From: Methanococcoides burtonii DSM 6242
GTDB lineage: Archaea; Halobacteriota; Methanosarcinia; Methanosarcinales; Methanosarcinaceae
DNA length: 64,000 bases
Assembly (NCBI RefSeq): GCF_000013725.1
Contig: NC_007955.1
Location: forward strand, 2,387,579-2,451,578
Direction: 5' to 3'
Numbering within the stretch: position 1 is the stretch's first letter; each line of letters opens with the position of its first letter. The notes below the pieces were generated by a model, which saw only the letters and a list, made by a program, of their open reading frames with translations, made no database searches and was not told where the DNA came from. Positions 1-64,000 of this stretch are shown here, in pieces. The position numbers and the translations under genes were made by a program.

Positions 1-1
1 G

Positions 2-604
2 GTTTGCAAAATAAGTGAGTAGAGCAGCTCCTGTTGGGGTGAGAAGTTCCCTATCACCGTTGCTATGTACCTCCAGACCACTTCCGCTTAGTATCTCTGT
101 GGTCGCAGGAACTGGCACAGGCAATGTACCATGTGCAGTTCTCACGCTTCCCCCTCCTACATTGACCGGAGTGCACAATATATTTTCTACCTTCATCCTG
201 TGAATTGCATAACAAGAACCTATGACATCCGCAAGTGCATCATCCTGACCGACCTCGTGAAAATGTAGTTGCTCAAGAGACATACCGTGGACCTTTGCTT
301 CCGCATCTCCAATAATCCTGAATACAGCAATAGCATTTTTTTCCACTTCTTCGGGAAGGTTCGCATCCTTTATTATGTCTATAAGTTCCCCGAATGACCT
401 TATCCTTGCACTGTCCTTTGTATGTATATTAACATCCGTGGCACGTATCCCGCATTTAGTGATATCTTCAATAGTTACGGAAACATCTACGGAGGCTTGG
501 ATAACTTCCACTATCTCCCCTTTGTCTGCTCCGAGATCGATCAGTCCTGCAAGGATCATATCTCCGGAAGCACCTGAAAATGGCTCAAATACAAGTGTTC
601 TCAT
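2..604 (-). CDS. larC: LarC-type nickel insertion protein (partial, C-terminus beyond window)
   Basis: LarC inserts nickel into the pyridinium-bisthiocarboxylate mononucleotide (nickel-pincer) cofactor. The visible 201 codons are open from ATG at 604 to the window edge. They carry the family's N-terminal signature FEPFSGASGDMILAGLIDLG, a conserved HFHEVG segment and a LLTPTGAALL segment. The family is usually about 400 residues, so about half is seen. It lies 20 bases downstream of larB on the same strand, an operon arrangement typical of the pathway. The lar cofactor serves lactate racemase and related 2-hydroxyacid enzymes; which one is served here is not visible. Confidence 0.85.
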   Translation of the reverse strand, partial: MRTLVFEPFSGASGDMILAGLIDLGADKGEIVEVIQASVDVSVTIEDITKCGIRATDVNIHTKDSARIRSFGELIDIIKDANLPEEVEKNAIAVFRIIGDAEAKVHGMSLEQLHFHEVGQDDALADVIGSCYAIHRMKVENILCTPVNVGGGSVRTAHGTLPVPVPATTEILSGSGLEVHSNGDRELLTPTGAALLTYFAN

Positions 605-624
605 GTTATCCCGCCTCAAAACTC

Positions 625-1395
625 TTACTTTCTCGCTTCTGCAATGCTATTTGCTATCCTTGCGGCAAAAGCACCTGCCACGAACCCTGCATCGATGTTG
701 ACCACTGATAATATAGAACATGACTGCAACATCGAAAGAAGTGCAGCCTCTCCTTTGGCACCTGCTCCATATCCAGTCGATACGGGCAGGCCTATTACAG
801 GTACGTCTATAAGGCTGGATACCACCGTTGGTAGTGTTCCCTCTCTTCCGGCTGCCACAACGATAGCATCAGGTCTGTTCTTTTCGAAGCTCTTCATCTC
901 GGATATCAGTCTATGAAATCCCGCCACTCCCACATCGTATATCTTAATGGTATTGCACCCCATTTCTGAGGCAGCCATCCGTGCTTCTTCTGCAACATCG
1001 ATATCCGCAGTGCCGGCTGAAATTATGGCTACAGTGCCTCCTGTCTTCGATACAGGAGTGCCATCATGCACGACAGCCGTTCTTGAATGTATGCCCCATT
1101 CGATATTTTCAGGCACGAATGCCTTTCTAAGGGCAGATGCCTGTACTTCATTGATGCGTGTGATAAGTGTTCTTCCAGTAGCCCTTTTGTGTGCTTTCAC
1201 AATCTCTATTATATCGTCTGCTTCCTTTCCCTCTGCGAGAATTGCTTCCATGAAACCGGTTCGACATTTTCGGAATGTGTCCAGCTTTGCGATATCTGAG
1301 ACGGGTACGTATCCCATGGAACGGATCTGGCTTTCCGCATTTTCAAGTTCCGTACTGCCATCCTTTACCTGTCGCAATATGTTCTTCAATTCCAT
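625..1395 (-). CDS. larB: LarB: pyridinium-3,5-biscarboxylic acid mononucleotide synthase
   Basis: The 256-residue protein matches LarB, which carboxylates and hydrolyses nicotinate adenine dinucleotide in the first step of nickel-pincer cofactor synthesis. The C-terminal half is AIR-carboxylase-like (PurE fold), with TVAIISAGTADIDVAEEA, a DVGVAG segment, AAGREGTLPTVV and a PVSTGYGAGAKGEAAL loop typical of the family. Length is normal. It starts at ATG 1395 and is followed 20 bases later by larC. The gene diverges from the large repeat protein at 1528, leaving a short shared promoter region with an A/T-rich TATA-like stretch near 1424-1432. Confidence 0.9.
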   Translation of the reverse strand: MELKNILRQVKDGSTELENAESQIRSMGYVPVSDIAKLDTFRKCRTGFMEAILAEGKEADDIIEIVKAHKRATGRTLITRINEVQASALRKAFVPENIEWGIHSRTAVVHDGTPVSKTGGTVAIISAGTADIDVAEEARMAASEMGCNTIKIYDVGVAGFHRLISEMKSFEKNRPDAIVVAAGREGTLPTVVSSLIDVPVIGLPVSTGYGAGAKGEAALLSMLQSCSILSVVNIDAGFVAGAFAARIANSIAEARK

Positions 1396-1527
1396 GTTAG
1401 ATCCTTCTTACAATGGACCGGGCTATATAAATAAAAGTCCCTTTTAGGCAAAGACTAATAACGATAGCTTGCTTTAAATGTAGTCGGATAACGTGGAAAT
1501 CAGGTACTAATCACAGGTTTATAGATC

Positions 1528-4500
1528 ATGTCACAAAGATCAAAAGATATGGCACTTCGTAATTTCAAAAAAGGGATGTCCTTTTTAGAAGCCGGACAAC
1601 AGAAAAAAGCTCTTGAAGTATTGCTTGTTGCTGAAAAACAAGCAAAGGACGCAGGCTCTACGGATCTGCTAATAAATATTTTTCAATCGGTTGCAAAAAT
1701 AATGGAATCCAACGGCGAAAAGGATGCAGCCCTTGAGAGGTACTTGGGTGCATCTGAGCTACTAGACGGTCTTGCAAACTCGGATCCTTCATTTGTGGAG
1801 CACAAAGCCCTTGCTATGAACAAGGCCGCCACCCTTCTTGCCAATAAAGGCGATGTGGAACATGCCGGATATTTATTTGAAGAAACAGTGAAAGCATATG
1901 ATAAACTGCTTTCAAAGGAGCCGAATAATGTTGTCCATTGTTCATCCATGTCTTCTGCACTCAATGATGTTGCTACCATCCTCGCCGAAAGGGGTCAGCA
2001 AAAGGATGCAAAAGAAAGGTTCGAAAGATCCCTTAAGTTATCGGCTAAGCTCATTGTACTCGACCCTCTGAACAGTTCTAATATTACAAAAGCTCTGACA
2101 ATTCAGACAAATCTTGCTAATCTTCTCTACGATATGGGACTCCTGGAAGATGCAAAAATAAATTTTGAAAGCACTTATGGAGGATATTCCGGGCTGCTAA
2201 AGGATAATACATCTGGCAATTTGTTCCGTGATCAAATTGCAGATACACTGGAAAAACAGGTAAATGTCCTTTTTGATATGCAGGAATATGCTGCTTCCGG
2301 CAAGAAGCTTCATGAACTGATGGATATGCTTCAAAGGTTCGCAAAGGATGAACCTCGTTTTCTTGAAAGGATTACTGATCCTATTCACGGACTGGTAAAG
2401 CTTGCTCGTGACAATGCAGACAAGGGGATGTTTGCCGATGCCCGTTCAGGGTATGAGCTTATGCTTCCTGTTCTGATGGATTTGATAAAGGATGATCAGG
2501 ATTATGCAAATTACATTCCAATGGTCCGTACGATGCTTAATGATATGGAATCTCTTCTCGAAAATGATACTGATGTCAGCGAAAAGGAAGCCGATCTCAC
2601 TATCCTGATCTCTATGTACGAGAATCTTTCCGCTCTTGATCCTTCTGATCTCTCCTATGCTGGAAAGATCTCTGAACTCAATGACCGCATGGTACAGCTT
2701 TTGATAGTTGCTGGTCGTTTCGAGGATGCTCGTTCAAAATCGGATCTCACTCTTGACGACCTCATGGATCTGATGCAGAAGGACCCTAATAATGTCAATT
2801 TACTTTCCATGATCCGTGAGATGCTGGATGATATGGAATTTCTTCTTGAAACTGATCGTGATGTCAACGAACATAAATCTAATCTCAATACCCTCATCTA
2901 TATGTACGAGAATCTTTCCGATATTTATCCTTCTGACGTATCTTATGTTACAAAGATCTCCGATCTCGATAACTGCATGATACGTCATTTGATAAACGCC
3001 GGTTGTCTTGCTGAAGCTCGTTCAAAGTCTGATTCCACTCTTTACGTTCTTATGGATATGGTCCATGAGGATCCTGAAAATGTCAATTTACTTTCAATGA
3101 TCCATGAGATTCTGGATGATATGGAATCTCTTCTTGACACTGAAATGGATGCCAGCAAACAGGAATCAAGCCTCAATGTCCTGATCTCCATGTACGAGAT
3201 GCTTTCCAGAATCGATCCTTCTGACTTTTCCCACCATGTAAAGATCGCCAAACTCAATGAGCGCATGGGTCGTTTTTTAATGGATGCTGGTCGTCTCTCT
3301 GCTGCTCGCTCAAGTTATGGTTCCACACTTGCTGTTCTGACGAAATTGATCAAGGAAGAGCCTGATAATACCAATTTCCTTTCGACCTTCCGTACGATAG
3401 TAAATGATATGGAAGTTCTTTTTGAAATGAATGCTGATGACGGTGAAAAAGGATCTGATCTCAATGTTCTTACCTCGATATACGAGAAGCTTTCCATTCT
3501 TGATCCCACCGACCTCTCCCATTACGTGAAGATCGCCGAACTCAATGAGCGGGTGGGCAGCCTTTTAATGAATGCTGGACGCCTCGCTGCTGCTAGGTCA
3601 AAGTATGATTCTGCACTTACTGTTCTGATGGATCTGATACAGGATGATCCTGACAATTTTACTTTCCTTTCTATGTTCCGTACTCTACTTGCCGATATGG
3701 AACATCTTCTTGAGGTTGATTGTGCTGATAGCGAAAAGGAATTTGATCTCAATGTTCTTATCTCTATGTACGAGAAACTTTCACAGCTTGACCCCTCCGA
3801 TCTCTCCTACTATGTGAAGATCGCCGAACTCAATCAGCGCATGGGTAATGTTCTGATGAAAGCTGGTCGTCTCTCTGCTGGTCGGTCAAAATACGAGTCC
3901 ACATTTAATGATCTGGTGGAACTTATCAATGAGGATCCTGAGAATGTCACATTCCTTTCTATGGTCCGTACTATAGTTACTGACATGGAAGCCCTCATCA
4001 AAATGAACGATGATGATAGTGAAAATGAATATGCTTTCAATGTCCTCATCTCTATGTATGAGAAGCTTTCTGTTCTTGAACCTTCAAATCTCTCCTATCC
4101 GGCAAAGCTCGCCGAACTCAATGAGGGAATGATCATCCTTTTGATAAGTGGTGGTCGTCTTGCCGATGCCCGTTCAAAATATGATTCCACCCTTAACGTT
4201 CTTATGGACCTGTTACAAAAGGAATCTGATAATGTCACTTTCCTTTCCATGATACGTACGATACTTAGTGACATGGAATATCTTCTTGAGACTTATAGTT
4301 CTGAAACTGAAAAGGAAGCTGAACTCAATGTCCTCATTTCTATGTACGAGAAGCTTTCCACTTTGGTTCCTTCCGATCTCTCGCATCATACAAAGCTCAC
4401 CGAACTCAATGACCTCATGATCCTTCTTTTGATAAATGGTGGTCGTCTCGATGATGCGTGTTCAAGGTCCGATTCCATCCTTGATGTTCTTATGAATCTG

Positions 4501-6087
4501 GTGCAAAAAGAGCCTGATAATTTTACTTTCTTTTCCATGATCGGTACTATACTAACTAATATGGAATCTCTTCTTGGAACTGAAAATGATGCCAGTAAAA
4601 AGGAAGCCGATTTCAATTTCCTCATGTCAATGTATGAGAAGCTTTCCACTCTTAATCCTTCCGATCTCTCGTATCATGCAAAGATAGCTGAACTCAATGA
4701 GGGCATGGTTCTTACTTTGCTAACTGCTGGTCATCTTGATGCTGCCCGTGCAATGTCTGATTCCACGCTTGATGTTCTTATGGGTCTGGTTCAGAAGGAG
4801 CCTGATAATGTCACTTTCCTTTCCATGATCGGTACTATACTAACTAATATGGAATCTCTTCTTGGAACTGAAAGTGATGCCAGTAAAAAGGAAGCTGACC
4901 TCGATTTCCTTATCTCTATGTATGAGAAGCTTTCCACTCTGGTTCCTTCCGATCTCTCGTATCATGCAAAGATCGCTGAACTCAATGAGGGCATGATCAT
5001 CCTTTTGATAAACGCAGGTCGTCTCGATGATGCGTGTTCAAGGTCTGATTCCATCCTTGATGTTCTTATGGATCTGGTTCAGAAGGATCCTGATAATGTC
5101 ACTTTCCTTTCCATGGTCCGTACTATACTAACTGATATGGAATCTCTTCTTGATACGGAATTTGATGCCAGTAAAAAGGAAGCCGATTTCAATTTCCTCA
5201 TATCAATGTATGAGAAGCTTTCCACTCTTAATCCTTCCGATCTTTCGTATCATATAAAGATCGTAGAACTCAATGGGATAATGATCGGTCTTTTGATGAA
5301 TGCTGGTCGTATTGATGATGTCCGTTCAATGTATGGTTCCACTCTTAATATCCTGATGAAATTGATGCAAGGGGAACCTGAAAATGTCACTTTCATTTCT
5401 ATATTCCGTAATGTATTGTCGGATATGGAAAGTCTTCTTGAAATTGACTGTGATGAGAGTGAAAAAGAAGAAGATCTCAATGTCCTGATCTCGATGTACG
5501 AGAAGCTTTCTCTTATTGATCCATTTGATCTTTCGCATCATACGAAAGTAGCTGATCTCTATGATCGCAAGGGCAGTTTCTTAATGAATGCAGGTAGGAA
5601 TGTTGATGCCCGTTCAAGTTATGAAATGGCATTAAGCATAAGGAAAATGCTTATCGAAAAAGGCGAATCATCAATGCTGCAGGAGTTCGGAATAGCTTCT
5701 ATCAGGAACAACCTCGGTACGATGTTTGCACAGGATGGCGAGTTCACAGAAGCCAAAGCAATGTTCGAGGCTTCCCTTAAAACGTATGTCGATCTTTTTG
5801 ACAGGGATAAAGAGGATGCAGCATATCAGTACGGTGCTGCTCTTACATTGAACAATCTTGCAAAACTGTTCGCTGATATGGGTCGCCATGAAGATGCAAA
5901 GAGCATTTATGAATCAGCACTTGAGGCATATGTTGAATTGCTGAATGCTGACCCGGAGAATGTTCGTTACAAGAAACACGCTTCCATAACCCTTGATAAT
6001 CTTGGTTCATTGCTTGGTGAGATGGGAAGGGGAGAAGATTCTATCCGTATGCATGAGGCAGCACAGGAATTAAGAAACGAGATCTGA
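1528..6087 (+). CDS. Giant TPR-like protein with an exact 96-residue tandem repeat
   Basis: A 1519-residue, presumably cytoplasmic helical-repeat protein with no signal peptide or membrane segment. Residues 1-300 hold divergent TPR-like helices. From about residue 361 to 1321 the motif ISMYE-LS recurs every 96 residues, eleven times, with no insertions or deletions. Each unit has roughly three helix pairs (around ISMYEKLS, AGRLxxARSKYDS, FLSMxRTIL-DMESLL). The last 130 residues contain canonical TPRs such as ASIRNNLGTMFAQDGEFTEA. Several units are nearly identical in DNA, pointing to recent duplication or gene conversion. TPRs normally bind protein partners; none is suggested by the neighbours. 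Start ATG 1528 has little recognisable Shine-Dalgarno sequence. Confidence 0.9.
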   Translation: MSQRSKDMALRNFKKGMSFLEAGQQKKALEVLLVAEKQAKDAGSTDLLINIFQSVAKIMESNGEKDAALERYLGASELLDGLANSDPSFVEHKALAMNKAATLLANKGDVEHAGYLFEETVKAYDKLLSKEPNNVVHCSSMSSALNDVATILAERGQQKDAKERFERSLKLSAKLIVLDPLNSSNITKALTIQTNLANLLYDMGLLEDAKINFESTYGGYSGLLKDNTSGNLFRDQIADTLEKQVNVLFDMQEYAASGKKLHELMDMLQRFAKDEPRFLERITDPIHGLVKLARDNADKGMFADARSGYELMLPVLMDLIKDDQDYANYIPMVRTMLNDMESLLENDTDVSEKEADLTILISMYENLSALDPSDLSYAGKISELNDRMVQLLIVAGRFEDARSKSDLTLDDLMDLMQKDPNNVNLLSMIREMLDDMEFLLETDRDVNEHKSNLNTLIYMYENLSDIYPSDVSYVTKISDLDNCMIRHLINAGCLAEARSKSDSTLYVLMDMVHEDPENVNLLSMIHEILDDMESLLDTEMDASKQESSLNVLISMYEMLSRIDPSDFSHHVKIAKLNERMGRFLMDAGRLSAARSSYGSTLAVLTKLIKEEPDNTNFLSTFRTIVNDMEVLFEMNADDGEKGSDLNVLTSIYEKLSILDPTDLSHYVKIAELNERVGSLLMNAGRLAAARSKYDSALTVLMDLIQDDPDNFTFLSMFRTLLADMEHLLEVDCADSEKEFDLNVLISMYEKLSQLDPSDLSYYVKIAELNQRMGNVLMKAGRLSAGRSKYESTFNDLVELINEDPENVTFLSMVRTIVTDMEALIKMNDDDSENEYAFNVLISMYEKLSVLEPSNLSYPAKLAELNEGMIILLISGGRLADARSKYDSTLNVLMDLLQKESDNVTFLSMIRTILSDMEYLLETYSSETEKEAELNVLISMYEKLSTLVPSDLSHHTKLTELNDLMILLLINGGRLDDACSRSDSILDVLMNLVQKEPDNFTFFSMIGTILTNMESLLGTENDASKKEADFNFLMSMYEKLSTLNPSDLSYHAKIAELNEGMVLTLLTAGHLDAARAMSDSTLDVLMGLVQKEPDNVTFLSMIGTILTNMESLLGTESDASKKEADLDFLISMYEKLSTLVPSDLSYHAKIAELNEGMIILLINAGRLDDACSRSDSILDVLMDLVQKDPDNVTFLSMVRTILTDMESLLDTEFDASKKEADFNFLISMYEKLSTLNPSDLSYHIKIVELNGIMIGLLMNAGRIDDVRSMYGSTLNILMKLMQGEPENVTFISIFRNVLSDMESLLEIDCDESEKEEDLNVLISMYEKLSLIDPFDLSHHTKVADLYDRKGSFLMNAGRNVDARSSYEMALSIRKMLIEKGESSMLQEFGIASIRNNLGTMFAQDGEFTEAKAMFEASLKTYVDLFDRDKEDAAYQYGAALTLNNLAKLFADMGRHEDAKSIYESALEAYVELLNADPENVRYKKHASITLDNLGSLLGEMGRGEDSIRMHEAAQELRNEI
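2611..5490 (+). repeat. Ten head-to-tail 288-bp coding repeats
   Basis: The codons for the S-M-Y motif begin at 2611, 2899, 3187, 3475, 3763, 4051, 4339, 4627, 4915, 5203 and 5491, an invariant spacing of 288 bases. Adjacent units around 4500-4620 and 4790-4910 share long identical stretches, while outer units are more divergent. This suggests central expansion. Confidence 0.95.
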
Positions 6088-6165
6088 ACAGGAAGTTCTT
6101 TTATAGGGATAGGTATTTCTTACGGAAAAGTAAGATACCTCCCTTAAAATGGATGAGTTGATATT

Positions 6166-8646
6166 TTGAAAAATGATAATACGGTCTGTAGTCCCCCTCC
6201 GGAAATACTGGCTCCGGCAGGCGATGTTGATGCATTGATGGGCGCAATTAAAGGCGGTGCCGATGCTGTCTATTTTGGTGTTACGGACCTTAATGCAAGA
6301 AAAGGCGCAAAGAACTTTTCCGTAGATGATCTTGGGGAAACCATCGACTTGCTTCACTCTCATGGCATCAAGGCTTTCCTTGCATTGAACATACCTGTGA
6401 AACAGAATGAGCTCCAGCATGCTCTTGATGTTGTGGACAGAGCATATTCGCTTGGTATCGATGCTATCATCCTTCAGGACCTCGGGCTTTTGAGCATCCT
6501 TCACAGAAGCTATCCTGACCTTGCATTGCATGCAAGCACACAGATGACCGTTCACACACCAGAAGGTGTGGACTTTATAGCAAATGCCGGTGCTGTTCGC
6601 GTTATTGTCTCGAGGGAACTTGAGGTTCAGGAGATCGAGGACATTGTTAAGAATTCCGATGTTGAGATCGAGATATTCGTACACGGTGCGTTGTGCTATT
6701 CTTATTCCGGTAAATGTCTTTTCAGCAGTTTCATCAATGACCGTAGTGCCAATCGTGGTGCTTGTGCACAGCCTTGCAGGCGACCTTATGTTTTTGTTGT
6801 GAACGGTCGGACTATCAATGAGAAGATAACAGGTAGATTCCCTATAAGTTGTGCGGAGCTCTGCACTCTTTCCGAGATAGGTGATATTGTTAAGACCGGT
6901 GTGAAAAGCCTGAAAATAGAAGGCAGGATGAAAAGACCGGAATATGTGACCGAAAGTTCTCTGGCTTATAAGCAGGTCGTGAAAGCTTTCTGTGGTTCTG
7001 AGGAACTTGACGAGGATGAGATCAAGGGATTCGAGAAGGACCTTGCACAGTTGTTCTACAGAGGATTTACCAAGGGTTTCGTTCTTGGCGACAGGAATGT
7101 TGCACATTCGAAATACAGTTCAAGTTATGGTGTATTTTTAGGCAAGATCACCAATGTGAAGGATTTCAAGTACAATACAAGCATTACTCTGACATTGGAC
7201 GAGGATATTCGTCTGAAAGATGGTGTGGGCATACATACAAAGGCCGGTGTTCTGGGGTCAGCTGTTAACAAGCTTTTTGATGCAGATGGCGAGGAGATCA
7301 AAGAGGCAAATAAAAGGGATATTGTTACCCTTGAGATAAGCTCAAAGACGGGTAAGGCTGTCTCTGTAGGCAATGAGGTTTATCTGACTACCGATCAAAG
7401 ACTTCTGGAACGTTTGCAGCGAACACGGAAACAGGGATTGCCGGTTTCCATTGAAGTGGATGCAAGTGTTGGTGAAGTGCTGAAAGTGAGGATTTCTTCT
7501 GCTTCTTTTAGTGCTGAGTTCGTTGATGAGTTCGTAGTGCAAAAGGCCCAGAATGCGCCGATGTCAAAGGAAAAGATCGTTGAGGTCATAGGAAAACTCG
7601 GTGACACCTCATTTGAGGCAAAGGACATCGATGTGAGGATAAATGGTGACATCTTCATTCCGATGGGAGTGCTTACAAATGCCAGAAGGCAGGCTGCGGA
7701 TATGCTGCTTGAAAAGATACTGGCATCTTACCGAAGGGAAGAAAAGCATCCGAAGTTGTCCGATATGACACATTTCTGCGATGATGGGGCTGCCGTTGGG
7801 TCTGAAATTAATGTCCCTCTCCTAAGTGTGGAAGTAAAGAACAGTGCTGCTCTTTTTGATGCTGTGGATTGTGGTGCCGATATTGTTTATCTGCCTATGG
7901 GCAAATTCTCGGAATTGCTTTCAGAGGAATATGCTGAAACTTTCAGGGATGTAAAGGAAACGGTGGAGATCGTTGTGCTGGCTCCCCGTATATCGCATGA
8001 AGCTGAGCTGGATGCACTTGTTCCAATGTTCGAGACCGTAAAAGAGGAAGGTTTGCGTATAGCTTGTTATACACTTGGACAGGTCGAGTTGGCAAGAAAG
8101 ATGAGCATTCCTTTTGTTGTGCAGAAGGAGTTCAACACATTCAATTCCTATACTTCGGATGGGTTCTACAGGGCAGGTGCATTCCGTGTGACCCTTTCCA
8201 GTGAACTCAATATGGATGAGATGAAAGATGTGGCGGATGATATCTCCTGTCGTGGGGAGTCTCACCAGCTCGAAGCTGTTGCGCATGGGCGGGAACTTAT
8301 GCTCATAACCGAACATGATCTGCTAAAGCCTTTGATCGATAATGGGATCACCATTGAAGGAAGTGAGGTCCTTCTTGTCGATTCGAAGAGTGATGAATAT
8401 CCTGTCAAGCGTGTCGGGGAAAGGACACTTATCTATGATTCAATGGTCACTGAGATGCTGGACCATGTGGACAAGTTCGAAGAATGCGGGATCGATGTGA
8501 TACGTCTGGACCTTTCCCTTTATGGTAAAAAGGATGTTCAGGAAATTACATCTGCATATCGCCGGGTCATGGATGGTAAGGATGCGGTCATCTATTCCAA
8601 ACGGGGTTCTGATTTCACTTCTGGTCACTACTTCAAAGGTGTGTGA
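6166..8646 (+). CDS. Peptidase U32 family protein (RlhA/YhbU-like), long form
   Basis: An 826-residue U32-family protein. The N-terminus has [20 protein letters not shown] and, near residues 168-187, the family signature [16 protein letters not shown] followed by the Cys-rich [12 protein letters not shown]; such cysteines are conserved across the family. Bacterial relatives act in tRNA or 23S rRNA hydroxylation (TrhP, RlhA), so RNA modification is more likely than proteolysis, but this is inference. The extra C-terminal half resembles the DUF3656-containing long forms. The start is TTG at 6166, preceded by GGATGAG. The gene is 1 base upstream of maf, so the two are probably co-transcribed. 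Confidence 0.85.
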
Positions 8647-8647
8647 T

Positions 8648-9235
8648 GTGAGAAAGGTCGTACTTGCTTCCGCCTCTCCTCGCAGGAAAGAGCTGCTTTC
8701 CAAGTTGATCGGGAATAATTTTGAGGTATGCGTTAGCTCGTACGAAGAAACTCCCCTGCAGGAAATGAACGTTGAAGAGTTGGTGGTCTTTCACTCTTTG
8801 GAGAAAGCAAAGGATGTTGCCTTAAGGTTCGATTCGGGTATCATCATCTCTGCAGACACTGTTGTTTTCTGTGATGGAGCCATTCTGGGAAAACCCCATA
8901 CTCTGAATAATGCAAAGGAAATGCTTGAAAACATCAGTGGGAAGTCTGTTCTGGCTATCACCGGAATGACCATTCTCGATATGGATTCCGGCAAATGTGT
9001 CAGTGAATACGTGAGTACAGATGTTAATATGAAACAGATGTCCTCTGATGAGATCGCATCCTATGTGAATTCAGGAGAACCGCTTGACAAAGCGGGGGCT
9101 TTTGCAATACAGGGGAAAGGGGCTGTGCTTGTTGAAAGTATCAATGGGGATTTCTTCAATGTCGTTGGTCTTCCTCTTTTCAGGCTTGGTACAATTCTTG
9201 AGGAAATGGGTATCTCTATTTTTGATGATTGTTGA
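8648..9235 (+). CDS. maf: Maf-like nucleoside-triphosphate pyrophosphatase
   Basis: A 195-residue Maf/HAM1-fold protein starting at GTG 8648. The N-terminal motif [14 protein letters not shown] is the Maf signature, followed by SADTVV and the [15 protein letters not shown] segment that forms the active site. Maf proteins hydrolyse non-canonical or canonical nucleotides such as dTTP, UTP or modified pyrimidines to monophosphates. Longer upstream readings would overlap the U32 gene by more than 100 bases, so the GTG immediately after the U32 stop was chosen. Length is normal for the family. Confidence 0.88.
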
Positions 9236-9335
9236 TTCCCGATACCCATAACAGATATTTTTAATTTCATTAAAGTGCTGTTTACCGAAAACCACATAAG
9301 CTATGTTTTTCAACTGTTTATAAGGAGTGGTTATT

Positions 9336-9620
9336 TTGGCAATAGCAAAATGGAATGGAGTTGTACTTGCGGAAAGTGAGTCGGTAAAAGAGATCGAAGG
9401 TAATCTTTATTTCCCACCTGAGTCGGTGAACAAAGAATATCTAAGAGAGTCGGATACCCGCTCAACATGTCCCTGGAAGGGTCTGGCACATTATTTTGAT
9501 ATCGTTGTCAACGGGGAGGATAATAATGATGCTGCCTGGTCCTATCCTGAACCGAAAGAGGCAGCAAAAGAGATTACTGGTCACTTTGCTTTTTGGAAAG
9601 GGGTTGAAGTAATCCCTTAA
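9336..9620 (+). CDS. DUF427 domain protein
   Basis: A small (94-residue) DUF427 protein. Typical features are AKWNGVVLAESESVKEIEGN, a FPPESV segment, STCPWKG and AAWSYPEP. The family's biochemical role is unknown. TTG at 9336 is chosen because AAGGAGTG at 9322-9329 lies at the right distance; the upstream GTG at 9327 overlaps that ribosome binding site. Its stop codon overlaps the convergent TPP-enzyme gene end by a few bases. Confidence 0.85.
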   Translation: MAIAKWNGVVLAESESVKEIEGNLYFPPESVNKEYLRESDTRSTCPWKGLAHYFDIVVNGEDNNDAAWSYPEPKEAAKEITGHFAFWKGVEVIP

Positions 9621-11393
9621 TCTACCCTTTTTGTGCTTGCAGCCATTTTATCCGGGTCAACTACAACTTCAATAAGTGATGCCTTTTCGGATGAGAATGC
9701 TTTTTTAAGTGCATCATCGAGATCTTTCGGGTCTTCTATTCTGTAACCTTCGCCTCCGGTAGATCTGGCAAATTCTGCAAAGTTGGGATTCGGGAAGCTC
9801 ACTCCGTATTCGGGATAATTGTCTCGTAGCTGTTCTTTCTTTATGTTCTTGAGCTTACCATCGTTAAAGACTATGACATTAATGCCAAGGCCTTCTCTTA
9901 CAGCGGTGGTAAAATCCCCCATTAACATTGCAAAGCCACCATCGCCTGTAACGCATATGACCTGCTTATCCGGATAATCAAGTTTCGCTGATAATGCAGC
10001 CGGAAGTGCAAATCCCATACTTGCAATGTTTGCGGACATGAATGTTCTCTGTCCTTCACACACGAACTTCTTGGAACCAGTATGTATGGTCCCCTACATC
10101 GACACAGATGATCGCATCTTTGTCTGCATGGCGTTTTATGGCCTGTATCACATAACCGGAACTTATCGGAATAGAAAGGTCGTTTGATTCGGCTTCAAGT
10201 TCTTCGCGGTGTTCCTGTTTCATTCTGTCGATATATTCAAGAAATTCGGTGTTCTCTCTCTTCCTCTCAATAAGTGGCAGAAGTTTTTGGAGAACAAGTT
10301 CCGCATCACCAACGATCCCTGCATCAACATCAAATGTCTTGCCGAGCTTTGTCGGATCGATATCTATCTGTACTATCTTTATTCCCGAAGGTACAAGGTT
10401 TGCCTGCCTGAAACCAGAACCCATGATAACTATCAGATCACAGTTCTTTATTGCCTTTGCAGCGTGTTTCGAACCGATTGACCCGAGTACACCAAGACTA
10501 AACCGATCATTTTCATGTACGACACCTTTTGCTCTTGATGTAGTTGCAACAGGTGCGTTCAGTTTTGCAGATAGCTCCTTTATTAACTTTCCACTATGTC
10601 TGGAACCCCAGCCTACAAAGAGGGTGATCTTCTGACATCCATTGATAAGGTTTGCAGCTTTTCGAACATCTTCATCTCTTGGGGCTGTTTTGTTGGAGAA
10701 TATCCTTTTTTCGATAGGATAAACCTTCTCATCAAGCTTTTCTGCAAGTATATCTGTTGGTGTGCTCAATACCGATACACCGGGTTTCTTGAATGCATAT
10801 TTAGTCGCCATTGTGACAAGCTTAAGAGCCTGATTCTCCCTTGCAATGGTCTCTGCGAATTCCGTGAATGGTTTGAACAGTTCTATCTGGTCTATTTCCT
10901 GAAACGCTTCACTTCCAAGATATACTTCAGGTATTTGTCCTGCAAATGCAAGTACTGGACTTCTGTCAGTGGCAGCATCCATCAATCCGGTTATCAGGTT
11001 AGTGCAACCCGGACCTGCTATGGACATGCATACTCCGAGCTCTCCTGTCATCTTCCCATGAGCTGATGCCATAAAAGCAGCTGTCTCCTCGTGTCGTGTA
11101 AGGATGAATCTTATTTTTTCACTCTTTCGAATGGCTTCTATTAGCGGTAAATTGGAATCTCCTGGTATTCCGTAAACATACTTTACACCAAATATCTCAA
11201 GTTGCTCAATTATCTTCTCTGCAACAGTGGTCTTTATATCTTCTTTACCTTTACCTTCTTCCTCTGCAACGAATGCAGACTTTGGAGCGCCGCAGACAGG
11301 ACATGTGAAGTCGTCAGGCAGGGAATCGAAATCCTGCCCTTCCGCTTCTTCATCATAGACCCAGTTACAGACGGAACATCTGTGTTTACCCAT
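9617..11393 (-). pseudogene. Rubredoxin-TPP enzyme (pyruvate oxidase/acetolactate synthase-like) fusion, frameshifted
   Basis: Residues 1-45 form a rubredoxin domain (CSVCNWVYDEE ... FTCPVCGAPKSAF, four Fe-binding Cys). It is followed by a thiamine-pyrophosphate enzyme of the acetolactate synthase/pyruvate oxidase type: RHEETAAFMASAHGK with the catalytic Glu, SIAGPGCTNL, then the TPP-binding VTGDGGFAM in the second piece. The upstream frame stops at 10056 just after DVGDHTYWF. The remainder continues in another frame from about 10070 (FVCEGQRTFMSANIASMG). A 2-base loss or 1-base gain within 10062-10080 explains the break, so this is a frameshifted gene or a sequencing error. Rubredoxin suggests electron transfer to or from the flavin/TPP site. 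It lies 24 bases after the CDGSH gene. Confidence 0.8.
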
Positions 11394-11417
11394 GTTATAT
11401 CCTCGCAGAGAGTGTAT

Positions 11418-12053
11418 TTAGTTCTTCTCGTCTTTGAATTCAATGTGCCAGTGTTCTCCGCTACAGAAGGGTTTGTTCTTTGAAGCACCACACCTGCAAA
11501 GGGTAAAATGCTCTTTTGGTTCGGAGGTATTTCCATCGGGATCATCGAACTCTATCCTGCCTACGGCATCATATGGTCCATCCTTTGTGACCGTGATGCC
11601 AGGTTTTCGATCAACATCTTTGTGCAGGACTCCATCCTTTGTGTAACTAAGGGCACCTGAAGGGCACATCTCTACGACCCTGATTATATCTTTTACACTT
11701 GCACCATCAGGATCGACCCATGGTTCTTCTTTCATTCTAAAAACGGTTGGAAGATTGTTTGTACAGTATCCACGATGGGAGCATACACCCCTGTTGTCAT
11801 GGATAGTAATATCCTTTCCAACATAGGTATCGACCTTGTCAGGTTGTCTGCCTTCTACCTTTTCGCCAGTGAATCCCACTTTTAAATGTGTTCCGTCACA
11901 GAACGGTTTGTTCGAAGAATGGCCACAGCGACAAAGGGCTACCATTGACTGCGGTTCGAAAGTATCTCCCTTTGAGTTCTTCAGGTCGTTCAGTTCCTTT
12001 GCAATATATGGTCCGTTCGTTGATGGCTGGATGGATGTCTTGTTCTCTGTCAT
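11418..12053 (-). CDS. Double CDGSH iron-sulfur protein with central ferredoxin-like domain
   Basis: The 211-residue protein has two CDGSH-type [2Fe-2S] binding loops: CRCGHSSNKPFCDGTH near residue 41 and CRCGASKNKPFCSGEH near residue 189. Each shows the C-x-C-x8-C-x3-H ligand pattern. Between them lies a divergent single-cluster domain (GVCSHRGYCTNNLPTVF and VVEMCPSGALSY) resembling the Fer4_19 family. It is likely a cytoplasmic redox carrier. It sits between mscS (26 bases upstream) and the rubredoxin-TPP enzyme (24 bases downstream), so it may pass electrons to that enzyme; this link is inference from position. Confidence 0.85.
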   Translation of the reverse strand: MTENKTSIQPSTNGPYIAKELNDLKNSKGDTFEPQSMVALCRCGHSSNKPFCDGTHLKVGFTGEKVEGRQPDKVDTYVGKDITIHDNRGVCSHRGYCTNNLPTVFRMKEEPWVDPDGASVKDIIRVVEMCPSGALSYTKDGVLHKDVDRKPGITVTKDGPYDAVGRIEFDDPDGNTSEPKEHFTLCRCGASKNKPFCSGEHWHIEFKDEKN

Positions 12054-12079
12054 TTATTAAACCCCCTAAATTAAAATGA

Positions 12080-12856
12080 TCATTCTTTTTCTATATGCAC
12101 GTCCAGTTGTGGATATGGGATCTCGATGCCTTCTTCTTTGTATGCTTTCAGGATGCCGTTCGTCAATGCACCCTTTACTCCCCAGTAATCCGCTGTATTT
12201 GTCCATGCCCGAAGTTGCAGGTTCACTGATGAATCTGTGAGTGCAGTTGTCACGACAGCTGGTGCAGGGTCTGCATGGACCATTGGATTCTCTTTCATAA
12301 GCTTCATGGCAACTTTTAATGCATCTTCGGGTTTGGTATCGTAGCTGACTCCCACATCAACATCGACTCTTCGGGTGGGCATTCTTGTTGCATTGACAAT
12401 AGGGCTTCCCCATACCAGTTTATTTGGTATTGTGATGAGCTTGTTGTCCGGAGTAAGCAGGTCGGTCGCCATGATACCTACCTCATGTACGGTTCCTGAA
12501 TATCCTGTTACTTCCAAGTACTCTCCTTTATCGAAAGGTCGAAGTGTGGCGATCCAGACACCGGCTGCAATATTTGTCAATGTATCCTGCATTCCAAAAC
12601 CAAGGATCAGTCCTATGACTGCTGAAAGTCCGACAATGACCGAGCTAATGTCAGGTCCAAGCATTGATACTGTTGCAAGAATGACTGCGACATAGAGAAG
12701 TGCAAGAATGAATTTAGACAGGAATTCTACAATAAGTTCCGGTAGATTCGTTTTCTGCAATCCGTTCTTGAATATTTTTATGAGGACTTTTGCAACAATG
12801 ATGCCTAATACGAGTACTATCAATGCTGATAAAAGGTCAAAATATGTCAATTCCAT
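12080..12856 (-). CDS. mscS: MscS-family mechanosensitive channel
   Basis: A 258-residue small MscS homologue. Three hydrophobic segments cover about residues 8-28, 48-68 and 75-100. They are followed by the MscS pore and beta-domain region: GLILGFGMQDTLTNIAAGVW, then RPFDKGEYLEVTGYSGTVHE and PNKLVWGSPIVNATRMPTRR. It would release osmolytes on hypo-osmotic shock. It heads a minus-strand group with the CDGSH and TPP genes. The 525 bases upstream, shared with the MarR gene at 13382, are non-coding. Confidence 0.88.
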   Translation of the reverse strand: MELTYFDLLSALIVLVLGIIVAKVLIKIFKNGLQKTNLPELIVEFLSKFILALLYVAVILATVSMLGPDISSVIVGLSAVIGLILGFGMQDTLTNIAAGVWIATLRPFDKGEYLEVTGYSGTVHEVGIMATDLLTPDNKLITIPNKLVWGSPIVNATRMPTRRVDVDVGVSYDTKPEDALKVAMKLMKENPMVHADPAPAVVTTALTDSSVNLQLRAWTNTADYWGVKGALTNGILKAYKEEGIEIPYPQLDVHIEKE

Positions 12857-13067
12857 GTATGGTATGTTTTGTGATAACGTTGTACCAACTCCCCAATTTG
12901 TTTAATAGTTAATGTTTTGTGGTCATCGTAGATATATGGTATCTTTCCACTTCCAAAATGCTTCTTCTTCTAATATCAATATTTGAAGATCTTCTTGTAT
13001 TCCTCCTTAATATTCATTGACAAAATGTTTTTATAGAATAAATTCGATGTAGGGGCTGACTCCAAAC

Positions 13068-13097
13068 GAGGAGGTGTGTCCAATTCCACTCCTCCTC
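13068..13097. other. G/C-rich hairpin in the mscS/marR intergenic region
   Basis: GAGGAGG (13068-13074) pairs with CCTCCTC (13091-13097). Inside, after one T/T mismatch, GTG pairs with CAC around an 8-base loop. A TATA-like TTTATAG lies near 13029-13036, about 25 bases before position 13060, so a short transcript could begin just before the hairpin. No reading frame is evident. The remaining 12857-13270 sequence shows nothing else I can name. Confidence 0.4.
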
Positions 13098-13270
13098 CAA
13101 CTCATTCATATCATTTATTTTTCTGTTCCATATTCCATTAATGTGTCGCATGATTACGTTTTTTATTTTGGGGTCTATTAGTTTTTTCTTGTATATTCTC
13201 TATTCTAGGCAGGGCGATATATCGTCACAAGTTCTCATTGGTATTCATACGCGTCATTTAACTCAAAAAC

Positions 13271-13336
13271 CTTATATATAAATATGAATATTAGAAAAAC
13301 CAACTATTCGATTATCTAAAGATACGGTAATCGAAT
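13271..13336 (+). promoter_or_regulatory. Promoter and 9-bp inverted repeat upstream of the MarR-RND operon
   Basis: A strong TATA element (CTTATATATAAAT, 13271-13283) is followed by a perfect inverted repeat, ATTCGATTA at 13306-13314 and TAATCGAAT at 13328-13336. The arm starts are 22 bp apart, about two helical turns. Its place just after the expected transcription start suggests an operator for autorepression by the adjacent MarR protein (inference). Confidence 0.6.
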
Positions 13337-13381
13337 CTTGGATTGCCCAAGTTATGATCTTAAAAATTACGGAGGTGCATT

Positions 13382-13885
13382 GTGGATAAAACAAAACAAA
13401 TAATAGAGTTGCGTCTTGAAATTGACTATCTTAAAAGAAAAATAGAAAGCAACATTGTCGGTCAGTTCGTTGAAAAAGATGATATTTGTTTGAACAAAAC
13501 CGCAAATAAGGCTATTCATTTTATAAAGCGTGAAGGGGAGGTCATGCCTTCCAATCTTGCAAAATATCTGGAGATCAAGAAAAGTAGTGCCACAAGCCTG
13601 ATCGATTCTCTTGAAACTGAGGGGCTTGTTTATCGAAAGGATGATCCGTCTGATCGCAGGAAAACATTATTGGGTCTTACTGAAAATGGGCTAGAACGAT
13701 CTAAATATATGATCGATAAAATGTGCAGTGTTGCATCAGAATGTATGTCCGATCTGAGCGATGAGGATATTGATGAAGCACTAAATGCACTGAAGATCCT
13801 CGTCAAATTCCATACACATATGCACTCTAATACTCCTTTGTTCCTTGAGAAGATGGCTCAGGAAAAATGTTCGGATAACTCATAA
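13382..13885 (+). CDS. MarR-family transcriptional regulator
   Basis: A 167-residue winged-helix regulator. The helix-turn-helix is around residues 45-75 (MPSNLAKYLEIKKSSATSLI), followed by the MarR wing signature VYRKDDPSDRRKTLLGLTENG. It starts at GTG 13382, seven bases after ACGGAGGT. It precedes an RND exporter and two surface proteins in a tight cluster and most likely controls them through the inverted repeat at 13306-13336. A MarR protein in front of an RND pump usually responds to a toxic small molecule; the ligand is unknown. Confidence 0.88.
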   Translation: MDKTKQIIELRLEIDYLKRKIESNIVGQFVEKDDICLNKTANKAIHFIKREGEVMPSNLAKYLEIKKSSATSLIDSLETEGLVYRKDDPSDRRKTLLGLTENGLERSKYMIDKMCSVASECMSDLSDEDIDEALNALKILVKFHTHMHSNTPLFLEKMAQEKCSDNS

Positions 13886-16283
13886 GGAGGTAGTCATCAT
13901 AAAGAACTTATTCGAAAAACTGGGCGTCTTTATTGAGAGCAACACTATCCCTATAATATTAGTAGCCTTATTGCTCGTCCTTGTCTCTGTCCAGGGTGCA
14001 CAGAACATTACTATGGAATCCGGAACTGATACATTTGTTGAGAAAACTTCCCAACTGTATCAGGATTTTGATCACCTCTATATGAACATCTTCGGCATTG
14101 AAGCCATTGTTGTCATAGTTGAGGATGGGCAGGTGAGTGATCCTGCTGCACTGCAGGCAATGGACCGGTTCGAACACATGACATTGTCGCTTCCCGGAGT
14201 TGTAGGGGTTCAAAGTGCGACCTCTGTCATCAAGGATGCCAATTACAAGGTGAACGGTGAAGCAGCATTGCCGGAAGATGAGGCAGAACTTGCAGCATTG
14301 ATAAGGGACTATGTGCCGGAGGGATTGATGCCTGATGCAACTCATGCACTTATGTATGTGGAGATGGCAGGCTCAACCTCGGACGAACAGAAACAGGAGA
14401 TCTTGCGTGAACTTGAGGTTTCGGTCTCAATGGCAGAATTCCCTCCTGACTATAATGTAGTGGTTACCGGAGAACCGGCTTTCATGGTTTCCATGAACAA
14501 TGCAATGATGTCCAGCATGGCAGTATTGCTTGGTCTTTCAGTCATATTGATGGTCGTTGTTCTCTACCTCGTATTCGGTCATGTCAGATGGAGGCTTATG
14601 CCATTGGCAATCGTGCTACTGGGTATCATCTATACGTTCGGAGCTATGGGTTATCTTGAGATACCCATGACCATGGTTTCAATGGCAGCTTTCCCTGTAT
14701 TGATAGGGCTTGGCATTGATTATGCCATTCAGTTCCATAATCGTATCGAAGAAGAACTTGAACGGGGTGAATCTCCTGAGGCCGCTGTGGTGGATACTAT
14801 CAAGCACACTGGCCCTGCTGTTCTGATCGCACTTATTATTACTGCACTGGGTTTTTTCTCCCTTCTTACTTCCAGTGTACCTATGATACAGGATTTTGCA
14901 AAATTGCTTCTCATAGGTATTGCGATGTGTTTCCTTGCATCCCTGTTTGTCGGAGTGACAGTAATATATGGTCTTAATCACATGCAATCGATACGTAAAG
15001 AGAAATTTGCAAAATTATTTTCAAATGGAAAAAGCAAGTCGAAAGCATCTTCTTCCACTCAGGATACTAAGCCTGATCTTATGGAAAGGTTGCTTGGAAG
15101 TACTACCACCTTCACTCTAAAGCATCCTTTTCTGATACTTTTTATAGCTCTTCTCACCTGTAGTGCTGGCTTGGTGGCTGATACTCAAGTAGGTATCCAG
15201 ACAGATACGGAGTCGTTCGTTCCGCAGGACCTTCCTGCACTGATAGACCTTGGGCACCTTTCTGATATCACTGGTGGTGAGGACCAGTTCAACATAATTA
15301 TAAAGACTAATAATGTGGCTGATCCCGAACTTCTGCAATGGATGGATGAGTTTGCCGAGCATGAGGTCGATAGTCGAAGCAATATTCTCGGGGCGGAGAG
15401 TATGGCCTCTGTCATCAGTTCAATGAATGGTGGCGTTATTCCCGACAGTGAAGCTGAGGTAAATGCCCTGTATGATCAGATGCCTGCTCAGCAGAAAGAG
15501 CGTTTCATGTATGGTGGGAATATGCTCTTGCTGAATCTGAACATTGGTGATGCAATGGGCAGTCTTGGTATGGAGGGCATTGAAGCTCTTATCGATGTTG
15601 TCGAGGATGATATGGTGTGGATGGCTCCGCCACCGGGTGTATCTGCAACGATAACTGGAAGCAATGTGGTCTTTACAGAAGTCATCGGTGCCCTCACATC
15701 CGGAAGAGTCTTTATGACCTATCTTGGCCTTGGTCTGGTATTTGGAGGATTACTTTTGATCTATCGTGATCTTCTCAAAGCGCTTGTGCCTGTTATTACT
15801 ATGTTCATGGTCGTTGGCTGGTCAGGTGGTCTGATGTATCTTCTGGGTATGGATTATACACCAATGACAGCTACACTGGGTGCGCTCATTCTTGGAGTTG
15901 GTTCCGAGTATGCTGTGCTGATGATGGAGAGATATTTCGAGGAAAAAGAGAAAGGTGCTACTCCTGAGGAAGCTATGTCGGAAGCGGGTACCAAGATCGG
16001 TAAAGCCATTATCACTTCAGGCCTTACTACGCTGTTTGGATTTTGTGCATTGGCAGTGTCTGATTTCGATATAATTAGCAGCTTTGGTATTATAACTGTG
16101 ATAGATGTGGGGCTTGCTTTGTTCGCAACGTTTGTCATCTTCCCGCCTGTGATGGTATCGCTTGACAATTTCCGTGAAAAGAGGAAAGCAGCAAAAACAT
16201 TACTTGATGGATCATTTGAAAATGAAGGACTGGATCGAGAAATCGGTACTTATGGCAATGAACCGGGGGCTGATGCCTTTTGA
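13845..16283 (+). CDS. RND superfamily exporter (MMPL/HAE3-like)
   Basis: An about 800-residue RND transporter with the usual twofold plan. A first membrane helix (PIILVALLLVLVSVQG) is followed by an extracytoplasmic loop, a block of five helices starting near MAVLLGLSVILMVVVLYLVF, and GLGIDYAIQFHNRIEEEL. A second copy ends with LGVGSEYAVLMMERYFEEKE and further helices. Similar archaeal proteins are grouped with hopanoid/lipid-type exporters. The first ATG (13845) overlaps marR by 41 bases and gives an unusual basic leader. AAGGAGG at 13884-13890 instead points to a start near ATC 13896 or ATA 13899, neither a standard start codon. The stop overlaps the next gene (TGATG). Confidence 0.85.
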   Translation: MRRWLRKNVRITHKEVVIIKNLFEKLGVFIESNTIPIILVALLLVLVSVQGAQNITMESGTDTFVEKTSQLYQDFDHLYMNIFGIEAIVVIVEDGQVSDPAALQAMDRFEHMTLSLPGVVGVQSATSVIKDANYKVNGEAALPEDEAELAALIRDYVPEGLMPDATHALMYVEMAGSTSDEQKQEILRELEVSVSMAEFPPDYNVVVTGEPAFMVSMNNAMMSSMAVLLGLSVILMVVVLYLVFGHVRWRLMPLAIVLLGIIYTFGAMGYLEIPMTMVSMAAFPVLIGLGIDYAIQFHNRIEEELERGESPEAAVVDTIKHTGPAVLIALIITALGFFSLLTSSVPMIQDFAKLLLIGIAMCFLASLFVGVTVIYGLNHMQSIRKEKFAKLFSNGKSKSKASSSTQDTKPDLMERLLGSTTTFTLKHPFLILFIALLTCSAGLVADTQVGIQTDTESFVPQDLPALIDLGHLSDITGGEDQFNIIIKTNNVADPELLQWMDEFAEHEVDSRSNILGAESMASVISSMNGGVIPDSEAEVNALYDQMPAQQKERFMYGGNMLLLNLNIGDAMGSLGMEGIEALIDVVEDDMVWMAPPPGVSATITGSNVVFTEVIGALTSGRVFMTYLGLGLVFGGLLLIYRDLLKALVPVITMFMVVGWSGGLMYLLGMDYTPMTATLGALILGVGSEYAVLMMERYFEEKEKGATPEEAMSEAGTKIGKAIITSGLTTLFGFCALAVSDFDIISSFGIITVIDVGLALFATFVIFPPVMVSLDNFREKRKAAKTLLDGSFENEGLDREIGTYGNEPGADAF

Positions 16284-17389
16284 TGATGAATTGTAAATAT
16301 ACAAAAAAACAGAAATATGTTAATTCAGCGGTCATGCTAACATTCTTGTTGGCCATGGCTTTGCTTGTTCTGGCAGCTTCTCCTTTAGCGGAAGCAAAAG
16401 AGTTCATTCAGCCGAATCATGAATTTTCCACCAATTATTATGACGGATACGGCGAACCGGATATCTATGCTTCCGTTCTGGGGGACGTTGAGTTTGAACG
16501 AGGAGAGACTGCGCAGGTGCGTGTTGTTCTTTCCAACAGAGGTGTTTTGCATGGCTTTAAGGCAAGGGGTAATGTGGGGACGGATGAGGGATTGCATTCC
16601 TTGTCCTTAAAGGAGCTTGAATATGAGTCATTGAGGACCACAGCATTCGGCATTAAGGCTGAAATGATATCTTCTACAGATCATATAGAGGTAGATCCGA
16701 TCACGAGCGTCCAGACTCTTGAAAAGCTTTCGCCAGGTGTGCTTCCTGATGATCCTATGTCCTTTACTATAACTATCTCTGACAATGCTCCGGCAGGCAG
16801 CTATATGATTTTGCTCCCTGTGAGCTATGAATTCCAGGATGAGGTGGAGATGACCGATGGAATTACTATCAGGATCGGTTTGCCTGATGTTGATCATACT
16901 TCTTTCTATAAGATAAGGAATACAACGCTTCAGATCCCGGTTATCATCGAACCTTCTGCAAAGTTTGTGGTTTCTGAGGTCGAAGGTGAACTTACGTCAG
17001 GAAAATCTGGTACTATCAATGTGACCTATACGAATATCGGTGAGGTTGAAGCATATGATGCATATGCCCGCATCATTACGATGAAACCTTTGAGCTCTAG
17101 CAGATCGGTCGTTAATCTTGGGAACGTTGCTCCTGGCGAGGATAAGACCGTTTCATTCAATGTTGCTTCGGAAATATCTGCTGTCGAGAAGATCTATGGT
17201 ATCGACAGTGAGATCAAATATCGCAATGATGATGACGAGATCGAGTTTTCGGATAACATCTTTGTTGAGGTTCCGATAAGGTCCAGGGAGTCCAGTATAA
17301 GTATCACTCTTGTAGCATTTGCAGGAATTCTATTGCTGGTTATCTACATGGGCTACAATACTTTAAGGAAGGCTAAAAAAGCTAAATAA
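16283..17389 (+). CDS. Membrane-anchored extracellular protein, COG1361/CARDB-like (first of two paralogues)
   Basis: A 368-residue protein with an N-terminal signal segment (VMLTFLLAMALLVLAASPLAEA), an extracytoplasmic body of beta-sandwich character and one C-terminal membrane helix (ITLVAFAGILLLVIYMGY) followed by a basic tail. The internal segment SGKSGTINVTYTNIGEVEAYDA resembles the CARDB-like folds of COG1361 S-layer-related proteins. Start ATG 16283 overlaps the RND stop codon. Position and topology suggest an accessory subunit of the RND exporter on the outer membrane face (inference). Confidence 0.8.
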   Translation: MMNCKYTKKQKYVNSAVMLTFLLAMALLVLAASPLAEAKEFIQPNHEFSTNYYDGYGEPDIYASVLGDVEFERGETAQVRVVLSNRGVLHGFKARGNVGTDEGLHSLSLKELEYESLRTTAFGIKAEMISSTDHIEVDPITSVQTLEKLSPGVLPDDPMSFTITISDNAPAGSYMILLPVSYEFQDEVEMTDGITIRIGLPDVDHTSFYKIRNTTLQIPVIIEPSAKFVVSEVEGELTSGKSGTINVTYTNIGEVEAYDAYARIITMKPLSSSRSVVNLGNVAPGEDKTVSFNVASEISAVEKIYGIDSEIKYRNDDDEIEFSDNIFVEVPIRSRESSISITLVAFAGILLLVIYMGYNTLRKAKKAK

Positions 17390-17431
17390 TGTTTTGAAAT
17401 TATCTACTTTACAATATCAAGAGGACTAATT

Positions 17432-18544
17432 ATGGTGAAAATGACCGATTCCAGATATGCTTTGCCAATTATGGCTTCACTTGCGGTATTGCTCCTTTGT
17501 GCAATTCCGGCAAGTGCTGAGTTTACGGCAGCGAATGCTGAACTTCCTGATTTCTTCAATTTTGATGAGAACTACTATACTGTATATGGTGGCCCTGATG
17601 TGACTGCAACCCTTGTGGGTGACAATAAATTTGAGCGCGGTGATTCCGTGACTTTGAACATCGATCTTATGAACAAAGGTCTTATTACAGGATTTAGATC
17701 TGAGGAAGATAGTACTTTCCTGAGTACTCTGGAACAGAAATTACAAAATACAGAAATGTCGTATGAATCCCAGCGTACTACTGCAATTGGTATTGTGGCG
17801 GTTCTAACATCTCTTGATCCGGATGTTGATGTCAAGTCCGGTCCTCAGGAAGCTGGAACCCTTGTTTCAGGCCAGCAGACAGAGTCTCCTGTACAGTTCA
17901 ATATCGAAATATCAAATAATGCAGTGTCTGGAAATTACCCTATGCGTCTGGACCTTTATTATGGATACCAGAAGAATGTGCAGATAAATGGTGACAATGA
18001 GACCAACCTTGGTATCACTAATATGGAGGTTGGCCTATGGTATGATGTTGGTGGGCAGAATACAACTTTCAATATCCTCGTAGAGGATGAAGCAAGGTTC
18101 GAAGTTACCAATGTTACCGGTGACCTATATCCTGATTCGGAGAGTATGGTCTATGTTACTTACAAGAATGTAGGCGATCTTCCAGCAAAGGATGCTACTG
18201 TAAGGATAAGTGCAGCTGATCCGTTCAGTACTACCGATGATCAGGCATTTTTGGGTACGCTTGGATCTGGTGAGAGCACAGTTGCAATTTTTAAGCTTAA
18301 GGTCGATGAACTTGCAGTTCCAAAGGCTTATGCTTTGAATAGCGAGGTCAAGTATGAGGATATAAAGGGACATGACCAGACATCTGATACTGTGAAGATC
18401 AAGACCGATGTACTTTCTACATCTGCAAAGTCCGATGGCTCTAATACGATGGTGATCATTGGTGCAGGTGTGGTCATAGTGCTTGCCGCTGCAGGATATT
18501 TTGTTTATCGAAGCAGGGTTTCAAAGAAAGATGGCGATGAGTGA
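17432..18544 (+). CDS. Membrane-anchored extracellular protein, COG1361/CARDB-like (second paralogue)
   Basis: A 370-residue paralogue of the preceding protein with the same order: signal peptide (MASLAVLLLCAIPASAEF), a YYTVYGGPDVTATLVGDNKF motif matching YYDGYGEPDIYASVLGDVEF in its neighbour, a CARDB-like segment near residue 240, and a C-terminal helix (MVIIGAGVVIVLAAAGYFVY). It lies 42 bases after its paralogue. Two such proteins behind one RND pump suggest a heteromeric or duplicated accessory component. No catalytic motif is visible. Confidence 0.8.
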   Translation: MVKMTDSRYALPIMASLAVLLLCAIPASAEFTAANAELPDFFNFDENYYTVYGGPDVTATLVGDNKFERGDSVTLNIDLMNKGLITGFRSEEDSTFLSTLEQKLQNTEMSYESQRTTAIGIVAVLTSLDPDVDVKSGPQEAGTLVSGQQTESPVQFNIEISNNAVSGNYPMRLDLYYGYQKNVQINGDNETNLGITNMEVGLWYDVGGQNTTFNILVEDEARFEVTNVTGDLYPDSESMVYVTYKNVGDLPAKDATVRISAADPFSTTDDQAFLGTLGSGESTVAIFKLKVDELAVPKAYALNSEVKYEDIKGHDQTSDTVKIKTDVLSTSAKSDGSNTMVIIGAGVVIVLAAAGYFVYRSRVSKKDGDE

Positions 18545-18652
18545 TCTTATCGCCTTTATTTTTGAAGTGTTCTTTTTTATTGTGATGTTTGATGTTTTGA
18601 TCTGATATGACATCACTAATAAGTATAGTATGATATTATTATGGTTGAAATC

Positions 18653-18664
18653 ACTTATATATTA
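18653..18664 (+). promoter_or_regulatory. TATA element upstream of the aIF2-gamma operon
   Basis: ACTTATATATTA lies about 105 bases before the TTG start of aIF2-gamma in an otherwise non-coding, A/T-rich stretch. The ribosome binding site GGAGGG is at 18751-18756. Confidence 0.5.
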
Positions 18665-18766
18665 GAAATGACATGGTATCACAAACTTTAAAGCAGCTAA
18701 TTTAATTTAGATAATCTATATTACATCACACTTTTATTTTAGCCCGATAGGGAGGGAAATCAAAAA

Positions 18767-19993
18767 TTGAGTCAGCCTTGTGTTAATATTGGCATGGTGG
18801 GTCATGTCGATCATGGAAAAACAACGCTTGTAAGCGCACTGTCTGGTGTATGGACAGATACGCACAGTGAAGAAATGAAGCGTGGTATATCTATTAGATT
18901 AGGGTATGCAGATACCACTTTCAGGAAGTGTCCTACCTGCCCAGAGCCACAGAATCTTAGTGTTGCTAAGACCTGTGAGCACTGTGGGACAAAAACGGAA
19001 GAGATCCGTACAGTGTCATTTGTAGATTCCCCTGGTCACGAGACCTTGATGGCAACAATGCTCTCAGGAGCTGCTATTATGGATGGAGCTATTCTTGTCA
19101 TTGCTGCGAACGAGGAATGTCCTCAGCCACAGACAAAGGAACATCTGATGGCTCTGAACATCATCGGTATCAAGAATATCGTGATCGTGCAGAATAAGAT
19201 AGACCTTGTTCCAAAGGAAAAGGTCATTGAGCATTACCATCAGATCAAGGAATTCGTTAAAGGAACGGTTGCAGAGGATGCACCGGTTGTTCCGATCTCC
19301 GCACAGCAGAATATCAATATTGATGTTCTCATCAGCGCGATGAACGAAATGATTCCAACTCCAGTACAAAAACTTGATAAACCTGCACACTTACTTATTG
19401 CAAGGTCTTTCGATATCAACAAACCTGGAACACCTATTGATAAGATCTCTGGTGGCGTTATTGGTGGAACCCTTACAGCAGGTACACTAAAAGCAGGTGA
19501 TGATATTGAGATACGTCCAGGACGTAAGGTCGAGAGTGAGAATGCTGTTAGGTGGGAACCTATCTTCACCAACATCAATCTTATAATTGCAGGGAAGGAA
19601 AAGGTTGATGAGGCAACTCCTGGTGGATTGCTTGCATTGGGTACCGGTCTGGACCCAAGTATCACAAAGAGTGATTCCCTTACTGGACAGGTTGCAGGCG
19701 TACCTGGTACATTGCCGCCAACACGTGACTCGTTCACTCTTGAACTGAAGTTGCTTGAACGTGTAGTGGGTGTGTCTGATGAGGAGTCTATTGGTAAGAT
19801 CAAGACCAGTGAACCTCTTATGCTCAATGTCGGTACTGCAACTACTGTGGGTATCGTTACTAGTGCACGTGAGGATGTCGCAGAGGCAAAGTTAAAGCGT
19901 CCGGTATGTGCTGAGGTTGGCTCCATGGTAGCTATCAGCAGGCGTATTGGTTCACGCTGGCGACTTATTGGCGTTGGAGTAATCAAAGATTGA
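18767..19993 (+). CDS. eif2g: Translation initiation factor aIF2 subunit gamma
   Basis: A 408-residue GTPase core of the initiator Met-tRNA-binding factor aIF2. Visible motifs are G1 GHVDHGKT (residues 11-18), a zinc knuckle with CPTC and CEHC (about 46-70), G3 DSPGHE and G4 NKID. EF-Tu-like domains II and III follow. Full length. Start TTG 18767 follows GGAGGG. Its stop overlaps the TTG start of the PIN-domain gene, so the two are probably translationally coupled. It heads a conserved archaeal block running to rps27ae. Confidence 0.96.
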
Positions 19994-20358
19994 AGGTTAT
20001 AATCGATACGAACGGTTTCATGATACCGGTTCAGTTCAAAGTGGATATCTTTGGTGAACTGGGACGTCTCGGGTACGATGAGTTTATTGTGCCTCAGGCG
20101 GTCGTCAACGAGCTCAAGTCCCTGGTCAAGAAGTATAGGGGTGAGAACAAAACCGCAGCAAAAGTTGGACTTTCGTTATCCGATAGATGTACTCTCTTGG
20201 ATAGAGCAGGGATTGCGGACGATATCATCCTTCAGCTTGCTCTTGATATGGATGCAGCAGTGCTGACAAACGATGTTGGTCTGGTAAAGCGTCTTAATGA
20301 TGCGAATGCTACCGTTGTGCGTTTACGCCAGAAGAACCGTTTAGATATAACACGATGA
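19990..20358 (+). CDS. PIN-domain protein (Fcf1-like putative ribonuclease)
   Basis: A 122-residue PIN-domain protein: VIIDTNGFM at the N-terminus supplies the first acidic residue, and [27 protein letters not shown] supplies the later acidic cluster. These residues bind metal in PIN nucleases. Genes of this kind commonly follow aIF2-gamma in euryarchaea and resemble the rRNA-processing Fcf1/Utp24 group more than VapC toxins; no antitoxin gene is adjacent. It starts at TTG 19990, overlapping the aIF2-gamma stop. Confidence 0.85.
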
Positions 20359-20416
20359 TCATATTATAATTGCAGTGGCAGTTTAAATTAATACAGGGCA
20401 TATTGGAGATCGAGAT

Positions 20417-20995
20417 ATGTATAAAAGGATGAAACTTAAGGATACGATCCGTGTGGCTCCCCGTCTGTTGGGCGAAGATGTAGGAGTTAGCGTAAAGGAT
20501 GCGTTAAAGGAGAAGCTTGAGGGCAGGGTCGATAAGGCACTGGGCTCCATTGTCGCTATCACTGATATTGAAGAAGTGGGTGAAGGGCATATCCTTGTAG
20601 GAGACGGAGCTGTCTATTACGATGTGATCTTCGAAGCTATCATATTCATCCCACAGCTTCAAGAGGTTATTGAAGGTCTGGTAGTAGAGACTGTAGAATT
20701 TGGTGCTTTTGTAAGCATTGGAGCTATGGATGGTCTTTTACACGTTAGCCAGATCACTGATGATTTTATGTCCTATGATGGTAAGAATGGCAGGCTTATT
20801 AGCAAGGTCGGAAATCGTACTCTTTCAGAAGGTGACAAAGTGCGTGCCCGTATCGTTGCTGTGAGCACCAACGAGAGAGAGCCAAGGGATAGTAAGATCG
20901 GATTGACAATGCGCCAGCATGCTCTGGGCAGACTTGAATGGCTTGAAGATGCACGCAAGCCCAAGTCCGATGAATCTAAGAATAAAGATGAATAA
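20417..20995 (+). CDS. rpoE1: DNA-directed RNA polymerase subunit E' (Rpo7)
   Basis: A 192-residue Rpo7 homologue: an N-terminal RNP-like domain (MYKRMKLKDTIRVAPRLLGE) and a C-terminal S1 RNA-binding domain (VVETVEFGAFVSIGAMDGLL then HVSQITDD). It forms the polymerase stalk with Rpo4 and guides nascent RNA and initiation. Normal length. It is followed 16 bases later by spt4, as in other archaea. Confidence 0.95.
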   Translation: MYKRMKLKDTIRVAPRLLGEDVGVSVKDALKEKLEGRVDKALGSIVAITDIEEVGEGHILVGDGAVYYDVIFEAIIFIPQLQEVIEGLVVETVEFGAFVSIGAMDGLLHVSQITDDFMSYDGKNGRLISKVGNRTLSEGDKVRARIVAVSTNEREPRDSKIGLTMRQHALGRLEWLEDARKPKSDESKNKDE

Positions 20996-21011
20996 ACCGG
21001 GGTGTTTTTAA

Positions 21012-21197
21012 ATGGTAGATCAGGTATGCCGTGAATGTCACAGGATCGTTTCAGGTCAGACATGTCCTGTTTGCGCTTCAAGTAATTTGAGTGATGACTG
21101 GAGCGGACTTGTCATTATCGTTGATCCTCAACGTTCCATAATAGCAGAGATGATCGGTGTTGAAGTTGCCGATAAATACGCTTTGAAGGTGCGGTAA
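21012..21197 (+). CDS. spt4: Transcription elongation factor Spt4 (RNA polymerase subunit E'')
   Basis: A 61-residue zinc protein with CRECHRIV and CPVC as the four Cys ligands and the conserved DWSGLVIIVDP core. It partners with Spt5/NusG to improve elongation processivity. It lies between rpoE1 and the dephospho-CoA kinase gene, which starts 1 base after its stop. Confidence 0.95.
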   Translation: MVDQVCRECHRIVSGQTCPVCASSNLSDDWSGLVIIVDPQRSIIAEMIGVEVADKYALKVR

Positions 21198-21198
21198 G

Positions 21199-21783
21199 TT
21201 GGGTTTGCAAATTTCCTTGCCAGATAGCCTTCGGCCTCTTTTAAGGAAACCTTTCGGGGTCTTATATACAGGTATTGGCAGTGATGCTGTCAAAAGTCTT
21301 GTAAAGGATCTCAATAATCCCACAAAACTTATATCTGTGGGCGATGTTACTACTTTCCACTTGCTAGATTCCAATATCATTCCAGATATACTTATCGTGG
21401 ATGATAGGACAAAAAGGGCACCAGCTTCATCACAGGTCGTATTTGGAACAAAACATAAGGGTTTCGCTGAGATAACAGTGGATAATCCTCCCGGGGTAAT
21501 AACCGAGGATCTGATCAACGTGATAAGCGATGCGATCGTGTCTGACAAAAATGTCCGAATATTCGTACAAGGCGAAGAAGATCTTGCAGCTTTGCCTGCG
21601 ATACTAATGGCGCCTCTGAATTCGGTGGTCCTTTATGGCCAACCGGACGAAGGTGTAATGCTTGTAAGGGTTACAGAATCCCTTAAAGCAGAACTTAAGG
21701 ATCTATTTGATAAGATCCTTGAAAAACAAGATCATAAAGAACAGTTATTACATAATGTGCGGAGGAAATTAAATGGATATTAA
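21199..21783 (+). CDS. GTP-dependent dephospho-CoA kinase (DUF359)
   Basis: A 194-residue member of the archaeal family shown to phosphorylate dephospho-CoA with GTP, the last step of coenzyme A synthesis. Recognisable segments are [33 protein letters not shown] and [29 protein letters not shown]. It starts at TTG 21199, immediately after spt4, and its last 11 bases overlap the rps24e start. The embedding in a transcription/translation operon is the conserved archaeal arrangement. Confidence 0.9.
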
Positions 21784-22081
21784 TATCATTGAAGACAAAA
21801 ACAATGCGCTTCTCAACAGGCATGAAGTGAAGTTCGATGCAACATTCAAAGGTTCCACACCTTCAAGGCTTGATGTCAGGGGCAAACTGGCTGCAATGCT
21901 TAACGTACCTCTTGAGCTTGTCATCCTTCAGAAGTTCGAGAACACCTACGGAATGTCTGCAGCAAATGGATATGCAAAGATCTACGAAGATGCAGCTCGT
22001 ATGAAGGTCGTAGAGAAAGAATATGTCCTCAAGAGAAACGAACTTCCTGAGGCAGAAGTTGTAGAAGAAGCAGGTGAGTAA
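21773..22081 (+). CDS. rps24e: Ribosomal protein S24e
   Basis: A 102-residue archaeal/eukaryotic small-subunit protein with NPLLNR-like [12 protein letters not shown] near the start and [21 protein letters not shown] characteristic of S24e. GGAGG lies upstream inside the previous gene. rps27ae starts 2 bases after the stop. Confidence 0.95.
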
Positions 22082-22083
22082 AC

Positions 22084-22233
22084 ATGGCTGTTAAAGACTA
22101 CTATAAAGTAAACGGCGAATCCATTGAAAGGCTAAGGCAGTTCTGCCCACGCTGTGGCGATGGTGTTTATCTTGCAGACCACAAGGACAGACTTACCTGT
22201 GGTAAATGCGGATACACTGAGTTCAAGAAATAA
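22084..22233 (+). CDS. rps27ae: Ribosomal protein S27ae
   Basis: A 49-residue zinc-ribbon ribosomal protein starting at ATG 22084. It begins [17 protein letters not shown], has CPRCGDG and CGKCGY as zinc ligands, and ends FKK. It is the last gene of the aIF2-gamma block and sits just before a strong terminator. Its size and position match the archaeal norm. Confidence 0.95.
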
Positions 22234-22244
22234 TATTTAAAAAT

Positions 22245-22277
22245 GGCATCACCATTGAATGTGATGCCTTTTTTTTT
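22245..22277 (+). terminator. Terminator after rps27ae
   Basis: A perfect 8-bp stem, GGCATCAC (22245-22252) with GTGATGCC (22261-22268), has an 8-base loop and is followed by nine T residues. Confidence 0.85.
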
Positions 22278-22329
22278 AGTTTTTTTTCAATAACCTGTTC
22301 TAACAGCTTCTGCTGTGTCCACTTTTAAT

Positions 22330-22722
22330 TCATTTGATAGCTTTCTCTTCTTTGTAATTGTGAAGTGCAAGCTCAATGGTCGCATGAAGACTATTCTCTT
22401 CAAAAGGTTTGATAATATATCCATAAGGATTTGTCCTTTTAGCTCTCTCTAATATCTTCTCATCAGAATAGGCAGTGAGGAATACTACCGGGACCTCAAA
22501 TCGCTTTCGTATCTGATCTGCAGCCTCGACTCCATCCATATCCCCTTTTAGCATAATGTCCATCAGTACAAGATCTGGAAATGTTATCTCTGCTTTACTG
22601 ATCGCTTCTTCTCCCGATGATGCGATACTGGGGACAAGGTATCCAAGGTTCTTAAGCATCTTCTTAATACCTAATGCGACAATCTTTTCGTCTTCCACTA
22701 TCAGTATCTTAATCTGGCTCAT
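22330..22722 (-). CDS. Single-domain response regulator (CheY-like)
   Basis: A 130-residue receiver with no output domain: acidic pocket VEDEK near residue 9, phospho-acceptor Asp55 in LVLMDI, Thr in FLTAYSD and Lys in YIIKPFEE. It lies 13 bases after the histidine kinase gene and is the last gene of the operon starting with the FilR1-type regulator. It probably accepts phosphate from that kinase and acts by protein contact, since no DNA-binding domain is present. Confidence 0.92.
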   Translation of the reverse strand: MSQIKILIVEDEKIVALGIKKMLKNLGYLVPSIASSGEEAISKAEITFPDLVLMDIMLKGDMDGVEAADQIRKRFEVPVVFLTAYSDEKILERAKRTNPYGYIIKPFEENSLHATIELALHNYKEEKAIK

Positions 22723-22735
22723 TATTCACCCTCTC

Positions 22736-25240
22736 TCAATATTTTTCTTCTGTAAATTGGATTATGAACTTTGTTCCATTGTCCCTTTTAAGTTCAATGT
22801 CACCGCCGATCTGCTCAACAAGGTTAGTCACAAGTTGGAGCCCAAGTGATTCAGTGTCCCTGAAATCAATGTCTTCTGAGATGCCATTTCCATTGTCGCT
22901 AACTGTTAACATAAATTCATCCCCGAAGTTCTCAATATCTACTGATATGATCCCTTTCTCGTTTTCGTCCTTATCCCCGAATGCATATTTTAGTGAATTA
23001 GAAACAAGTTCGTTAATAATAATGCCAAGCGGTACTGCAGTATCCATGTTCAGGAACACATCAGCAACATCAAGGTCGATAGTGATGTTCCTGTTGCCGA
23101 TCACGTATGATTGGGAAAGGTAATTAATAAGATTCTTTGTATAATCTACAAAATCTATACTTTCCATATCCTCTGACTGATACAATTTTTCATGGACAAG
23201 CGCCATTGTCCTGACTCTATCCTGACTGTTCTTAAAAGCATCCCTTACCTTTTCATCTTTGAACTTATCTGATTCCAGGTACAATAGTGTTGATATCACC
23301 TGCAGGTTATTCTTGATGCGGTGGTGTATCTCTTTCTTGCGGATTTCCTCGATCTTCAACAATGCTTCTTCTGCACGCTTCCTCTCATCGATATTCACAA
23401 TGATGCCCTGTAGATGATCCACATTTCCGTCGATGTCACGTCGGATAAAGGTCCTCTCGTCAGCCCAAAGGATTTGTCCATATTTAGTAAGTATCCGATA
23501 TTCAATGGTAAACTCATTTGCTCCTTCATCACATTTTTTCTGTAGCTGTTCCTCCACTCTTGGAAGGTCCTTTGGGTAAACCAGATCTGAATAAGTTACT
23601 TTGCCGGCTGAGAAATCCTCAAGGGAATAGCCAAACTGTGAAATATTACTGGAAACAAATTCAATGGGCCATCCTTTCTCTGCTCGCCACTTAAAAACAA
23701 CAACCGGACTACTCTCAATGACTCTTTCCATCTCTTCTTTCATCTGGTTGGAACGTTCAAGCTCCTTTGCATATCTTATCAGTTCTTCTTCTGCTTTTTT
23801 TCGTTCAGTGGTAGCTTTGTAAAGGGACTGCCTTGTAATCTCAATACCGTCTGTAAGGATCCTGAAATCCCCTTCTCCTTTTAGATTGATCTTATGGGTA
23901 AAATCCTCATTTTGAAATGAGGTCAGAACTGCATTTGATTCATCTATAATGGCATTGAGCTTTGTTGCGAAACTATCTAGTGTATCTCCAATATGTTTGA
24001 ACTCTCCCTTAAGGTCGGTCGGCATACGGGTCTGGAGTTCGCCCTTTGCAAGTTCATTAGTGACTCGCATGGTTTCTGTCATAGGTCTTGTAAAAGCATC
24101 GAGAATCTCATTCAAACCCAGGGGTATGTTCTTGAAATCTATATCTACTTCGGTATCCGCTCTGGCATGAAGTTGTCCTACAACGGCTGCATCTGACAGA
24201 TCTTTGAAATCCGCAACGATATCATTGATGGGGCGGGTGACAAACCCTGCGATAAGAGCTGCAAGTCCGGTCATAAAAATAATAGACATTGTAGATATCA
24301 CAATGAGATTATTACGCAATTCTGTAACACCAGCGAGCATTTCATCCTTTGGCACTACGAGAATAAATGAGAAATTCCCGGTTTTAATAGGCTCATAGAA
24401 CATCACCACCGTCTTTCCTGTAGTAGGGTCGATGGTATCGATATATCCTGAGCTACCATTCTTTATCTCATCTGCCATGTTGGAAATCTCGGGGATATCG
24501 AAATCATAAAGTGTTTTGTAGCCGATCCAGTCCTTCTGTTCAGGTTGTGAGATAAGAATTCCAGTATTCCCGGTCATGAATGCATACCCGGTATCAAATA
24601 TTTTCACTTCACTGACAACTTCATCAAGGTATGTAAGGGATACATCGGCTCCACCCATGCCGACAAATTCGTCATTTTTGAAAATGGGCGTAACATAGCT
24701 TACTATGAACACACCTTCATAAAAATATGGATCAATAATATGGTCGGTCTTTGTCGTTTTTGGTAATTTGTAATAATCAGATTCCTCGTAGTTTAACAAT
24801 GGATCAATTGCCAGATCCCCATTTATCCTGTTCCAGTATGGTATGAAGCGTCCGGTCTCATCATGTCCTTCTGCATTTATGAAAAGTTGGTCATTGCCAT
24901 CAAATGCATTTGGTTCATAGCATACATATGTTCCCAGAAGATTCGGGTTGCGTACAGCCACCTCTTTGAGGATCTCATTCACTTCATCTCTATCTGAAGT
25001 GCTATAAGCGTTCATGGAATTGGCAATGGTCTGACCGATAACATGATTCGCACGCATATCGCTATTAAAATAGTTGGCGAATCCCCTTGCTTTCTCGATC
25101 GATTGTTCGTATGCGAGGTTCACTTCCTGGGATGTGACCGTTGAAATGATCACGGCTGTTGATGTTACCAGCACCAATAGAACACCTGTCACGATGAAGA
25201 GAATAAGTTTTGATTTAAGGGATGTGTTCTTCCAGTCCAT
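22736..25240 (-). CDS. Membrane sensor histidine kinase: dCache-HAMP-PAS-HisKA_2-HATPase
   Basis: An 834-residue kinase. The first membrane helix (residues about 10-32) and a second near 285-307 flank an extracytoplasmic dCache-type ligand domain with GGADVSLTYLDEVVSEV. HAMP-like regions follow (about 308-440), then a PAS domain (about 510-620, VFKWRAEKGWPIEFVSSNIS). The HisKA_2-type dimerisation motif EIHHRIKNNLQVISTLLYLE has its His near residue 637, and a HATPase domain carries NELVSNSLKYAFG and SDNGNGI. dCache domains often bind amines or amino acids. Its operon faces mtbC-mtbB, so a methylamine-related signal is plausible but unproved. Confidence 0.92.
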   Translation of the reverse strand: MDWKNTSLKSKLILFIVTGVLLVLVTSTAVIISTVTSQEVNLAYEQSIEKARGFANYFNSDMRANHVIGQTIANSMNAYSTSDRDEVNEILKEVAVRNPNLLGTYVCYEPNAFDGNDQLFINAEGHDETGRFIPYWNRINGDLAIDPLLNYEESDYYKLPKTTKTDHIIDPYFYEGVFIVSYVTPIFKNDEFVGMGGADVSLTYLDEVVSEVKIFDTGYAFMTGNTGILISQPEQKDWIGYKTLYDFDIPEISNMADEIKNGSSGYIDTIDPTTGKTVVMFYEPIKTGNFSFILVVPKDEMLAGVTELRNNLIVISTMSIIFMTGLAALIAGFVTRPINDIVADFKDLSDAAVVGQLHARADTEVDIDFKNIPLGLNEILDAFTRPMTETMRVTNELAKGELQTRMPTDLKGEFKHIGDTLDSFATKLNAIIDESNAVLTSFQNEDFTHKINLKGEGDFRILTDGIEITRQSLYKATTERKKAEEELIRYAKELERSNQMKEEMERVIESSPVVVFKWRAEKGWPIEFVSSNISQFGYSLEDFSAGKVTYSDLVYPKDLPRVEEQLQKKCDEGANEFTIEYRILTKYGQILWADERTFIRRDIDGNVDHLQGIIVNIDERKRAEEALLKIEEIRKKEIHHRIKNNLQVISTLLYLESDKFKDEKVRDAFKNSQDRVRTMALVHEKLYQSEDMESIDFVDYTKNLINYLSQSYVIGNRNITIDLDVADVFLNMDTAVPLGIIINELVSNSLKYAFGDKDENEKGIISVDIENFGDEFMLTVSDNGNGISEDIDFRDTESLGLQLVTNLVEQIGGDIELKRDNGTKFIIQFTEEKY

Positions 25241-25257
25241 TTTTCACTCCCTTGTGT

Positions 25258-26046
25258 TTAGATCTCCGTGATCCTTCTAGAAAGGTTCTGGTAGTGGGTG
25301 AAAAGTTCCTCTCCCCATTTACTTGCACTTTCATCAAAGCTCATGATCTTTCTGTGATCATACATTCCTTCTTTGTTGAAGAAACAGAGATATGTGAATC
25401 TCTCAGTTACAGAAATGGTGGTAAGTTTTATAGAATCATCACAAACATATAGATCTGCACTTCTTGATCCTGTTATAAGCTCTAATTCTTTAAGACAATC
25501 GGTTTTTAGACGCTCAAATACTGTGTCTGTGAATATGAGTGTAAAATCGATCTCTTTTGACAGGAGTTCTACGAATAACCTGGTATAATATGGGTGGAAG
25601 TAGGAGATGAACATCTTCACATTCTGTGAGCGTACAAGGTTCTCAGTAAATTCGATTGGCAGGTCGAACATATGATTAAGGTCTGGCTCTATCAACATGC
25701 ATTGCCCGAGTTCTCCTATGCGGTATGAAAGTGACTCAGGGATGGAAGAAAGGTCACGGGTTGCCCAGTATTCCATATTCTCTTCAATAACTCCGAGTGT
25801 CTTTAGCAGGGGTGACATGTTCTTTACTATAATGCGACCTACATCGGATAGCTCATAATCATCAAGTTCGTTCTGGACTATCATGTCCTGTTCTTTGAGT
25901 ATCTTGATCTGTGGCATCATGGCCTTTGAAGTGACATTTAGTGATGTCTTGATCTGGTCGATGTTCCTTGAACCTTCGGCTAATAATAAGAGTAGGTTCT
26001 TTCTTTTTTCAGAAAGCCATATTGTATCACTCAATGATGATCTCAT
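25258..26046 (-). CDS. FilR1-domain (Msr-like) winged-helix methanogenesis regulator
   Basis: A 262-residue regulator with an ArsR-like winged helix at residues about 10-75 (RNIDQIKTSLNVTSKAMMPQ) and the FilR1/DUF1724 middle-to-C-terminal domain. This architecture matches the Msr regulators of Methanosarcina, which control methanol and methylsulfide methyltransferase genes. It is the first gene of a minus-strand operon with the kinase (17 bases) and receiver (13 bases), and it diverges from mtbC. The repeats at 26186-26237 are the natural candidate binding site. Which substrate it responds to is inference. Confidence 0.85.
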   Translation of the reverse strand: MRSSLSDTIWLSEKRKNLLLLLAEGSRNIDQIKTSLNVTSKAMMPQIKILKEQDMIVQNELDDYELSDVGRIIVKNMSPLLKTLGVIEENMEYWATRDLSSIPESLSYRIGELGQCMLIEPDLNHMFDLPIEFTENLVRSQNVKMFISYFHPYYTRLFVELLSKEIDFTLIFTDTVFERLKTDCLKELELITGSRSADLYVCDDSIKLTTISVTERFTYLCFFNKEGMYDHRKIMSFDESASKWGEELFTHYQNLSRRITEI

Positions 26047-26364
26047 ATGTTATCCTCTATAAAATCCTGTATCAACAGAATGATTCTTTTGGTTATCTAT
26101 AAAGGATGTTCCATTTAAGGAATTGTTTTTTTTAAAAATACCACCGTATTAAGTGGGCTTTATCCGTATATATACCAAAGCCTTTGGAATTTCTCATACC
26201 ACTGGCAATTTCTTATGCGGTTTGCAATTTCCGATGCCAGTAAGACTTGCAACTCAAATTATGCTATATAACATGTTGTTTTTTTCTTATATGGTGGTGC
26301 GGAGTGATATCCTGCTGCCATTTCAATGTGGTCTTATCCATATTGATATAAAGGAGGTTGTAAC
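26047..26364 (+). promoter_or_regulatory. mtbC upstream region with three 19-bp-spaced direct repeats
   Basis: Between the divergent regulator operon and mtbC, the core AATTTC recurs at 26188, 26207 and 26226 inside a longer motif (GG/TGC-AATTTC-YNAT), exactly 19 bp apart. A TATA box (TATATA, 26265-26270) lies just downstream, which places the repeats where an archaeal activator would bind. Another TATA-like run is at 26168-26175. The leader from about 26293 ends with AAGGAGGT at 26351-26358. Confidence 0.6.
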
Positions 26365-27009
26365 ACGGCAAACGAAGAATTATTCAAAACACTATCCGAT
26401 GCGGTAGTAAGTTGCAAGAAAGATGAAGTAATCGCTGCAGTAGAAAAGGCAAAAGGTAAGGCTCCAGCAGTAGAACTTATTGACAACGGTCTCGCAGCAG
26501 GTATGAACGAAGTTGGTGTACTCTTCGAGAGAGGAAAACTCTTCCTTCCGCACGTTATGATGGCAGCAGACGCAATGTCCGCTGGTGTTGAATTACTTCA
26601 GGACGAGCTTGGTGGAAGCGGAGGCGCATCTTCTAAGCTCGGAGTTATTGTAAACGGTACCGTCGAGGGTGACGTTCACGACATCGGTAAGTCAATCGTA
26701 TCAACAATGCTTCAGGCAGCAGGCTTTGAAGTCCACGACATTGGCAGAGATGTTCCTGTACAGAACTTCATTGACAAGATCAAGGAAACCAACGCAGATA
26801 TGGTCGGTCTTTCCGCACTTATGACAACAACCCTTCCGGGCCAGAAAGAAGTCATCGAGCTTCTCAAAGAGAACGGACTCAGGGACAAGGTAAAGGTCAT
26901 GGTCGGTGGCGCACCAGCAACTGATTCATGGGCAAAGAAATGTGGTGCAGACTGCTATGCAGAAAATGCAAGTGAAGCTGTAACAAAAGCAAAAGAATTA
27001 CTTCTCTGA
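26365..27009 (+). CDS. mtbC: Dimethylamine corrinoid protein MtbC (ACG at the start position)
   Basis: A 214-residue corrinoid protein that accepts the methyl group from MtbB and passes it to MtbA. An N-terminal helical cap (VELIDNGLAAGMNEVG) is followed by a Rossmann B12-binding domain with the lower-ligand motif GDVHDIGKS (His near residue 104), SALMTTTLPGQKEVI and MVGGAPATDSWAKKCGAD. Reading back from the body, the family's expected Met-Ala-Asn-Glu start falls on ACG at 26365, correctly spaced from AAGGAGGT. The first in-frame ATG (26503) would remove 46 residues of the cap. It is followed by mtbB after 18 bases. Confidence 0.85.
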   Translation, partial: TANEELFKTLSDAVVSCKKDEVIAAVEKAKGKAPAVELIDNGLAAGMNEVGVLFERGKLFLPHVMMAADAMSAGVELLQDELGGSGGASSKLGVIVNGTVEGDVHDIGKSIVSTMLQAAGFEVHDIGRDVPVQNFIDKIKETNADMVGLSALMTTTLPGQKEVIELLKENGLRDKVKVMVGGAPATDSWAKKCGADCYAENASEAVTKAKELLL

Positions 27010-27576
27010 TCGATCGAGGTGTATAATATGGCAACAGAATATTTCTTAAGAATGGGTGACGGTCAGAAGATCTTCATGACAAAGGAAGACATCAGAGCTG
27101 ACATCGAAGCAGGTAGTGCAGATGCAGCAGACCTTGGTGACATTCCAGCACTTTCTGAAAATGAAATGGATCATATGCTTGATATCATCACTTCACCTGG
27201 CAGGATCGTCGGTGTGGAGCCAGGCATGGAAGTTCCTGTAACTCACGATATCGGTGCTATCAGGATCGATGGTGACCAGGGTAACAGTGGTGTAGGTATT
27301 CCTGCAAGCAGACTTGTTGGTTCAATGATCCACGAGCGTGCTTTTGGTGCGGATACAATGGAACTTGGTCACATCGACTACAGTTTCAAGCCTGTAAAGC
27401 CTGTGATCTCACAGGAATGCCAGACAATGGAGTCCTGCCAGCAGAACATGATCATTCCTATGCTCTATGGCGCAATGCCAAACATGGGTCTTTACTACAC
27501 TCCTGATGGTCCATTCGAGAACCCTGGTGATCTTATGAAAGCATTCAAGATCTCCGAAGCACAGGATTCTATTTTC

Positions 27577-28317
27577 GGCATTGTTAACTAAACATAGCTA
27601 GCTCTTTATTTCTGTACTTCATCAAAAGAAGAACAGAGTACTTCAGCATTTCAAGACTCTTAGTATAACACTTTGACTTTCTTCTCAATCTTGCCAGAAA
27701 GTGCCTGAATATGCTGTTATATCCTTCAACAGTATATGTTTCAGCTTTGGATTGAGTATGAATTTTCTCTGGAAGAAACTCTGCATATGCCCTCCAGTGA
27801 TCAGTCATCACTTCTCCAATCTCCTTCCCCTTTAACTTTTTCCAGAGCTTTAGTCCTGTTTCCTTCCCCCTGCTACCAAAAGAGCAGTCGATGAACCTTT
27901 TTCCATCTCTATCAACAGCAATCCAGATCCAACAATATTTTTTTTGTTCCCGATGTAAGTGTGCATTTCATCTAATTCAACGATCGATATTTCATTTTCG
28001 CTCTTTATATCCTCTAATTCACGACCAAACTTCTTTATCCATTTTTGGACAGAAACGTGGCTAACTCCTAATAAACGTCCAATTGAGCGAAATCCTAATC
28101 CTTCGAGATAGAGCTGTAAAGCCTGCCGTTTAACAGACATGGGACTAGCAGTTGATTTAATCTCTACTGAATAGCTATACCCACAATCATGGCATTTGTA
28201 GCGTTGGCGTCCATCGATTTTACCGTTCTTTTTATGACTTGAGCTCTTGCACCTGGGACAGTTCATGCACAAACATAGGCCCTGATACTATATAAACTCT
28301 ACTTAAATACCAATGCC
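27577..28317 (-). mobile_element. IS1-family insertion sequence, 741 bp, with 8-bp target duplication
   Basis: The ends are GGCATTGTTAACTAA at the left and, in reverse complement, GGCATTGGTATTTAA at the right, imperfect inverted repeats of about 21 bp. The target duplication CTATTTTC is at 27569-27576 and 28318-28325. Size and duplication length fit IS1. It is inserted in mtbB, with its transposase on the opposite strand. Confidence 0.93.
27584..28272 (-). CDS. IS1-family transposase (InsA/InsB by -1 frameshift)
   Basis: The first frame (28272-27850) encodes a zinc-finger segment ([13 protein letters not shown] ... CHDCGYSY) and an HTH ([20 protein letters not shown]) up to [11 protein letters not shown]. 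The DDE-like core continues in the -1 frame from a run of eight A residues near 27937-27944 ([12 protein letters not shown]) and ends with [19 protein letters not shown] at 27584. A slippery A-run at the InsA/InsB junction is the known IS1 mechanism for making the transposase, so the break is probably functional rather than damage. Confidence 0.85.
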
Positions 28318-29201
28318 CTATTTTCCATGCTGCAGAGCACGGTATCCGCGACATGACCTGGATCATGCAAAAACTCCAGAATGTTGGTTCTGACGGTGTC
28401 AACTTCGATACCATCGGTGCAGCCGGTGACGGTGACATGTATGCATCACTTAATTCTATCGAAGCATTGAGGAAAGAATTCCCGGGAATGTACATTGAAG
28501 CAGGTATGGCAGGAGAACTTGTTCTCGGTATGCACGGAGAGCTTGAGTACGATGGTACAGTACTTGCAGGTCTGTGGCCACACCAGCAGGCAGCACTTAT
28601 AGCAAAGGCAGGAGCAAACATATTCGGTCCTGTATGTAATACCAACACCAGCAGGACATCCGCATGGAACCTTGGTCGTGCAGTTACCTTCACAAAGGCA
28701 GCTGTCGAAGCATCAACAATTCCGGTTCATGTGAATATGGGTATGGGTGTTGGTGGATCCCCAATGCTTGAAACACCGCCAATAGATGCTGTTACAAGGG
28801 CAAGCAAGGCAATGGTCGAGATCGCTGGTGTCGATGGTATATAGATCGGTGTTGGTGACCCAATGGGTATGCCAATCTCACACATCATGGCTTCCGGTAT
28901 GACCGGAATCAGGGCAGCTGGTGACCTTGTTGCAAGGATGCAGTTTGACAAGAGCATGAGAATCGGTGAAGCAAAGGACTTCGTTGCTAAGAAACTCGGT
29001 GTTTCAAATGCAGATCTCTCCGACGAGTATGTCATGAGGGAACTCAGGGAAGAGCTCGATATTGGTGTAATCACATCAGTTCCTGGCTGCGCAAAGGGTA
29101 TTGCAGCTAAGATGAACATCGAGAAGCTTCTCGGCATAGACATCAACTGCTGTGATAGGTTCAGGGAAATTACAGGTTAAATCCCTTCTGCATACTGATA
29201 T

Positions 29202-29237
29202 AAAGGTCCTGGCAGTTGTCAGGCCCTTTTCAGTTTT
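29202..29237 (+). terminator. Terminator after mtbB
   Basis: AAAGG-T-CCTG at 29202-29211 pairs with CAGG-C-CCTTT at 29220-29229 around an 8-base loop with one mismatch. T-rich tracts follow (TTTT and a T6 run). Confidence 0.65.
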
Positions 29238-29280
29238 TTGATCTGACAGAAAGTATCTATTAGAAAAGGAGTGATGTAAT

Positions 29281-30783
29281 ATGTCCGAAGAAAAAAAATC
29301 GGGTGTAGACTGGCAACATGCCGAACAGTGCGCAAAGGTTGTCTGTGAATCCGGTGAGCTCGAACGATCGATCGATTGGAAACAGGGATTAGCTATTGCT
29401 ATTGGTGTACCTTTATTGATCTTACCTTCGATTGGCTATTTTGCCAGCTATTTATGGTCATTTGCTATTATTGTATGGGGTCTCTCTGTATTCCAGGGAT
29501 TTATGCAGAACCTCGCTTATGGTGAACTCGCAACTACATTCCCTAATGCATCCGGTCTGCCTGGATTTGCACAGAATGTTTTCAAGTCTCCTGATCACAA
29601 AGGAAAGTATGACAAGGGTAAATTGATTGGTGGATTCAGTGCATGGAGCTACTGGTTCGCATGGAACCCTGTACTTGCTATCTTTGCAATTCTTGTTGGT
29701 TTTTATCTTCATAGTTTGTTCCCTGTATTGGCGGGCACTTTCAGCCAGTACCAGCTTTCAATGATAGCAGGTGTTGTGATATATGGTGGATTAATTCTTG
29801 TAAACTATCGTGGACTTTCAAGTGGTGCTGCTGTAGGTTATATTCTCGCAGCTTTCTCACTTATCCCAATGGCAATTATTACACTGGCACCTTATTTTAC
29901 AGGTGATTTCGTGATGGCTAACATCACCAGTACCTGGTTACCAACTGACTGGGCATGGGATCTGTCTCATATACTGATCTTGCTTGGTATCTTTGCAATG
30001 GCTCAGTGGAGTGCTTGTGCATGGGAAACTGCAGCTATTTATGGCCCGGAATATAAAAACCCAGGTTCAGATGTGCCAAAAGCATTGTTCTCCTGTGGTG
30101 CTATCTGTCTGGTAGCTTACATCCTTGTACAGATGACCGTTACAGGTGTGCTAGGTATTGATGGTATTGCAAATGCACCTATTGACCCAATGCTCCCTGT
30201 TGCTCAGGCAGCACTTGGTGATGTCGGTTCCACAATTGCGATCGTTATGCTTATTGCAGCAATGGTATTGATCATACAGACTGCATACCTTGGTTCTTCA
30301 AGGGCAATGCACTCAATGGCAACTGAAGGAAATCTTCCTAAAGTATTTGCAAAGACAAATGCACATGGTACTCCGATCCTTGCAATGGTCGTTATCGGAA
30401 TTTTCAACTTGATACTGATCTCAATGGGTACTCCTACAGCTATCCTTGCTGCATCAGCTATTGGATATGTTTGTGCAAACGGTATCAGTCTCTTCGCATA
30501 CGTTAAGGCAAAATCAAGTCCTCACCTTGCAGGTCTTGACAGGCCATTCAAGGCACCAGCAGGATGGAAGAATGTTGCATTGATGTTTGGTCTCTTCAAC
30601 CTCCCTCTCTGTCTGGTTGGTGTGATCTACCTTAACACTATTGAAGGAAGCTGGTTCTCAACGGTTGTCGGTATTTGTGTGCTCGGTCTGTATATCCCAA
30701 TGTGGTTCTATTCACAGCATGAGGCACATGTTGACAAGATCGCTGCTATTAGCCTGATACCAGAGCTTTCAATGAAAAAGTAA
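29281..30783 (+). CDS. APC-superfamily permease, probable methylamine transporter
   Basis: A 500-residue amino-acid/polyamine/cation permease with about twelve hydrophobic segments, for example AIAIGVPLLILPSIGYFASY and MIAGVVIYGGLILVNY. A polar N-terminus of about 40 residues precedes the first helix. It lies 100 bases after mtbB behind its own ribosome binding site, and APC permeases are regularly found beside methylamine methyltransferase genes in Methanosarcinaceae. Dimethylamine uptake is therefore likely but is inference from context. A terminator follows. Confidence 0.85.
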   Translation: MSEEKKSGVDWQHAEQCAKVVCESGELERSIDWKQGLAIAIGVPLLILPSIGYFASYLWSFAIIVWGLSVFQGFMQNLAYGELATTFPNASGLPGFAQNVFKSPDHKGKYDKGKLIGGFSAWSYWFAWNPVLAIFAILVGFYLHSLFPVLAGTFSQYQLSMIAGVVIYGGLILVNYRGLSSGAAVGYILAAFSLIPMAIITLAPYFTGDFVMANITSTWLPTDWAWDLSHILILLGIFAMAQWSACAWETAAIYGPEYKNPGSDVPKALFSCGAICLVAYILVQMTVTGVLGIDGIANAPIDPMLPVAQAALGDVGSTIAIVMLIAAMVLIIQTAYLGSSRAMHSMATEGNLPKVFAKTNAHGTPILAMVVIGIFNLILISMGTPTAILAASAIGYVCANGISLFAYVKAKSSPHLAGLDRPFKAPAGWKNVALMFGLFNLPLCLVGVIYLNTIEGSWFSTVVGICVLGLYIPMWFYSQHEAHVDKIAAISLIPELSMKK

Positions 30784-30812
30784 TCGTAAACAGTTCCTTT
30801 ATTTGTCCAAAG

Positions 30813-30845
30813 GTTCCTGAATATTTACAGGAACTTATTTTTTTT
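30813..30845 (+). terminator. Terminator after the permease gene
   Basis: GTTCCTG (30813-30819) pairs with CAGGAAC (30828-30834) around an 8-base A/T loop. A T-rich tract with a run of eight T follows. Confidence 0.8.
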
Positions 30846-30887
30846 ATTCAATGATCAGTATAATTTTCTAACGTGGGTTGTTTTAAT

Positions 30888-31796
30888 ATGGGTGGTTCTA
30901 TGGATGTGGTCGAAAGAGTGTCTGATGTTTCATGTGGGGATCTTGAAGTAGTCTTTGTTTGGAAGTCTGAGTATGGGTGGCCGATTGAGTTCGTTTCTGA
31001 TAATGTTGCCATGTTTGGCTATGATGCAGATGATTTTATGTTCAAAGGGTTGAATTATGAAGATATTATTCACCCGGCTGATCTGGAAAGGGTTAGAAAA
31101 GCGTTGTCTGTTTATTCTGAGAGTCCTGATGGGATATTTGTACAGGAGTATCGGATCTTTACTTCTGATGGGGATGTCAGATGGGTTCGTGAAAAGATGT
31201 GTATCATTTATGATGAGCATGGGGTAATGGAACGTCTGGAATGTAGTATCATTGATATTAGTGATGAAAAGAAGATAAGTGATTTTATGTTCATTCAAGG
31301 GGAAATGGGTGTTGATCTGAATTGGCCTGGCAACCTTGAGGATTCTATGGATGCTCTTTTGAAATTGACTATTCAGTTAGATGCTATTAATGCCGGTGCT
31401 CTTTATATGTTGGATGATGTCACTGGCGGGCTTGTCCTCGTGAGGTATAAAGGACTCTCTGATGGCTTTTTGAGTTGCATCTCATATTTTGATCATAATT
31501 CTATTCAGCTCAATTTTGCGGAAAAGGGTTTTCCTATTTACAAACATTATTCGGAGATATATCCGTTTATTTCAGGTACGTATCTTGGTGATGAGGGTCT
31601 TCAGGGTACGGCAATAATTCCTATTCATCATGAGGGTCGTTTTATGGGGATGTTGTTTGCGGCATCATCTTCGGAGTGTATCATTCCTGAGAATGACCGT
31701 GATTCTCTTGATGTGATCAAGTCCCTTGCGGGGCTTATGATAGATAATGTGAATATGTCTGCAAAGGTGGGCGGAATTTGCTTCGATCTGACCTGA
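30888..31796 (+). CDS. PAS-GAF sensor protein without a kinase domain
   Basis: A 302-residue protein with a PAS_3-type domain at about 15-125 (VFVWKSEYGWPIEFVSDNVA, HPADLERV, a YRIFTSDGDVRWVRE core) and a GAF-like domain at about 150-285 (SMDALLKLTIQLDAINAGALY ending GLMIDN). There is no histidine kinase or other output domain. Its PAS domain closely resembles that of the kinase at 22736-25240, suggesting shared ancestry. A receiver protein gene follows 65 bases later. It may be a stand-alone sensor partner or a kinase that lost its catalytic end. ATG 30888 is preferred over GTG 30873. Confidence 0.8.
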   Translation: MGGSMDVVERVSDVSCGDLEVVFVWKSEYGWPIEFVSDNVAMFGYDADDFMFKGLNYEDIIHPADLERVRKALSVYSESPDGIFVQEYRIFTSDGDVRWVREKMCIIYDEHGVMERLECSIIDISDEKKISDFMFIQGEMGVDLNWPGNLEDSMDALLKLTIQLDAINAGALYMLDDVTGGLVLVRYKGLSDGFLSCISYFDHNSIQLNFAEKGFPIYKHYSEIYPFISGTYLGDEGLQGTAIIPIHHEGRFMGMLFAASSSECIIPENDRDSLDVIKSLAGLMIDNVNMSAKVGGICFDLT

Positions 31797-31861
31797 TGAT
31801 CTTTATTATTGGGGTTATGGGACTATTGCCTTGAGCTGGATATTTGTTTGGGGATGGTATT

Positions 31862-32266
31862 ATGAAAGGTGCACAAATATTGGTAGTTGAGGATGAGCTT
31901 ATTGTTGGTATGATGATAAAGTTGAAGCTGGCAAAAATGGGGTACTGCGTGTCATGTATGGCTTCAACAGGGGCTGATGCTGTTGCAATGGTCGAGAAGG
32001 TAAGGCCCGAACTTGTACTTATGGATATACGCTTAAAAGGTAGTTTGGATGGGGTGGAGGCTGCTATGATGATCCGGAAAATATCAAATATTCCGATTGT
32101 GTTCATTACTGCGGATTCTTCTCTCGAAACGAGGGAAAGGGCGGAACTTGCCTGTCCTCAGGGTTTTTTGCTTAAACCATTTATGGATGAAGAACTTGGA
32201 TCTCTTGTTCGTTCTGTGTTCAGTAATTCTATGGGTGGGGCAAGTGCGGTAAATGCGAATATCTGA
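31862..32266 (+). CDS. Single-domain response regulator
   Basis: A 134-residue receiver: VVEDELIVG with the acidic pair near residues 10-11, Asp55 in LVLMDI, FITADSS and LLKPFMDEE with the conserved Lys. There is no output domain, only a short Ser/Gly/Ala-rich tail. It follows the PAS-GAF gene and may work with it or with the kinase upstream. It is a homologue of the receiver at 22330-22722. ATG 31862 was chosen over an upstream TTG. Confidence 0.88.
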   Translation: MKGAQILVVEDELIVGMMIKLKLAKMGYCVSCMASTGADAVAMVEKVRPELVLMDIRLKGSLDGVEAAMMIRKISNIPIVFITADSSLETRERAELACPQGFLLKPFMDEELGSLVRSVFSNSMGGASAVNANI

Positions 32267-32540
32267 TCTGGTATTATCGTCCTTTTTTGTTTCCTCCTTA
32301 TTTTTAAGTAAATGTCTCTTTTCATCTTGTTTTTTTGATTTACAATGCAGGGGATGTGTATTTTATACATCGGTTTCATTTCCGTAATTGACAGCTCTAT
32401 TTTTCCCTTTAAGCCATTTCATTTTTTCAAAACCAATAACTTTATATATTAACTAATCTTTTAGGAAAATGATACTATTATTTAAAAACAACTCGTGGTT
32501 ACTGTATATACAACAATGGTTGCATTCATGGTCTATATCT

Positions 32541-32747
32541 ATGCCCAACCATAAAAATGAGCGTGAAAAAATGGTAGAAATGGAAGATGTTATCATTGGT
32601 GCATTCGCCTTTGCAGGAATTGCAACATTTATTCTTTATATTCTTACAAACCCTGGGGGCGCTATTCCTTTCAATCTTCAGGAAGTTGCAATCGGTTTTT
32701 TCGCTGTATTTGCACTTAGTAAGATCGCGTTCCTGTCAAGCTTCTAA
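32541..32747 (+). CDS. Small two-helix membrane protein
   Basis: A 68-residue protein with two hydrophobic segments (DVIIGAFAFAGIATFILYIL and EVAIGFFAVFALSKIAFL) separated by a short NPGGAIPFNL loop and a charged N-terminus. The promoter TTTATATATTAA is at about 32442-32453. ATG 32541 is the likely start; ATG 32571 and 32580 are alternatives. The family is not recognised. Confidence 0.6.
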   Translation: MPNHKNEREKMVEMEDVIIGAFAFAGIATFILYILTNPGGAIPFNLQEVAIGFFAVFALSKIAFLSSF

Positions 32748-32901
32748 ATTCTACTGTTTTCCTTTTATGTTAACTTTTAGGGGATTCAGTTTGGGGTTAC
32801 TTGAAAAATTTGTTTTTTCTCTTAAATTTCGCCATTTGATATTTTAATTTTGCTTTATTTTTGGTTATGTCAATAATTGTGGTTGTATCTGAGGGGGTAG
32901 A

Positions 32902-33057
32902 ATGAATCCGAATTGTTGTAATGTCTGTAAGGTTTCTGATGAATGTTCTAAACCTGGGTTGAAGCAGACGGTAGCTGATCTTGGTGAGAAAAATATATTA
33001 GCTGCTTGTCTGTATGCTTGTGAACCGGGGTACTGGAAGGTAGTTGGTGATGATTGA
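32902..33057 (+). CDS. Small Cys-rich protein (51 aa)
   Basis: Begins MNPNCCNVCKVSDECSKPG and ends CLYACEPGYWKVVGDD. Seven cysteines in 51 residues, including a CC-x2-C cluster and a later pair, suggest metal or iron-sulfur binding. GAGGGGGT lies 8 bases before the ATG. There is no known family. The next small Cys-rich gene is 170 bases downstream. Confidence 0.65.
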   Translation: MNPNCCNVCKVSDECSKPGLKQTVADLGEKNILAACLYACEPGYWKVVGDD

Positions 33058-33227
33058 TGGGTCGTAAGGTGGGTATGGTTTGCTAATATACATATATTGA
33101 AATAGCTTTGTCTCATACTAAATGTGAAGTGATCTGTATGGGCTGTAGGTTGCAAATGCGGATGTTTTAAATTATTAATTTTATAAATTATGATCTTTTT
33201 CAGCCTAAGAAAAGGGAGTGAATGTCC

Positions 33228-33386
33228 ATGGATGAAAATGAAGATACTTTTAATGGTGATGAAATACACTTGTCCGATGATGTATGTGCGAATGGAAGTT
33301 GTTGTACTTCTGGGTGTTGTTTTAGTTTCAAAGTGTGGGTATTGATCGGTATTGCACTGGGACTTCTGTGGTATTTCGCAAATTGA
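33228..33386 (+). CDS. Small Cys-rich membrane-anchored protein (52 aa)
   Basis: An acidic N-terminus is followed by CANGSCCTSGCCF, five Cys in 12 residues, and a single C-terminal helix (VWVLIGIALGLLWYF). The start ATG 33228 lies 8 bases after GGGAGTG; the in-frame ATG at 33222 is too close to that site. A terminator follows directly, supporting a real gene. The family is not recognised; a tail-anchored metal or redox protein is a possibility. Confidence 0.6.
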   Translation: MDENEDTFNGDEIHLSDDVCANGSCCTSGCCFSFKVWVLIGIALGLLWYFAN

Positions 33387-33868
33387 AACAAAGGGTGACA
33401 CCCTTTTGCTTTTTTAACTAAATGTGTCACCTTTGTAGTATCCAATGAGGGTCAAGATCTTATCCTCCTTGGATCTGTTCCTGGATGTTATTTGGATCCA
33501 TGGAGTTTACTTGAAACTTGCAAGTATTGGGTTAAACACACTCTTAAAAAGGCACTTGCAGGCTATGAGCTCTCAATCCTTTTGAACCTCTAAAAATCAT
33601 GAGAAATCATTACAAAATTAGTATGATATTAGAAAAGTATCAATGGTGCTCCGATGGATATTCAAGCATTTAAAATACTTATTTTTCTATCTAATACATA
33701 TATTACTTTTAATTGATGTTAATTTGTTCATATTAGAGTATCTGTACAAATTCATATTGTTAGGGTTTTAACTCCATTATTTTTATATATCAATCACCCA
33801 TTGTATTACATATCTTACATGTAATCTATGTAAGGTGGATAGTTGACAGTTTAAACCGAGGTGAAAAT
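33387..33868 (+). other. Non-coding stretch with a terminator and a tRNA-like repeat
   Basis: Holds a terminator (AAAGGG at 33390-33395 pairing with CCCTTT at 33401-33406, then a T6 run ending about 33416), a tRNA-Glu 3'-end copy at 33644-33663, and a promoter for the AbrB gene (TTTTTATATATCAA near 33780). No reading frame of note was seen. Confidence 0.7.
33644..33663 (+). repeat. Attachment-site-like copy of the tRNA-Glu 3' end (outer)
   Basis: TGGTGCTCCGATGGATATTC matches 18 of 20 bases of the tRNA-Glu 3' end at 40085-40104, in the same orientation. Probably the distal attachment site of an element integrated at that tRNA. Confidence 0.7.
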
Positions 33869-34114
33869 ATGGCAATTGTAGACATCAGGACTGCAACAAT
33901 AACAAGTAAGGGTCAAATTGTGATTCCTTCTTCCATGCGTAAGGGTTCCTTTGATATTGGACATCGTGTTGCAGTCATTGCCAAAAATAATCACATTGAG
34001 ATTAGACCACTCAGTGAGATTGAAGATCAAATGGAAACGGCAATCGCATCAGAAAAGTCCCTTGCAAAACTTTGGGATACACCCGAAGAGGATGAAGCAT
34101 GGAATTATCTTTAA
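33869..34114 (+). CDS. SpoVT/AbrB-type antitoxin
   Basis: An 81-residue protein with a swapped-hairpin AbrB DNA-binding domain (TATITSKGQIVIPSSMRKG ... GHRVAVIAKNNHIEIRPL) and an acidic C-terminal tail (DTPEEDEAWNYL) of the kind that neutralises a toxin. It is read in the same direction as the MazF-like gene at 35858. Removing the IS66-family element between them leaves only about 35 bases, so the two formed an antitoxin-toxin operon. AbrB antitoxins usually repress their own promoter. Confidence 0.85.
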   Translation: MAIVDIRTATITSKGQIVIPSSMRKGSFDIGHRVAVIAKNNHIEIRPLSEIEDQMETAIASEKSLAKLWDTPEEDEAWNYL

Positions 34115-34129
34115 ATAAATAAATAAATA

Positions 34130-35825
34130 GTAACTATTCAGCCTACCTATAATCAATCCTGTATGACCAACCTTTACACAAAAAGATTAGAAGCTCAAAC
34201 AATTGTTGGAATAAATGGCATTCCAGCAATTGCATTTCGAATTGCATCCATCACAGGAATCTGATTCTTCTTAACAGTAGAAATGTAACTTCTTACCCGC
34301 GAGAAAATTAATGCTCCTTGCATACTTCGGAATGTACCCGATATCTTCTGCTGTACTTTCATCATTCTCACATCCCTTTCTGCAAGATTATTCTCAAATG
34401 GAACTTTTAGATCATGCATAAACCTGAGAATATCATTTTTATAACCAATAAACCGATCCAGCAGATTTTTTGCTGTGGTTTGTTTAGTTCTTCCTCGCTT
34501 CTTTGATTTGGCTTGAAGTTGAGGATTTTCTTCTATCCCAATATGAATAATCTGGCCGTACCAATCTTCAAACTCTTTAATTCTCTCTGGTTTCATACAA
34601 CCAGACATTCCTCGGATCTGGTCAACTGACTTTTTGACATCAATAAGTAGAATATTCATAGCTTTTGACCACAATTGATTATCGTTCTCGCTTACACTTG
34701 TTAATTCTCGCAATAGATGAGCATTACAGATCGAATGATCACAATCATATTTGTAATATGATTTCCAGAAATCATGAACTACTGTACCATTGAAATTTGG
34801 TAAGATTCCCATCGCATTCATTGCGTCAGAGCCTCTTTTTTGATGAGGATAATAACATGTCATTTTGTTTGTAGAAGCAACATGTAACCACTGTCGTTTT
34901 CCTTCTATCCTCATACCAGTTTCATCACAATTTATCACAGGAGATTCTATTAAGAAGTTCTTGATCTGCTGTTCGAAATCTTCAAGTTTTTCAAAACATG
35001 TCTTTTCTGCCCTGGCCAAAGTAGCGGGACTTATTTCACATCCACAAACATCAGCTAGCAATTCACAGCTGCGTTCATAAGGAAGTAATTGATAATCATG
35101 TAAGTAGACTGCTAATGATGCAAGACGCAAGCCATATTGCGTGGGTTGTTTAACCTTTTCTGAAAAAGTAGCTTTGTTCTTGCAACCGCAGTGAGGACAG
35201 GACTTGATTTCAGCACGATGTTCTGTTACTTGAAGTTTAATGGGAGGTATGTCAAATACTTGCCTTTTTTCATGATCTTTAACTTCTATATCTTCAAGCG
35301 ATCTTTCACAATTGCTACATTTGTGTACTTTGTGAATTATAACTTCGTCAGGAACATCTACCATTCTGAGAGTAGTTCCAGGATGGTCTTTCTGACCACC
35401 TGGTTTCTTTCCACTCTTTTTTCGTCTGCTTTTTGTTTTTGGTTTCTCATTAATAAAAACATCAGTTGAAGGTGGTTTACTGCTGTTTCGGCTGTTTTTT
35501 TTGAGTTGCTCTTCCAATTTTTTAACTCGTTCTTCGAGTTCGGTTATTCTGGCAGCTTGTAGTTCTATGATCCTTTGTTGTTCAGCAATGATGTCGTACA
35601 ATGTAGTGACAAGAGTGACAACTGCTTCGGGACCTTGTTCATAAACTGCTAGGATTTCTTTGCGTTTCGTGTTCATTCACCTCCTGTTTGGCAAAACCAA
35701 TTGATTTTTTGGGTGTGAACTTAAATAGAATGCTACTACTTACTTTTTTCGTAAAAATCCATGTCAGAAGATGAAATAAATTGAGGTGGGGGGATTTTAG
35801 CACGCAAAGGTGGCTGAATAGTTAC
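34130..35825 (-). mobile_element. IS66-family insertion sequence, 1696 bp, with 8-bp target duplication
   Basis: The terminal inverted repeat is GTAACTATTCAGCC followed by ACCT or TACCT at both ends (34130 and, reversed, 35825). The target duplication AATAAATA is at 34122-34129 and 35826-35833, within a TAAA microsatellite. It carries one transposase gene on the minus strand. Confidence 0.93.
34195..35676 (-). CDS. IS66-family transposase
   Basis: A 493-residue transposase. An N-terminal leucine-zipper-like coiled coil (about 20-65, EQQRIIELQAARITELEERV) is followed by a basic linker SRRKKSGKKPGGQ, a zinc-binding segment (CSNCERSL ... CPHCGCKN), and the DDE nuclease core with NCDETGMRIEGK and FENNLAERDVRMMKVQQKISG. 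It ends close to the left end of the element. It appears intact, so the element may still be mobile. Confidence 0.93.
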   Translation of the reverse strand: MNTKRKEILAVYEQGPEAVVTLVTTLYDIIAEQQRIIELQAARITELEERVKKLEEQLKKNSRNSSKPPSTDVFINEKPKTKSRRKKSGKKPGGQKDHPGTTLRMVDVPDEVIIHKVHKCSNCERSLEDIEVKDHEKRQVFDIPPIKLQVTEHRAEIKSCPHCGCKNKATFSEKVKQPTQYGLRLASLAVYLHDYQLLPYERSCELLADVCGCEISPATLARAEKTCFEKLEDFEQQIKNFLIESPVINCDETGMRIEGKRQWLHVASTNKMTCYYPHQKRGSDAMNAMGILPNFNGTVVHDFWKSYYKYDCDHSICNAHLLRELTSVSENDNQLWSKAMNILLIDVKKSVDQIRGMSGCMKPERIKEFEDWYGQIIHIGIEENPQLQAKSKKRGRTKQTTAKNLLDRFIGYKNDILRFMHDLKVPFENNLAERDVRMMKVQQKISGTFRSMQGALIFSRVRSYISTVKKNQIPVMDAIRNAIAGMPFIPTIV

Positions 35826-35857
35826 AATAAATAAATAAATAAATCGAGGCCAACATA

Positions 35858-36193
35858 TTGGGAAAAATAACAAAAGGATCAATTGTAGTACTGCCATTCC
35901 CATTTTCAGATTTGGCAGCAGCAAAAAAGAGACCCTCTTTAGTAGTTGTGGATCTGAAAGGTGATGATGTAATACTTTGTCCCATTACATCAACTCATCG
36001 AGGCGATGGCTATGATATTTCATTAAAATCTGGAGATTTTATCCAAGGTGGCCTGAAGCATGATAGTTTGATTCGTTCAAATCGACTTTTCACTGCAACT
36101 ACTGATATCATCGCTTACAAAGTAGGCGATATTACTAATACAAAAATGAAAGAAGTTGAAGATGTGCTTGTAAAGTTAATAACAATGCATTAA
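35858..36193 (+). CDS. MazF/PemK-type endoribonuclease toxin
   Basis: A 111-residue PemK/MazF-fold protein starting at TTG 35858. KGSIVVLPFPFSDLAAAKKRPSLVV matches the family's N-terminal strand and the conserved arginine after KK, and ITSTHRGDGYDISLKSGDF and SLIRSNRLFT follow. MazF toxins cut single-stranded RNA and arrest growth. Its AbrB antitoxin gene at 33869 now lies on the other side of an IS66-family element, so co-transcription is broken unless the element supplies an outward promoter. Confidence 0.85.
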   Translation: MGKITKGSIVVLPFPFSDLAAAKKRPSLVVVDLKGDDVILCPITSTHRGDGYDISLKSGDFIQGGLKHDSLIRSNRLFTATTDIIAYKVGDITNTKMKEVEDVLVKLITMH

Positions 36194-36329
36194 CATCTTT
36201 TTTCTTTTCACTATTTTTGTATGTTTCAACAGTTCGTCTGCTCAAATACCTTGCATAATAATCAATTGTGAAGTTATGTACTACCGACATCCGGTAAATG
36301 GTACTTGGGTACAAATTATAATATTCGTA

Positions 36330-36360
36330 TTATAAACAAGAGTTTGGTGCTCCGAGGGGG
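36330..36360 (+). repeat. Attachment-site-like copy of the tRNA-Glu 3' end (inner)
   Basis: TTATAAACAAG then AGTTTGGTGCTCCGA matches TTATAAACAA then AGTATGGTGCTCCGA at 40071-40095, with one gap and one substitution. The match includes the encoded CCA end, 3' acceptor strand and the flank beyond the tRNA. It lies about 45 bases from the integrase reading frame, as expected for an attachment site. Confidence 0.8.
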
Positions 36361-36361
36361 G

Positions 36362-36438
36362 AACATCTACGGACTGTTTATAACCACTCTGTTAATATAG
36401 AAAATGTGTTATAAATTAGTCCGTAATGTAGATGATGT
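36362..36438. repeat. Imperfect long inverted repeat at the integrase promoter
   Basis: ACATCTACGGACTGTTTATAAC (36364-36384 region) is mirrored by GTTATAAA, AGTCCGTA and GTAGATG at 36408-36433, with small gaps. It overlaps the integrase TATA and start region next to the attachment site, so it could be an arm-type integrase binding site or an operator. Confidence 0.55.
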
Positions 36439-37626
36439 CCACTCATATAATAGTGGCTATGAAAACGCATTGATTAGGCTTGAAAGCTTACTACCAGCGA
36501 TAATAATAAAAAGCTGGTAATAAATTTTGTCCGTGCTTGCAGAAGAGATGAACTTGCTAAAAGCACGATAACTAACTACATAAATTTACTAAAAAGAATG
36601 ATTCAAAGGTTGAAAAATATTGGTTATATTGATGACCTTGATAAGCTCAACCAAAATACATTCGATGATCTGTTGTTTCATTTGGAGGACAATTGCGATA
36701 TATCCAAAGGAGAAATTCGCAACTATAAAAAATGTGTTAAGAAGTTCTTCAAAACGATTATGGATGAAGATGATGTGCCAAGATGGGTGCATAGTCTCAA
36801 ATTAAAATCCATTGAAACACCTGTACAACCTTCAGACCTTCCAACAAAGGAAGAGGTCACATCGATGTTAGAAGCCTGTACAAATGCCAGAGACCGAGCA
36901 TTTTTAGCTATTCTTTGTGACGCAGGTCTACGTGTTGGAGCACTTGCATCCTGTAGGATCAAAAATGTCGAATCGAATCAATACGGTTCAATGATATACA
37001 TCAGCACTACCAGCAGGAGCAAAAAAACAACTCCAGCTAAAGGTCTACCACTGACATGGTCGTCTGGTTATTTGCAACAATGGATGGCTGTTCATCCACT
37101 CAGAGAAGACCCTGAAGCTCCCCTATGGGTGACGCATACATACAAGAAGGAACCGTTGAGCTATAAGTCCATAGGGGTCACTTTAAAAAGAATTGCTGAG
37201 CGAGCTGGTGTCAAGAAGAACATTCATGCACACGTATTCCGCCATTATGCAATCACGGGTTGGATATTGGATGGTCTTAGTGAACAAATTATTAATCACA
37301 GGGCAGGTTGGGCAAAGGACAGCAACCAAATGATGAAAATATATGCCAATTTCACTGACCAAGAAATGAACGATTCTGTTTATGAAAAATATGGTCTTAA
37401 AACTGAAGACAAACGCCATGTAACTCTCATTCGTTGCCCACGCTGTAACAATGTATTGCAAGAGTCTGACCGTTTCTGTGGTCAATGCTCACTTGTCCTT
37501 GACCAAGAGATGAACAACAAGATCAAGACTGCTTTTAAGAGATCGTATGGATCGAAGACTGAAGTGTACAGGAATACAATGATATTCTTGATGGCAGGGA
37601 AACTGAGTTTACCCACACGATGTTAA
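36404..37626 (+). pseudogene. Tyrosine recombinase/integrase with C-terminal zinc ribbon, frameshifted near its N-terminus
   Basis: The catalytic domain is intact: Arg in GLRVGAL, HVFRHYAITGW with the H-x-x-R, NHRAGW and the nucleophile region MMKIYANFTD. A zinc ribbon (CPRCNN ... CGQCS) follows. Translation from ATG 36598 lacks part of the SAM-like N-domain. That missing part is found upstream: from ATG 36404 one frame reads ...SGYENALIRLESLLPA, then after a shift near 36497-36505 the main frame continues DNNKKLVINFVRACRRDEL. The full gene would be about 407 residues. It belongs to the element bounded by 36345 and the tRNA-Glu gene. Confidence 0.8.
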
Positions 37627-37750
37627 AGAGAACCGTTTTTATCAATATCGTGGCAAAAAACATTAAATAGTATCACAGTGTACAACAAATTGATGACACT
37701 CCACATTAAAAATATTAAACTGTTTGTATGAAATATGTAGTGAGTCAGAT

Positions 37751-39349
37751 ATGGTTAGAAGTAAAAAAATTCTGAGTAATTCATCTGCCGAAAAATTGCA
37801 TGAACACTCAACAGAATCATTTGTAAATCCCGGGATATTAAATTATATTTTTGAGGACCTTCCTCTTATTCTGATCCTTATCAATAAGGACGGCAGAGTT
37901 GAAAACATCAATCGAGCTACTTCTATTGCATTAGGAAAAGAAAAAAAAGATAGCATTGGTCTTCTTGGTGGCGAACTGTTTGGATGTATGAATTCATTAA
38001 CAGGTGAAGGTTGTGGGAAAAACAGAGAATGCTCTGAATGTACTGTGCGGAACTCTGTAATGTACACTTTTGAGACCGGTGAAAACATTTACAAAAAGGA
38101 AGGCGAATTGGAAATAATGACCAATGGTCAGTCTGTAACACTTCATTTTTTAATTTCAACGATTCTGATACAACAAAACAATGAACCAATGGTTTTGCTC
38201 ACTGCTGAAGATATTACAGAACAGAAGCTATCTGAAAAGGTACTAAAAGAAAGTGAAATCAAGTACAAAGAGTTGGCGGATTCCTTACCCCAAACAGTTT
38301 TTGAAACAGATCTACAAGGAAATCTCACATTCGTAAACCGTCAGGCATTTGAAATGTTCGGTTACACACAGGCAGACTTTGTAAAAGGTTTAACTGTCTA
38401 TCAGACACTGATTCCCGATGATCTGGATAGGGCTAAACTGAATCTAGAGAATGTCGTGCGTGGTGATGATCGAAGGTCTAACGAATACACAGCTCTGAGA
38501 AAAGATGGCAGTACATTTCCTGTCAGCATATATCCAAGCAGAATTGTTCATAATGACAGAACAATAGGCATTAGGGGGATACTTGTAGACATCGCCGAAC
38601 GCAAGCAAGTAGAGGATGCAATGTTCCATGCAAAACTTGTGGCAGAAGCTGCCAACCACGCCAAGACTGAATTCTTCACAAATATGAGTCATGAGCTACG
38701 CACACCTCTTAATTCCATCATCGGCTTTTCACAGTTGCTAAATACCAATCCTTCCGGTAATCTGAATGAAAAGGAAACAAAATATGCATACAATATTATG
38801 ACCAGCGGGAAACACTTACTGAATATTATCAATGATATTCTTGATGTCTCGAAGATCGAAAGCGGGAAATCCGAACTTGTATGTGAGAAGTTTAGTTTAC
38901 CTTCCTTCATTCGTGATGTAGAAGATACAATAAAATATCTGGCAGATAAAAAGAACATTGAAATTTGTAATCAGTTTCATTCTGAAAATATCGAAGTGTA
39001 TGCTGACAGATTAAGGATGAAACAGATCTTATATAATCTATTAAGTAATTCTTTGAAGTTTACGCCTGAAAATGGTTGCATATAGATTAATGTTGTTAAC
39101 TGTGATGATATGCTGGAGATCTCTGTATCAGATAATGGTATTGGCATTCCCAAAAACATGCACGATGCAATATTTGAGACCTTCAAACAGGTAAATTCTT
39201 CAACTTCCAAAATATATGGTGGCACTGGCCTTGGCCTCTCAATCGTTAAGAAATTGGTCGAAATGTATGGTGGGGAGATCTGGGTTGAAAGTGAAGTTGG
39301 AAAAGGAAGTAAGTTCACATTTACAATTCCCACAGACAAAGTGCAATGA
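37751..39349 (+). CDS. PAS-PAS sensor histidine kinase with an in-frame amber codon (possible pyrrolysine)
   Basis: A soluble kinase of 532 codons if TAG 39083-39085 (codon 445) is read through. Order: a PAS-like region at about 35-165 with a Cys-rich insert ([12 protein letters not shown]), a second PAS at about 175-290, HisKA at about 300-370 ([20 protein letters not shown], His near 313), then HATPase. TAG falls between the N-box ([16 protein letters not shown]) and the G1 box (SDNGIGIP near 459-466). [20 protein letters not shown] follows in the same frame, with no other damage, up to TAA-free TGA at 39347-39349. Without read-through the kinase lacks its ATP lid. It may encode pyrrolysine or be a recent nonsense allele. 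Confidence 0.8.
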
Positions 39350-40084
39350 AATACTTTCCGGTACCAACTGTCTTGCTTCTTCCAGGCTTCCGGTGAAGTA
39401 GACAACACCGAATATTACACATATTTCATAATAATAAGTATTATAACATCAGAAGGATATTCGATAAGTTAATATGTTATTAATCTATTATTATATATTA
39501 TGGGCTATGTTGTGTTTCACGACTCCGGTGGTACGGTCTGAAAACACGAACGCTGTGGTGGTGGTGGTTCTATTGAATAACTAATTGGGAGTGGGGATGT
39601 CCATCCGCCTTCATCCCCTCTGTTTTTGATAACTTTAATTTCCAGTTATTTTGAGATTTGTAGAAATCTTTTACAGTGCTTGAAACTCATTGCTGATGGA
39701 AATATAACTGCCATCTTACTTTTTAATAAATTTTGATTTTAAAGCGTTTTAAGGGATCTAGTCATCTTCCCTAATGTATGAGTGAGGTACAGATATTCTC
39801 ATAGAAGGCTTGTAATTGGATTAGAGGGGGGTTTATGAGATCGAGATAATCTAGGATTTGGGACACAAAATGACTGACTAAATTATAAATATTTACAGTT
39901 CAGAAATATGAATGAAACCCTGATTGCCATATTTTAGAATGAATCTCATTATTATTTACAATGGGCAAAGACTGGATGTTGATCTATAGGGCAAAATGAT
40001 TTCATGAAGCAATAATTAATTATGGAATATGGCTCATAACTTCATGTAACTTTAATCAAAAATAGTGGGATTATAAACAAAAGT
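39350..40084 (+). other. Gene-free stretch between the amber kinase and tRNA-Glu
   Basis: About 735 A/T-rich bases with no convincing reading frame. A terminator-like hairpin is present: GGGGATG (39593-39599) pairs with CATCCCC (39612-39618), followed by a T5 run at about 39622-39627. It is preceded by a GTGGTGGTGGTGG run near 39555. The sequence next to the tRNA (40071-40084) is repeated at 36330. Confidence 0.6.
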
Positions 40085-40087
40085 ATG

Positions 40088-40163
40088 GTGCTCCGATGGG
40101 GATTCGAACCCCAGTCGCAGGAGTGAGAGTCCTGTATGATTGGCCGTGCTACACTATCGGAGC
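40088..40163 (-). tRNA. tRNA-Glu (anticodon CTC)
   Basis: A 76-base tRNA: the acceptor GCTCCGA pairs with TCGGAGC; anticodon stem CAGGA/TCCTG holds the loop CTCTCAC; the T-arm has GGTTCGAATCC. CCA is encoded at 40085-40087. Its 3' end is the apparent integration target copied at 36345 and 33644. Confidence 0.93.
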
Positions 40164-40248
40164 ACACGGTTTTGCTGCTTTTAACATCCCCTAAAAGCAA
40201 TCAATTCTATTTATAACTTTCGTCAAAAAAAGTAATTGGAAGTTCGCA

Positions 40249-41496
40249 TTATGCGAACATTCCGGCCGGTGTGTTGACCTCTTCTTCGGAAACCACTTTT
40301 TCGAACGCCTCGAGGAAATCTTGCATTTTGATCATGTCTCCTCTTCTTCTGAGGACGAACATGCCTGCCTCTTTAACTATTACATTAAGGTCTGCACCAC
40401 TAAGGCCATCGGTCATATTTGCGATCTTGGCAAGGTCGATATCCTTTTCAAGATTCATCTTCCGTGTATGGATCTTCAAAATTTCTTCTCTTGCCTTTTC
40501 ATCAGGTATGGGTATCTCGATTATACGGTCAAACCTTCCTGGGCGCAAAAGTGCTGGGTCAAGCAGGTCTATCCTGTTGGTCGCAGCTATTATCTTCACA
40601 TTTCCACTGGGGTCAAAACCATCCATCTCAGCCAAAAGTTGAAGCATCGTACGGTTAACTTCTGCAGAACCGGTCGTTCCATCGTGTGTTCTCATTCCAC
40701 CAACTGCATCGATCTCATCAATGAACAGGATAGATGGGGACTTTTCTCTGGCAAGCTGGAATACATCTTTAACGAGCCTTGCACCTTCTCCAATGAACTT
40801 CTGTACAAGATCTGAGCCTGACATGCGAATGAATGTTGCATGTGCTCTTGAGGCAACTGCTTTTGCAATAAGTGTCTTTCCTGTTCCGGGACTGCCATAC
40901 ATAAGAACGCCACTTGGTGGTTCAATGCCTATGTTCTCAAACAGTTCCGGCTCTGTAAGTGGTAGTTCAACTGATTCAATGACCTCTTTGAGCACATCAT
41001 CAAGGCCACCTATCATATCATAATCTATTCCGGGTGAATCGATAAGTTCCATCATCTGTGCCCGAACATCGGCTGCTCTACTGATAATCGCGATTATGGC
41101 GAATGCAGCATTGATGCTTACGCGCATGCCTGGTCCGATGGTTCCTTCCATTTCAGGTGGTATCCTCGTCATAACTTCCTGATTATTACCATGCTGGCGC
41201 AGGAGTGCCATGTCATCCTCTACTTCCATGACACTGGCAATGAACAGTGGTGGTGTCGTCAAGTGATCAAGCTGGTCCTTAAGCTGGTCCATCTCTGACA
41301 GGTACTTGTTCACCATCATGCTGGTTTCAAGAAGTTTTGCTTTCATTGTTTCGTTCTGGACCTTCAGAAGGTCGTTCTCACTGATCACTTTCTGGATGTC
41401 CACTTCCTGTATTTCATCAGTATTGTGTTCCTCGCCATTGGAATCCATATCAGAGAACTTCTTTTCTGTTGTTGATCCTGCACTTACGTCGGACAT
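40249..41496 (-). CDS. pan: Proteasome-activating nucleotidase PAN
   Basis: A 415-residue AAA ATPase that unfolds substrates for the 20S proteasome. An N-terminal coiled coil lies at about 35-80 and an OB domain at about 85-145 (PPLFIASVMEVEDDMALLRQ). The AAA domain has Walker A GSPGTGKT, Walker B SILFIDEIDA, the arginine-finger region LLRPGRFDR and Sensor-2 helices. The last residues are AGMFA, so the usual HbYX docking motif reads Met-Phe-Ala, with Phe in place of Tyr. Full length. Confidence 0.95.
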   Translation of the reverse strand: MSDVSAGSTTEKKFSDMDSNGEEHNTDEIQEVDIQKVISENDLLKVQNETMKAKLLETSMMVNKYLSEMDQLKDQLDHLTTPPLFIASVMEVEDDMALLRQHGNNQEVMTRIPPEMEGTIGPGMRVSINAAFAIIAIISRAADVRAQMMELIDSPGIDYDMIGGLDDVLKEVIESVELPLTEPELFENIGIEPPSGVLMYGSPGTGKTLIAKAVASRAHATFIRMSGSDLVQKFIGEGARLVKDVFQLAREKSPSILFIDEIDAVGGMRTHDGTTGSAEVNRTMLQLLAEMDGFDPSGNVKIIAATNRIDLLDPALLRPGRFDRIIEIPIPDEKAREEILKIHTRKMNLEKDIDLAKIANMTDGLSGADLNVIVKEAGMFVLRRRGDMIKMQDFLEAFEKVVSEEEVNTPAGMFA

Positions 41497-42002
41497 GTTG
41501 CCTTCTTACAACACCATGTAATATAAAACAACTGCGTGTTAGAAAATAGCACTTGATTTATGGGGGTCTCCATTATATTGCGGGCATTTTTCTATTTTAT
41601 TTGTATTAATCTGTTGTTTCAAAGTTTTAAATGTTAATTCATCTAAATTATAATCATTATTATGTATTTCGTCTTGTTAGGACTGTTTATACTTGGTTCC
41701 TACACTTTAAATTGTTTTTAATATGGTTTATTTTGATGCATGCAATTATCCTTCCATATATTATGTTCGGGGTACTACTTATTTATAATTTAATGTGTAA
41801 TAAACTGTTATTTACTTAATATAAGTCTTTAAAACCTTTTAAATTGCTGTAAAACATATGATGACATTCATTCAAGGTAACACTTATATATTATCACACA
41901 CAATTATTGTATTGCAGTATGTCTCAATTGCACAAAAGCAGCATAGTGCAATTGTATTTAGCTGCATTCACACAAAAACTATACCATAATCTGAGGGGAT
42001 GA
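41497..42002 (+). promoter_or_regulatory. pan/wHTH intergenic region with a 9-bp inverted repeat
   Basis: A/T-rich, no reading frame of note. A TATA box (CTTATATATTA, about 41883-41893) is followed by a perfect inverted repeat, CAATTGCAC (41925-41933) and GTGCAATTG (41946-41954), likely the operator of the winged-helix gene at 42003. The segment TCTGAGGGGATGRATGG occurs at 41990 and again at 42022, duplicating a ribosome-binding-site and start context. Confidence 0.6.
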
Positions 42003-42899
42003 ATGGTTTGTGAATCCACCGATCTGAGGGGATGGATGGATATGCTAGCAGGGGCGCATAAGATGAAAATTCGGATCGAAATACTCGATGACGAAGGAAA
42101 AGAATCTACCAGCATTGAATTTGCTGGTGAGAATGTAAAAGAACGAGTGATCAAGTTCATTGATACTTTAGATGAAACACAAACTCGTTCGACCGGATCT
42201 TCATCAGCCTATCTGCATTCTGGGCAGAATGCCCAACAACTTTTTTCACAGCAAAATTCGCAACCTGTAGTGTTACAACCGCCACAGGGTGCACAAAATC
42301 AATATAATCCAGTAAATGCTATGCCGGCAAGTTCACCCGTACCACCTATGTATCCTGGCATGCAGATGCCAACAACACAGGTTCCTTATCCGCAGTACTA
42401 TGTTCCTGTGAACCAGCAAAATGTGAATCCGTCTGTAAATCCGGTTGTGAATCAGCCTGTTAATTATATTCCACCACAACAACAGCAGCAGCCGGCAATG
42501 TCGCCTCCCAACATGAATGTGCCATCTGTTGTTCAGCCAACTGTCACAGAAAAACAAGTTCCACAAGTTAACAACGAGGGTGTGTCGAGCACATCACTTC
42601 GCGACAGGATACTGGACACTTCTTTGACTATCAGTGAAAGGCTCGAGCTGTTTTTGAAATACGAACATTCTCGTGAGTGGTCAACTTCAAAAAAGATACA
42701 GCAACATTATGAAAGCATCTATGGTGAGATCAAATTAAGCACTGTGTCAACATACCTTTCCCGTATGTATCGAAAGAACCTTCTTGAACGCCGTGGAAAC
42801 CGCACTCAGCGCGAATATCTCTACATTGGTGATATGGAAGAAGTTGTAAGTCAGCCTGTTCAGCAAGGTTATCCTGTTTGGCAGATACAGAGGACATGA
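42003..42899 (+). CDS. Winged-helix protein with a Pro/Gln/Asn-rich linker
   Basis: The N-terminal 45 residues (from MKIRIEILDDEGKEST) form a short alpha/beta segment. Residues about 60-190 are low complexity, rich in Pro, Gln, Asn and Val (for example YIPPQQQQQPAMSPP). The C-terminal 85 residues are a winged helix: EHSREWSTSKKIQQHYESIYG, LSTVSTYLSRMYRKNLLERRG. A disordered linker of this kind is unusual in archaeal regulators. The annotated start is ATG 42003; ATG 42036 or 42063 are possible because the ribosome-binding-site context is duplicated. Probably self-regulating through the upstream inverted repeat. Confidence 0.75.
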   Translation: MVCESTDLRGWMDMLAGAHKMKIRIEILDDEGKESTSIEFAGENVKERVIKFIDTLDETQTRSTGSSSAYLHSGQNAQQLFSQQNSQPVVLQPPQGAQNQYNPVNAMPASSPVPPMYPGMQMPTTQVPYPQYYVPVNQQNVNPSVNPVVNQPVNYIPPQQQQQPAMSPPNMNVPSVVQPTVTEKQVPQVNNEGVSSTSLRDRILDTSLTISERLELFLKYEHSREWSTSKKIQQHYESIYGEIKLSTVSTYLSRMYRKNLLERRGNRTQREYLYIGDMEEVVSQPVQQGYPVWQIQRT

Positions 42900-43085
42900 T
42901 CTCTGCAATCTAATATTTTAATGTTCACTGTTCTGCTCTTGTTATTCTGGTCCTTCTACTGTTTTCACCTGATTATCCATCGTTGTTTACTTGTGGCAAT
43001 GTGGTCACATCCTGTGTTTTTGTGAAACCTGCTACAGTGACACACGCATACGTTTATAGCTATTCACATACATATTCACAGAGTA

Positions 43086-45068
43086 ATGAGTGGTTTTGAG
43101 CTTGTGTCTGACTATGAACCTAAAGGTGACCAACCGGAAGCTATCAGGAAGCTATCCGAAGGTCTGAATAAAGGTCTGAAACATCAGGTCCTGTTGGGTG
43201 TTACAGGTTCTGGAAAGACCTTCACGGTCGCGAATGTTATACAGAACGTGCAGAAGCCCACTCTTGTGATCGCACATAATAAAACACTTGCTGCACAGCT
43301 TTTCTCTGAGTTCCGTGAATTTTTTCCTAATAATGCAGTTGAATATTTTGTAAGCTATTATGATTACTATCAGCCGGAAGCTTATCTTCCTACCACAGAT
43401 ACGTACATCGAAAAAGATTCTTCTGTGAACGAAGAGATCGATCGTTTGCGTCTGTCGGCTACAAAATCCCTCATTGAACGCAAGGATGTTATTGTGGTCT
43501 CCAGTGTTTCAAGTATCTACAACATCGGTTCTCCTGATGAGTGGAGAAGAATGTCTGTAATTCTCCGTACGGGTGATGAGGTCGGTAGAAGTGATCTTTT
43601 TGCCGCACTCATCAATATCCACTATGAGCGCAATGATATCGAATCTGCCAAAGGATCTTTCCGGTCCAAGGGTGATACCATTGAGGTTTTTCCTGCGCAG
43701 GATAATCATGGTGTGCGGATAGAACTATTTGGGGATGAGATCGATAGGATATCTTCCTTCGACCCAGTGACAGGAAAGACTATTGATGAGGTTAAGGAAG
43801 ATAATAGTATTGTCATTTATCCTGCAAAACATTTTGTGATGCCGCAGGAAGAAATGGTCAAGGCACTTGGTTCTATTGAAAAGGAACTTGAAGGGCAGGT
43901 TGCAAAACTGGTATCAGAGAACCGTATTCTTGAGTCGCAGAGACTTACGCAACGGGCAAAGTTCGATCTGGAAATGATTCGTGAGCTTGGATATTGCAGT
44001 GGTATTGAAAATTATTCCCGTCACTTTGACGGACGCAAGCCGGGTGATCCTCCTTCATCTCTGCTTGAATTCTTCCCTGATGATTTTTTGCTTGTTATCG
44101 ATGAGTCCCATGTGACCATTCCTCAGATCCGGGGAATGCATAATGGGGATCGTGCCAGAAAAGAGGCACTCATCAATTATGGATTCCGTCTTCCTTCTGC
44201 TTACGATAATAGGCCGTTGACCTACAACGAGTTCCATCATAAGATAAACCAGGCCATCTATGTGTCAGCTACACCTGCGGATTATGAACTCGGGATCAGC
44301 AGTGCTGTCGTGGAGCAGATAATCAGGCCGACAGGTCTTGTTGACCCTGTGGTGTTCATTCGCCCGGTGGAGAATCAGATCGATGATCTTATCGGTGAAG
44401 TTAATAAGGTCACTGAGAAAGGATATCGCACCCTTGTCACAACGCTTACTAAAAGAATGGCTGAGGATCTGACCGAGTATCTGCTGGAAATGGGTATTAG
44501 GGTGCGGTATATGCATTCTGATATTGACACTCTTGAGCGGGCAGAGATAATCCGTGATCTGCGAAAGGGTGTGTTCGATGTTCTGGTGGGTATCAATTTG
44601 TTAAGAGAGGGTCTGGATATACCTGAAGTGGCCTTTGTAGCTATCCTTGATGCTGATAAAGAAGGTTTCCTGCGTTCGGAAAGGTCGCTTATACAGACAA
44701 TGGGGCGAGCTTCAAGGAATGCGGATGGATATGTGATCCTTTATGCTGGCAAAGTTACCGGTTCCATTGAGGCTGCTTTGAGAGAAACTAACAGAAGGCG
44801 ACAGATCCAGCTTGCATATAATGAGAAACATGGCATAGTTCCGCAGACCATCCACAAAGCTCTCCAAAGAGAACTTGTTGAAACAGAATATGGTGAGGTC
44901 GTATCTGAAGTTCTTGGGGTTGCAGAAGACCTTTCTGATATCGAGATCGCTGATATGGTCATCGAACTTGAAGCGGAGATGCACCTGGCTGCCAAAAATC
45001 TGGAATTTGAAAGGGCAGCGGCGTTGCGTGACAACATAAAGGAACTCCGTAGCACGTATTCTCTTTAA
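43086..45068 (+). CDS. uvrB: Excinuclease ABC subunit B
   Basis: A 660-residue UvrB, the damage-verifying helicase of nucleotide excision repair. Motifs: Walker A GVTGSGKT near residue 40, the beta-hairpin [16 protein letters not shown] (Walker B), the helicase VI region TMGRASRN and the C-terminal UvrC-binding domain ([14 protein letters not shown]). Full length. uvrA and uvrC are not in this window. Bacterial-type Uvr genes in mesophilic methanogens are generally regarded as acquired from bacteria. Confidence 0.96.
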
Positions 45069-45200
45069 GGGCGTTCTCTTCCAATGCGATATAAAAGTTG
45101 ATGCTTTATTATGTATTGTGTAGACTGTAATACTTTCTTTCTGATAGTGGCTTTATCCGAAAGGGTTATATGTTAAAAATACTAGTTAAGGGGTGCAAGT

Positions 45201-45272
45201 GCGCTGATGGTCTAGTGGCTATGACTGGGGCCTTCCAAGCCCTAAACCCGGGTTCAAATCCCGGTTGGCGCA
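45201..45272 (+). tRNA. tRNA-Gly (anticodon TCC)
   Basis: A 72-base cloverleaf: GCGCTGA pairs with TTGGCGC (two wobble pairs). The anticodon stem GGGGC/GCCCT (one wobble pair) holds the loop CTTCCAA, and the T-arm has GGTTCAAATCC. CCA is not encoded. A TATA-like GGTTATATG lies about 30 bases upstream. Confidence 0.9.
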
Positions 45273-45383
45273 TCTTATTCTTTTCTCATATCTAACTTTC
45301 TAATAGTGATGTCTTTGGTTCTAAAATCAAAGGTGTGTTTTTCATGCAAAATATTTATTAAGTTCCCATTAGCATATTTATTT

Positions 45384-45971
45384 ATGAAGCAAATGGGGGC
45401 GTTATTTGTGATATCGGTACTGATCTTAGTTCTTGTTGCAATATGGTTCTTGGTGGGGGTCAAGGTTTCAATGAGTAATGAACAGCTTAACTATACGGTA
45501 ATTGAAGAGCTTGGTGATGGTGTTGAGATAAGGCAGTATGGCAGAAGTACATTCATATCTGCGGATGCAAAAAAGGATTCGAACTCCGGGTTTAGGGCAC
45601 TGTCGGGTTATATCTTCGGCAAGAATAAAAATGGTGTAAAGATAGCGATGACAGCTCCTGTGATATCCCGGCAGGAGGAACATGTCCTGCATATGTCTTT
45701 CGTCCTGCCGGAAGGATATGATGTAGACAATGCTCCTTATTCTCTGGACGAAGCCATATCAATTCATGATGTTTCTCCCAGAAAGCTTGCGGGAATAAGA
45801 TTTTCCGGATATGTTACCGAGAATAAAATTGAATCTCGGAGGCTCATACTTGAAAAGAATCTTTCAGAGCACGGGCTGAGTACAAAAGGGGAATTTTTCC
45901 TTATGCGGTACAATCCGCCCTGGTTCCCTCCTATGATAATGCGGAATGAAATTGCGGTTGAGGTACAATGA
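45384..45971 (+). CDS. SOUL-family heme-binding protein, membrane-anchored
   Basis: A 195-residue protein with an N-terminal membrane helix (GALFVISVLILVLVAIWFLV) and a SOUL/HBP domain: VIEELGDGVEIRQYGRSTF, GVKIAMTAPVISRQEE, MSFVLPEGYD and RYNPPWFPPMIMRNEIAVE are typical. ATG 45384 puts the membrane helix at the N-terminus and lies about 25 bases from a TATA-like element; the upstream ATG 45306 is less likely. Its stop overlaps the photolyase start, so the two are translationally coupled. The shared operon hints at a role with light or heme/flavin stress (inference). Confidence 0.88.
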   Translation: MKQMGALFVISVLILVLVAIWFLVGVKVSMSNEQLNYTVIEELGDGVEIRQYGRSTFISADAKKDSNSGFRALSGYIFGKNKNGVKIAMTAPVISRQEEHVLHMSFVLPEGYDVDNAPYSLDEAISIHDVSPRKLAGIRFSGYVTENKIESRRLILEKNLSEHGLSTKGEFFLMRYNPPWFPPMIMRNEIAVEVQ

Positions 45972-47371
45972 CATCCCGGTTGAATAGATCCCTCTTTGTT
46001 TTCAGGAGGGATATGCGGGTGGATGACAATTCTGCTCTTTTGGCAGCTCTTGACATGTCCGATGTGGTCATTCCCTGTTTCATACTAGATCCCCGTCTGT
46101 GCGATCCTAAGGGGAAGGCTTTCAACAGCAATGCCTTGCAGTTCCTGCTGGAGTCGCTTTATGATCTCAAAGGACAGCTCGAAAAAGTGAATGGCAGACT
46201 GTATCTCTTTTCAGGTCTTCCCGAGGGGGTAATTGGTCAGCTTCTGGAGAACCTGGAGATTGATGCTGTTTTTGTGAACCATGATTATACTCCTTTCAGT
46301 ATCAAAAGGGACATGCAAATAGCCAGTATATGTACTGATAAAGGTGTGGACATGCTTCAATTCCATGACTGCCTGCTTCATGAACCTGGGTCCATACGCA
46401 CGAAAAAAGGAACTCCGTATAAGGTCTTCACCCAGTTCTTCCGAGAGGCTTCGAAAAGGGATGTTGCTGTTCCTTCAATGTTCAGTGGAGGCAGTTTCTT
46501 TACTGGGGACTGCGGAGTTGATGAGGTCGATGAGGGTAGTTTTCTGAAAAGGTCATTACCTGAAAGGAATGAACAAATATTCGTGCATGGCGGGAGGGCA
46601 AATGGGTTGTCTGTATTGCAATCCCTTTCCCAGTTCGTGAACTATGATACAGAGAGGGATCTGCCTTCCGTCAAGGGAACTACGGGTCTGTCTGCACACA
46701 ACAAGCTGGGCACCATATCCATAAGGGAATTCTATTATTCGGTCATTGATGAACTTGGCAGGGGTCACACACTTATCAATGAATTGTACTGGCGTGATTT
46801 CTTCACCCAAATATCCTTCGAATTTCCTGATGTCTTCAAGCATGCTTTCAAAAAAAAGTTCGATCATCTTAGTTGGGACAATGATCGGATCTTCTTCGAT
46901 GCATGGTGTTTGGGTAAAACAGGTTTTCCCATTGTGGATGCAGGCATGAGGGAACTGAACACAACGGGATATATGCACAATCGAGTGAGGATGATCGTAG
47001 CCTCCTTCCTTGTGAAGGACCTGCATATCGACTGGAAGAGGGGTGAGCGTTATTTCGCAAGCAAACTTGTGGACTATGATCCATGTGTGAATAATGGTAA
47101 CTGGCAGTGGGCTGCTTCCACTGGTGCTGATTCACAACCATATTTTCGGATATTCAATCCCTGGCTGCAGCAAAAGAAGTTCGATAAAGACTGTAAATAT
47201 ATCAAAAAATGGATACCAGAATTGGAAGACATCGAGCCACAACGTATTCACAAACTGGAAAAGGGCGATATGGATATTCCCGGATATCCTGCTCCAATAG
47301 TTGACCACAGTAAAGAAAGGGAGGTTGCATTGTTCATGTTCAAGGCAGCAAGTCAGATCATGGATGTCTGA
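45968..47371 (+). CDS. phr: Deoxyribodipyrimidine photolyase (cryptochrome/photolyase family)
   Basis: A 467-residue class I-type photolyase: an N-terminal alpha/beta antenna domain (SLFVFRRDMRVDDNSALLAA) and an FAD-binding helical domain with ELYWRDFFTQI, TGFPIVDAGMREL, GYMHNRVRMIVASFLVKDL, DYDPCVNNGNWQWAAS and PYFRIFNP. These are the FAD- and pyrimidine-dimer-contacting regions. It repairs UV-induced cyclobutane dimers using blue light. Full length and coupled to the SOUL gene. Confidence 0.94.
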   Translation: MTSRLNRSLFVFRRDMRVDDNSALLAALDMSDVVIPCFILDPRLCDPKGKAFNSNALQFLLESLYDLKGQLEKVNGRLYLFSGLPEGVIGQLLENLEIDAVFVNHDYTPFSIKRDMQIASICTDKGVDMLQFHDCLLHEPGSIRTKKGTPYKVFTQFFREASKRDVAVPSMFSGGSFFTGDCGVDEVDEGSFLKRSLPERNEQIFVHGGRANGLSVLQSLSQFVNYDTERDLPSVKGTTGLSAHNKLGTISIREFYYSVIDELGRGHTLINELYWRDFFTQISFEFPDVFKHAFKKKFDHLSWDNDRIFFDAWCLGKTGFPIVDAGMRELNTTGYMHNRVRMIVASFLVKDLHIDWKRGERYFASKLVDYDPCVNNGNWQWAASTGADSQPYFRIFNPWLQQKKFDKDCKYIKKWIPELEDIEPQRIHKLEKGDMDIPGYPAPIVDHSKEREVALFMFKAASQIMDV

Positions 47372-47393
47372 AGCTAGATGATTTTCCGTGGGG

Positions 47394-47419
47394 CTTATAT
47401 ATTAGTTAGCCAAACTAAT
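47394..47419 (+). promoter_or_regulatory. Promoter with overlapping palindromic operator for the MarR-MATE operon
   Basis: The TATA box CTTATATATTA (47394-47404) is directly followed by the inverted repeat ATTAGTT (47401-47407) and AACTAAT (47413-47419) with a 5-base centre. Position between TATA and start predicts repression by the adjacent MarR protein. Confidence 0.65.
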
Positions 47420-47423
47420 CATT

Positions 47424-47855
47424 ATGCCCGCGCAACTTTCATTTGAAAAGGTCGATAAGTACTACCAGAAGATCCTGACAAAAAATGAAAAGCTTGAGAT
47501 GTATGCTGATGTGAGCTATAGTTCCTTCTCTTATCTTGTGGTGGTCAGATCTCTTGTCAATCCTACAATATCGGAGCTTGCATCTGCAATGGATGTGAAA
47601 AAACCTTCTGCGAGTGTTATGGTGAAGAAACTTGTTGATATGGGTCTGCTTGGGGTCGAACGCTCGATCAGTGATAAACGTGTCTGTAATTTAACTCTCT
47701 CTGCAGAAGGAAATGAAGTGGTCGAAATGGGTAGGTCTGCAGAAGATATGTTCTTTGGGAAGGTCGGGGAGATACTTGATGACAATGAGTTTGAGGTCTT
47801 TTCAGGCCTGTGGGAAAAGATAACTTCCAATCTTGAAGAGGATGATGGGAAATGA
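47424..47855 (+). CDS. MarR-family regulator of the MATE exporter
   Basis: A 143-residue MarR protein: recognition region ISELASAMDVKKPSASVMVKKL and wing LGVERSISDKRVCNLTLSAEG. The leader is very short. Its stop codon overlaps the start of the MATE gene (ATGAG), making a two-gene operon likely to be autorepressed at the palindrome at 47401-47419. Confidence 0.88.
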   Translation: MPAQLSFEKVDKYYQKILTKNEKLEMYADVSYSSFSYLVVVRSLVNPTISELASAMDVKKPSASVMVKKLVDMGLLGVERSISDKRVCNLTLSAEGNEVVEMGRSAEDMFFGKVGEILDDNEFEVFSGLWEKITSNLEEDDGK

Positions 47856-49207
47856 GCGAAGACGAATTAGCAGTTGAAAGTATAGGTAAATTATTCAGAA
47901 AATTCGCACTTCCTGCGGTCGTGGGATTCATTATCGGTGGTGTACAGATCACAATTGATGGCTATTTCATCGGTAATGGCGTTGGTACTCTTGGTCTCGC
48001 ATCTGTGACACTTGTATATCCTTTGCTTATTGGTATGATCGCAACAGCCATGCTTATAGGCACTGGTGGTGCTTCACTCGTGGCCATCGAGCTTGGGAAG
48101 GGTAATCGCAAGCGTGCTCATCGTATCGCTTCTGATATGCTGCCTCTGATGTTTGTGCTAGGTACATTCTTTGCTATCCTGGGGCTATTCTTCACTGAAC
48201 CGTTGCTCAGGATGGTGGGTGCTACAGGTACTGTTTTCGTTATGGCGAACGACTATCTCCGTATAATGTTCATAGGTTCGATCTGTCTCATTGCAGGAAT
48301 AGGGCTTGATCCTCTTGTACGTAATGACGGCCGCCCTAACTTTGCCATGAAGATGATGGTTGTGGGTGCTATGACGAACGTTGTGCTTGATTATCTTTTC
48401 GTCATGTGCTGGGGCATGGGTATGCAGGGTGCGGCCATTGCTACTATTATCGCTTTTGCAGTATCAATGATCGCATTCGTGTCCTATTTCTTCAGCAGGT
48501 ATGCACAGTTGAGGCTTTACCTTTCTGACATAAGCCCTGATATCAAAATAATTGCAGGCATATTGAAGACCGGTTTTCCGGCATTTGTCATGCAGGCATC
48601 CCTTGGAGTTCTTGTGCTGAGCTATAATTATATGCTCCTGAGATACGGTTCTGAAATTGCGGTCTCCTCTTATGGTGTCATCGAGTATTCGTTCGCTATC
48701 TTCTTCATGATATTCGAGGGTATCTCAGCCGGTGTGCAGCCGATAATCGGATTCAACCACGGCGCAAAACTTTACGACAGGGTGTACGTTGCTACCAAAA
48801 TGGCTATTCTATCGTGTTTTTTAGTAGGGCTTTCAGGATTCATTCTGCTATACACTTTCCCGGAAACGATCATCCAGCTTTTCAATCGCAATGATCCCGA
48901 GTTGCTGGCAACAGCGGTTGAAGGCATGAGGATATTCATATTCGGTATCATCGTTGAAGGTGTCATCATTTCCGTGGCTGTCTATTACCAGTCAGTGAAC
49001 AAGATAAAACCTTCATTATTCATCCATTTCGGCAAGATCTTCATCTTCATCCTTCCCTTGTTGTTCATACTGCCGAGATACTACGGTCTTACAGGTGTCT
49101 GGATGGCCGCTCCTGTGGGGATATATCTGATGCTCATAGTTGTGGGAGTCATGTTCCTGAAAGAGATAAAAATTCTCAAACACCCTCCTACAGAGGTCAA
49201 TGAATGA
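47852..49207 (+). CDS. MATE-family multidrug/cation efflux protein
   Basis: A 451-residue MATE transporter with twelve predicted helices in two halves (for example FALPAVVGFIIGGVQITIDG and FFMIFEGISAGVQPIIGFNHGAK). The closest described relatives in architecture are the MepA/DinF-like proteins, Na+ or H+ antiporters of cationic drugs. It is co-transcribed with the overlapping MarR gene. Substrate unknown. Confidence 0.9.
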   Translation: MSEDELAVESIGKLFRKFALPAVVGFIIGGVQITIDGYFIGNGVGTLGLASVTLVYPLLIGMIATAMLIGTGGASLVAIELGKGNRKRAHRIASDMLPLMFVLGTFFAILGLFFTEPLLRMVGATGTVFVMANDYLRIMFIGSICLIAGIGLDPLVRNDGRPNFAMKMMVVGAMTNVVLDYLFVMCWGMGMQGAAIATIIAFAVSMIAFVSYFFSRYAQLRLYLSDISPDIKIIAGILKTGFPAFVMQASLGVLVLSYNYMLLRYGSEIAVSSYGVIEYSFAIFFMIFEGISAGVQPIIGFNHGAKLYDRVYVATKMAILSCFLVGLSGFILLYTFPETIIQLFNRNDPELLATAVEGMRIFIFGIIVEGVIISVAVYYQSVNKIKPSLFIHFGKIFIFILPLLFILPRYYGLTGVWMAAPVGIYLMLIVVGVMFLKEIKILKHPPTEVNE

Positions 49208-49305
49208 AGTTTATAATGCTGCGATAAGGTCATGCAGAGATATGCCTTGTCGCATCATTGCATAAGATTAAATATGAAAAATGAGTTTAGAGATTGTTCC
49301 TTTTT

Positions 49306-49351
49306 GCGGGGGTTGCCCAGCCTGGCCAAAGGCGCAGGGCTTAGGACCTTA
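49306..49351 (+). tRNA. Truncated tRNA-Leu (TAG) pseudogene
   Basis: GCGGGGGTTGCCCAGCC through CTTAGGACC copies the 5' half of the intact tRNA-Leu at 49442. The anticodon stem is mismatched, and the variable, T and 3' acceptor arms are missing. Confidence 0.75.
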
Positions 49352-49441
49352 TTCAAAGGGCTTCATAATATTTCCGATATACTCGCAAAATAGAAGGCGC
49401 AACATTAATATGTAGAAATATAGTTAATCATATCTCTCAGT

Positions 49442-49526
49442 GCGAGGGTTGCCCAGCCAGGTCAAAGGCGATGGGCTTAGGACCCATTTTCGTAGGAATT
49501 CGTGTGTTCGAATCACACCTCTCGCA
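49442..49526 (+). tRNA. tRNA-Leu (anticodon TAG)
   Basis: An 85-base type II tRNA: acceptor GCGAGGG with CTCTCGC, anticodon loop CTTAGGA on an ATGGG/CCCAT stem, long variable arm, T-arm TGTGTTCGAATCACA. CCA is encoded at 49527-49529. Confidence 0.93.
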
Positions 49527-49529
49527 CCA

Positions 49530-50526
49530 TCTTTTTTATATGTTTGTATCAAAATCGCATTTGAAGATGTATGTTACATTCAATATGAATATTAGAATTA
49601 AAGCTATTGTGATGAGTTCAATTTTCCCCTGACGGCTTGCCAGATGTATATAAAACTCTCTTGCTATTTTTTTTGACATGTAATTCGGAGTTCAAAGCTG
49701 ACTCTTTATACAATAAATTAAGTATGTAGAAATCTTATTCTCCTCTCTAAATTCAATTTCCGTTTCCTAATGGTCAACTGATTTCGTGCACAAACAAGAA
49801 ATCAAATCTATATATGTTGTTTATTCTTCTCAAACATATATTCATTAAACCAGCACTGCAGGAAAATATGCAAACTTGCATCTTTCAATCAATTTGTGGA
49901 TTTACTTTGCTAGATGAAAACCCTTCCACGGTTTTAATTATGTATTCTGTAGATTCAAGTCAGATCTGCTGATGTCATGCAGTTATTGAGGTCTGCGTCC
50001 ATTGGTACATGTACTTAATATCTTACTAATTCTGAAGATTCTAATAATTTAACTTAAAAGGGTTATTTGAAACACACACATGTCCAAAAAAAAGCTTCTC
50101 GTATTGAATTGGATCTGTTAAGATTATTATCAAATTTCCATATAGTTTCATATTGCCAATGATTAAGCACTTTCATTGAATCTGCAATATCTGTTTTTTC
50201 AGTTTTGATTTGAGTGACAAAACTAAATATGGGCGCATTATTATTTTAAACAGTAGCCGTGACAAGTCATCAATATGTCACGGTTTGTACCTTATTTTGG
50301 CAAATTTCAAATCGAAAACATTATTGTATATAAACATCACTACAAACATTTATATATTATAAATTTGCAGCAAATGTTTAAATAATAGAAGAGAATTGTA
50401 TTATATGTGAATGATTTGTTCACAAATTCCATTCAAAAATTGAGGATTTGTCTAAATCTTAGATTTTTCTCAAATTGAATGGATATGTCTAAAAATTGAA
50501 TGGATATATCTAAAAGGAGACTAAAT
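49530..50526 (+). promoter_or_regulatory. Long non-coding region and leader upstream of mttB
   Basis: About 1 kb without a convincing gene. CCGTGACA (50257-50264) and TGTCACGG (50276-50283) form a perfect 8-bp hairpin. A promoter-like TTTATATATTATAAA (about 50349-50363) sits inside arms AAACATTT (50344) and AAATGTTT (50372). TGTGAA/TTCACA follows near 50407-50422. Finally the 21-bp unit AAATTGAATGGATATRTCTAA is repeated in tandem at 50472 and 50493, ending 6 bases before the ribosome binding site of mttB. Confidence 0.6.
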
Positions 50527-52020
50527 ATGACAAACGAAAATTTGTGTGCAGGTAGAAACAGGTATGATGGGGTTTCTATAGATTTCTTTTCTGATGCAGA
50601 TCTGAGGGCAATAGATTCTGCAACCATGGATGTATTCCAGAATCCTGGTATACAGGTAAGTGATGCAGAATCAAGAGCACTTTTTAAAGAGGCAGGGTGT
50701 GATGTTAACGAAAAAACCATGGTTGTTAAAATACCAGAACATGTTGTCAGAAGGGCAATAATGACTGCACCTTCAAAAATAACACTTTATGGACGTGAAA
50801 AACAACACACATTTACACAGCAAGCTGGCGGAAAAGTTCACTACACATGTTTTGGTACTGGTGTTAAAATGTGTAAATATGAAGCGCCTGGTGTATTCAA
50901 GACTGTTGATTCTACTGAAGAGGATCTTGCAAATACTGCACGGGTTTGTGACTGGGCAGATAATATTGATTCTTATTCACTTGCTGTTTCTGCGAGAGAT
51001 TGGGCGGGAAAAGGTGCTCAGGATGTACATGAAACATTCACACCACTTATGAACACATCTAAGCATTTCTTCCATATTGATCCAGTCGGCGAGAATGTTG
51101 AATATTACTGGGACATCTTAAAAGCATATTATGGCGGGGATGAAGAACAAGCACGAAGCAGGCCAATATTCTCTGAACTCTTGTGCCCAACAAGCCCCCT
51201 CAAGATCGGAACTAATGCCTGCCAATTAATTCTTAAAAGTGTCAACTTTGGAATCCCGATAAATGTTATAAGTATGGCAATGTCGGGTGCATCATGTCCA
51301 GTACATCTTGCAGGAACTCTTGTTACTCATAATGCAGAAGTTCTTTCAGGTATTGTTCTAGCACAGTTGGCATCACCTGGTGCAAAAGTCTGGTACGGTA
51401 GCTCGACCACAGCATTCGACCTGAAACATGGTACAGCACCTGTAGGCTCACCTGAGCTAGGTCTCATCAGTGCTGCAGTAGCAAAATTGGGTCAGTATTA
51501 TGATCTGCCAACATATGTAGCTTCCACTTAGACTGATGCTAAAGTTCCTGATGGCCAAGCAGGTCATGAAAAAACCTTGACCAACCTCCTTCCTGCACTG
51601 GCTGGTGCAAATACGCTGTACGGTGCAGGTATGCTTGAACTTGGAATGACATTCTCAATGGAACAACTTATGATAGACAACGATATCATCTCGATGGGAA
51701 AGAAAGTCATGAAAGGAATTCCAGTAAACGATGAAACTCTTGGTCTAGCATCCATCCAGAAGGTAGGAATCGGTAACAATTTCCTTGCACACAAAGAAAC
51801 CAGGGATAATATCAATCTTGTATCTTCTCCTGATATTTTTGACAGAGATATGTTCGGTGATTGGGCAGCAGCAGGTTCCAAAGATATTGCAACCGTTGCA
51901 CACGAGAAAGTTACTGAAATATTGAAGAATCATGAGGTTACTCCAATCGATTCCGATCTTGTGAGAGATATGAAGGCTGTAGTGGACAGGGCAGATGCTG
52001 ACTTCAGATCCAGCATGTAA
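50527..52020 (+). CDS. mttB: Trimethylamine methyltransferase MttB (pyrrolysine-containing)
   Basis: A 497-residue enzyme if TAG 51529-51531 (codon 335) is read as pyrrolysine. It moves a methyl group from trimethylamine to MttC. The N-terminal region ([22 protein letters not shown]), the TIM-barrel segments ([10 protein letters not shown]-like [27 protein letters not shown]) and the amber context PTYVAST-(TAG)[14 protein letters not shown] match MttB. Reading continues to TAA at 52018-52020 without other stops. ATG 50527 is chosen because AAAAGGAGA lies 8 bases upstream. It heads a cluster with mttC and the permease. Confidence 0.95.
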
Positions 52021-52061
52021 ATTGGACTATAATTATTACATAAAATAAAGGAGTTTTACTA

Positions 52062-52712
52062 ATGGTTACACAGGATGAAATTAATGCAAAAGCAAAAGCT
52101 GCAGTCATGGATTTCGATGACGAGCTTGTTGAAGAGATTTGTGAAGAAGCAATCGAAGCAAAGGTTGATATGGTTTCCCTTATTCAGGACGGTCTTACTG
52201 CAGGTATGAACGAAGTGGGCGACCAGTTCGAACAGGGTACCCTTTTCCTTCCTCACGTCATTGCAGCATCTGAAGCAATGAGCGCTGGTGTTGCAATACT
52301 CACCCCTGTTCTTGAAGCACAGGGTGGATCTGTAAAATCAAAGGGAACAATCGTTATCGGTACCATCGAGGGTGACATTCACTCCATTGGTAAGGACATT
52401 GTCGCAACAATGCTCAAGATCGCTGGATTCAAGGTAGTTGACCTCGGCAGGGACGTTGCAATCGGAACATACGTAGATGCAGTGAAGGAACACAAGCCAA
52501 TGATTGTTGGTTCTTCCGCACTCATGACCACAACAATGATCCTTCAGATGAACATCGAAGAACAGCTTAAGGAAGCTGGAATTCGTGACTCTGTCATGAC
52601 CATGGTCGGTGGCGCACCTGTCACACAGGACTGGGCAGACAAGATCGGCTCAGACATCTACGCAGAAAACGCAACAGATGCTGTTGTTAAATGTAATGCA
52701 TCTGCTGAGTAA
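52062..52712 (+). CDS. mttC: Trimethylamine corrinoid protein MttC
   Basis: A 216-residue corrinoid methyl carrier for MttB. The helical cap has SLIQDGLTAGMNEVGDQFEQ; the B12-binding domain has GDIHSIGKD (His ligand near residue 107), SSALMTTTMILQMNIEEQL and MVGGAPVTQDWADKIGSD. It is a paralogue of MtbC at 26365 but has a normal ATG with ribosome binding site AAAGGAG. A terminator follows, so the permease genes may have their own transcript. Confidence 0.93.
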   Translation: MVTQDEINAKAKAAVMDFDDELVEEICEEAIEAKVDMVSLIQDGLTAGMNEVGDQFEQGTLFLPHVIAASEAMSAGVAILTPVLEAQGGSVKSKGTIVIGTIEGDIHSIGKDIVATMLKIAGFKVVDLGRDVAIGTYVDAVKEHKPMIVGSSALMTTTMILQMNIEEQLKEAGIRDSVMTMVGGAPVTQDWADKIGSDIYAENATDAVVKCNASAE

Positions 52713-52722
52713 ATAAGAAAAT

Positions 52723-52748
52723 ATGCATCTATTAATGATGCATTTTTT
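52723..52748 (+). terminator. Terminator after mttC
   Basis: ATGCATC (52723-52729) pairs with GATGCAT (52737-52743) around a 7-base A/T loop, followed by a T6 run. Confidence 0.75.
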
Positions 52749-52908
52749 CTTCTATCAACTTGATGACACCACCGCCTTTACAACTTCCTTTATTTGTCTT
52801 TTGAGAAACTGATTTCCCAATTCGAAAATAGATCAAAGAATTCGCCATGCGGTGGCGTTTATCATTTTGAAATTATTGTATTTCTAATAATAAAGGAGAT
52901 GATTCTCT

Positions 52909-53952
52909 TTGGACATAATTGCTCTAAAAAAATTAGAAAATAAAAGGAAAATGAACAAAGGTTATCTGTGGGCTCTTTTCTGTGCAATCTTGTGGGGTAT
53001 GTGGTATATTCCAGGTACAATTATCTGGGCAGTACCACCATTTGATTCAATGTGGGTAGCAATCGAGGCAACAAATGGTGCTTCAATGGCAACAGTTATA
53101 GTTGCTATTTTGATATCTGCATTCAATGCGGCGACCGTTCTTCTTGCACTATTCGTGTGGAACGCTGTGCTTGGTAAGTTTGGTGAAATGAAAAGAACAT
53201 TAAGGGAGTTCCGCCCGTGCAGTAAATGGTTCTTCATGGCATCCATCTTCGGTGGACCTGTCGCTATACTTGGTTCATTTATCGCAATGGGTTTCATTGG
53301 AGCAGGATTTGCAGCAGTTGCTGCGTTGGGCTATCCTGTGGTTGGTTCCATCCTTGCAAGGCAATGGTATGGTGAACAGATTTCCAAGAGGACTTGGTTA
53401 GGTATCCTTGTCATTATTGGTGGTGGTTTTGTTATCTTCGTCGGTGGAGCAATCGCTGAGCTTCAAGCTGGTGATGCCAGATATCTTGGATACATAGGTG
53501 GTCTGATGGCTGCACTAGGATGGGGTATTGAAGGTGCAATTGCGGGTAAAGGGCTTGACATCGCCGAGCCTGATGTAGGTCTCACACTCAGGTTCCTTGG
53601 TGAGAACATTATCTGGTGGATCATTATCGTACCTGTAGTTGCACTTGCTGGGTATCCAATCTTCGAGTATGCAATTGCAGCACTGAATCCACTGTCAATA
53701 CTTGTGCTTTCATTTGCAGGTATCGCTTTTGGTTTCTGCTACGTTGCCTGGTACAAGTCATTCCCACTAGTTGGTGTAGCAAGGGGGCAGGGTATTGGTA
53801 ACCTCTACGGTCTTTGTTCCGTGATCTTCCTTTACCTGTTCGTTGCACAGGTTCCATCATGGACCGTAATTGTCGGTGGTGCACTTTGTATACTCGGTAG
53901 CTTTGTAATGATGTTTGAAGAAACAGAATCAGAATCTGTGAGAGGTGACTAA
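52909..53952 (+). CDS. mttP: DMT-superfamily permease, probable trimethylamine transporter (MttP-like)
   Basis: A 347-residue protein with ten hydrophobic segments in two EamA-like repeats (LWALFCAILWGMWYIPGTII, IAMGFIGAGFAAVAALGYPV, ILVIIGGGFVIFVGGAI, GNLYGLCSVIFLYLFVAQV). Permeases of this type accompany mttB-mttC in Methanosarcina and are named MttP. The start is TTG 52909, 8 bases after AAAGGAGATG; ATG 52951 is an alternative that would lose a basic N-terminal extension. It lies 2 bases upstream of the next small gene. Confidence 0.82.
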   Translation: MDIIALKKLENKRKMNKGYLWALFCAILWGMWYIPGTIIWAVPPFDSMWVAIEATNGASMATVIVAILISAFNAATVLLALFVWNAVLGKFGEMKRTLREFRPCSKWFFMASIFGGPVAILGSFIAMGFIGAGFAAVAALGYPVVGSILARQWYGEQISKRTWLGILVIIGGGFVIFVGGAIAELQAGDARYLGYIGGLMAALGWGIEGAIAGKGLDIAEPDVGLTLRFLGENIIWWIIIVPVVALAGYPIFEYAIAALNPLSILVLSFAGIAFGFCYVAWYKSFPLVGVARGQGIGNLYGLCSVIFLYLFVAQVPSWTVIVGGALCILGSFVMMFEETESESVRGD

Positions 53953-53953
53953 T

Positions 53954-54250
53954 ATGGCTGGACAACGTCCAATAAAATTTAGGTTGCTTGAGCTATTCTC
54001 TGATGAGAAAGAACACTGGAACAATGAGATCGTTGTACAGATGCAGAAAGAATACAACATGAACAACAACTTTGGTAGGGATTCGATAAACTTCGATATC
54101 ATTGAGTTGGCTTCAGGTGGTATGCTTAGATCAGTACAATCAAAAGTAGATGAGGAAGGCATATACAAGAAAGGTTTCCTCTTGCATAAGTATGTGATAA
54201 CAGACTTCGGAAAGGTTCGTGCAGCTGATGCATGTCTGGAGTACATCTAA
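53954..54250 (+). CDS. Small winged-helix-like protein of the trimethylamine cluster
   Basis: A 98-residue soluble protein (AGQRPIKFRLLELFSDEKEH ... KYVITDFGKVRAADACLEYI). The predicted helices and the terminal strand pair YVITDFGKVRA resemble a PadR-like winged helix, but no family is recognised with confidence. It overlaps the tail of the permease operon (1 base spacing) and is followed by a 52-residue membrane protein behind AAGGAGGT. A regulatory or chaperone role for the transporter is possible. Confidence 0.7.
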   Translation: MAGQRPIKFRLLELFSDEKEHWNNEIVVQMQKEYNMNNNFGRDSINFDIIELASGGMLRSVQSKVDEEGIYKKGFLLHKYVITDFGKVRAADACLEYI

Positions 54251-54262
54251 GGAGGTTTGAAT

Positions 54263-54421
54263 ATGGGAGTAATAAACGACTACATGGTGGGCTACTATGG
54301 TGAAAGCTTTGACATGACCCTTGCTCCAGTACCAGCAGCAGAATATACTTGGATGCTCGCGATCATTATTCTTGCTTTGATCGGATTGTGGCAAGCAAGG
54401 ACATTCGTGTCACAATTTTAA
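54263..54421 (+). CDS. Single-helix membrane microprotein of the trimethylamine cluster
   Basis: 52 residues starting at ATG 54263 after a strong AAGGAGGT. A polar N-terminus (MGVINDYMVGYYGESFDM) is followed by one membrane helix (YTWMLAIIILALIGLWQA) and a short tail. It is last in the permease operon, immediately before a strong terminator. Such microproteins often are small subunits of transporters; that is inference here. Confidence 0.75.
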   Translation: MGVINDYMVGYYGESFDMTLAPVPAAEYTWMLAIIILALIGLWQARTFVSQF

Positions 54422-54433
54422 AAAATTAATTTA

Positions 54434-54477
54434 ATAAAGGCGAATTTTCTCTCCAACTCATTCGCCTTTATTTCGTT
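54434..54477 (+). terminator. Terminator closing the mttP operon
   Basis: A perfect 12-bp stem, ATAAAGGCGAAT (54434-54445) with ATTCGCCTTTAT (54460-54471), followed by TTCG and T-rich sequence. Confidence 0.85.
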
Positions 54478-54567
54478 TTTTATTTATTTAAGCATGTATG
54501 GATTGGTATTATAAAATTGGCTAGTCAGCTCTAAAAATACAAGGGTTGTGGATTAACTTTTATTAAT

Positions 54568-56067
54568 ATGTGGAATGTTGTTGATATTATGCAAAAAGGA
54601 ATAAAAGGCTATATGAGTGGCAGACTATGTTTTCTCACAAAAGAAGATTGTAAAGAAATTCACGACACATCCGTTGATATTTTGGGGGAGTGTGGGGTTA
54701 AAATCGAATCAGAATATGCTTTAGATAAACTAAGTGATTTTGGATGTATTGTAAATCGGAAAAATTCAATTGTTAAATTTCCAAAATATGTTATTGATGA
54801 CTGTCTACGGTATGCCCCACGTTCAATAAAATTATATGGGAGGGCATCAAAATATGATATTAAAATCGAATCTGGAAGAACTTATACATCAACAGCTTCT
54901 GGTTATGGAATAATTGATCGGAATAAAAAAATAGCTAGAGATGGCATCTTAAATGATGTTGCAGAAGGAACTTTAGTTGCAGAAAATTTAGACAATATTC
55001 ATTCCGTTATACCTTTTTTAACAGGAGTTCATGACGTTCCTTCTGAAATAGCGAGTCCTATTATTTTAGGTGAGACCTTTAAGAACACAAACAAGACTGT
55101 TGAATTCTATCTAACTGGTGGTTCAAATATTAGCTCCACATTAAAAGACATGGATAATGTTATTAAATTATCTAAAATTGTGGCTGGAAGCACTTTTGAA
55201 TTACGTAAAAAACCATTTTTAATGTTTTTAATCAGCTCAATATCTCCTTTAACCTACACGGAAGATCAAAGTCGGATTTTGTTCAGGACGGTGGAAGAAG
55301 GTTTACCACTTGTAATAATGCCTGCAATTTTATCTGGAATGACAGGTCCTGTAACGATTGCTGGAACTCTGGTACAAAGTAATGCAGAATTTTTAGCAGG
55401 GTTAGTGATGGCGAATTCAATGAAAAAAGGTGCTCCAGTTATGTATGGGCATAGCAACACAATTTTAGACATGCATACGGGTATTTACTCGGGTGGAGCT
55501 GTTGAGATGGGGTTAATTAGTGCTTGTATTGCTCAAATGGGTGAATACTATGATATCCCCACAAATTCATATTGTCCCAAATCTGATTCACACATCTCTG
55601 ACCAACAAGTTGGATACGAAAAAGCGATTCAATGGATTTTAGGTTCATTAAGTGGAGTTAGCTATTTGTCTGGAGCAGGATGTGTTACAAGTGAATCTCT
55701 AGTTTCTCTTGAACAGTTAGTTATAGACAATGAAGTTATTGGAATGGTTAATAGGGTTAATGATGGAATTAACATTACAGAAGAAACTCTTGCGGGGGAT
55801 TTAATCAAGTATATTGGTCCTGGTGGCAATTACATGAAAACCAACCATACAACATTTTGGTTAAACTCAGAACATTTTAAGCCTAAGATCAGCCAAAAAG
55901 ACTCATATACCCAGTGGTTGAATAATGAAGAAAAAGATATTGTGGATGTTGCTGCAATAAATGTTGAAAATATACTTGAAATTGAACAAAGCCCTGTGAA
56001 CAATGATGTAATCAAAGACATCGATAATTTCCAGAATGAATTACTAAAAAATATAAACAACATCTGA
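54568..56067 (+). CDS. Pyrrolysine-free MttB homologue (candidate quaternary-amine methyltransferase)
   Basis: A 499-residue member of the trimethylamine methyltransferase superfamily (MttB-like TIM barrel). AGTLVQSNAEFLAGLVMANS and GGAVEMGLISACIAQMGEYYDIPT align with MttB at 50527. The MttB pyrrolysine site aligns with Lys338 in YCPKSDSHISDQQVGYEK, and no TAG is present. Relatives lacking pyrrolysine include MtgB, which demethylates glycine betaine, so a quaternary amine is the likely substrate. The coding sequence is more A/T-rich than mttB, which hints at transfer. No corrinoid gene follows, so it would have to use a carrier encoded elsewhere. ATG 54589 is an alternative start. Confidence 0.85.
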   Translation: MWNVVDIMQKGIKGYMSGRLCFLTKEDCKEIHDTSVDILGECGVKIESEYALDKLSDFGCIVNRKNSIVKFPKYVIDDCLRYAPRSIKLYGRASKYDIKIESGRTYTSTASGYGIIDRNKKIARDGILNDVAEGTLVAENLDNIHSVIPFLTGVHDVPSEIASPIILGETFKNTNKTVEFYLTGGSNISSTLKDMDNVIKLSKIVAGSTFELRKKPFLMFLISSISPLTYTEDQSRILFRTVEEGLPLVIMPAILSGMTGPVTIAGTLVQSNAEFLAGLVMANSMKKGAPVMYGHSNTILDMHTGIYSGGAVEMGLISACIAQMGEYYDIPTNSYCPKSDSHISDQQVGYEKAIQWILGSLSGVSYLSGAGCVTSESLVSLEQLVIDNEVIGMVNRVNDGINITEETLAGDLIKYIGPGGNYMKTNHTTFWLNSEHFKPKISQKDSYTQWLNNEEKDIVDVAAINVENILEIEQSPVNNDVIKDIDNFQNELLKNINNI

Positions 56068-56403
56068 AATTATAGAGGATATTATCAGACTCATACTGTT
56101 AATGTTCTAATAAATACTACTATCGTGAAAAAATAGCCACTGGATCTCAAATTTTAGAATATAACTTATTCTGGAATATCTACATCTGTCAATATAAGGC
56201 TTGTCAATTTGTTTCACTTGACAAAAAATCTTTTATATAATATATGTACTAATTGTTAAGTGTAATATCAAATGTTCCTTACAAAGCAGGTAAAATAGTG
56301 GTGATTTAGGCTACATTAATTAGTCCTCCCGACGGCTCCAAATCACGGGGTTAAAAGCCCCATTATTCTATTCTTATTGTCCTTTATAATAAAATATTAT
56401 TTT
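56068..56403 (+). other. Gene-free stretch with a possible small RNA
   Basis: A TATA-like TTTATATAAT (56232-56241) is followed about 105 bases later by a G/C-rich patch (CTCCCGACGGCTCC) and the hairpin GGGG/CCCC with loop TTAAAAG (56347-56361), then T-rich sequence. No reading frame was found. A short RNA is possible but weakly supported. Confidence 0.3.
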
Positions 56404-56757
56404 TTAATATCTGTCACCAGATGTTTGTTCAAACCTATTGTACAGGTAGGTCAAACGATGTCTATATGGTGAAATCTTCGCATCATGCTCATCGTAATAG
56501 CCTTCAAAGCAATCAAAAAGAATACATGCCCTTATTGCAATGTCTATTAGATCAGGTTGTTCCGTAAAATGAGCCCCGGGCGTCGCTACTGGATATGGAG
56601 TTGAATTTGATGTTTGTTCATCTGTAAATCCTCCATAATCTTTGAAAAATCTACATTTTTTTTCTAAGGCATCACTATCATTGGAAAGACATAAATGATA
56701 AAAATTTGGAGATTTTGATAAATGATATTCAAACGTGCCTCCAATATACTCGACCAT
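56404..56757 (-). CDS. Hypothetical protein, possibly 5'-truncated
   Basis: A 117-residue soluble protein, rich in Tyr, Asp and Phe (YEGYYDEH-like FEGYYDEHDAKISPYRHRLTY), with no recognised domain. The frame stays open upstream of ATG 56757 to about 56820 (...RGLSEFSKDNVLEH), with no start codon, and runs into the start of the IS5-like element. The gene may therefore have lost its 5' end to that insertion. Confidence 0.5.
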   Translation of the reverse strand: MVEYIGGTFEYHLSKSPNFYHLCLSNDSDALEKKCRFFKDYGGFTDEQTSNSTPYPVATPGAHFTEQPDLIDIAIRACILFDCFEGYYDEHDAKISPYRHRLTYLYNRFEQTSGDRY

Positions 56758-56843
56758 ATGTTCAAGGACATTGTCTTTAGAGAATTCCGATAAACCTCGG
56801 AAACAGACGCAATATTTATAATATATTACAATAATTTTGTATT

Positions 56844-57836
56844 ATGTCCTTAACAAACTTTGCTTTTAAAGAAGAGTACAAACGTCTTGAAAATCTCGGT
56901 GACAAGCTCTCTGAAATTGAATCTCTCATCGATTGGAAACCATTTCGTCCAATTATAGCAGAGATGTATATCAATAAAACAGAGTTCGGTGGCAGACCAA
57001 ACGTTGATGAAATCGTCATGCTCAAAATGTTAGTATTGCAACAATGGCATGGACTATCTGACCCTGAACTTGAAAGACAAGCTACTGACAGAATTTCCTT
57101 TAGGAAATTCTTGGGTCATGTTAAATCAGAGATTTAACAGGAGTTGCAGATTATCAATCTGCAACAATTTCCTGCAAAAATTCCAGATCATACTACTGTT
57201 TGGGCATTTAGAGAACGAATTGCTCAATCAGGAAAAGAAGATGAAATCTGGAATGAAATGCAAAGACAACTTGATAAGAAAGGTTTGAGGATCAAACAAG
57301 GTATGATTCAGGATGCAACATTTATACATGCTGATCCAGGACATGCAAATCTTGATACTCCTCGTGGAAATGAAGCAAAGACCAGAAGATGTAAGGACGG
57401 TACATGGACAAAAAAGGCATCTAAGTCACATTTTGGATATAAACTACATACCATTGAAGATACCGAATATGATCTGATAAGGAGATATAGGACAACTACT
57501 GCCTCAGTTCATGATAGTCAGGTGGATCTTTCTGAAGAAGGCGAAGTTGTTTACAGAGATAGAGGTTACTTTGGTGCAATTTCAAAAGGATATGATGCAA
57601 CTATGCAAAGGGGCGTGCGAGGTCATCCTATTGGTATTAGGGATAAGATGAGAAACAAAAGAATAAGCAGGAAAAGAGCAAAGGGAGAAAGACCTTATGC
57701 TGTTATCAAAAATGTGTTTACGTCAGGATTTGTAAGAGTAACAACGTTGGCAAGAGTAAATGTCAAAATGGCGATTACAGCATTCAGCTATAATCTCTAT
57801 CAATTGAGGACAATAAGAAGAAAATCATTAGGATGA
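56844..57836 (+). pseudogene. IS5-family transposase interrupted by a 48-bp palindromic insertion
   Basis: N-terminal part: LTNFAFKEEYKRLENLGDKL and MLKMLVLQQWHGLSDPELER ... ISFRKFLGH. C-terminal part: FPAKIPDHTTVWAFRERIAQ, the DDE residues around DATFIHADPG, DSQVDL and RDRGYFGA, ending KMAITAFSYNLYQLRTIRR. Both parts are in the same frame, separated by TAA at 57135-57137 within inserted sequence 57120-57167. Without it, the protein would be about 314 residues, normal for the IS5 group. Exact element ends could not be fixed; the palindrome GAATAGC/GCTATTC at 57835-57852 overlaps the stop codon. Confidence 0.8.
57120..57167 (+). repeat. 48-bp insertion made of two adjacent palindromes
   Basis: GTTAAATC (57120-57127) and GATTTAAC (57131-57138) flank AGA. 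After AGGA, GTTGCAGATT (57143-57152) and AATCTGCAAC (57156-57165) flank ATC. The insert is a multiple of three and brings in one TAA. Expected transposase sequence resumes on both sides (FLGH / FPAKIPD). Confidence 0.75.
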
Positions 57837-58190
57837 ATAGCGGTAGCTATTCAAAAAAGTTGGAAAGTATATAAATAGATACTAGCAAACTGCTGGAAAT
57901 AGAGAGAAAAGCTCAAAATTTTAGCTGGAAAAATTTGCTTTGAAAAAAATCAGCAGTTAATCGCAATTCTCTTTAGGCTAATTCCAGTCCGAAATTTTTT
58001 GAAAAAACACTTTAATCTTCGATACTAATTCCTAAATTTTGCCATTCGCGTAGGTACTTCTAATCAAATACATAGAATATGTATTATAATCTACCAATCT
58101 GTTTTTTTTGCGTTGATTTTATATACCATTTAATACCATCTATTACCATCAATAAAACCGTCTATTACCATCTATCGCCATGAGGATTAT
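57837..58190 (+). promoter_or_regulatory. Region upstream of the zinc-ribbon gene with helically phased repeats
   Basis: The first 280 bases hold no gene. From 58122 the motif NATACCATC or a close variant (TACCATT, TACCATC, TACCATC, AACCGTC, TACCATC, CGCCATG) recurs six times. The ACC cores are at 58125, 58135, 58145, 58157, 58167 and 58177, two blocks of three at exact 10-bp spacing. The last repeat touches the ribosome binding site GAGGA of the gene at 58191. Likely a cooperative operator or iteron-type site. Confidence 0.6.
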
Positions 58191-58475
58191 ATGCCAAAAA
58201 TCAACGACAAGAACCGAGTTCGGAAACGGCAAGTAAAATGTTTAAAATGTGGGTTTGAATTTTTAAGCCAAGTTGAATTTCCTCGCTGCAATAATCCAAA
58301 CCAGAAATGCTCATCTCGAAAAGTGGTAGATCTAATCTCCGTTCCCACCCATTCGGAGCTATACTTTGTAAAAAATACTATTAATCAACTGATTGATTCT
58401 GTAGAAAATCTTACTCTAGATCAGCAAGTATTACAAAACAATATAGAATATCTTGCCAAGATTGATCAAAAATAA
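58191..58475 (+). CDS. Small zinc-ribbon protein
   Basis: 94 residues: a basic N-terminus (KINDKNRVRKRQVK), a zinc ribbon with CLKCGFEFLSQ and CNNPNQKCSSRKV, and a C-terminal helical or coiled-coil segment (FVKNTINQLIDSVENLTLDQ). It looks like a nucleic-acid-binding protein, possibly binding the phased repeats at its own start. It is followed by a strong terminator. No family recognised; it lies in recombinase-rich accessory DNA. Confidence 0.7.
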   Translation: MPKINDKNRVRKRQVKCLKCGFEFLSQVEFPRCNNPNQKCSSRKVVDLISVPTHSELYFVKNTINQLIDSVENLTLDQQVLQNNIEYLAKIDQK

Positions 58476-58541
58476 TAACTGGTCCTGAGATGGCAATCTT
58501 CTCCTTCTACGGACCTCACTCATTTTACAATCTCTAATTGG

Positions 58542-58577
58542 ACTACCACCCATTTAAATGGGTGGTAGTTCACTTTT
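58542..58577 (+). terminator. Terminator after the zinc-ribbon gene
   Basis: A perfect 28-bp palindrome, ACTACCACCCATTT (58542-58555) with AAATGGGTGGTAGT (58556-58569), followed by CAC and a T6 run. Confidence 0.85.
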
Positions 58578-58624
58578 TTAAAATATCGATTGTGTTGATT
58601 ATATGACTTCATTTCTTTGAAAAA

Positions 58625-58710
58625 TTAACTTTAACCTTCTTTCTAATAATGTTAAAGTTAAGTGCATCCAGAACCCCCTATCAGAGGTGTTATGGGGACT
58701 TAAGTTTAAC
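58625..58710 (+). promoter_or_regulatory. Three mutually complementary arms (alternative hairpins) before a recombinase gene
   Basis: TTAACTTTAAC (58625-58635) is the exact complement of GTTAAAGTTAA (58651-58661). That middle arm, extended to GTTAAAGTTAAGT (58651-58663), also pairs with ACTTAAGTTTAAC (58698-58710) with one mismatch, backed by CCCC (from 58674) with GGGG (58694-58697). The two hairpins exclude each other. They lie 39 bases before the recombinase start. Confidence 0.65.
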
Positions 58711-58748
58711 AGAAATCTACTTATCTTTTACAATTAATATAAGTGTTA

Positions 58749-59393
58749 ATGTTACCATCAATAGTCAACCTTGATATTGTCTTGAGAGATCAAGTGGATC
58801 ACTTGACAATAGCTGAGTTTCATAAGCTCTTGGATGCTGCAGATCGGAAGCTGGGAACTTTGCAGAGATCTTCAATTCGTAATGCATATGTAAGGGATCG
58901 GAATAAGATATTGATGATAACAATGTGGGCTACTGGTGGCAGGGTCTCCGATGTTCTCTCCATCCATGAATCTGATATTGACTTTGAAGAAAAGACAATC
59001 AAATTCTTTGTATCAAAAAGGAAAAAGTGGCATACTATCAGTCTTGATAGTGATACAACACTACGATTATCAAACTATATCAGGACCTGGAATATATCTG
59101 GGTTGCTTTTCCAGAGTATCAATGGTTCAAAAAAAGCAATGATCCGTCAGAGTGTAAATTATATGCTGGATGATTATGCACAAATTGCAGGCATCAGATC
59201 TATCCATCCTCACCTTTTCAGGCATGGTTTAGCCACATACTTGCTCTCCAAAGGTGTTCCCATGGAAATCATAGCATACAGGTTGAAACATGCTAGTACA
59301 AGGACTACAGCAGCCTTCTATGCAAGGGTAACACCAGATATTGAGAGGCAATTAATCTCTGCATGTGTTCCGGATATTTTGGGAATGAGTTGA
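58749..59393 (+). CDS. Tyrosine recombinase, compact catalytic form
   Basis: A 214-residue XerC/XerD-like recombinase containing essentially the catalytic domain: first Arg in TGGRVSDVLSI, HPHLFRHGLATYLLSKG with His/Arg, LKHASTRTTAAFY with the second His, and the Tyr nucleophile in AFYARVTPD. It lacks most of the usual N-terminal core-binding domain, so it may be a truncated integrase or a compact type. ATG 58749 or GTG 58743 can start it. It sits beside repeats and alternative hairpins that could be its targets. Confidence 0.85.
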   Translation: MLPSIVNLDIVLRDQVDHLTIAEFHKLLDAADRKLGTLQRSSIRNAYVRDRNKILMITMWATGGRVSDVLSIHESDIDFEEKTIKFFVSKRKKWHTISLDSDTTLRLSNYIRTWNISGLLFQSINGSKKAMIRQSVNYMLDDYAQIAGIRSIHPHLFRHGLATYLLSKGVPMEIIAYRLKHASTRTTAAFYARVTPDIERQLISACVPDILGMS

Positions 59394-59548
59394 GAATAAC
59401 ATAAAACAACAACATCAAAACAAAGATCATTTTCTTCTAATTTTCTGCAAAGGTCTAATTCAACATTTGTATTACTGCTTTTTTCAATGATTTTATTTAT
59501 GAATTCAACGATAGTTTGCTTGATATGCTTTTTAGTTTTTGATGAGGT

Positions 59549-59922
59549 TATGATCTTCAAGAGCCGTTCAGGTTCATTGTAGATCTCACTGTTATGAACC
59601 TGATTGAAAAGGGAGCTATGGATAACAAGGATTTTGTCAGGACTGAAAGCTTTTCTCTAAGGCTTAGACCTACTGGAGCAAGGAAGGTTACTGAAGAGTT
59701 TAATTCAGTGATGAATAGAAAAGTTGATTATAGGAAAAGAACAGCTCTTGGAGTTCTGTTCTTTTGGGGAAGGCAAGAGAGTTAAGTCATTATCTTGTTG
59801 GAAAGAGTAAAACGGTTGAGTTTGTCAATCCTGTTTATGCTGGAAAAGGGAATGATTCTGATTTTCTGAGAAGGAAAATCATTGATATATCTTATACATG
59901 GAAGGACACTGCCGTTTTTTGA
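59549..59922 (+). pseudogene. cas1: cas1 relic (C-terminal part, frameshifted)
   Basis: Conceptual translation reads YDLQEPFRFIVDLTVMNLIE, then FSLRLRPTGARKVTEEFNSV and MNRKVDY. After a frame change near 59733-59738 it continues SSWSSVLLGKARELSHYLVG, KSKTVEFVNPVY and FLRRKIIDISYTWKD, ending at TGA 59920-59922. The QEPFR-VDL segment, the acidic active-site helix and the ARELSHYLVGK helix match the C-terminal half of Cas1 integrases. The N-terminal half and the final helices are missing, and no CRISPR array or other cas gene is in the window. A dead remnant of an adaptation module. Confidence 0.6.
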
Positions 59923-59968
59923 TTTTTGATTAGATTAATAGGTAGGACTACCTAAATCAAACAATTAA

Positions 59969-61696
59969 TCATTCAATTAATTCCTTAAATCTTGAATCAT
60001 CCCATAAGAGTTCGAAATCTTGATCATTCATAGCACTATTTTTATCGGAATCATCTAATTCGATTGATTTAGCCAACCTATAAAGCGCCTCTTCTTTATT
60101 GCCATTTTTAGAGAATATCGAAGCTGAAGCATACCAAGCATCATCATCATTTGGATCCATCTCAAGTGCTTTGTCATAACATTCTATCGCTTCATTGTAT
60201 CTTTCAAGATAATAAAGCGCATTGCCCTTGTTATTCCAACATGAACTAAAATCTGGATATATCTCAAGTGTTTTATCATAGCACTCTATCGCTTCATTGT
60301 ACCTTTCAAGATTACAAAGTGCATTGCCCTTGTTATTACAATACATACCAAAATCGGTGCTTATCTCAAGTGCTTTATCGTAGCACTCTATCGCTTCATC
60401 GTGCCTTTCAAGGTTACAAAGTGCATCGCCTTTGTTACCCCAATATGAACTAAAATCTGGATCTATCTCAATTGCTTTATCATAGCACTCTATCGCTTCA
60501 TCGTACTTTTCAAGGTTACAAAGTGCATCGCCCTTGTTATTGCAATATGAACTAAAATCTGGATCTATCTCAATTGCTTTATCATAGCATTCTATCGCTT
60601 TATTGTACTTTTCAAGATTAAAATGTGCATTGCCCTTGTTATTCCAATACATATCAAAATCGGTACTCATCTCAATTGCTTTATCATAGCACTCTATCGC
60701 TTCATTGTACCTTTCAAGATTACAAAGTGCATCGCCCTTGTTATTGCAATATGAACTAAAATCTGGATCTATCTCAATTGCTTTATCATAGCACTCTATC
60801 GCTTCATCGTACTTTTCAAGGTTACAAAGTGCATCGCCCTTGTTATTGCAATATGAACTAAAATCTGGATCTATCTCAATTGCTTTATCATAGCACTCTA
60901 TCGCTTCATCGTACCTTTCAAGGTTACAAAGTGCATTGCCCTTGTTATTCCAATACATATCAAAATCGGTGCTTATCTCAATTGCTTTATCATAGCACCC
61001 TATCGCTTCATCGTACTTTTCAAGGTTACAGAGTGCATCACCCTTGTTACTCCAATATGAATCATTATCGGGATTATGTTCAAGTGCTTTTGTATAATAA
61101 TCAAGTTCAAGGTTTACTATTTTCTCTATGTTTAAGAAGATAGTCGCAGCATCAGAATCAAATTCTAGATTAGTGTTTTTTCGACGCTCAAGACTATTAA
61201 TCATTGTTTTGCATCTTTCAATCTCTCTTCTGATGACATCTAATTCTTTTTCTGTCCTTTTTCTTTTATCCCGTGCTATCTTTCTATTTAATCGCGAGAT
61301 TTCTTTTTTCTCTTTCAAGTATTTCTCAACAATATTCCTAATATCGCCTTTTGTAAGATCAGTACCTTTTGACTCTGCCCATCTCATCAAATCTGGTAAA
61401 GCCTGTCCTCTTTTAATGTTAACACTCATCCATGTCCTACCAAGTTTGGTACAAACTTCGTTTGTATCCATGGTTACGTCCAATAACACAGCATATTCTT
61501 CTTTATCGTCCCACTTTCTTTGAAAAATCTGATCTCCTAATCTATTAATTCTAAATGCCACGTTCTCTTCAATCGTGATAGGGTGAAACATTTCACTCAT
61601 AAAATCCAAAAAGTTCTGTTGTTGTTCTTTATTCATAAGAATGGGGTTATCAAAATCGACATTTCCTTTGTCACCAATAAGTAATGTCATTTTCAA
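59969..61696 (-). CDS. HTH-TPR fusion protein with higher-order TPR array
   Basis: A 575-residue protein. Residues 1-135 form a domain shared with the upstream gene product. It includes a Myb/SANT- or gcrA-like helix-turn-helix (WDDKEEYAVLLDVTMDTNEV then CTKLGRTWMSVNIKRGQALP) and a K-G ... EKYLKEK end. Residues 135-190 are charged coiled coil. From about 205, nine 34-residue TPRs (NNKGDALCNLEKYDEAIECY type) and a degenerate tenth follow, then an acidic tail (DFELLWDDSRFKELIE). TPR linkers cycle STDFDM, DPDFSS, DPDFSS, a three-repeat superunit of 306 bp. Its start overlaps the stop of the upstream gene (ATGA), so they are translationally coupled. Function unknown. Confidence 0.8.
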   Translation of the reverse strand: MKMTLLIGDKGNVDFDNPILMNKEQQQNFLDFMSEMFHPITIEENVAFRINRLGDQIFQRKWDDKEEYAVLLDVTMDTNEVCTKLGRTWMSVNIKRGQALPDLMRWAESKGTDLTKGDIRNIVEKYLKEKKEISRLNRKIARDKRKRTEKELDVIRREIERCKTMINSLERRKNTNLEFDSDAATIFLNIEKIVNLELDYYTKALEHNPDNDSYWSNKGDALCNLEKYDEAIGCYDKAIEISTDFDMYWNNKGNALCNLERYDEAIECYDKAIEIDPDFSSYCNNKGDALCNLEKYDEAIECYDKAIEIDPDFSSYCNNKGDALCNLERYNEAIECYDKAIEMSTDFDMYWNNKGNAHFNLEKYNKAIECYDKAIEIDPDFSSYCNNKGDALCNLEKYDEAIECYDKAIEIDPDFSSYWGNKGDALCNLERHDEAIECYDKALEISTDFGMYCNNKGNALCNLERYNEAIECYDKTLEIYPDFSSCWNNKGNALYYLERYNEAIECYDKALEMDPNDDDAWYASASIFSKNGNKEEALYRLAKSIELDDSDKNSAMNDQDFELLWDDSRFKELIE

Positions 61697-62076
61697 ATCC
61701 CCCTTTCCATTAAGTATTCATTGACCATCTTTTTAGTGATTGGTGCAGAATAACCTTTCAAATTAATCCACGAATAAAATTCAGGTATGAAACTTCCTCT
61801 TTTCATGATGATGCTCATGTTCGTTCGTCCTGTTTCCCTGCTTAATTCTTCATTACTATCGGCTTTCAATAGAGCAAAATAATCATCTGCTGTCCATTCA
61901 ATCATTTGTCGGCTTACAGACCCCATCCTTTTAGAAACTTCTTCTACTTCTCGAACTCCAATATCAGAATAATTGATTTGCATAAAATCAATGAATTTTT
62001 CGCGTTGATCTTCGGTCATGTGAATAGGAGCTTCAAAATCAATGTAATTGTTAGTAACATATATTTTCATTTTCAA
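61693..62076 (-). CDS. Stand-alone version of the HTH domain of the TPR protein
   Basis: 127 residues homologous over their length to residues 1-130 of the following protein: both start MKM, share F-x-x-P-I and M-x-x-(E/D)-Q ... F-x-DFM, then W-x-x-(D/E)-x-Y-A-LL and a helix-turn-helix (SNEELSRETGRTNMSIIMKRG versus its partner), ending V-x-(E/K)YL. The pattern W-(10-15)-LGRT-x-x-S(V/I)-x-x-KRG suggests Myb/SANT-like DNA binding. It is the first gene of a coupled pair and is preceded by an A/T-rich promoter region. Possible DNA-binding partner or antagonist of the TPR protein; no known family identified. Confidence 0.75.
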   Translation of the reverse strand: MKMKIYVTNNYIDFEAPIHMTEDQREKFIDFMQINYSDIGVREVEEVSKRMGSVSRQMIEWTADDYFALLKADSNEELSRETGRTNMSIIMKRGSFIPEFYSWINLKGYSAPITKKMVNEYLMERGI

Positions 62077-62322
62077 ACATCCACCAAATAATTAAAAAAA
62101 TACTTCCCGAATAAATTCGATGTTTAAAAATGGTTTTCCAAAGTATTAATACTTTTTTTGGAAACAAAATTACTAAAAGTGTTGCTAATCTGAGATTCAG
62201 ATGAAAATTGTTTTAACAAAAATTCCAGCTAACCATTGAAACAATTTATTTTATAGAAATATCCAACTTTACAAAAATCTAGCGTACACTTTTTCAGTGT
62301 TGTATATATCCCCGTATGTTGG

Positions 62323-62397
62323 TGCAGGGGGTGGGATTCGAAACCACAACTTCCTTTGAAATCGGATTTTAAGTCCGATGCCGTTATCCTGCCCTAC
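62323..62397 (-). tRNA. Degenerate tRNA-Leu (TAA) gene or attachment-site copy
   Basis: In reverse complement, the anticodon arm (ATCGGA, loop CTTAAAA, TCCGAT), variable arm, T-arm and 3' end with encoded CCA (62320-62322) look like tRNA-Leu. The D-arm is about 10 bases short, the acceptor has a C/C mismatch (GTAGGGC against CCCCTGC) and T-stem pair 53-61 is broken. It is probably non-functional, with a better conserved 3' half, and lies 410 bases from an integrase gene. Confidence 0.6.
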
Positions 62398-62808
62398 AAC
62401 TTCTGAACTATTAAATTGTGTAATGTTTGTAGTATAGAATATTACATAACGGCACAGTTTGCAGTAAAAATGTCATGACGAAAAAAGATACTTAGTATTT
62501 CATATCAGATTGGAAGAAGAGTACAAGCATCTTGAAAATCTCGTTGACAATCTCTCTGAAATTTTTTCAATCCTAATATAATCATATATTATGTATATTG
62601 ATGTTGATCATCCTTTGCTTCTATCTATCATACTTCCAAACCCCTTACAATTATAGAAGCAAGACAAATCATTAGCTTATATTATGGATAATAATGAGTA
62701 TTTTTCACAGTGGTATTAGTAAAGACCTTACGAAGGCACATAGTTATATGCAGCAAGTAAAAGATAAACTCCAAATAAATTGAATATCGATAATCATTTT
62801 AATATTAA
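62398..62808 (+). other. Gene-free stretch with an IS5 relic
   Basis: Mostly A/T-rich with no gene. Bases 62514-62566 (GAAGAAGAGTACAAGCATC ... CTCTCTGAAATT) closely match the start of the IS5-like transposase at 56868-56920. The match fades on both sides, so this is a short relic of the same element type. Confidence 0.65.
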
Positions 62809-63948
62809 TTATTGTCCAAGGCTAATTCCTTTTAATATTTCGTTTATTCTAGCTTCCACCAATTCATCAATCTTGGATTCCATAAGTTGTGTAAGTTTTC
62901 CATCGGTTGTTTTTATTTCAGTATCAAGTTTAACTGCTGTTTTTATATCAAGCACCATTGAACAGCTACTGCAATACTTGGAATCATGTGGGTTAAGGGT
63001 TTTACAACGCGGACATTCAATTGGTTTGAGTTCAAGTTTTTCTTTTTTGATCTCATCTTCTATTATACCGTAAGAAGCCAGCAGTTTCTTTTCAACATCA
63101 TCTCCAGATAGATGGATGTATGTGGCAGGCATTTTTGAGTCTGCTTCCCAACCAGCGATGATTCTCAGCTCAGTTTCTTTGAAACCACGTTTAACGAGAT
63201 CAGTAAGTTTTCCATGTCTGAATGCATGTGGATGTATGTTTTTCTTGATTCCTGCATCTTCAGCAACCTTTTTGAGTGTATTCTGAACTGTACGAATATC
63301 GAGCCTTTTTGGTTCATTTCCAGTGTTTCTGAAAGTGACAAACAAAGGTGATTCTGGATTATTTTTGTATGGATGTTGGTTTATCCATGCTTGGAGGTCA
63401 GGCACTGCTTCAATGAGTCGAATTCTTCTCATTCCAGTCTTACCTTCAACAACTATCACAGCTCCATATTTGTCAATCTCCACATGTCCAATGTTCAGGT
63501 TCAGTACTTCAGTAGCTCTTGCGGCACTATCCCATAATGTCATTATAATTGCTCTGTCGCGCTGAGTTTTACATGCGGGAATAAGTTTCTTCACATCTGC
63601 TGGTACAATTATCTCTTTAGTGGGTAAGTGGTTCTTTGGAGTACGGGTCTTGATGTCTTCAAAAAAAGTGTTATCTGGCTTTAACCACTTGAAAAAGAGT
63701 CTCAGATCGACAATATCATTATGGACTGTTTTTGGCTTATTGTTTTTTCTTCGAAAAAGTATATAGCTCTCAATGTCTTTTTTTGTGATTTCATTGATTT
63801 TTTTGTTATCGTGGTGTTTAAGGAATGTGTAAACTTTCCATAGCTTTGTATTGATGGTAGTTTCTTTGAAGTTGTTAAGTCCAAGGCTTCTTGCATAGTC
63901 TTCTAGCACTTCTTTGTTTGTTTCATCAAATTCAGGTGCATATTTCAT
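62809..63948 (-). CDS. Tyrosine recombinase/integrase with C-terminal zinc ribbon
   Basis: A 379-residue integrase. The N-terminal SAM-like core-binding domain covers about 1-95 (TTINTKLWKVYTFLKHHDNK). The catalytic domain has Arg in DSAARATEVLNL, HPHAFRHGKLTDLVKRG, IIAGWEADSK and the nucleophile in MPATYIHLSGDD. A zinc ribbon (CPRCKTLNPHDSKYCSSC) and a C-terminal helical tail follow. It has the same architecture as the frameshifted integrase at 36404-37626 but is intact. It lies next to the degenerate tRNA-Leu, the probable target of its element, which would extend beyond the window's right edge. Confidence 0.9.
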   Translation of the reverse strand: MKYAPEFDETNKEVLEDYARSLGLNNFKETTINTKLWKVYTFLKHHDNKKINEITKKDIESYILFRRKNNKPKTVHNDIVDLRLFFKWLKPDNTFFEDIKTRTPKNHLPTKEIIVPADVKKLIPACKTQRDRAIIMTLWDSAARATEVLNLNIGHVEIDKYGAVIVVEGKTGMRRIRLIEAVPDLQAWINQHPYKNNPESPLFVTFRNTGNEPKRLDIRTVQNTLKKVAEDAGIKKNIHPHAFRHGKLTDLVKRGFKETELRIIAGWEADSKMPATYIHLSGDDVEKKLLASYGIIEDEIKKEKLELKPIECPRCKTLNPHDSKYCSSCSMVLDIKTAVKLDTEIKTTDGKLTQLMESKIDELVEARINEILKGISLGQ

Positions 63949-64000
63949 ACTTCATAACATGCTTTATACACTTATAAATATTACGTGGCCCTGTATGTAG

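Follow-up and report, generated by a model that had tools for sequence, protein, structure and literature searches.

The window examined here is a 64,000-nucleotide stretch of the genome of Methanococcoides burtonii, a cold-adapted methanogenic archaeon; this genome comprises 2,575,032 bases in one contig. Two adjacent genes lie near its right end, and both open reading frames were confirmed on the minus strand where an earlier note on this DNA had placed them (Table 1). The small gene encodes an HTH-domain protein, and the large gene encodes a related domain followed by a predicted coiled coil and about ten TPRs (TPR_1, E 1.9e-100). The DNA of the TPR array consists of tandem repeats with a 102-bp unit and a higher period of 306 bp at 91% matches. 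The small protein aligns with the first ~130 residues of the large protein at 33% identity (BLASTP, E 7e-15), and the alignment score of 142 lies beyond all shuffles (n=2000; mean 28.7, sd 5.2, maximum 56), which bears out the homology proposed earlier between the small protein, given as 127 residues, and the leading 130 residues of the large one, given as 575. The residues common to both domains include, in order, DF..PI.M...Q...F.DFM; DD...Y..LL; and GRT.MS...KRG...P....W....KG.

Table 1 Features of the gene pair, its island and the adjoining relics (window positions).
Feature	Position	Strand	Remark
Left junction, 5' part of resident tRNA-Leu(TAG) gene	49294..49348	+	core AGGGCTTAGGACC at 49336-49348; 55/55 identical to G022
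Intact tRNA-Leu(TAG), diverged extra copy in left end of island	49442..49529	+
Second XerA-like recombinase, N-terminally short	58743..59393	+
Cas1 C-terminal relic, frameshifted	59560..59920	+	PF01867, E 6.6e-6 on first part, above cut-off
Large gene, HTH + coiled coil + about 10 TPRs	59969..61696	-	573 aa from ATG 61690, 575 aa from TTG
TPR array, large protein	60149..61090	-	recently duplicated; 102-bp unit, 306-bp super-unit
Predicted long helix/coiled coil, large protein	61175..61342	-	residues 117-172 from ATG; model pLDDT about 60-70
HTH domain, large protein	61301..61690	-	from alignment to small protein
Small gene, HTH-domain protein	61693..62076	-	125 aa from ATG 62070, 127 aa from TTG
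Perfect 16-bp palindrome AAAGTATTAATACTTT, candidate operator	62140..62155	.	70 bp upstream of the ATG of the small gene
tRNA-Leu(TAA)-like 3' fragment, degenerate	62330..62395	-	from sequence
Island integrase, XerA-like tyrosine recombinase with C-terminal zinc ribbon	62809..63948	-	right end
Right junction, core + 3' part of tRNA-Leu(TAG)	63999..64000, on as L006 4577-4634	+	58/58 identical to G022

The two genes had been described as overlapping by ATGA, which requires correction: starting at TTG they share TTGA, and starting at ATG, the likelier choice, they are separated by 2 nt. The ATG codons of both genes are favored because they lie 7-10 nt downstream of GGTGG/GGGGGA, a better ribosome-site spacing than that of the TTG codons. 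Moreover, the start context GGxGGAT..TTTGAAAATGA is common to both genes, as would be expected if a tandem duplication had carried the translation start along. Domain homology and the common start context together indicate tandem duplication within one transcription unit.

What kind of domain do the two proteins share? It has no precedent in the libraries searched: it matched no family of Pfam, PHROG or NCBIfam, no convincing HTH family match appeared in these three collections even at E 10, and Myb/SANT in particular gave no Pfam match at E up to 10. A search by sequence returned no solved structure below E 0.8, a viral structure library gave no match below E 0.2, and Foldseek comparison of the small-protein model with the PDB gave nothing below E 1. 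DUF7167 was rejected as an assignment, since its match (E 0.02) lies below the family cut-off, spans 27 residues and concerns one of three members. The small-protein model has a pLDDT of 70, and its best part, residues 61-123, is helical with block pLDDT values of 75-91. In model comparison, residues ~58-104 align with three-helix HTHs, and chains of Myb3, Cdc5 and c-Myb stand high in the structural list at Z 3.7-4.8; the superposition on Myb3 (Z 4.8) covers 57 residues at an rmsd of 2.9. Residues 59-136 of the large-protein domain, modeled at pLDDT 56, match mostly bacterial HTH regulators (Z 4.4-5.7). These comparisons weakly support a trihelical Myb-like HTH in the small protein; they fit an HTH, fall short of proof and do not establish Myb membership. 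The Myb/SANT likeness proposed in the earlier note thus survives in that Myb chains head the structural list, and is held back by a Z score of at most 4.8 for a model of pLDDT 70, whereas the proposal of a paired, duplicated HTH-type domain outside any described family is supported. The pair defines a small domain family that lacks a profile in the libraries searched.

Relatives were sought in 238 genomes of the class, a 393-genome sample of the phylum and 59 genomes of a neighboring class. At E 0.01, a profile built from the two sequences found none outside the host genome in the phylum sample or in 186 genomes of the order, and the 59 genomes of the neighboring class contained no relatives. 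Profile search of the 238 class genomes recovered one clear relative (G524:C199:13207-13476, E 4.6e-12), which shares 38% identity with the small protein (E 5e-18) and is more distant from the large-protein domain, to which it aligns with a score of 84 (shuffle maximum 55) and gives no BLASTP match. This relative lies head-to-head with, and divergent from, the adjoining gene cluster, an arrangement common for regulators. It runs off the end of its contig, and both genes together are seen in one genome only, which makes the pairing a candidate and not an established conserved system. No relatives were present in viral contigs, phages or plasmids, nor in genome contigs scanned with short patterns, which is an insensitive method, and the literature yielded nothing under guessed Mbur_ locus tags. 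Several other matches were discarded, including one in Sinorhizobium (E 0.1) on the antisense strand of guaB, phylum matches to large-protein residues 1-195 that were mostly coiled-coil and led to proteins of about 1150-1190 aa, probably SMC-like, and weak matches in genus g14 to a single zinc-ribbon protein that recurs there and, by eye, resembles ZPR1.

The pair resides in a 14.65-kb tyrosine-recombinase island that interrupts a tRNA-Leu(TAG) gene within its anticodon loop. Positions 49294-49348 equal the intact tRNA-Leu locus of the sister genome G022 over its bases 1-55, and positions 63999-64056, which extend past the window end, equal its bases 43-100, such that the joined flanks reproduce the intact sister gene base for base. 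Insertion of the island follows from this match of its flanks to the two parts of the G022 gene, with the overlap as the crossover core; the direct-repeat core is tRNA-derived and begins at 49336 and at 63999. G022 represents the empty site, and its tRNA-Leu lies close to the RuBisCO flank; methyltransferase and RuBisCO genes also lie near the pair in M. burtonii. Sister genomes carry other cargo. In G023 the recombinase genes and flanks are retained at 91-93% identity, but the place of the pair is taken by 2.7 kb of other DNA with a glutamate symporter and a transposase, and in G016 the hotspot holds a recombinase, then a DUF927 protein, a resolvase (by eye) and a DUF499/PglZ-like gene pair. 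This variability implies that the pair travels as accessory cargo and takes no part in the integration machinery, and it marks the Methanococcoides tRNA-Leu site as an island hotspot with exchangeable contents.

The surroundings described earlier, namely recombinases, IS elements and a cas1 relic, were recovered as two XerA-like recombinases, an IS transposase and a Cas1 relic (PF01867), and an IS remnant lies at 62514-62563. The degenerate tRNA-Leu(TAA)-like fragment is a probable old attachment-site relic, judging by its sequence, perhaps of another element. A second degenerate fragment of this type occurs at G000:C1:348882-348930, with similar upstream sequence. Elsewhere in the region, positions 58533-58606, upstream of the short recombinase gene, give a sub-threshold Rfam match to psRNA14 (E 0.014) that contains a perfect 16-bp palindrome, ACCCATTTAAATGGGT, at 58548. 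A methylamine-methyltransferase frame (MttB-type by eye) at 50500-52020 comprises two same-frame ORFs, 50500-51531 and 51577-52020, which possibly reflects an in-frame stop codon read as pyrrolysine. Between the island end and RuBisCO, at L006:4967-5919, a small gene overlaps by 4 bp the zeta-toxin-like kinase gene that comes after it (PF06414, E 8e-7), and the two look like a toxin-antitoxin pair; G016 has both genes and G023 has the small gene too.

The reading we favor, at about an even chance, is that of a rare archaeal HTH regulator pair, tandemly duplicated and carried as accessory cargo of an integrative island. In each protein a Trp-led three-helix HTH is predicted to come after an N-terminal hairpin/helix part; the small protein would be this HTH unit only, and in the large protein the unit would be joined to a coiled coil and, beyond that, a TPR arm. 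We hypothesize that both proteins bind within the promoter of the operon that encodes them, with the palindrome upstream of the small gene as candidate operator, and that they probably do so as homo- or heterodimers. When the 300 bp upstream are dinucleotide-shuffled, 1.5% of the shuffles contain a 16-bp palindrome (p about 0.015), a value that belongs to a feature noticed post hoc. The palindrome is absent at the G524 locus and does not recur at the other loci compared. No terminator-like site was found, and promoter-like matches, for which the consensus is bacterial only, were as numerous as in shuffles. The pair probably regulates itself through this palindrome. A protein or peptide is expected to dock on the TPR arm, which would thereby couple DNA binding to that partner or signal, and the role of the small protein would be to modulate its larger paralogue or to compete with it.

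The main rival hypothesis is that the pair forms an anti-virus module that senses invading DNA or regulates the response to it, and that the domain family travels with defense operons. The sole outside relative, in G524, adjoins, on the side away from the contig end, a relic of the HsdM N terminus (PF12161, E 4e-4, just under the cut-off) and a complete operon of HmaA, HmaB and HmaC (L098:2978-12828), in which HmaC, an ATPase, carries a HEPN_Swt1 domain that is also found in the product of the NERD-UvrD helicase gene that follows. Hma has been proposed as a defense system (PMC8565338), and an antiphage role of HmaA has been reported, with Hma placed as a Type-1 BR system (PMC12839542). The DUF499 and PglZ-like genes that come after the recombinase in G016, where the same tRNA-Leu hotspot is occupied, and the Cas1 relic 50-400 bp from the pair, point in the same direction. 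However, the link outside the host genome is a single case that carries no statistic, and the pair's own island holds methylamine methyltransferase genes and no complete defense system. Moreover, a glutamate symporter gene occupies the pair's position in G023, hotspots of this type also hold metabolic genes, as in the present island, and both proteins are without a recognizable effector domain, the PADLOC matches being generic TPR matches. The anti-virus module is thus possible but unlikely. The defense idea of the earlier note, then a bare hypothesis, has gained one independent case and become a weakly supported, single-case lead. That the small HTH protein and its HTH-coiled-coil-TPR paralogue form an undescribed archaeal defense-associated family, one that senses or switches the variable anti-virus cargo of tRNA hotspots, is, in our judgment, quite doubtful. 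To our knowledge few regulators of archaeal immunity have been described, and if the defense link holds in more genomes the pair would add a regulator type to them.

The remaining explanations are less probable still. A decaying orphan pair, left by an older mobile element and without current function, would account for the very sparse distribution and for the Cas1, IS and tRNA relics around the genes; we hold it rather improbable, since both frames are open and their start contexts conserved whereas the adjoining relics are broken, and the TPR array has expanded in frame in its 102/306-bp units. Control of the island itself, through recombinase expression, excision or maintenance, is suggested by the position of the pair inside the island, between two recombinase genes, with the integrase gene 732 bp away and on the same strand, but the recombinase genes retained in G023 without the pair indicate that the recombinases of the island can do without it, and we consider this role improbable. 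Finally, the large protein is laid out like the RRNPP regulators PlcR, NprR and AimR, in which an HTH precedes a TPR superhelix: its N-terminal HTH is succeeded by a linker and then TPRs, and by analogy it could be a peptide receptor with a short signal peptide. This is highly improbable, since no XRE-type/HTH_3 profile matched the pair's domain, the TPRs are canonical multi-copy repeats and not of the RRNPP type, the second partner is a separate HTH-only paralogue, and the pair is archaeal.

The favored reading, a duplicated regulator pair carried as island cargo, can be set beside several known systems. With Myb/SANT and homeodomain-like HTH proteins, the small protein would share a Trp-led three-helix HTH and a basic, Arg/Ser-rich recognition helix; unlike Myb/SANT, the pair's domain has no sequence-profile match, a predicted extra N-terminal hairpin/helix part and structural scores of only Z 3.7-4.8. 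The Hma/Type-1 BR operon is linked to the domain by adjacency to its sole outside relative; neither of the paired proteins belongs to that operon, and no HmaA/B/C-like proteins were recognized among the ORFs read from window position 36000 to about 15 kb past the window end. The island itself resembles tRNA-targeted archaeal integrative islands in its direct-repeat core within tRNA-Leu, its recombinase at one end, its variable cargo and the empty site of a sister genome, and it differs from them in a crossing point that falls in the anticodon loop and in the separate intact tRNA-Leu copy that it carries aboard.
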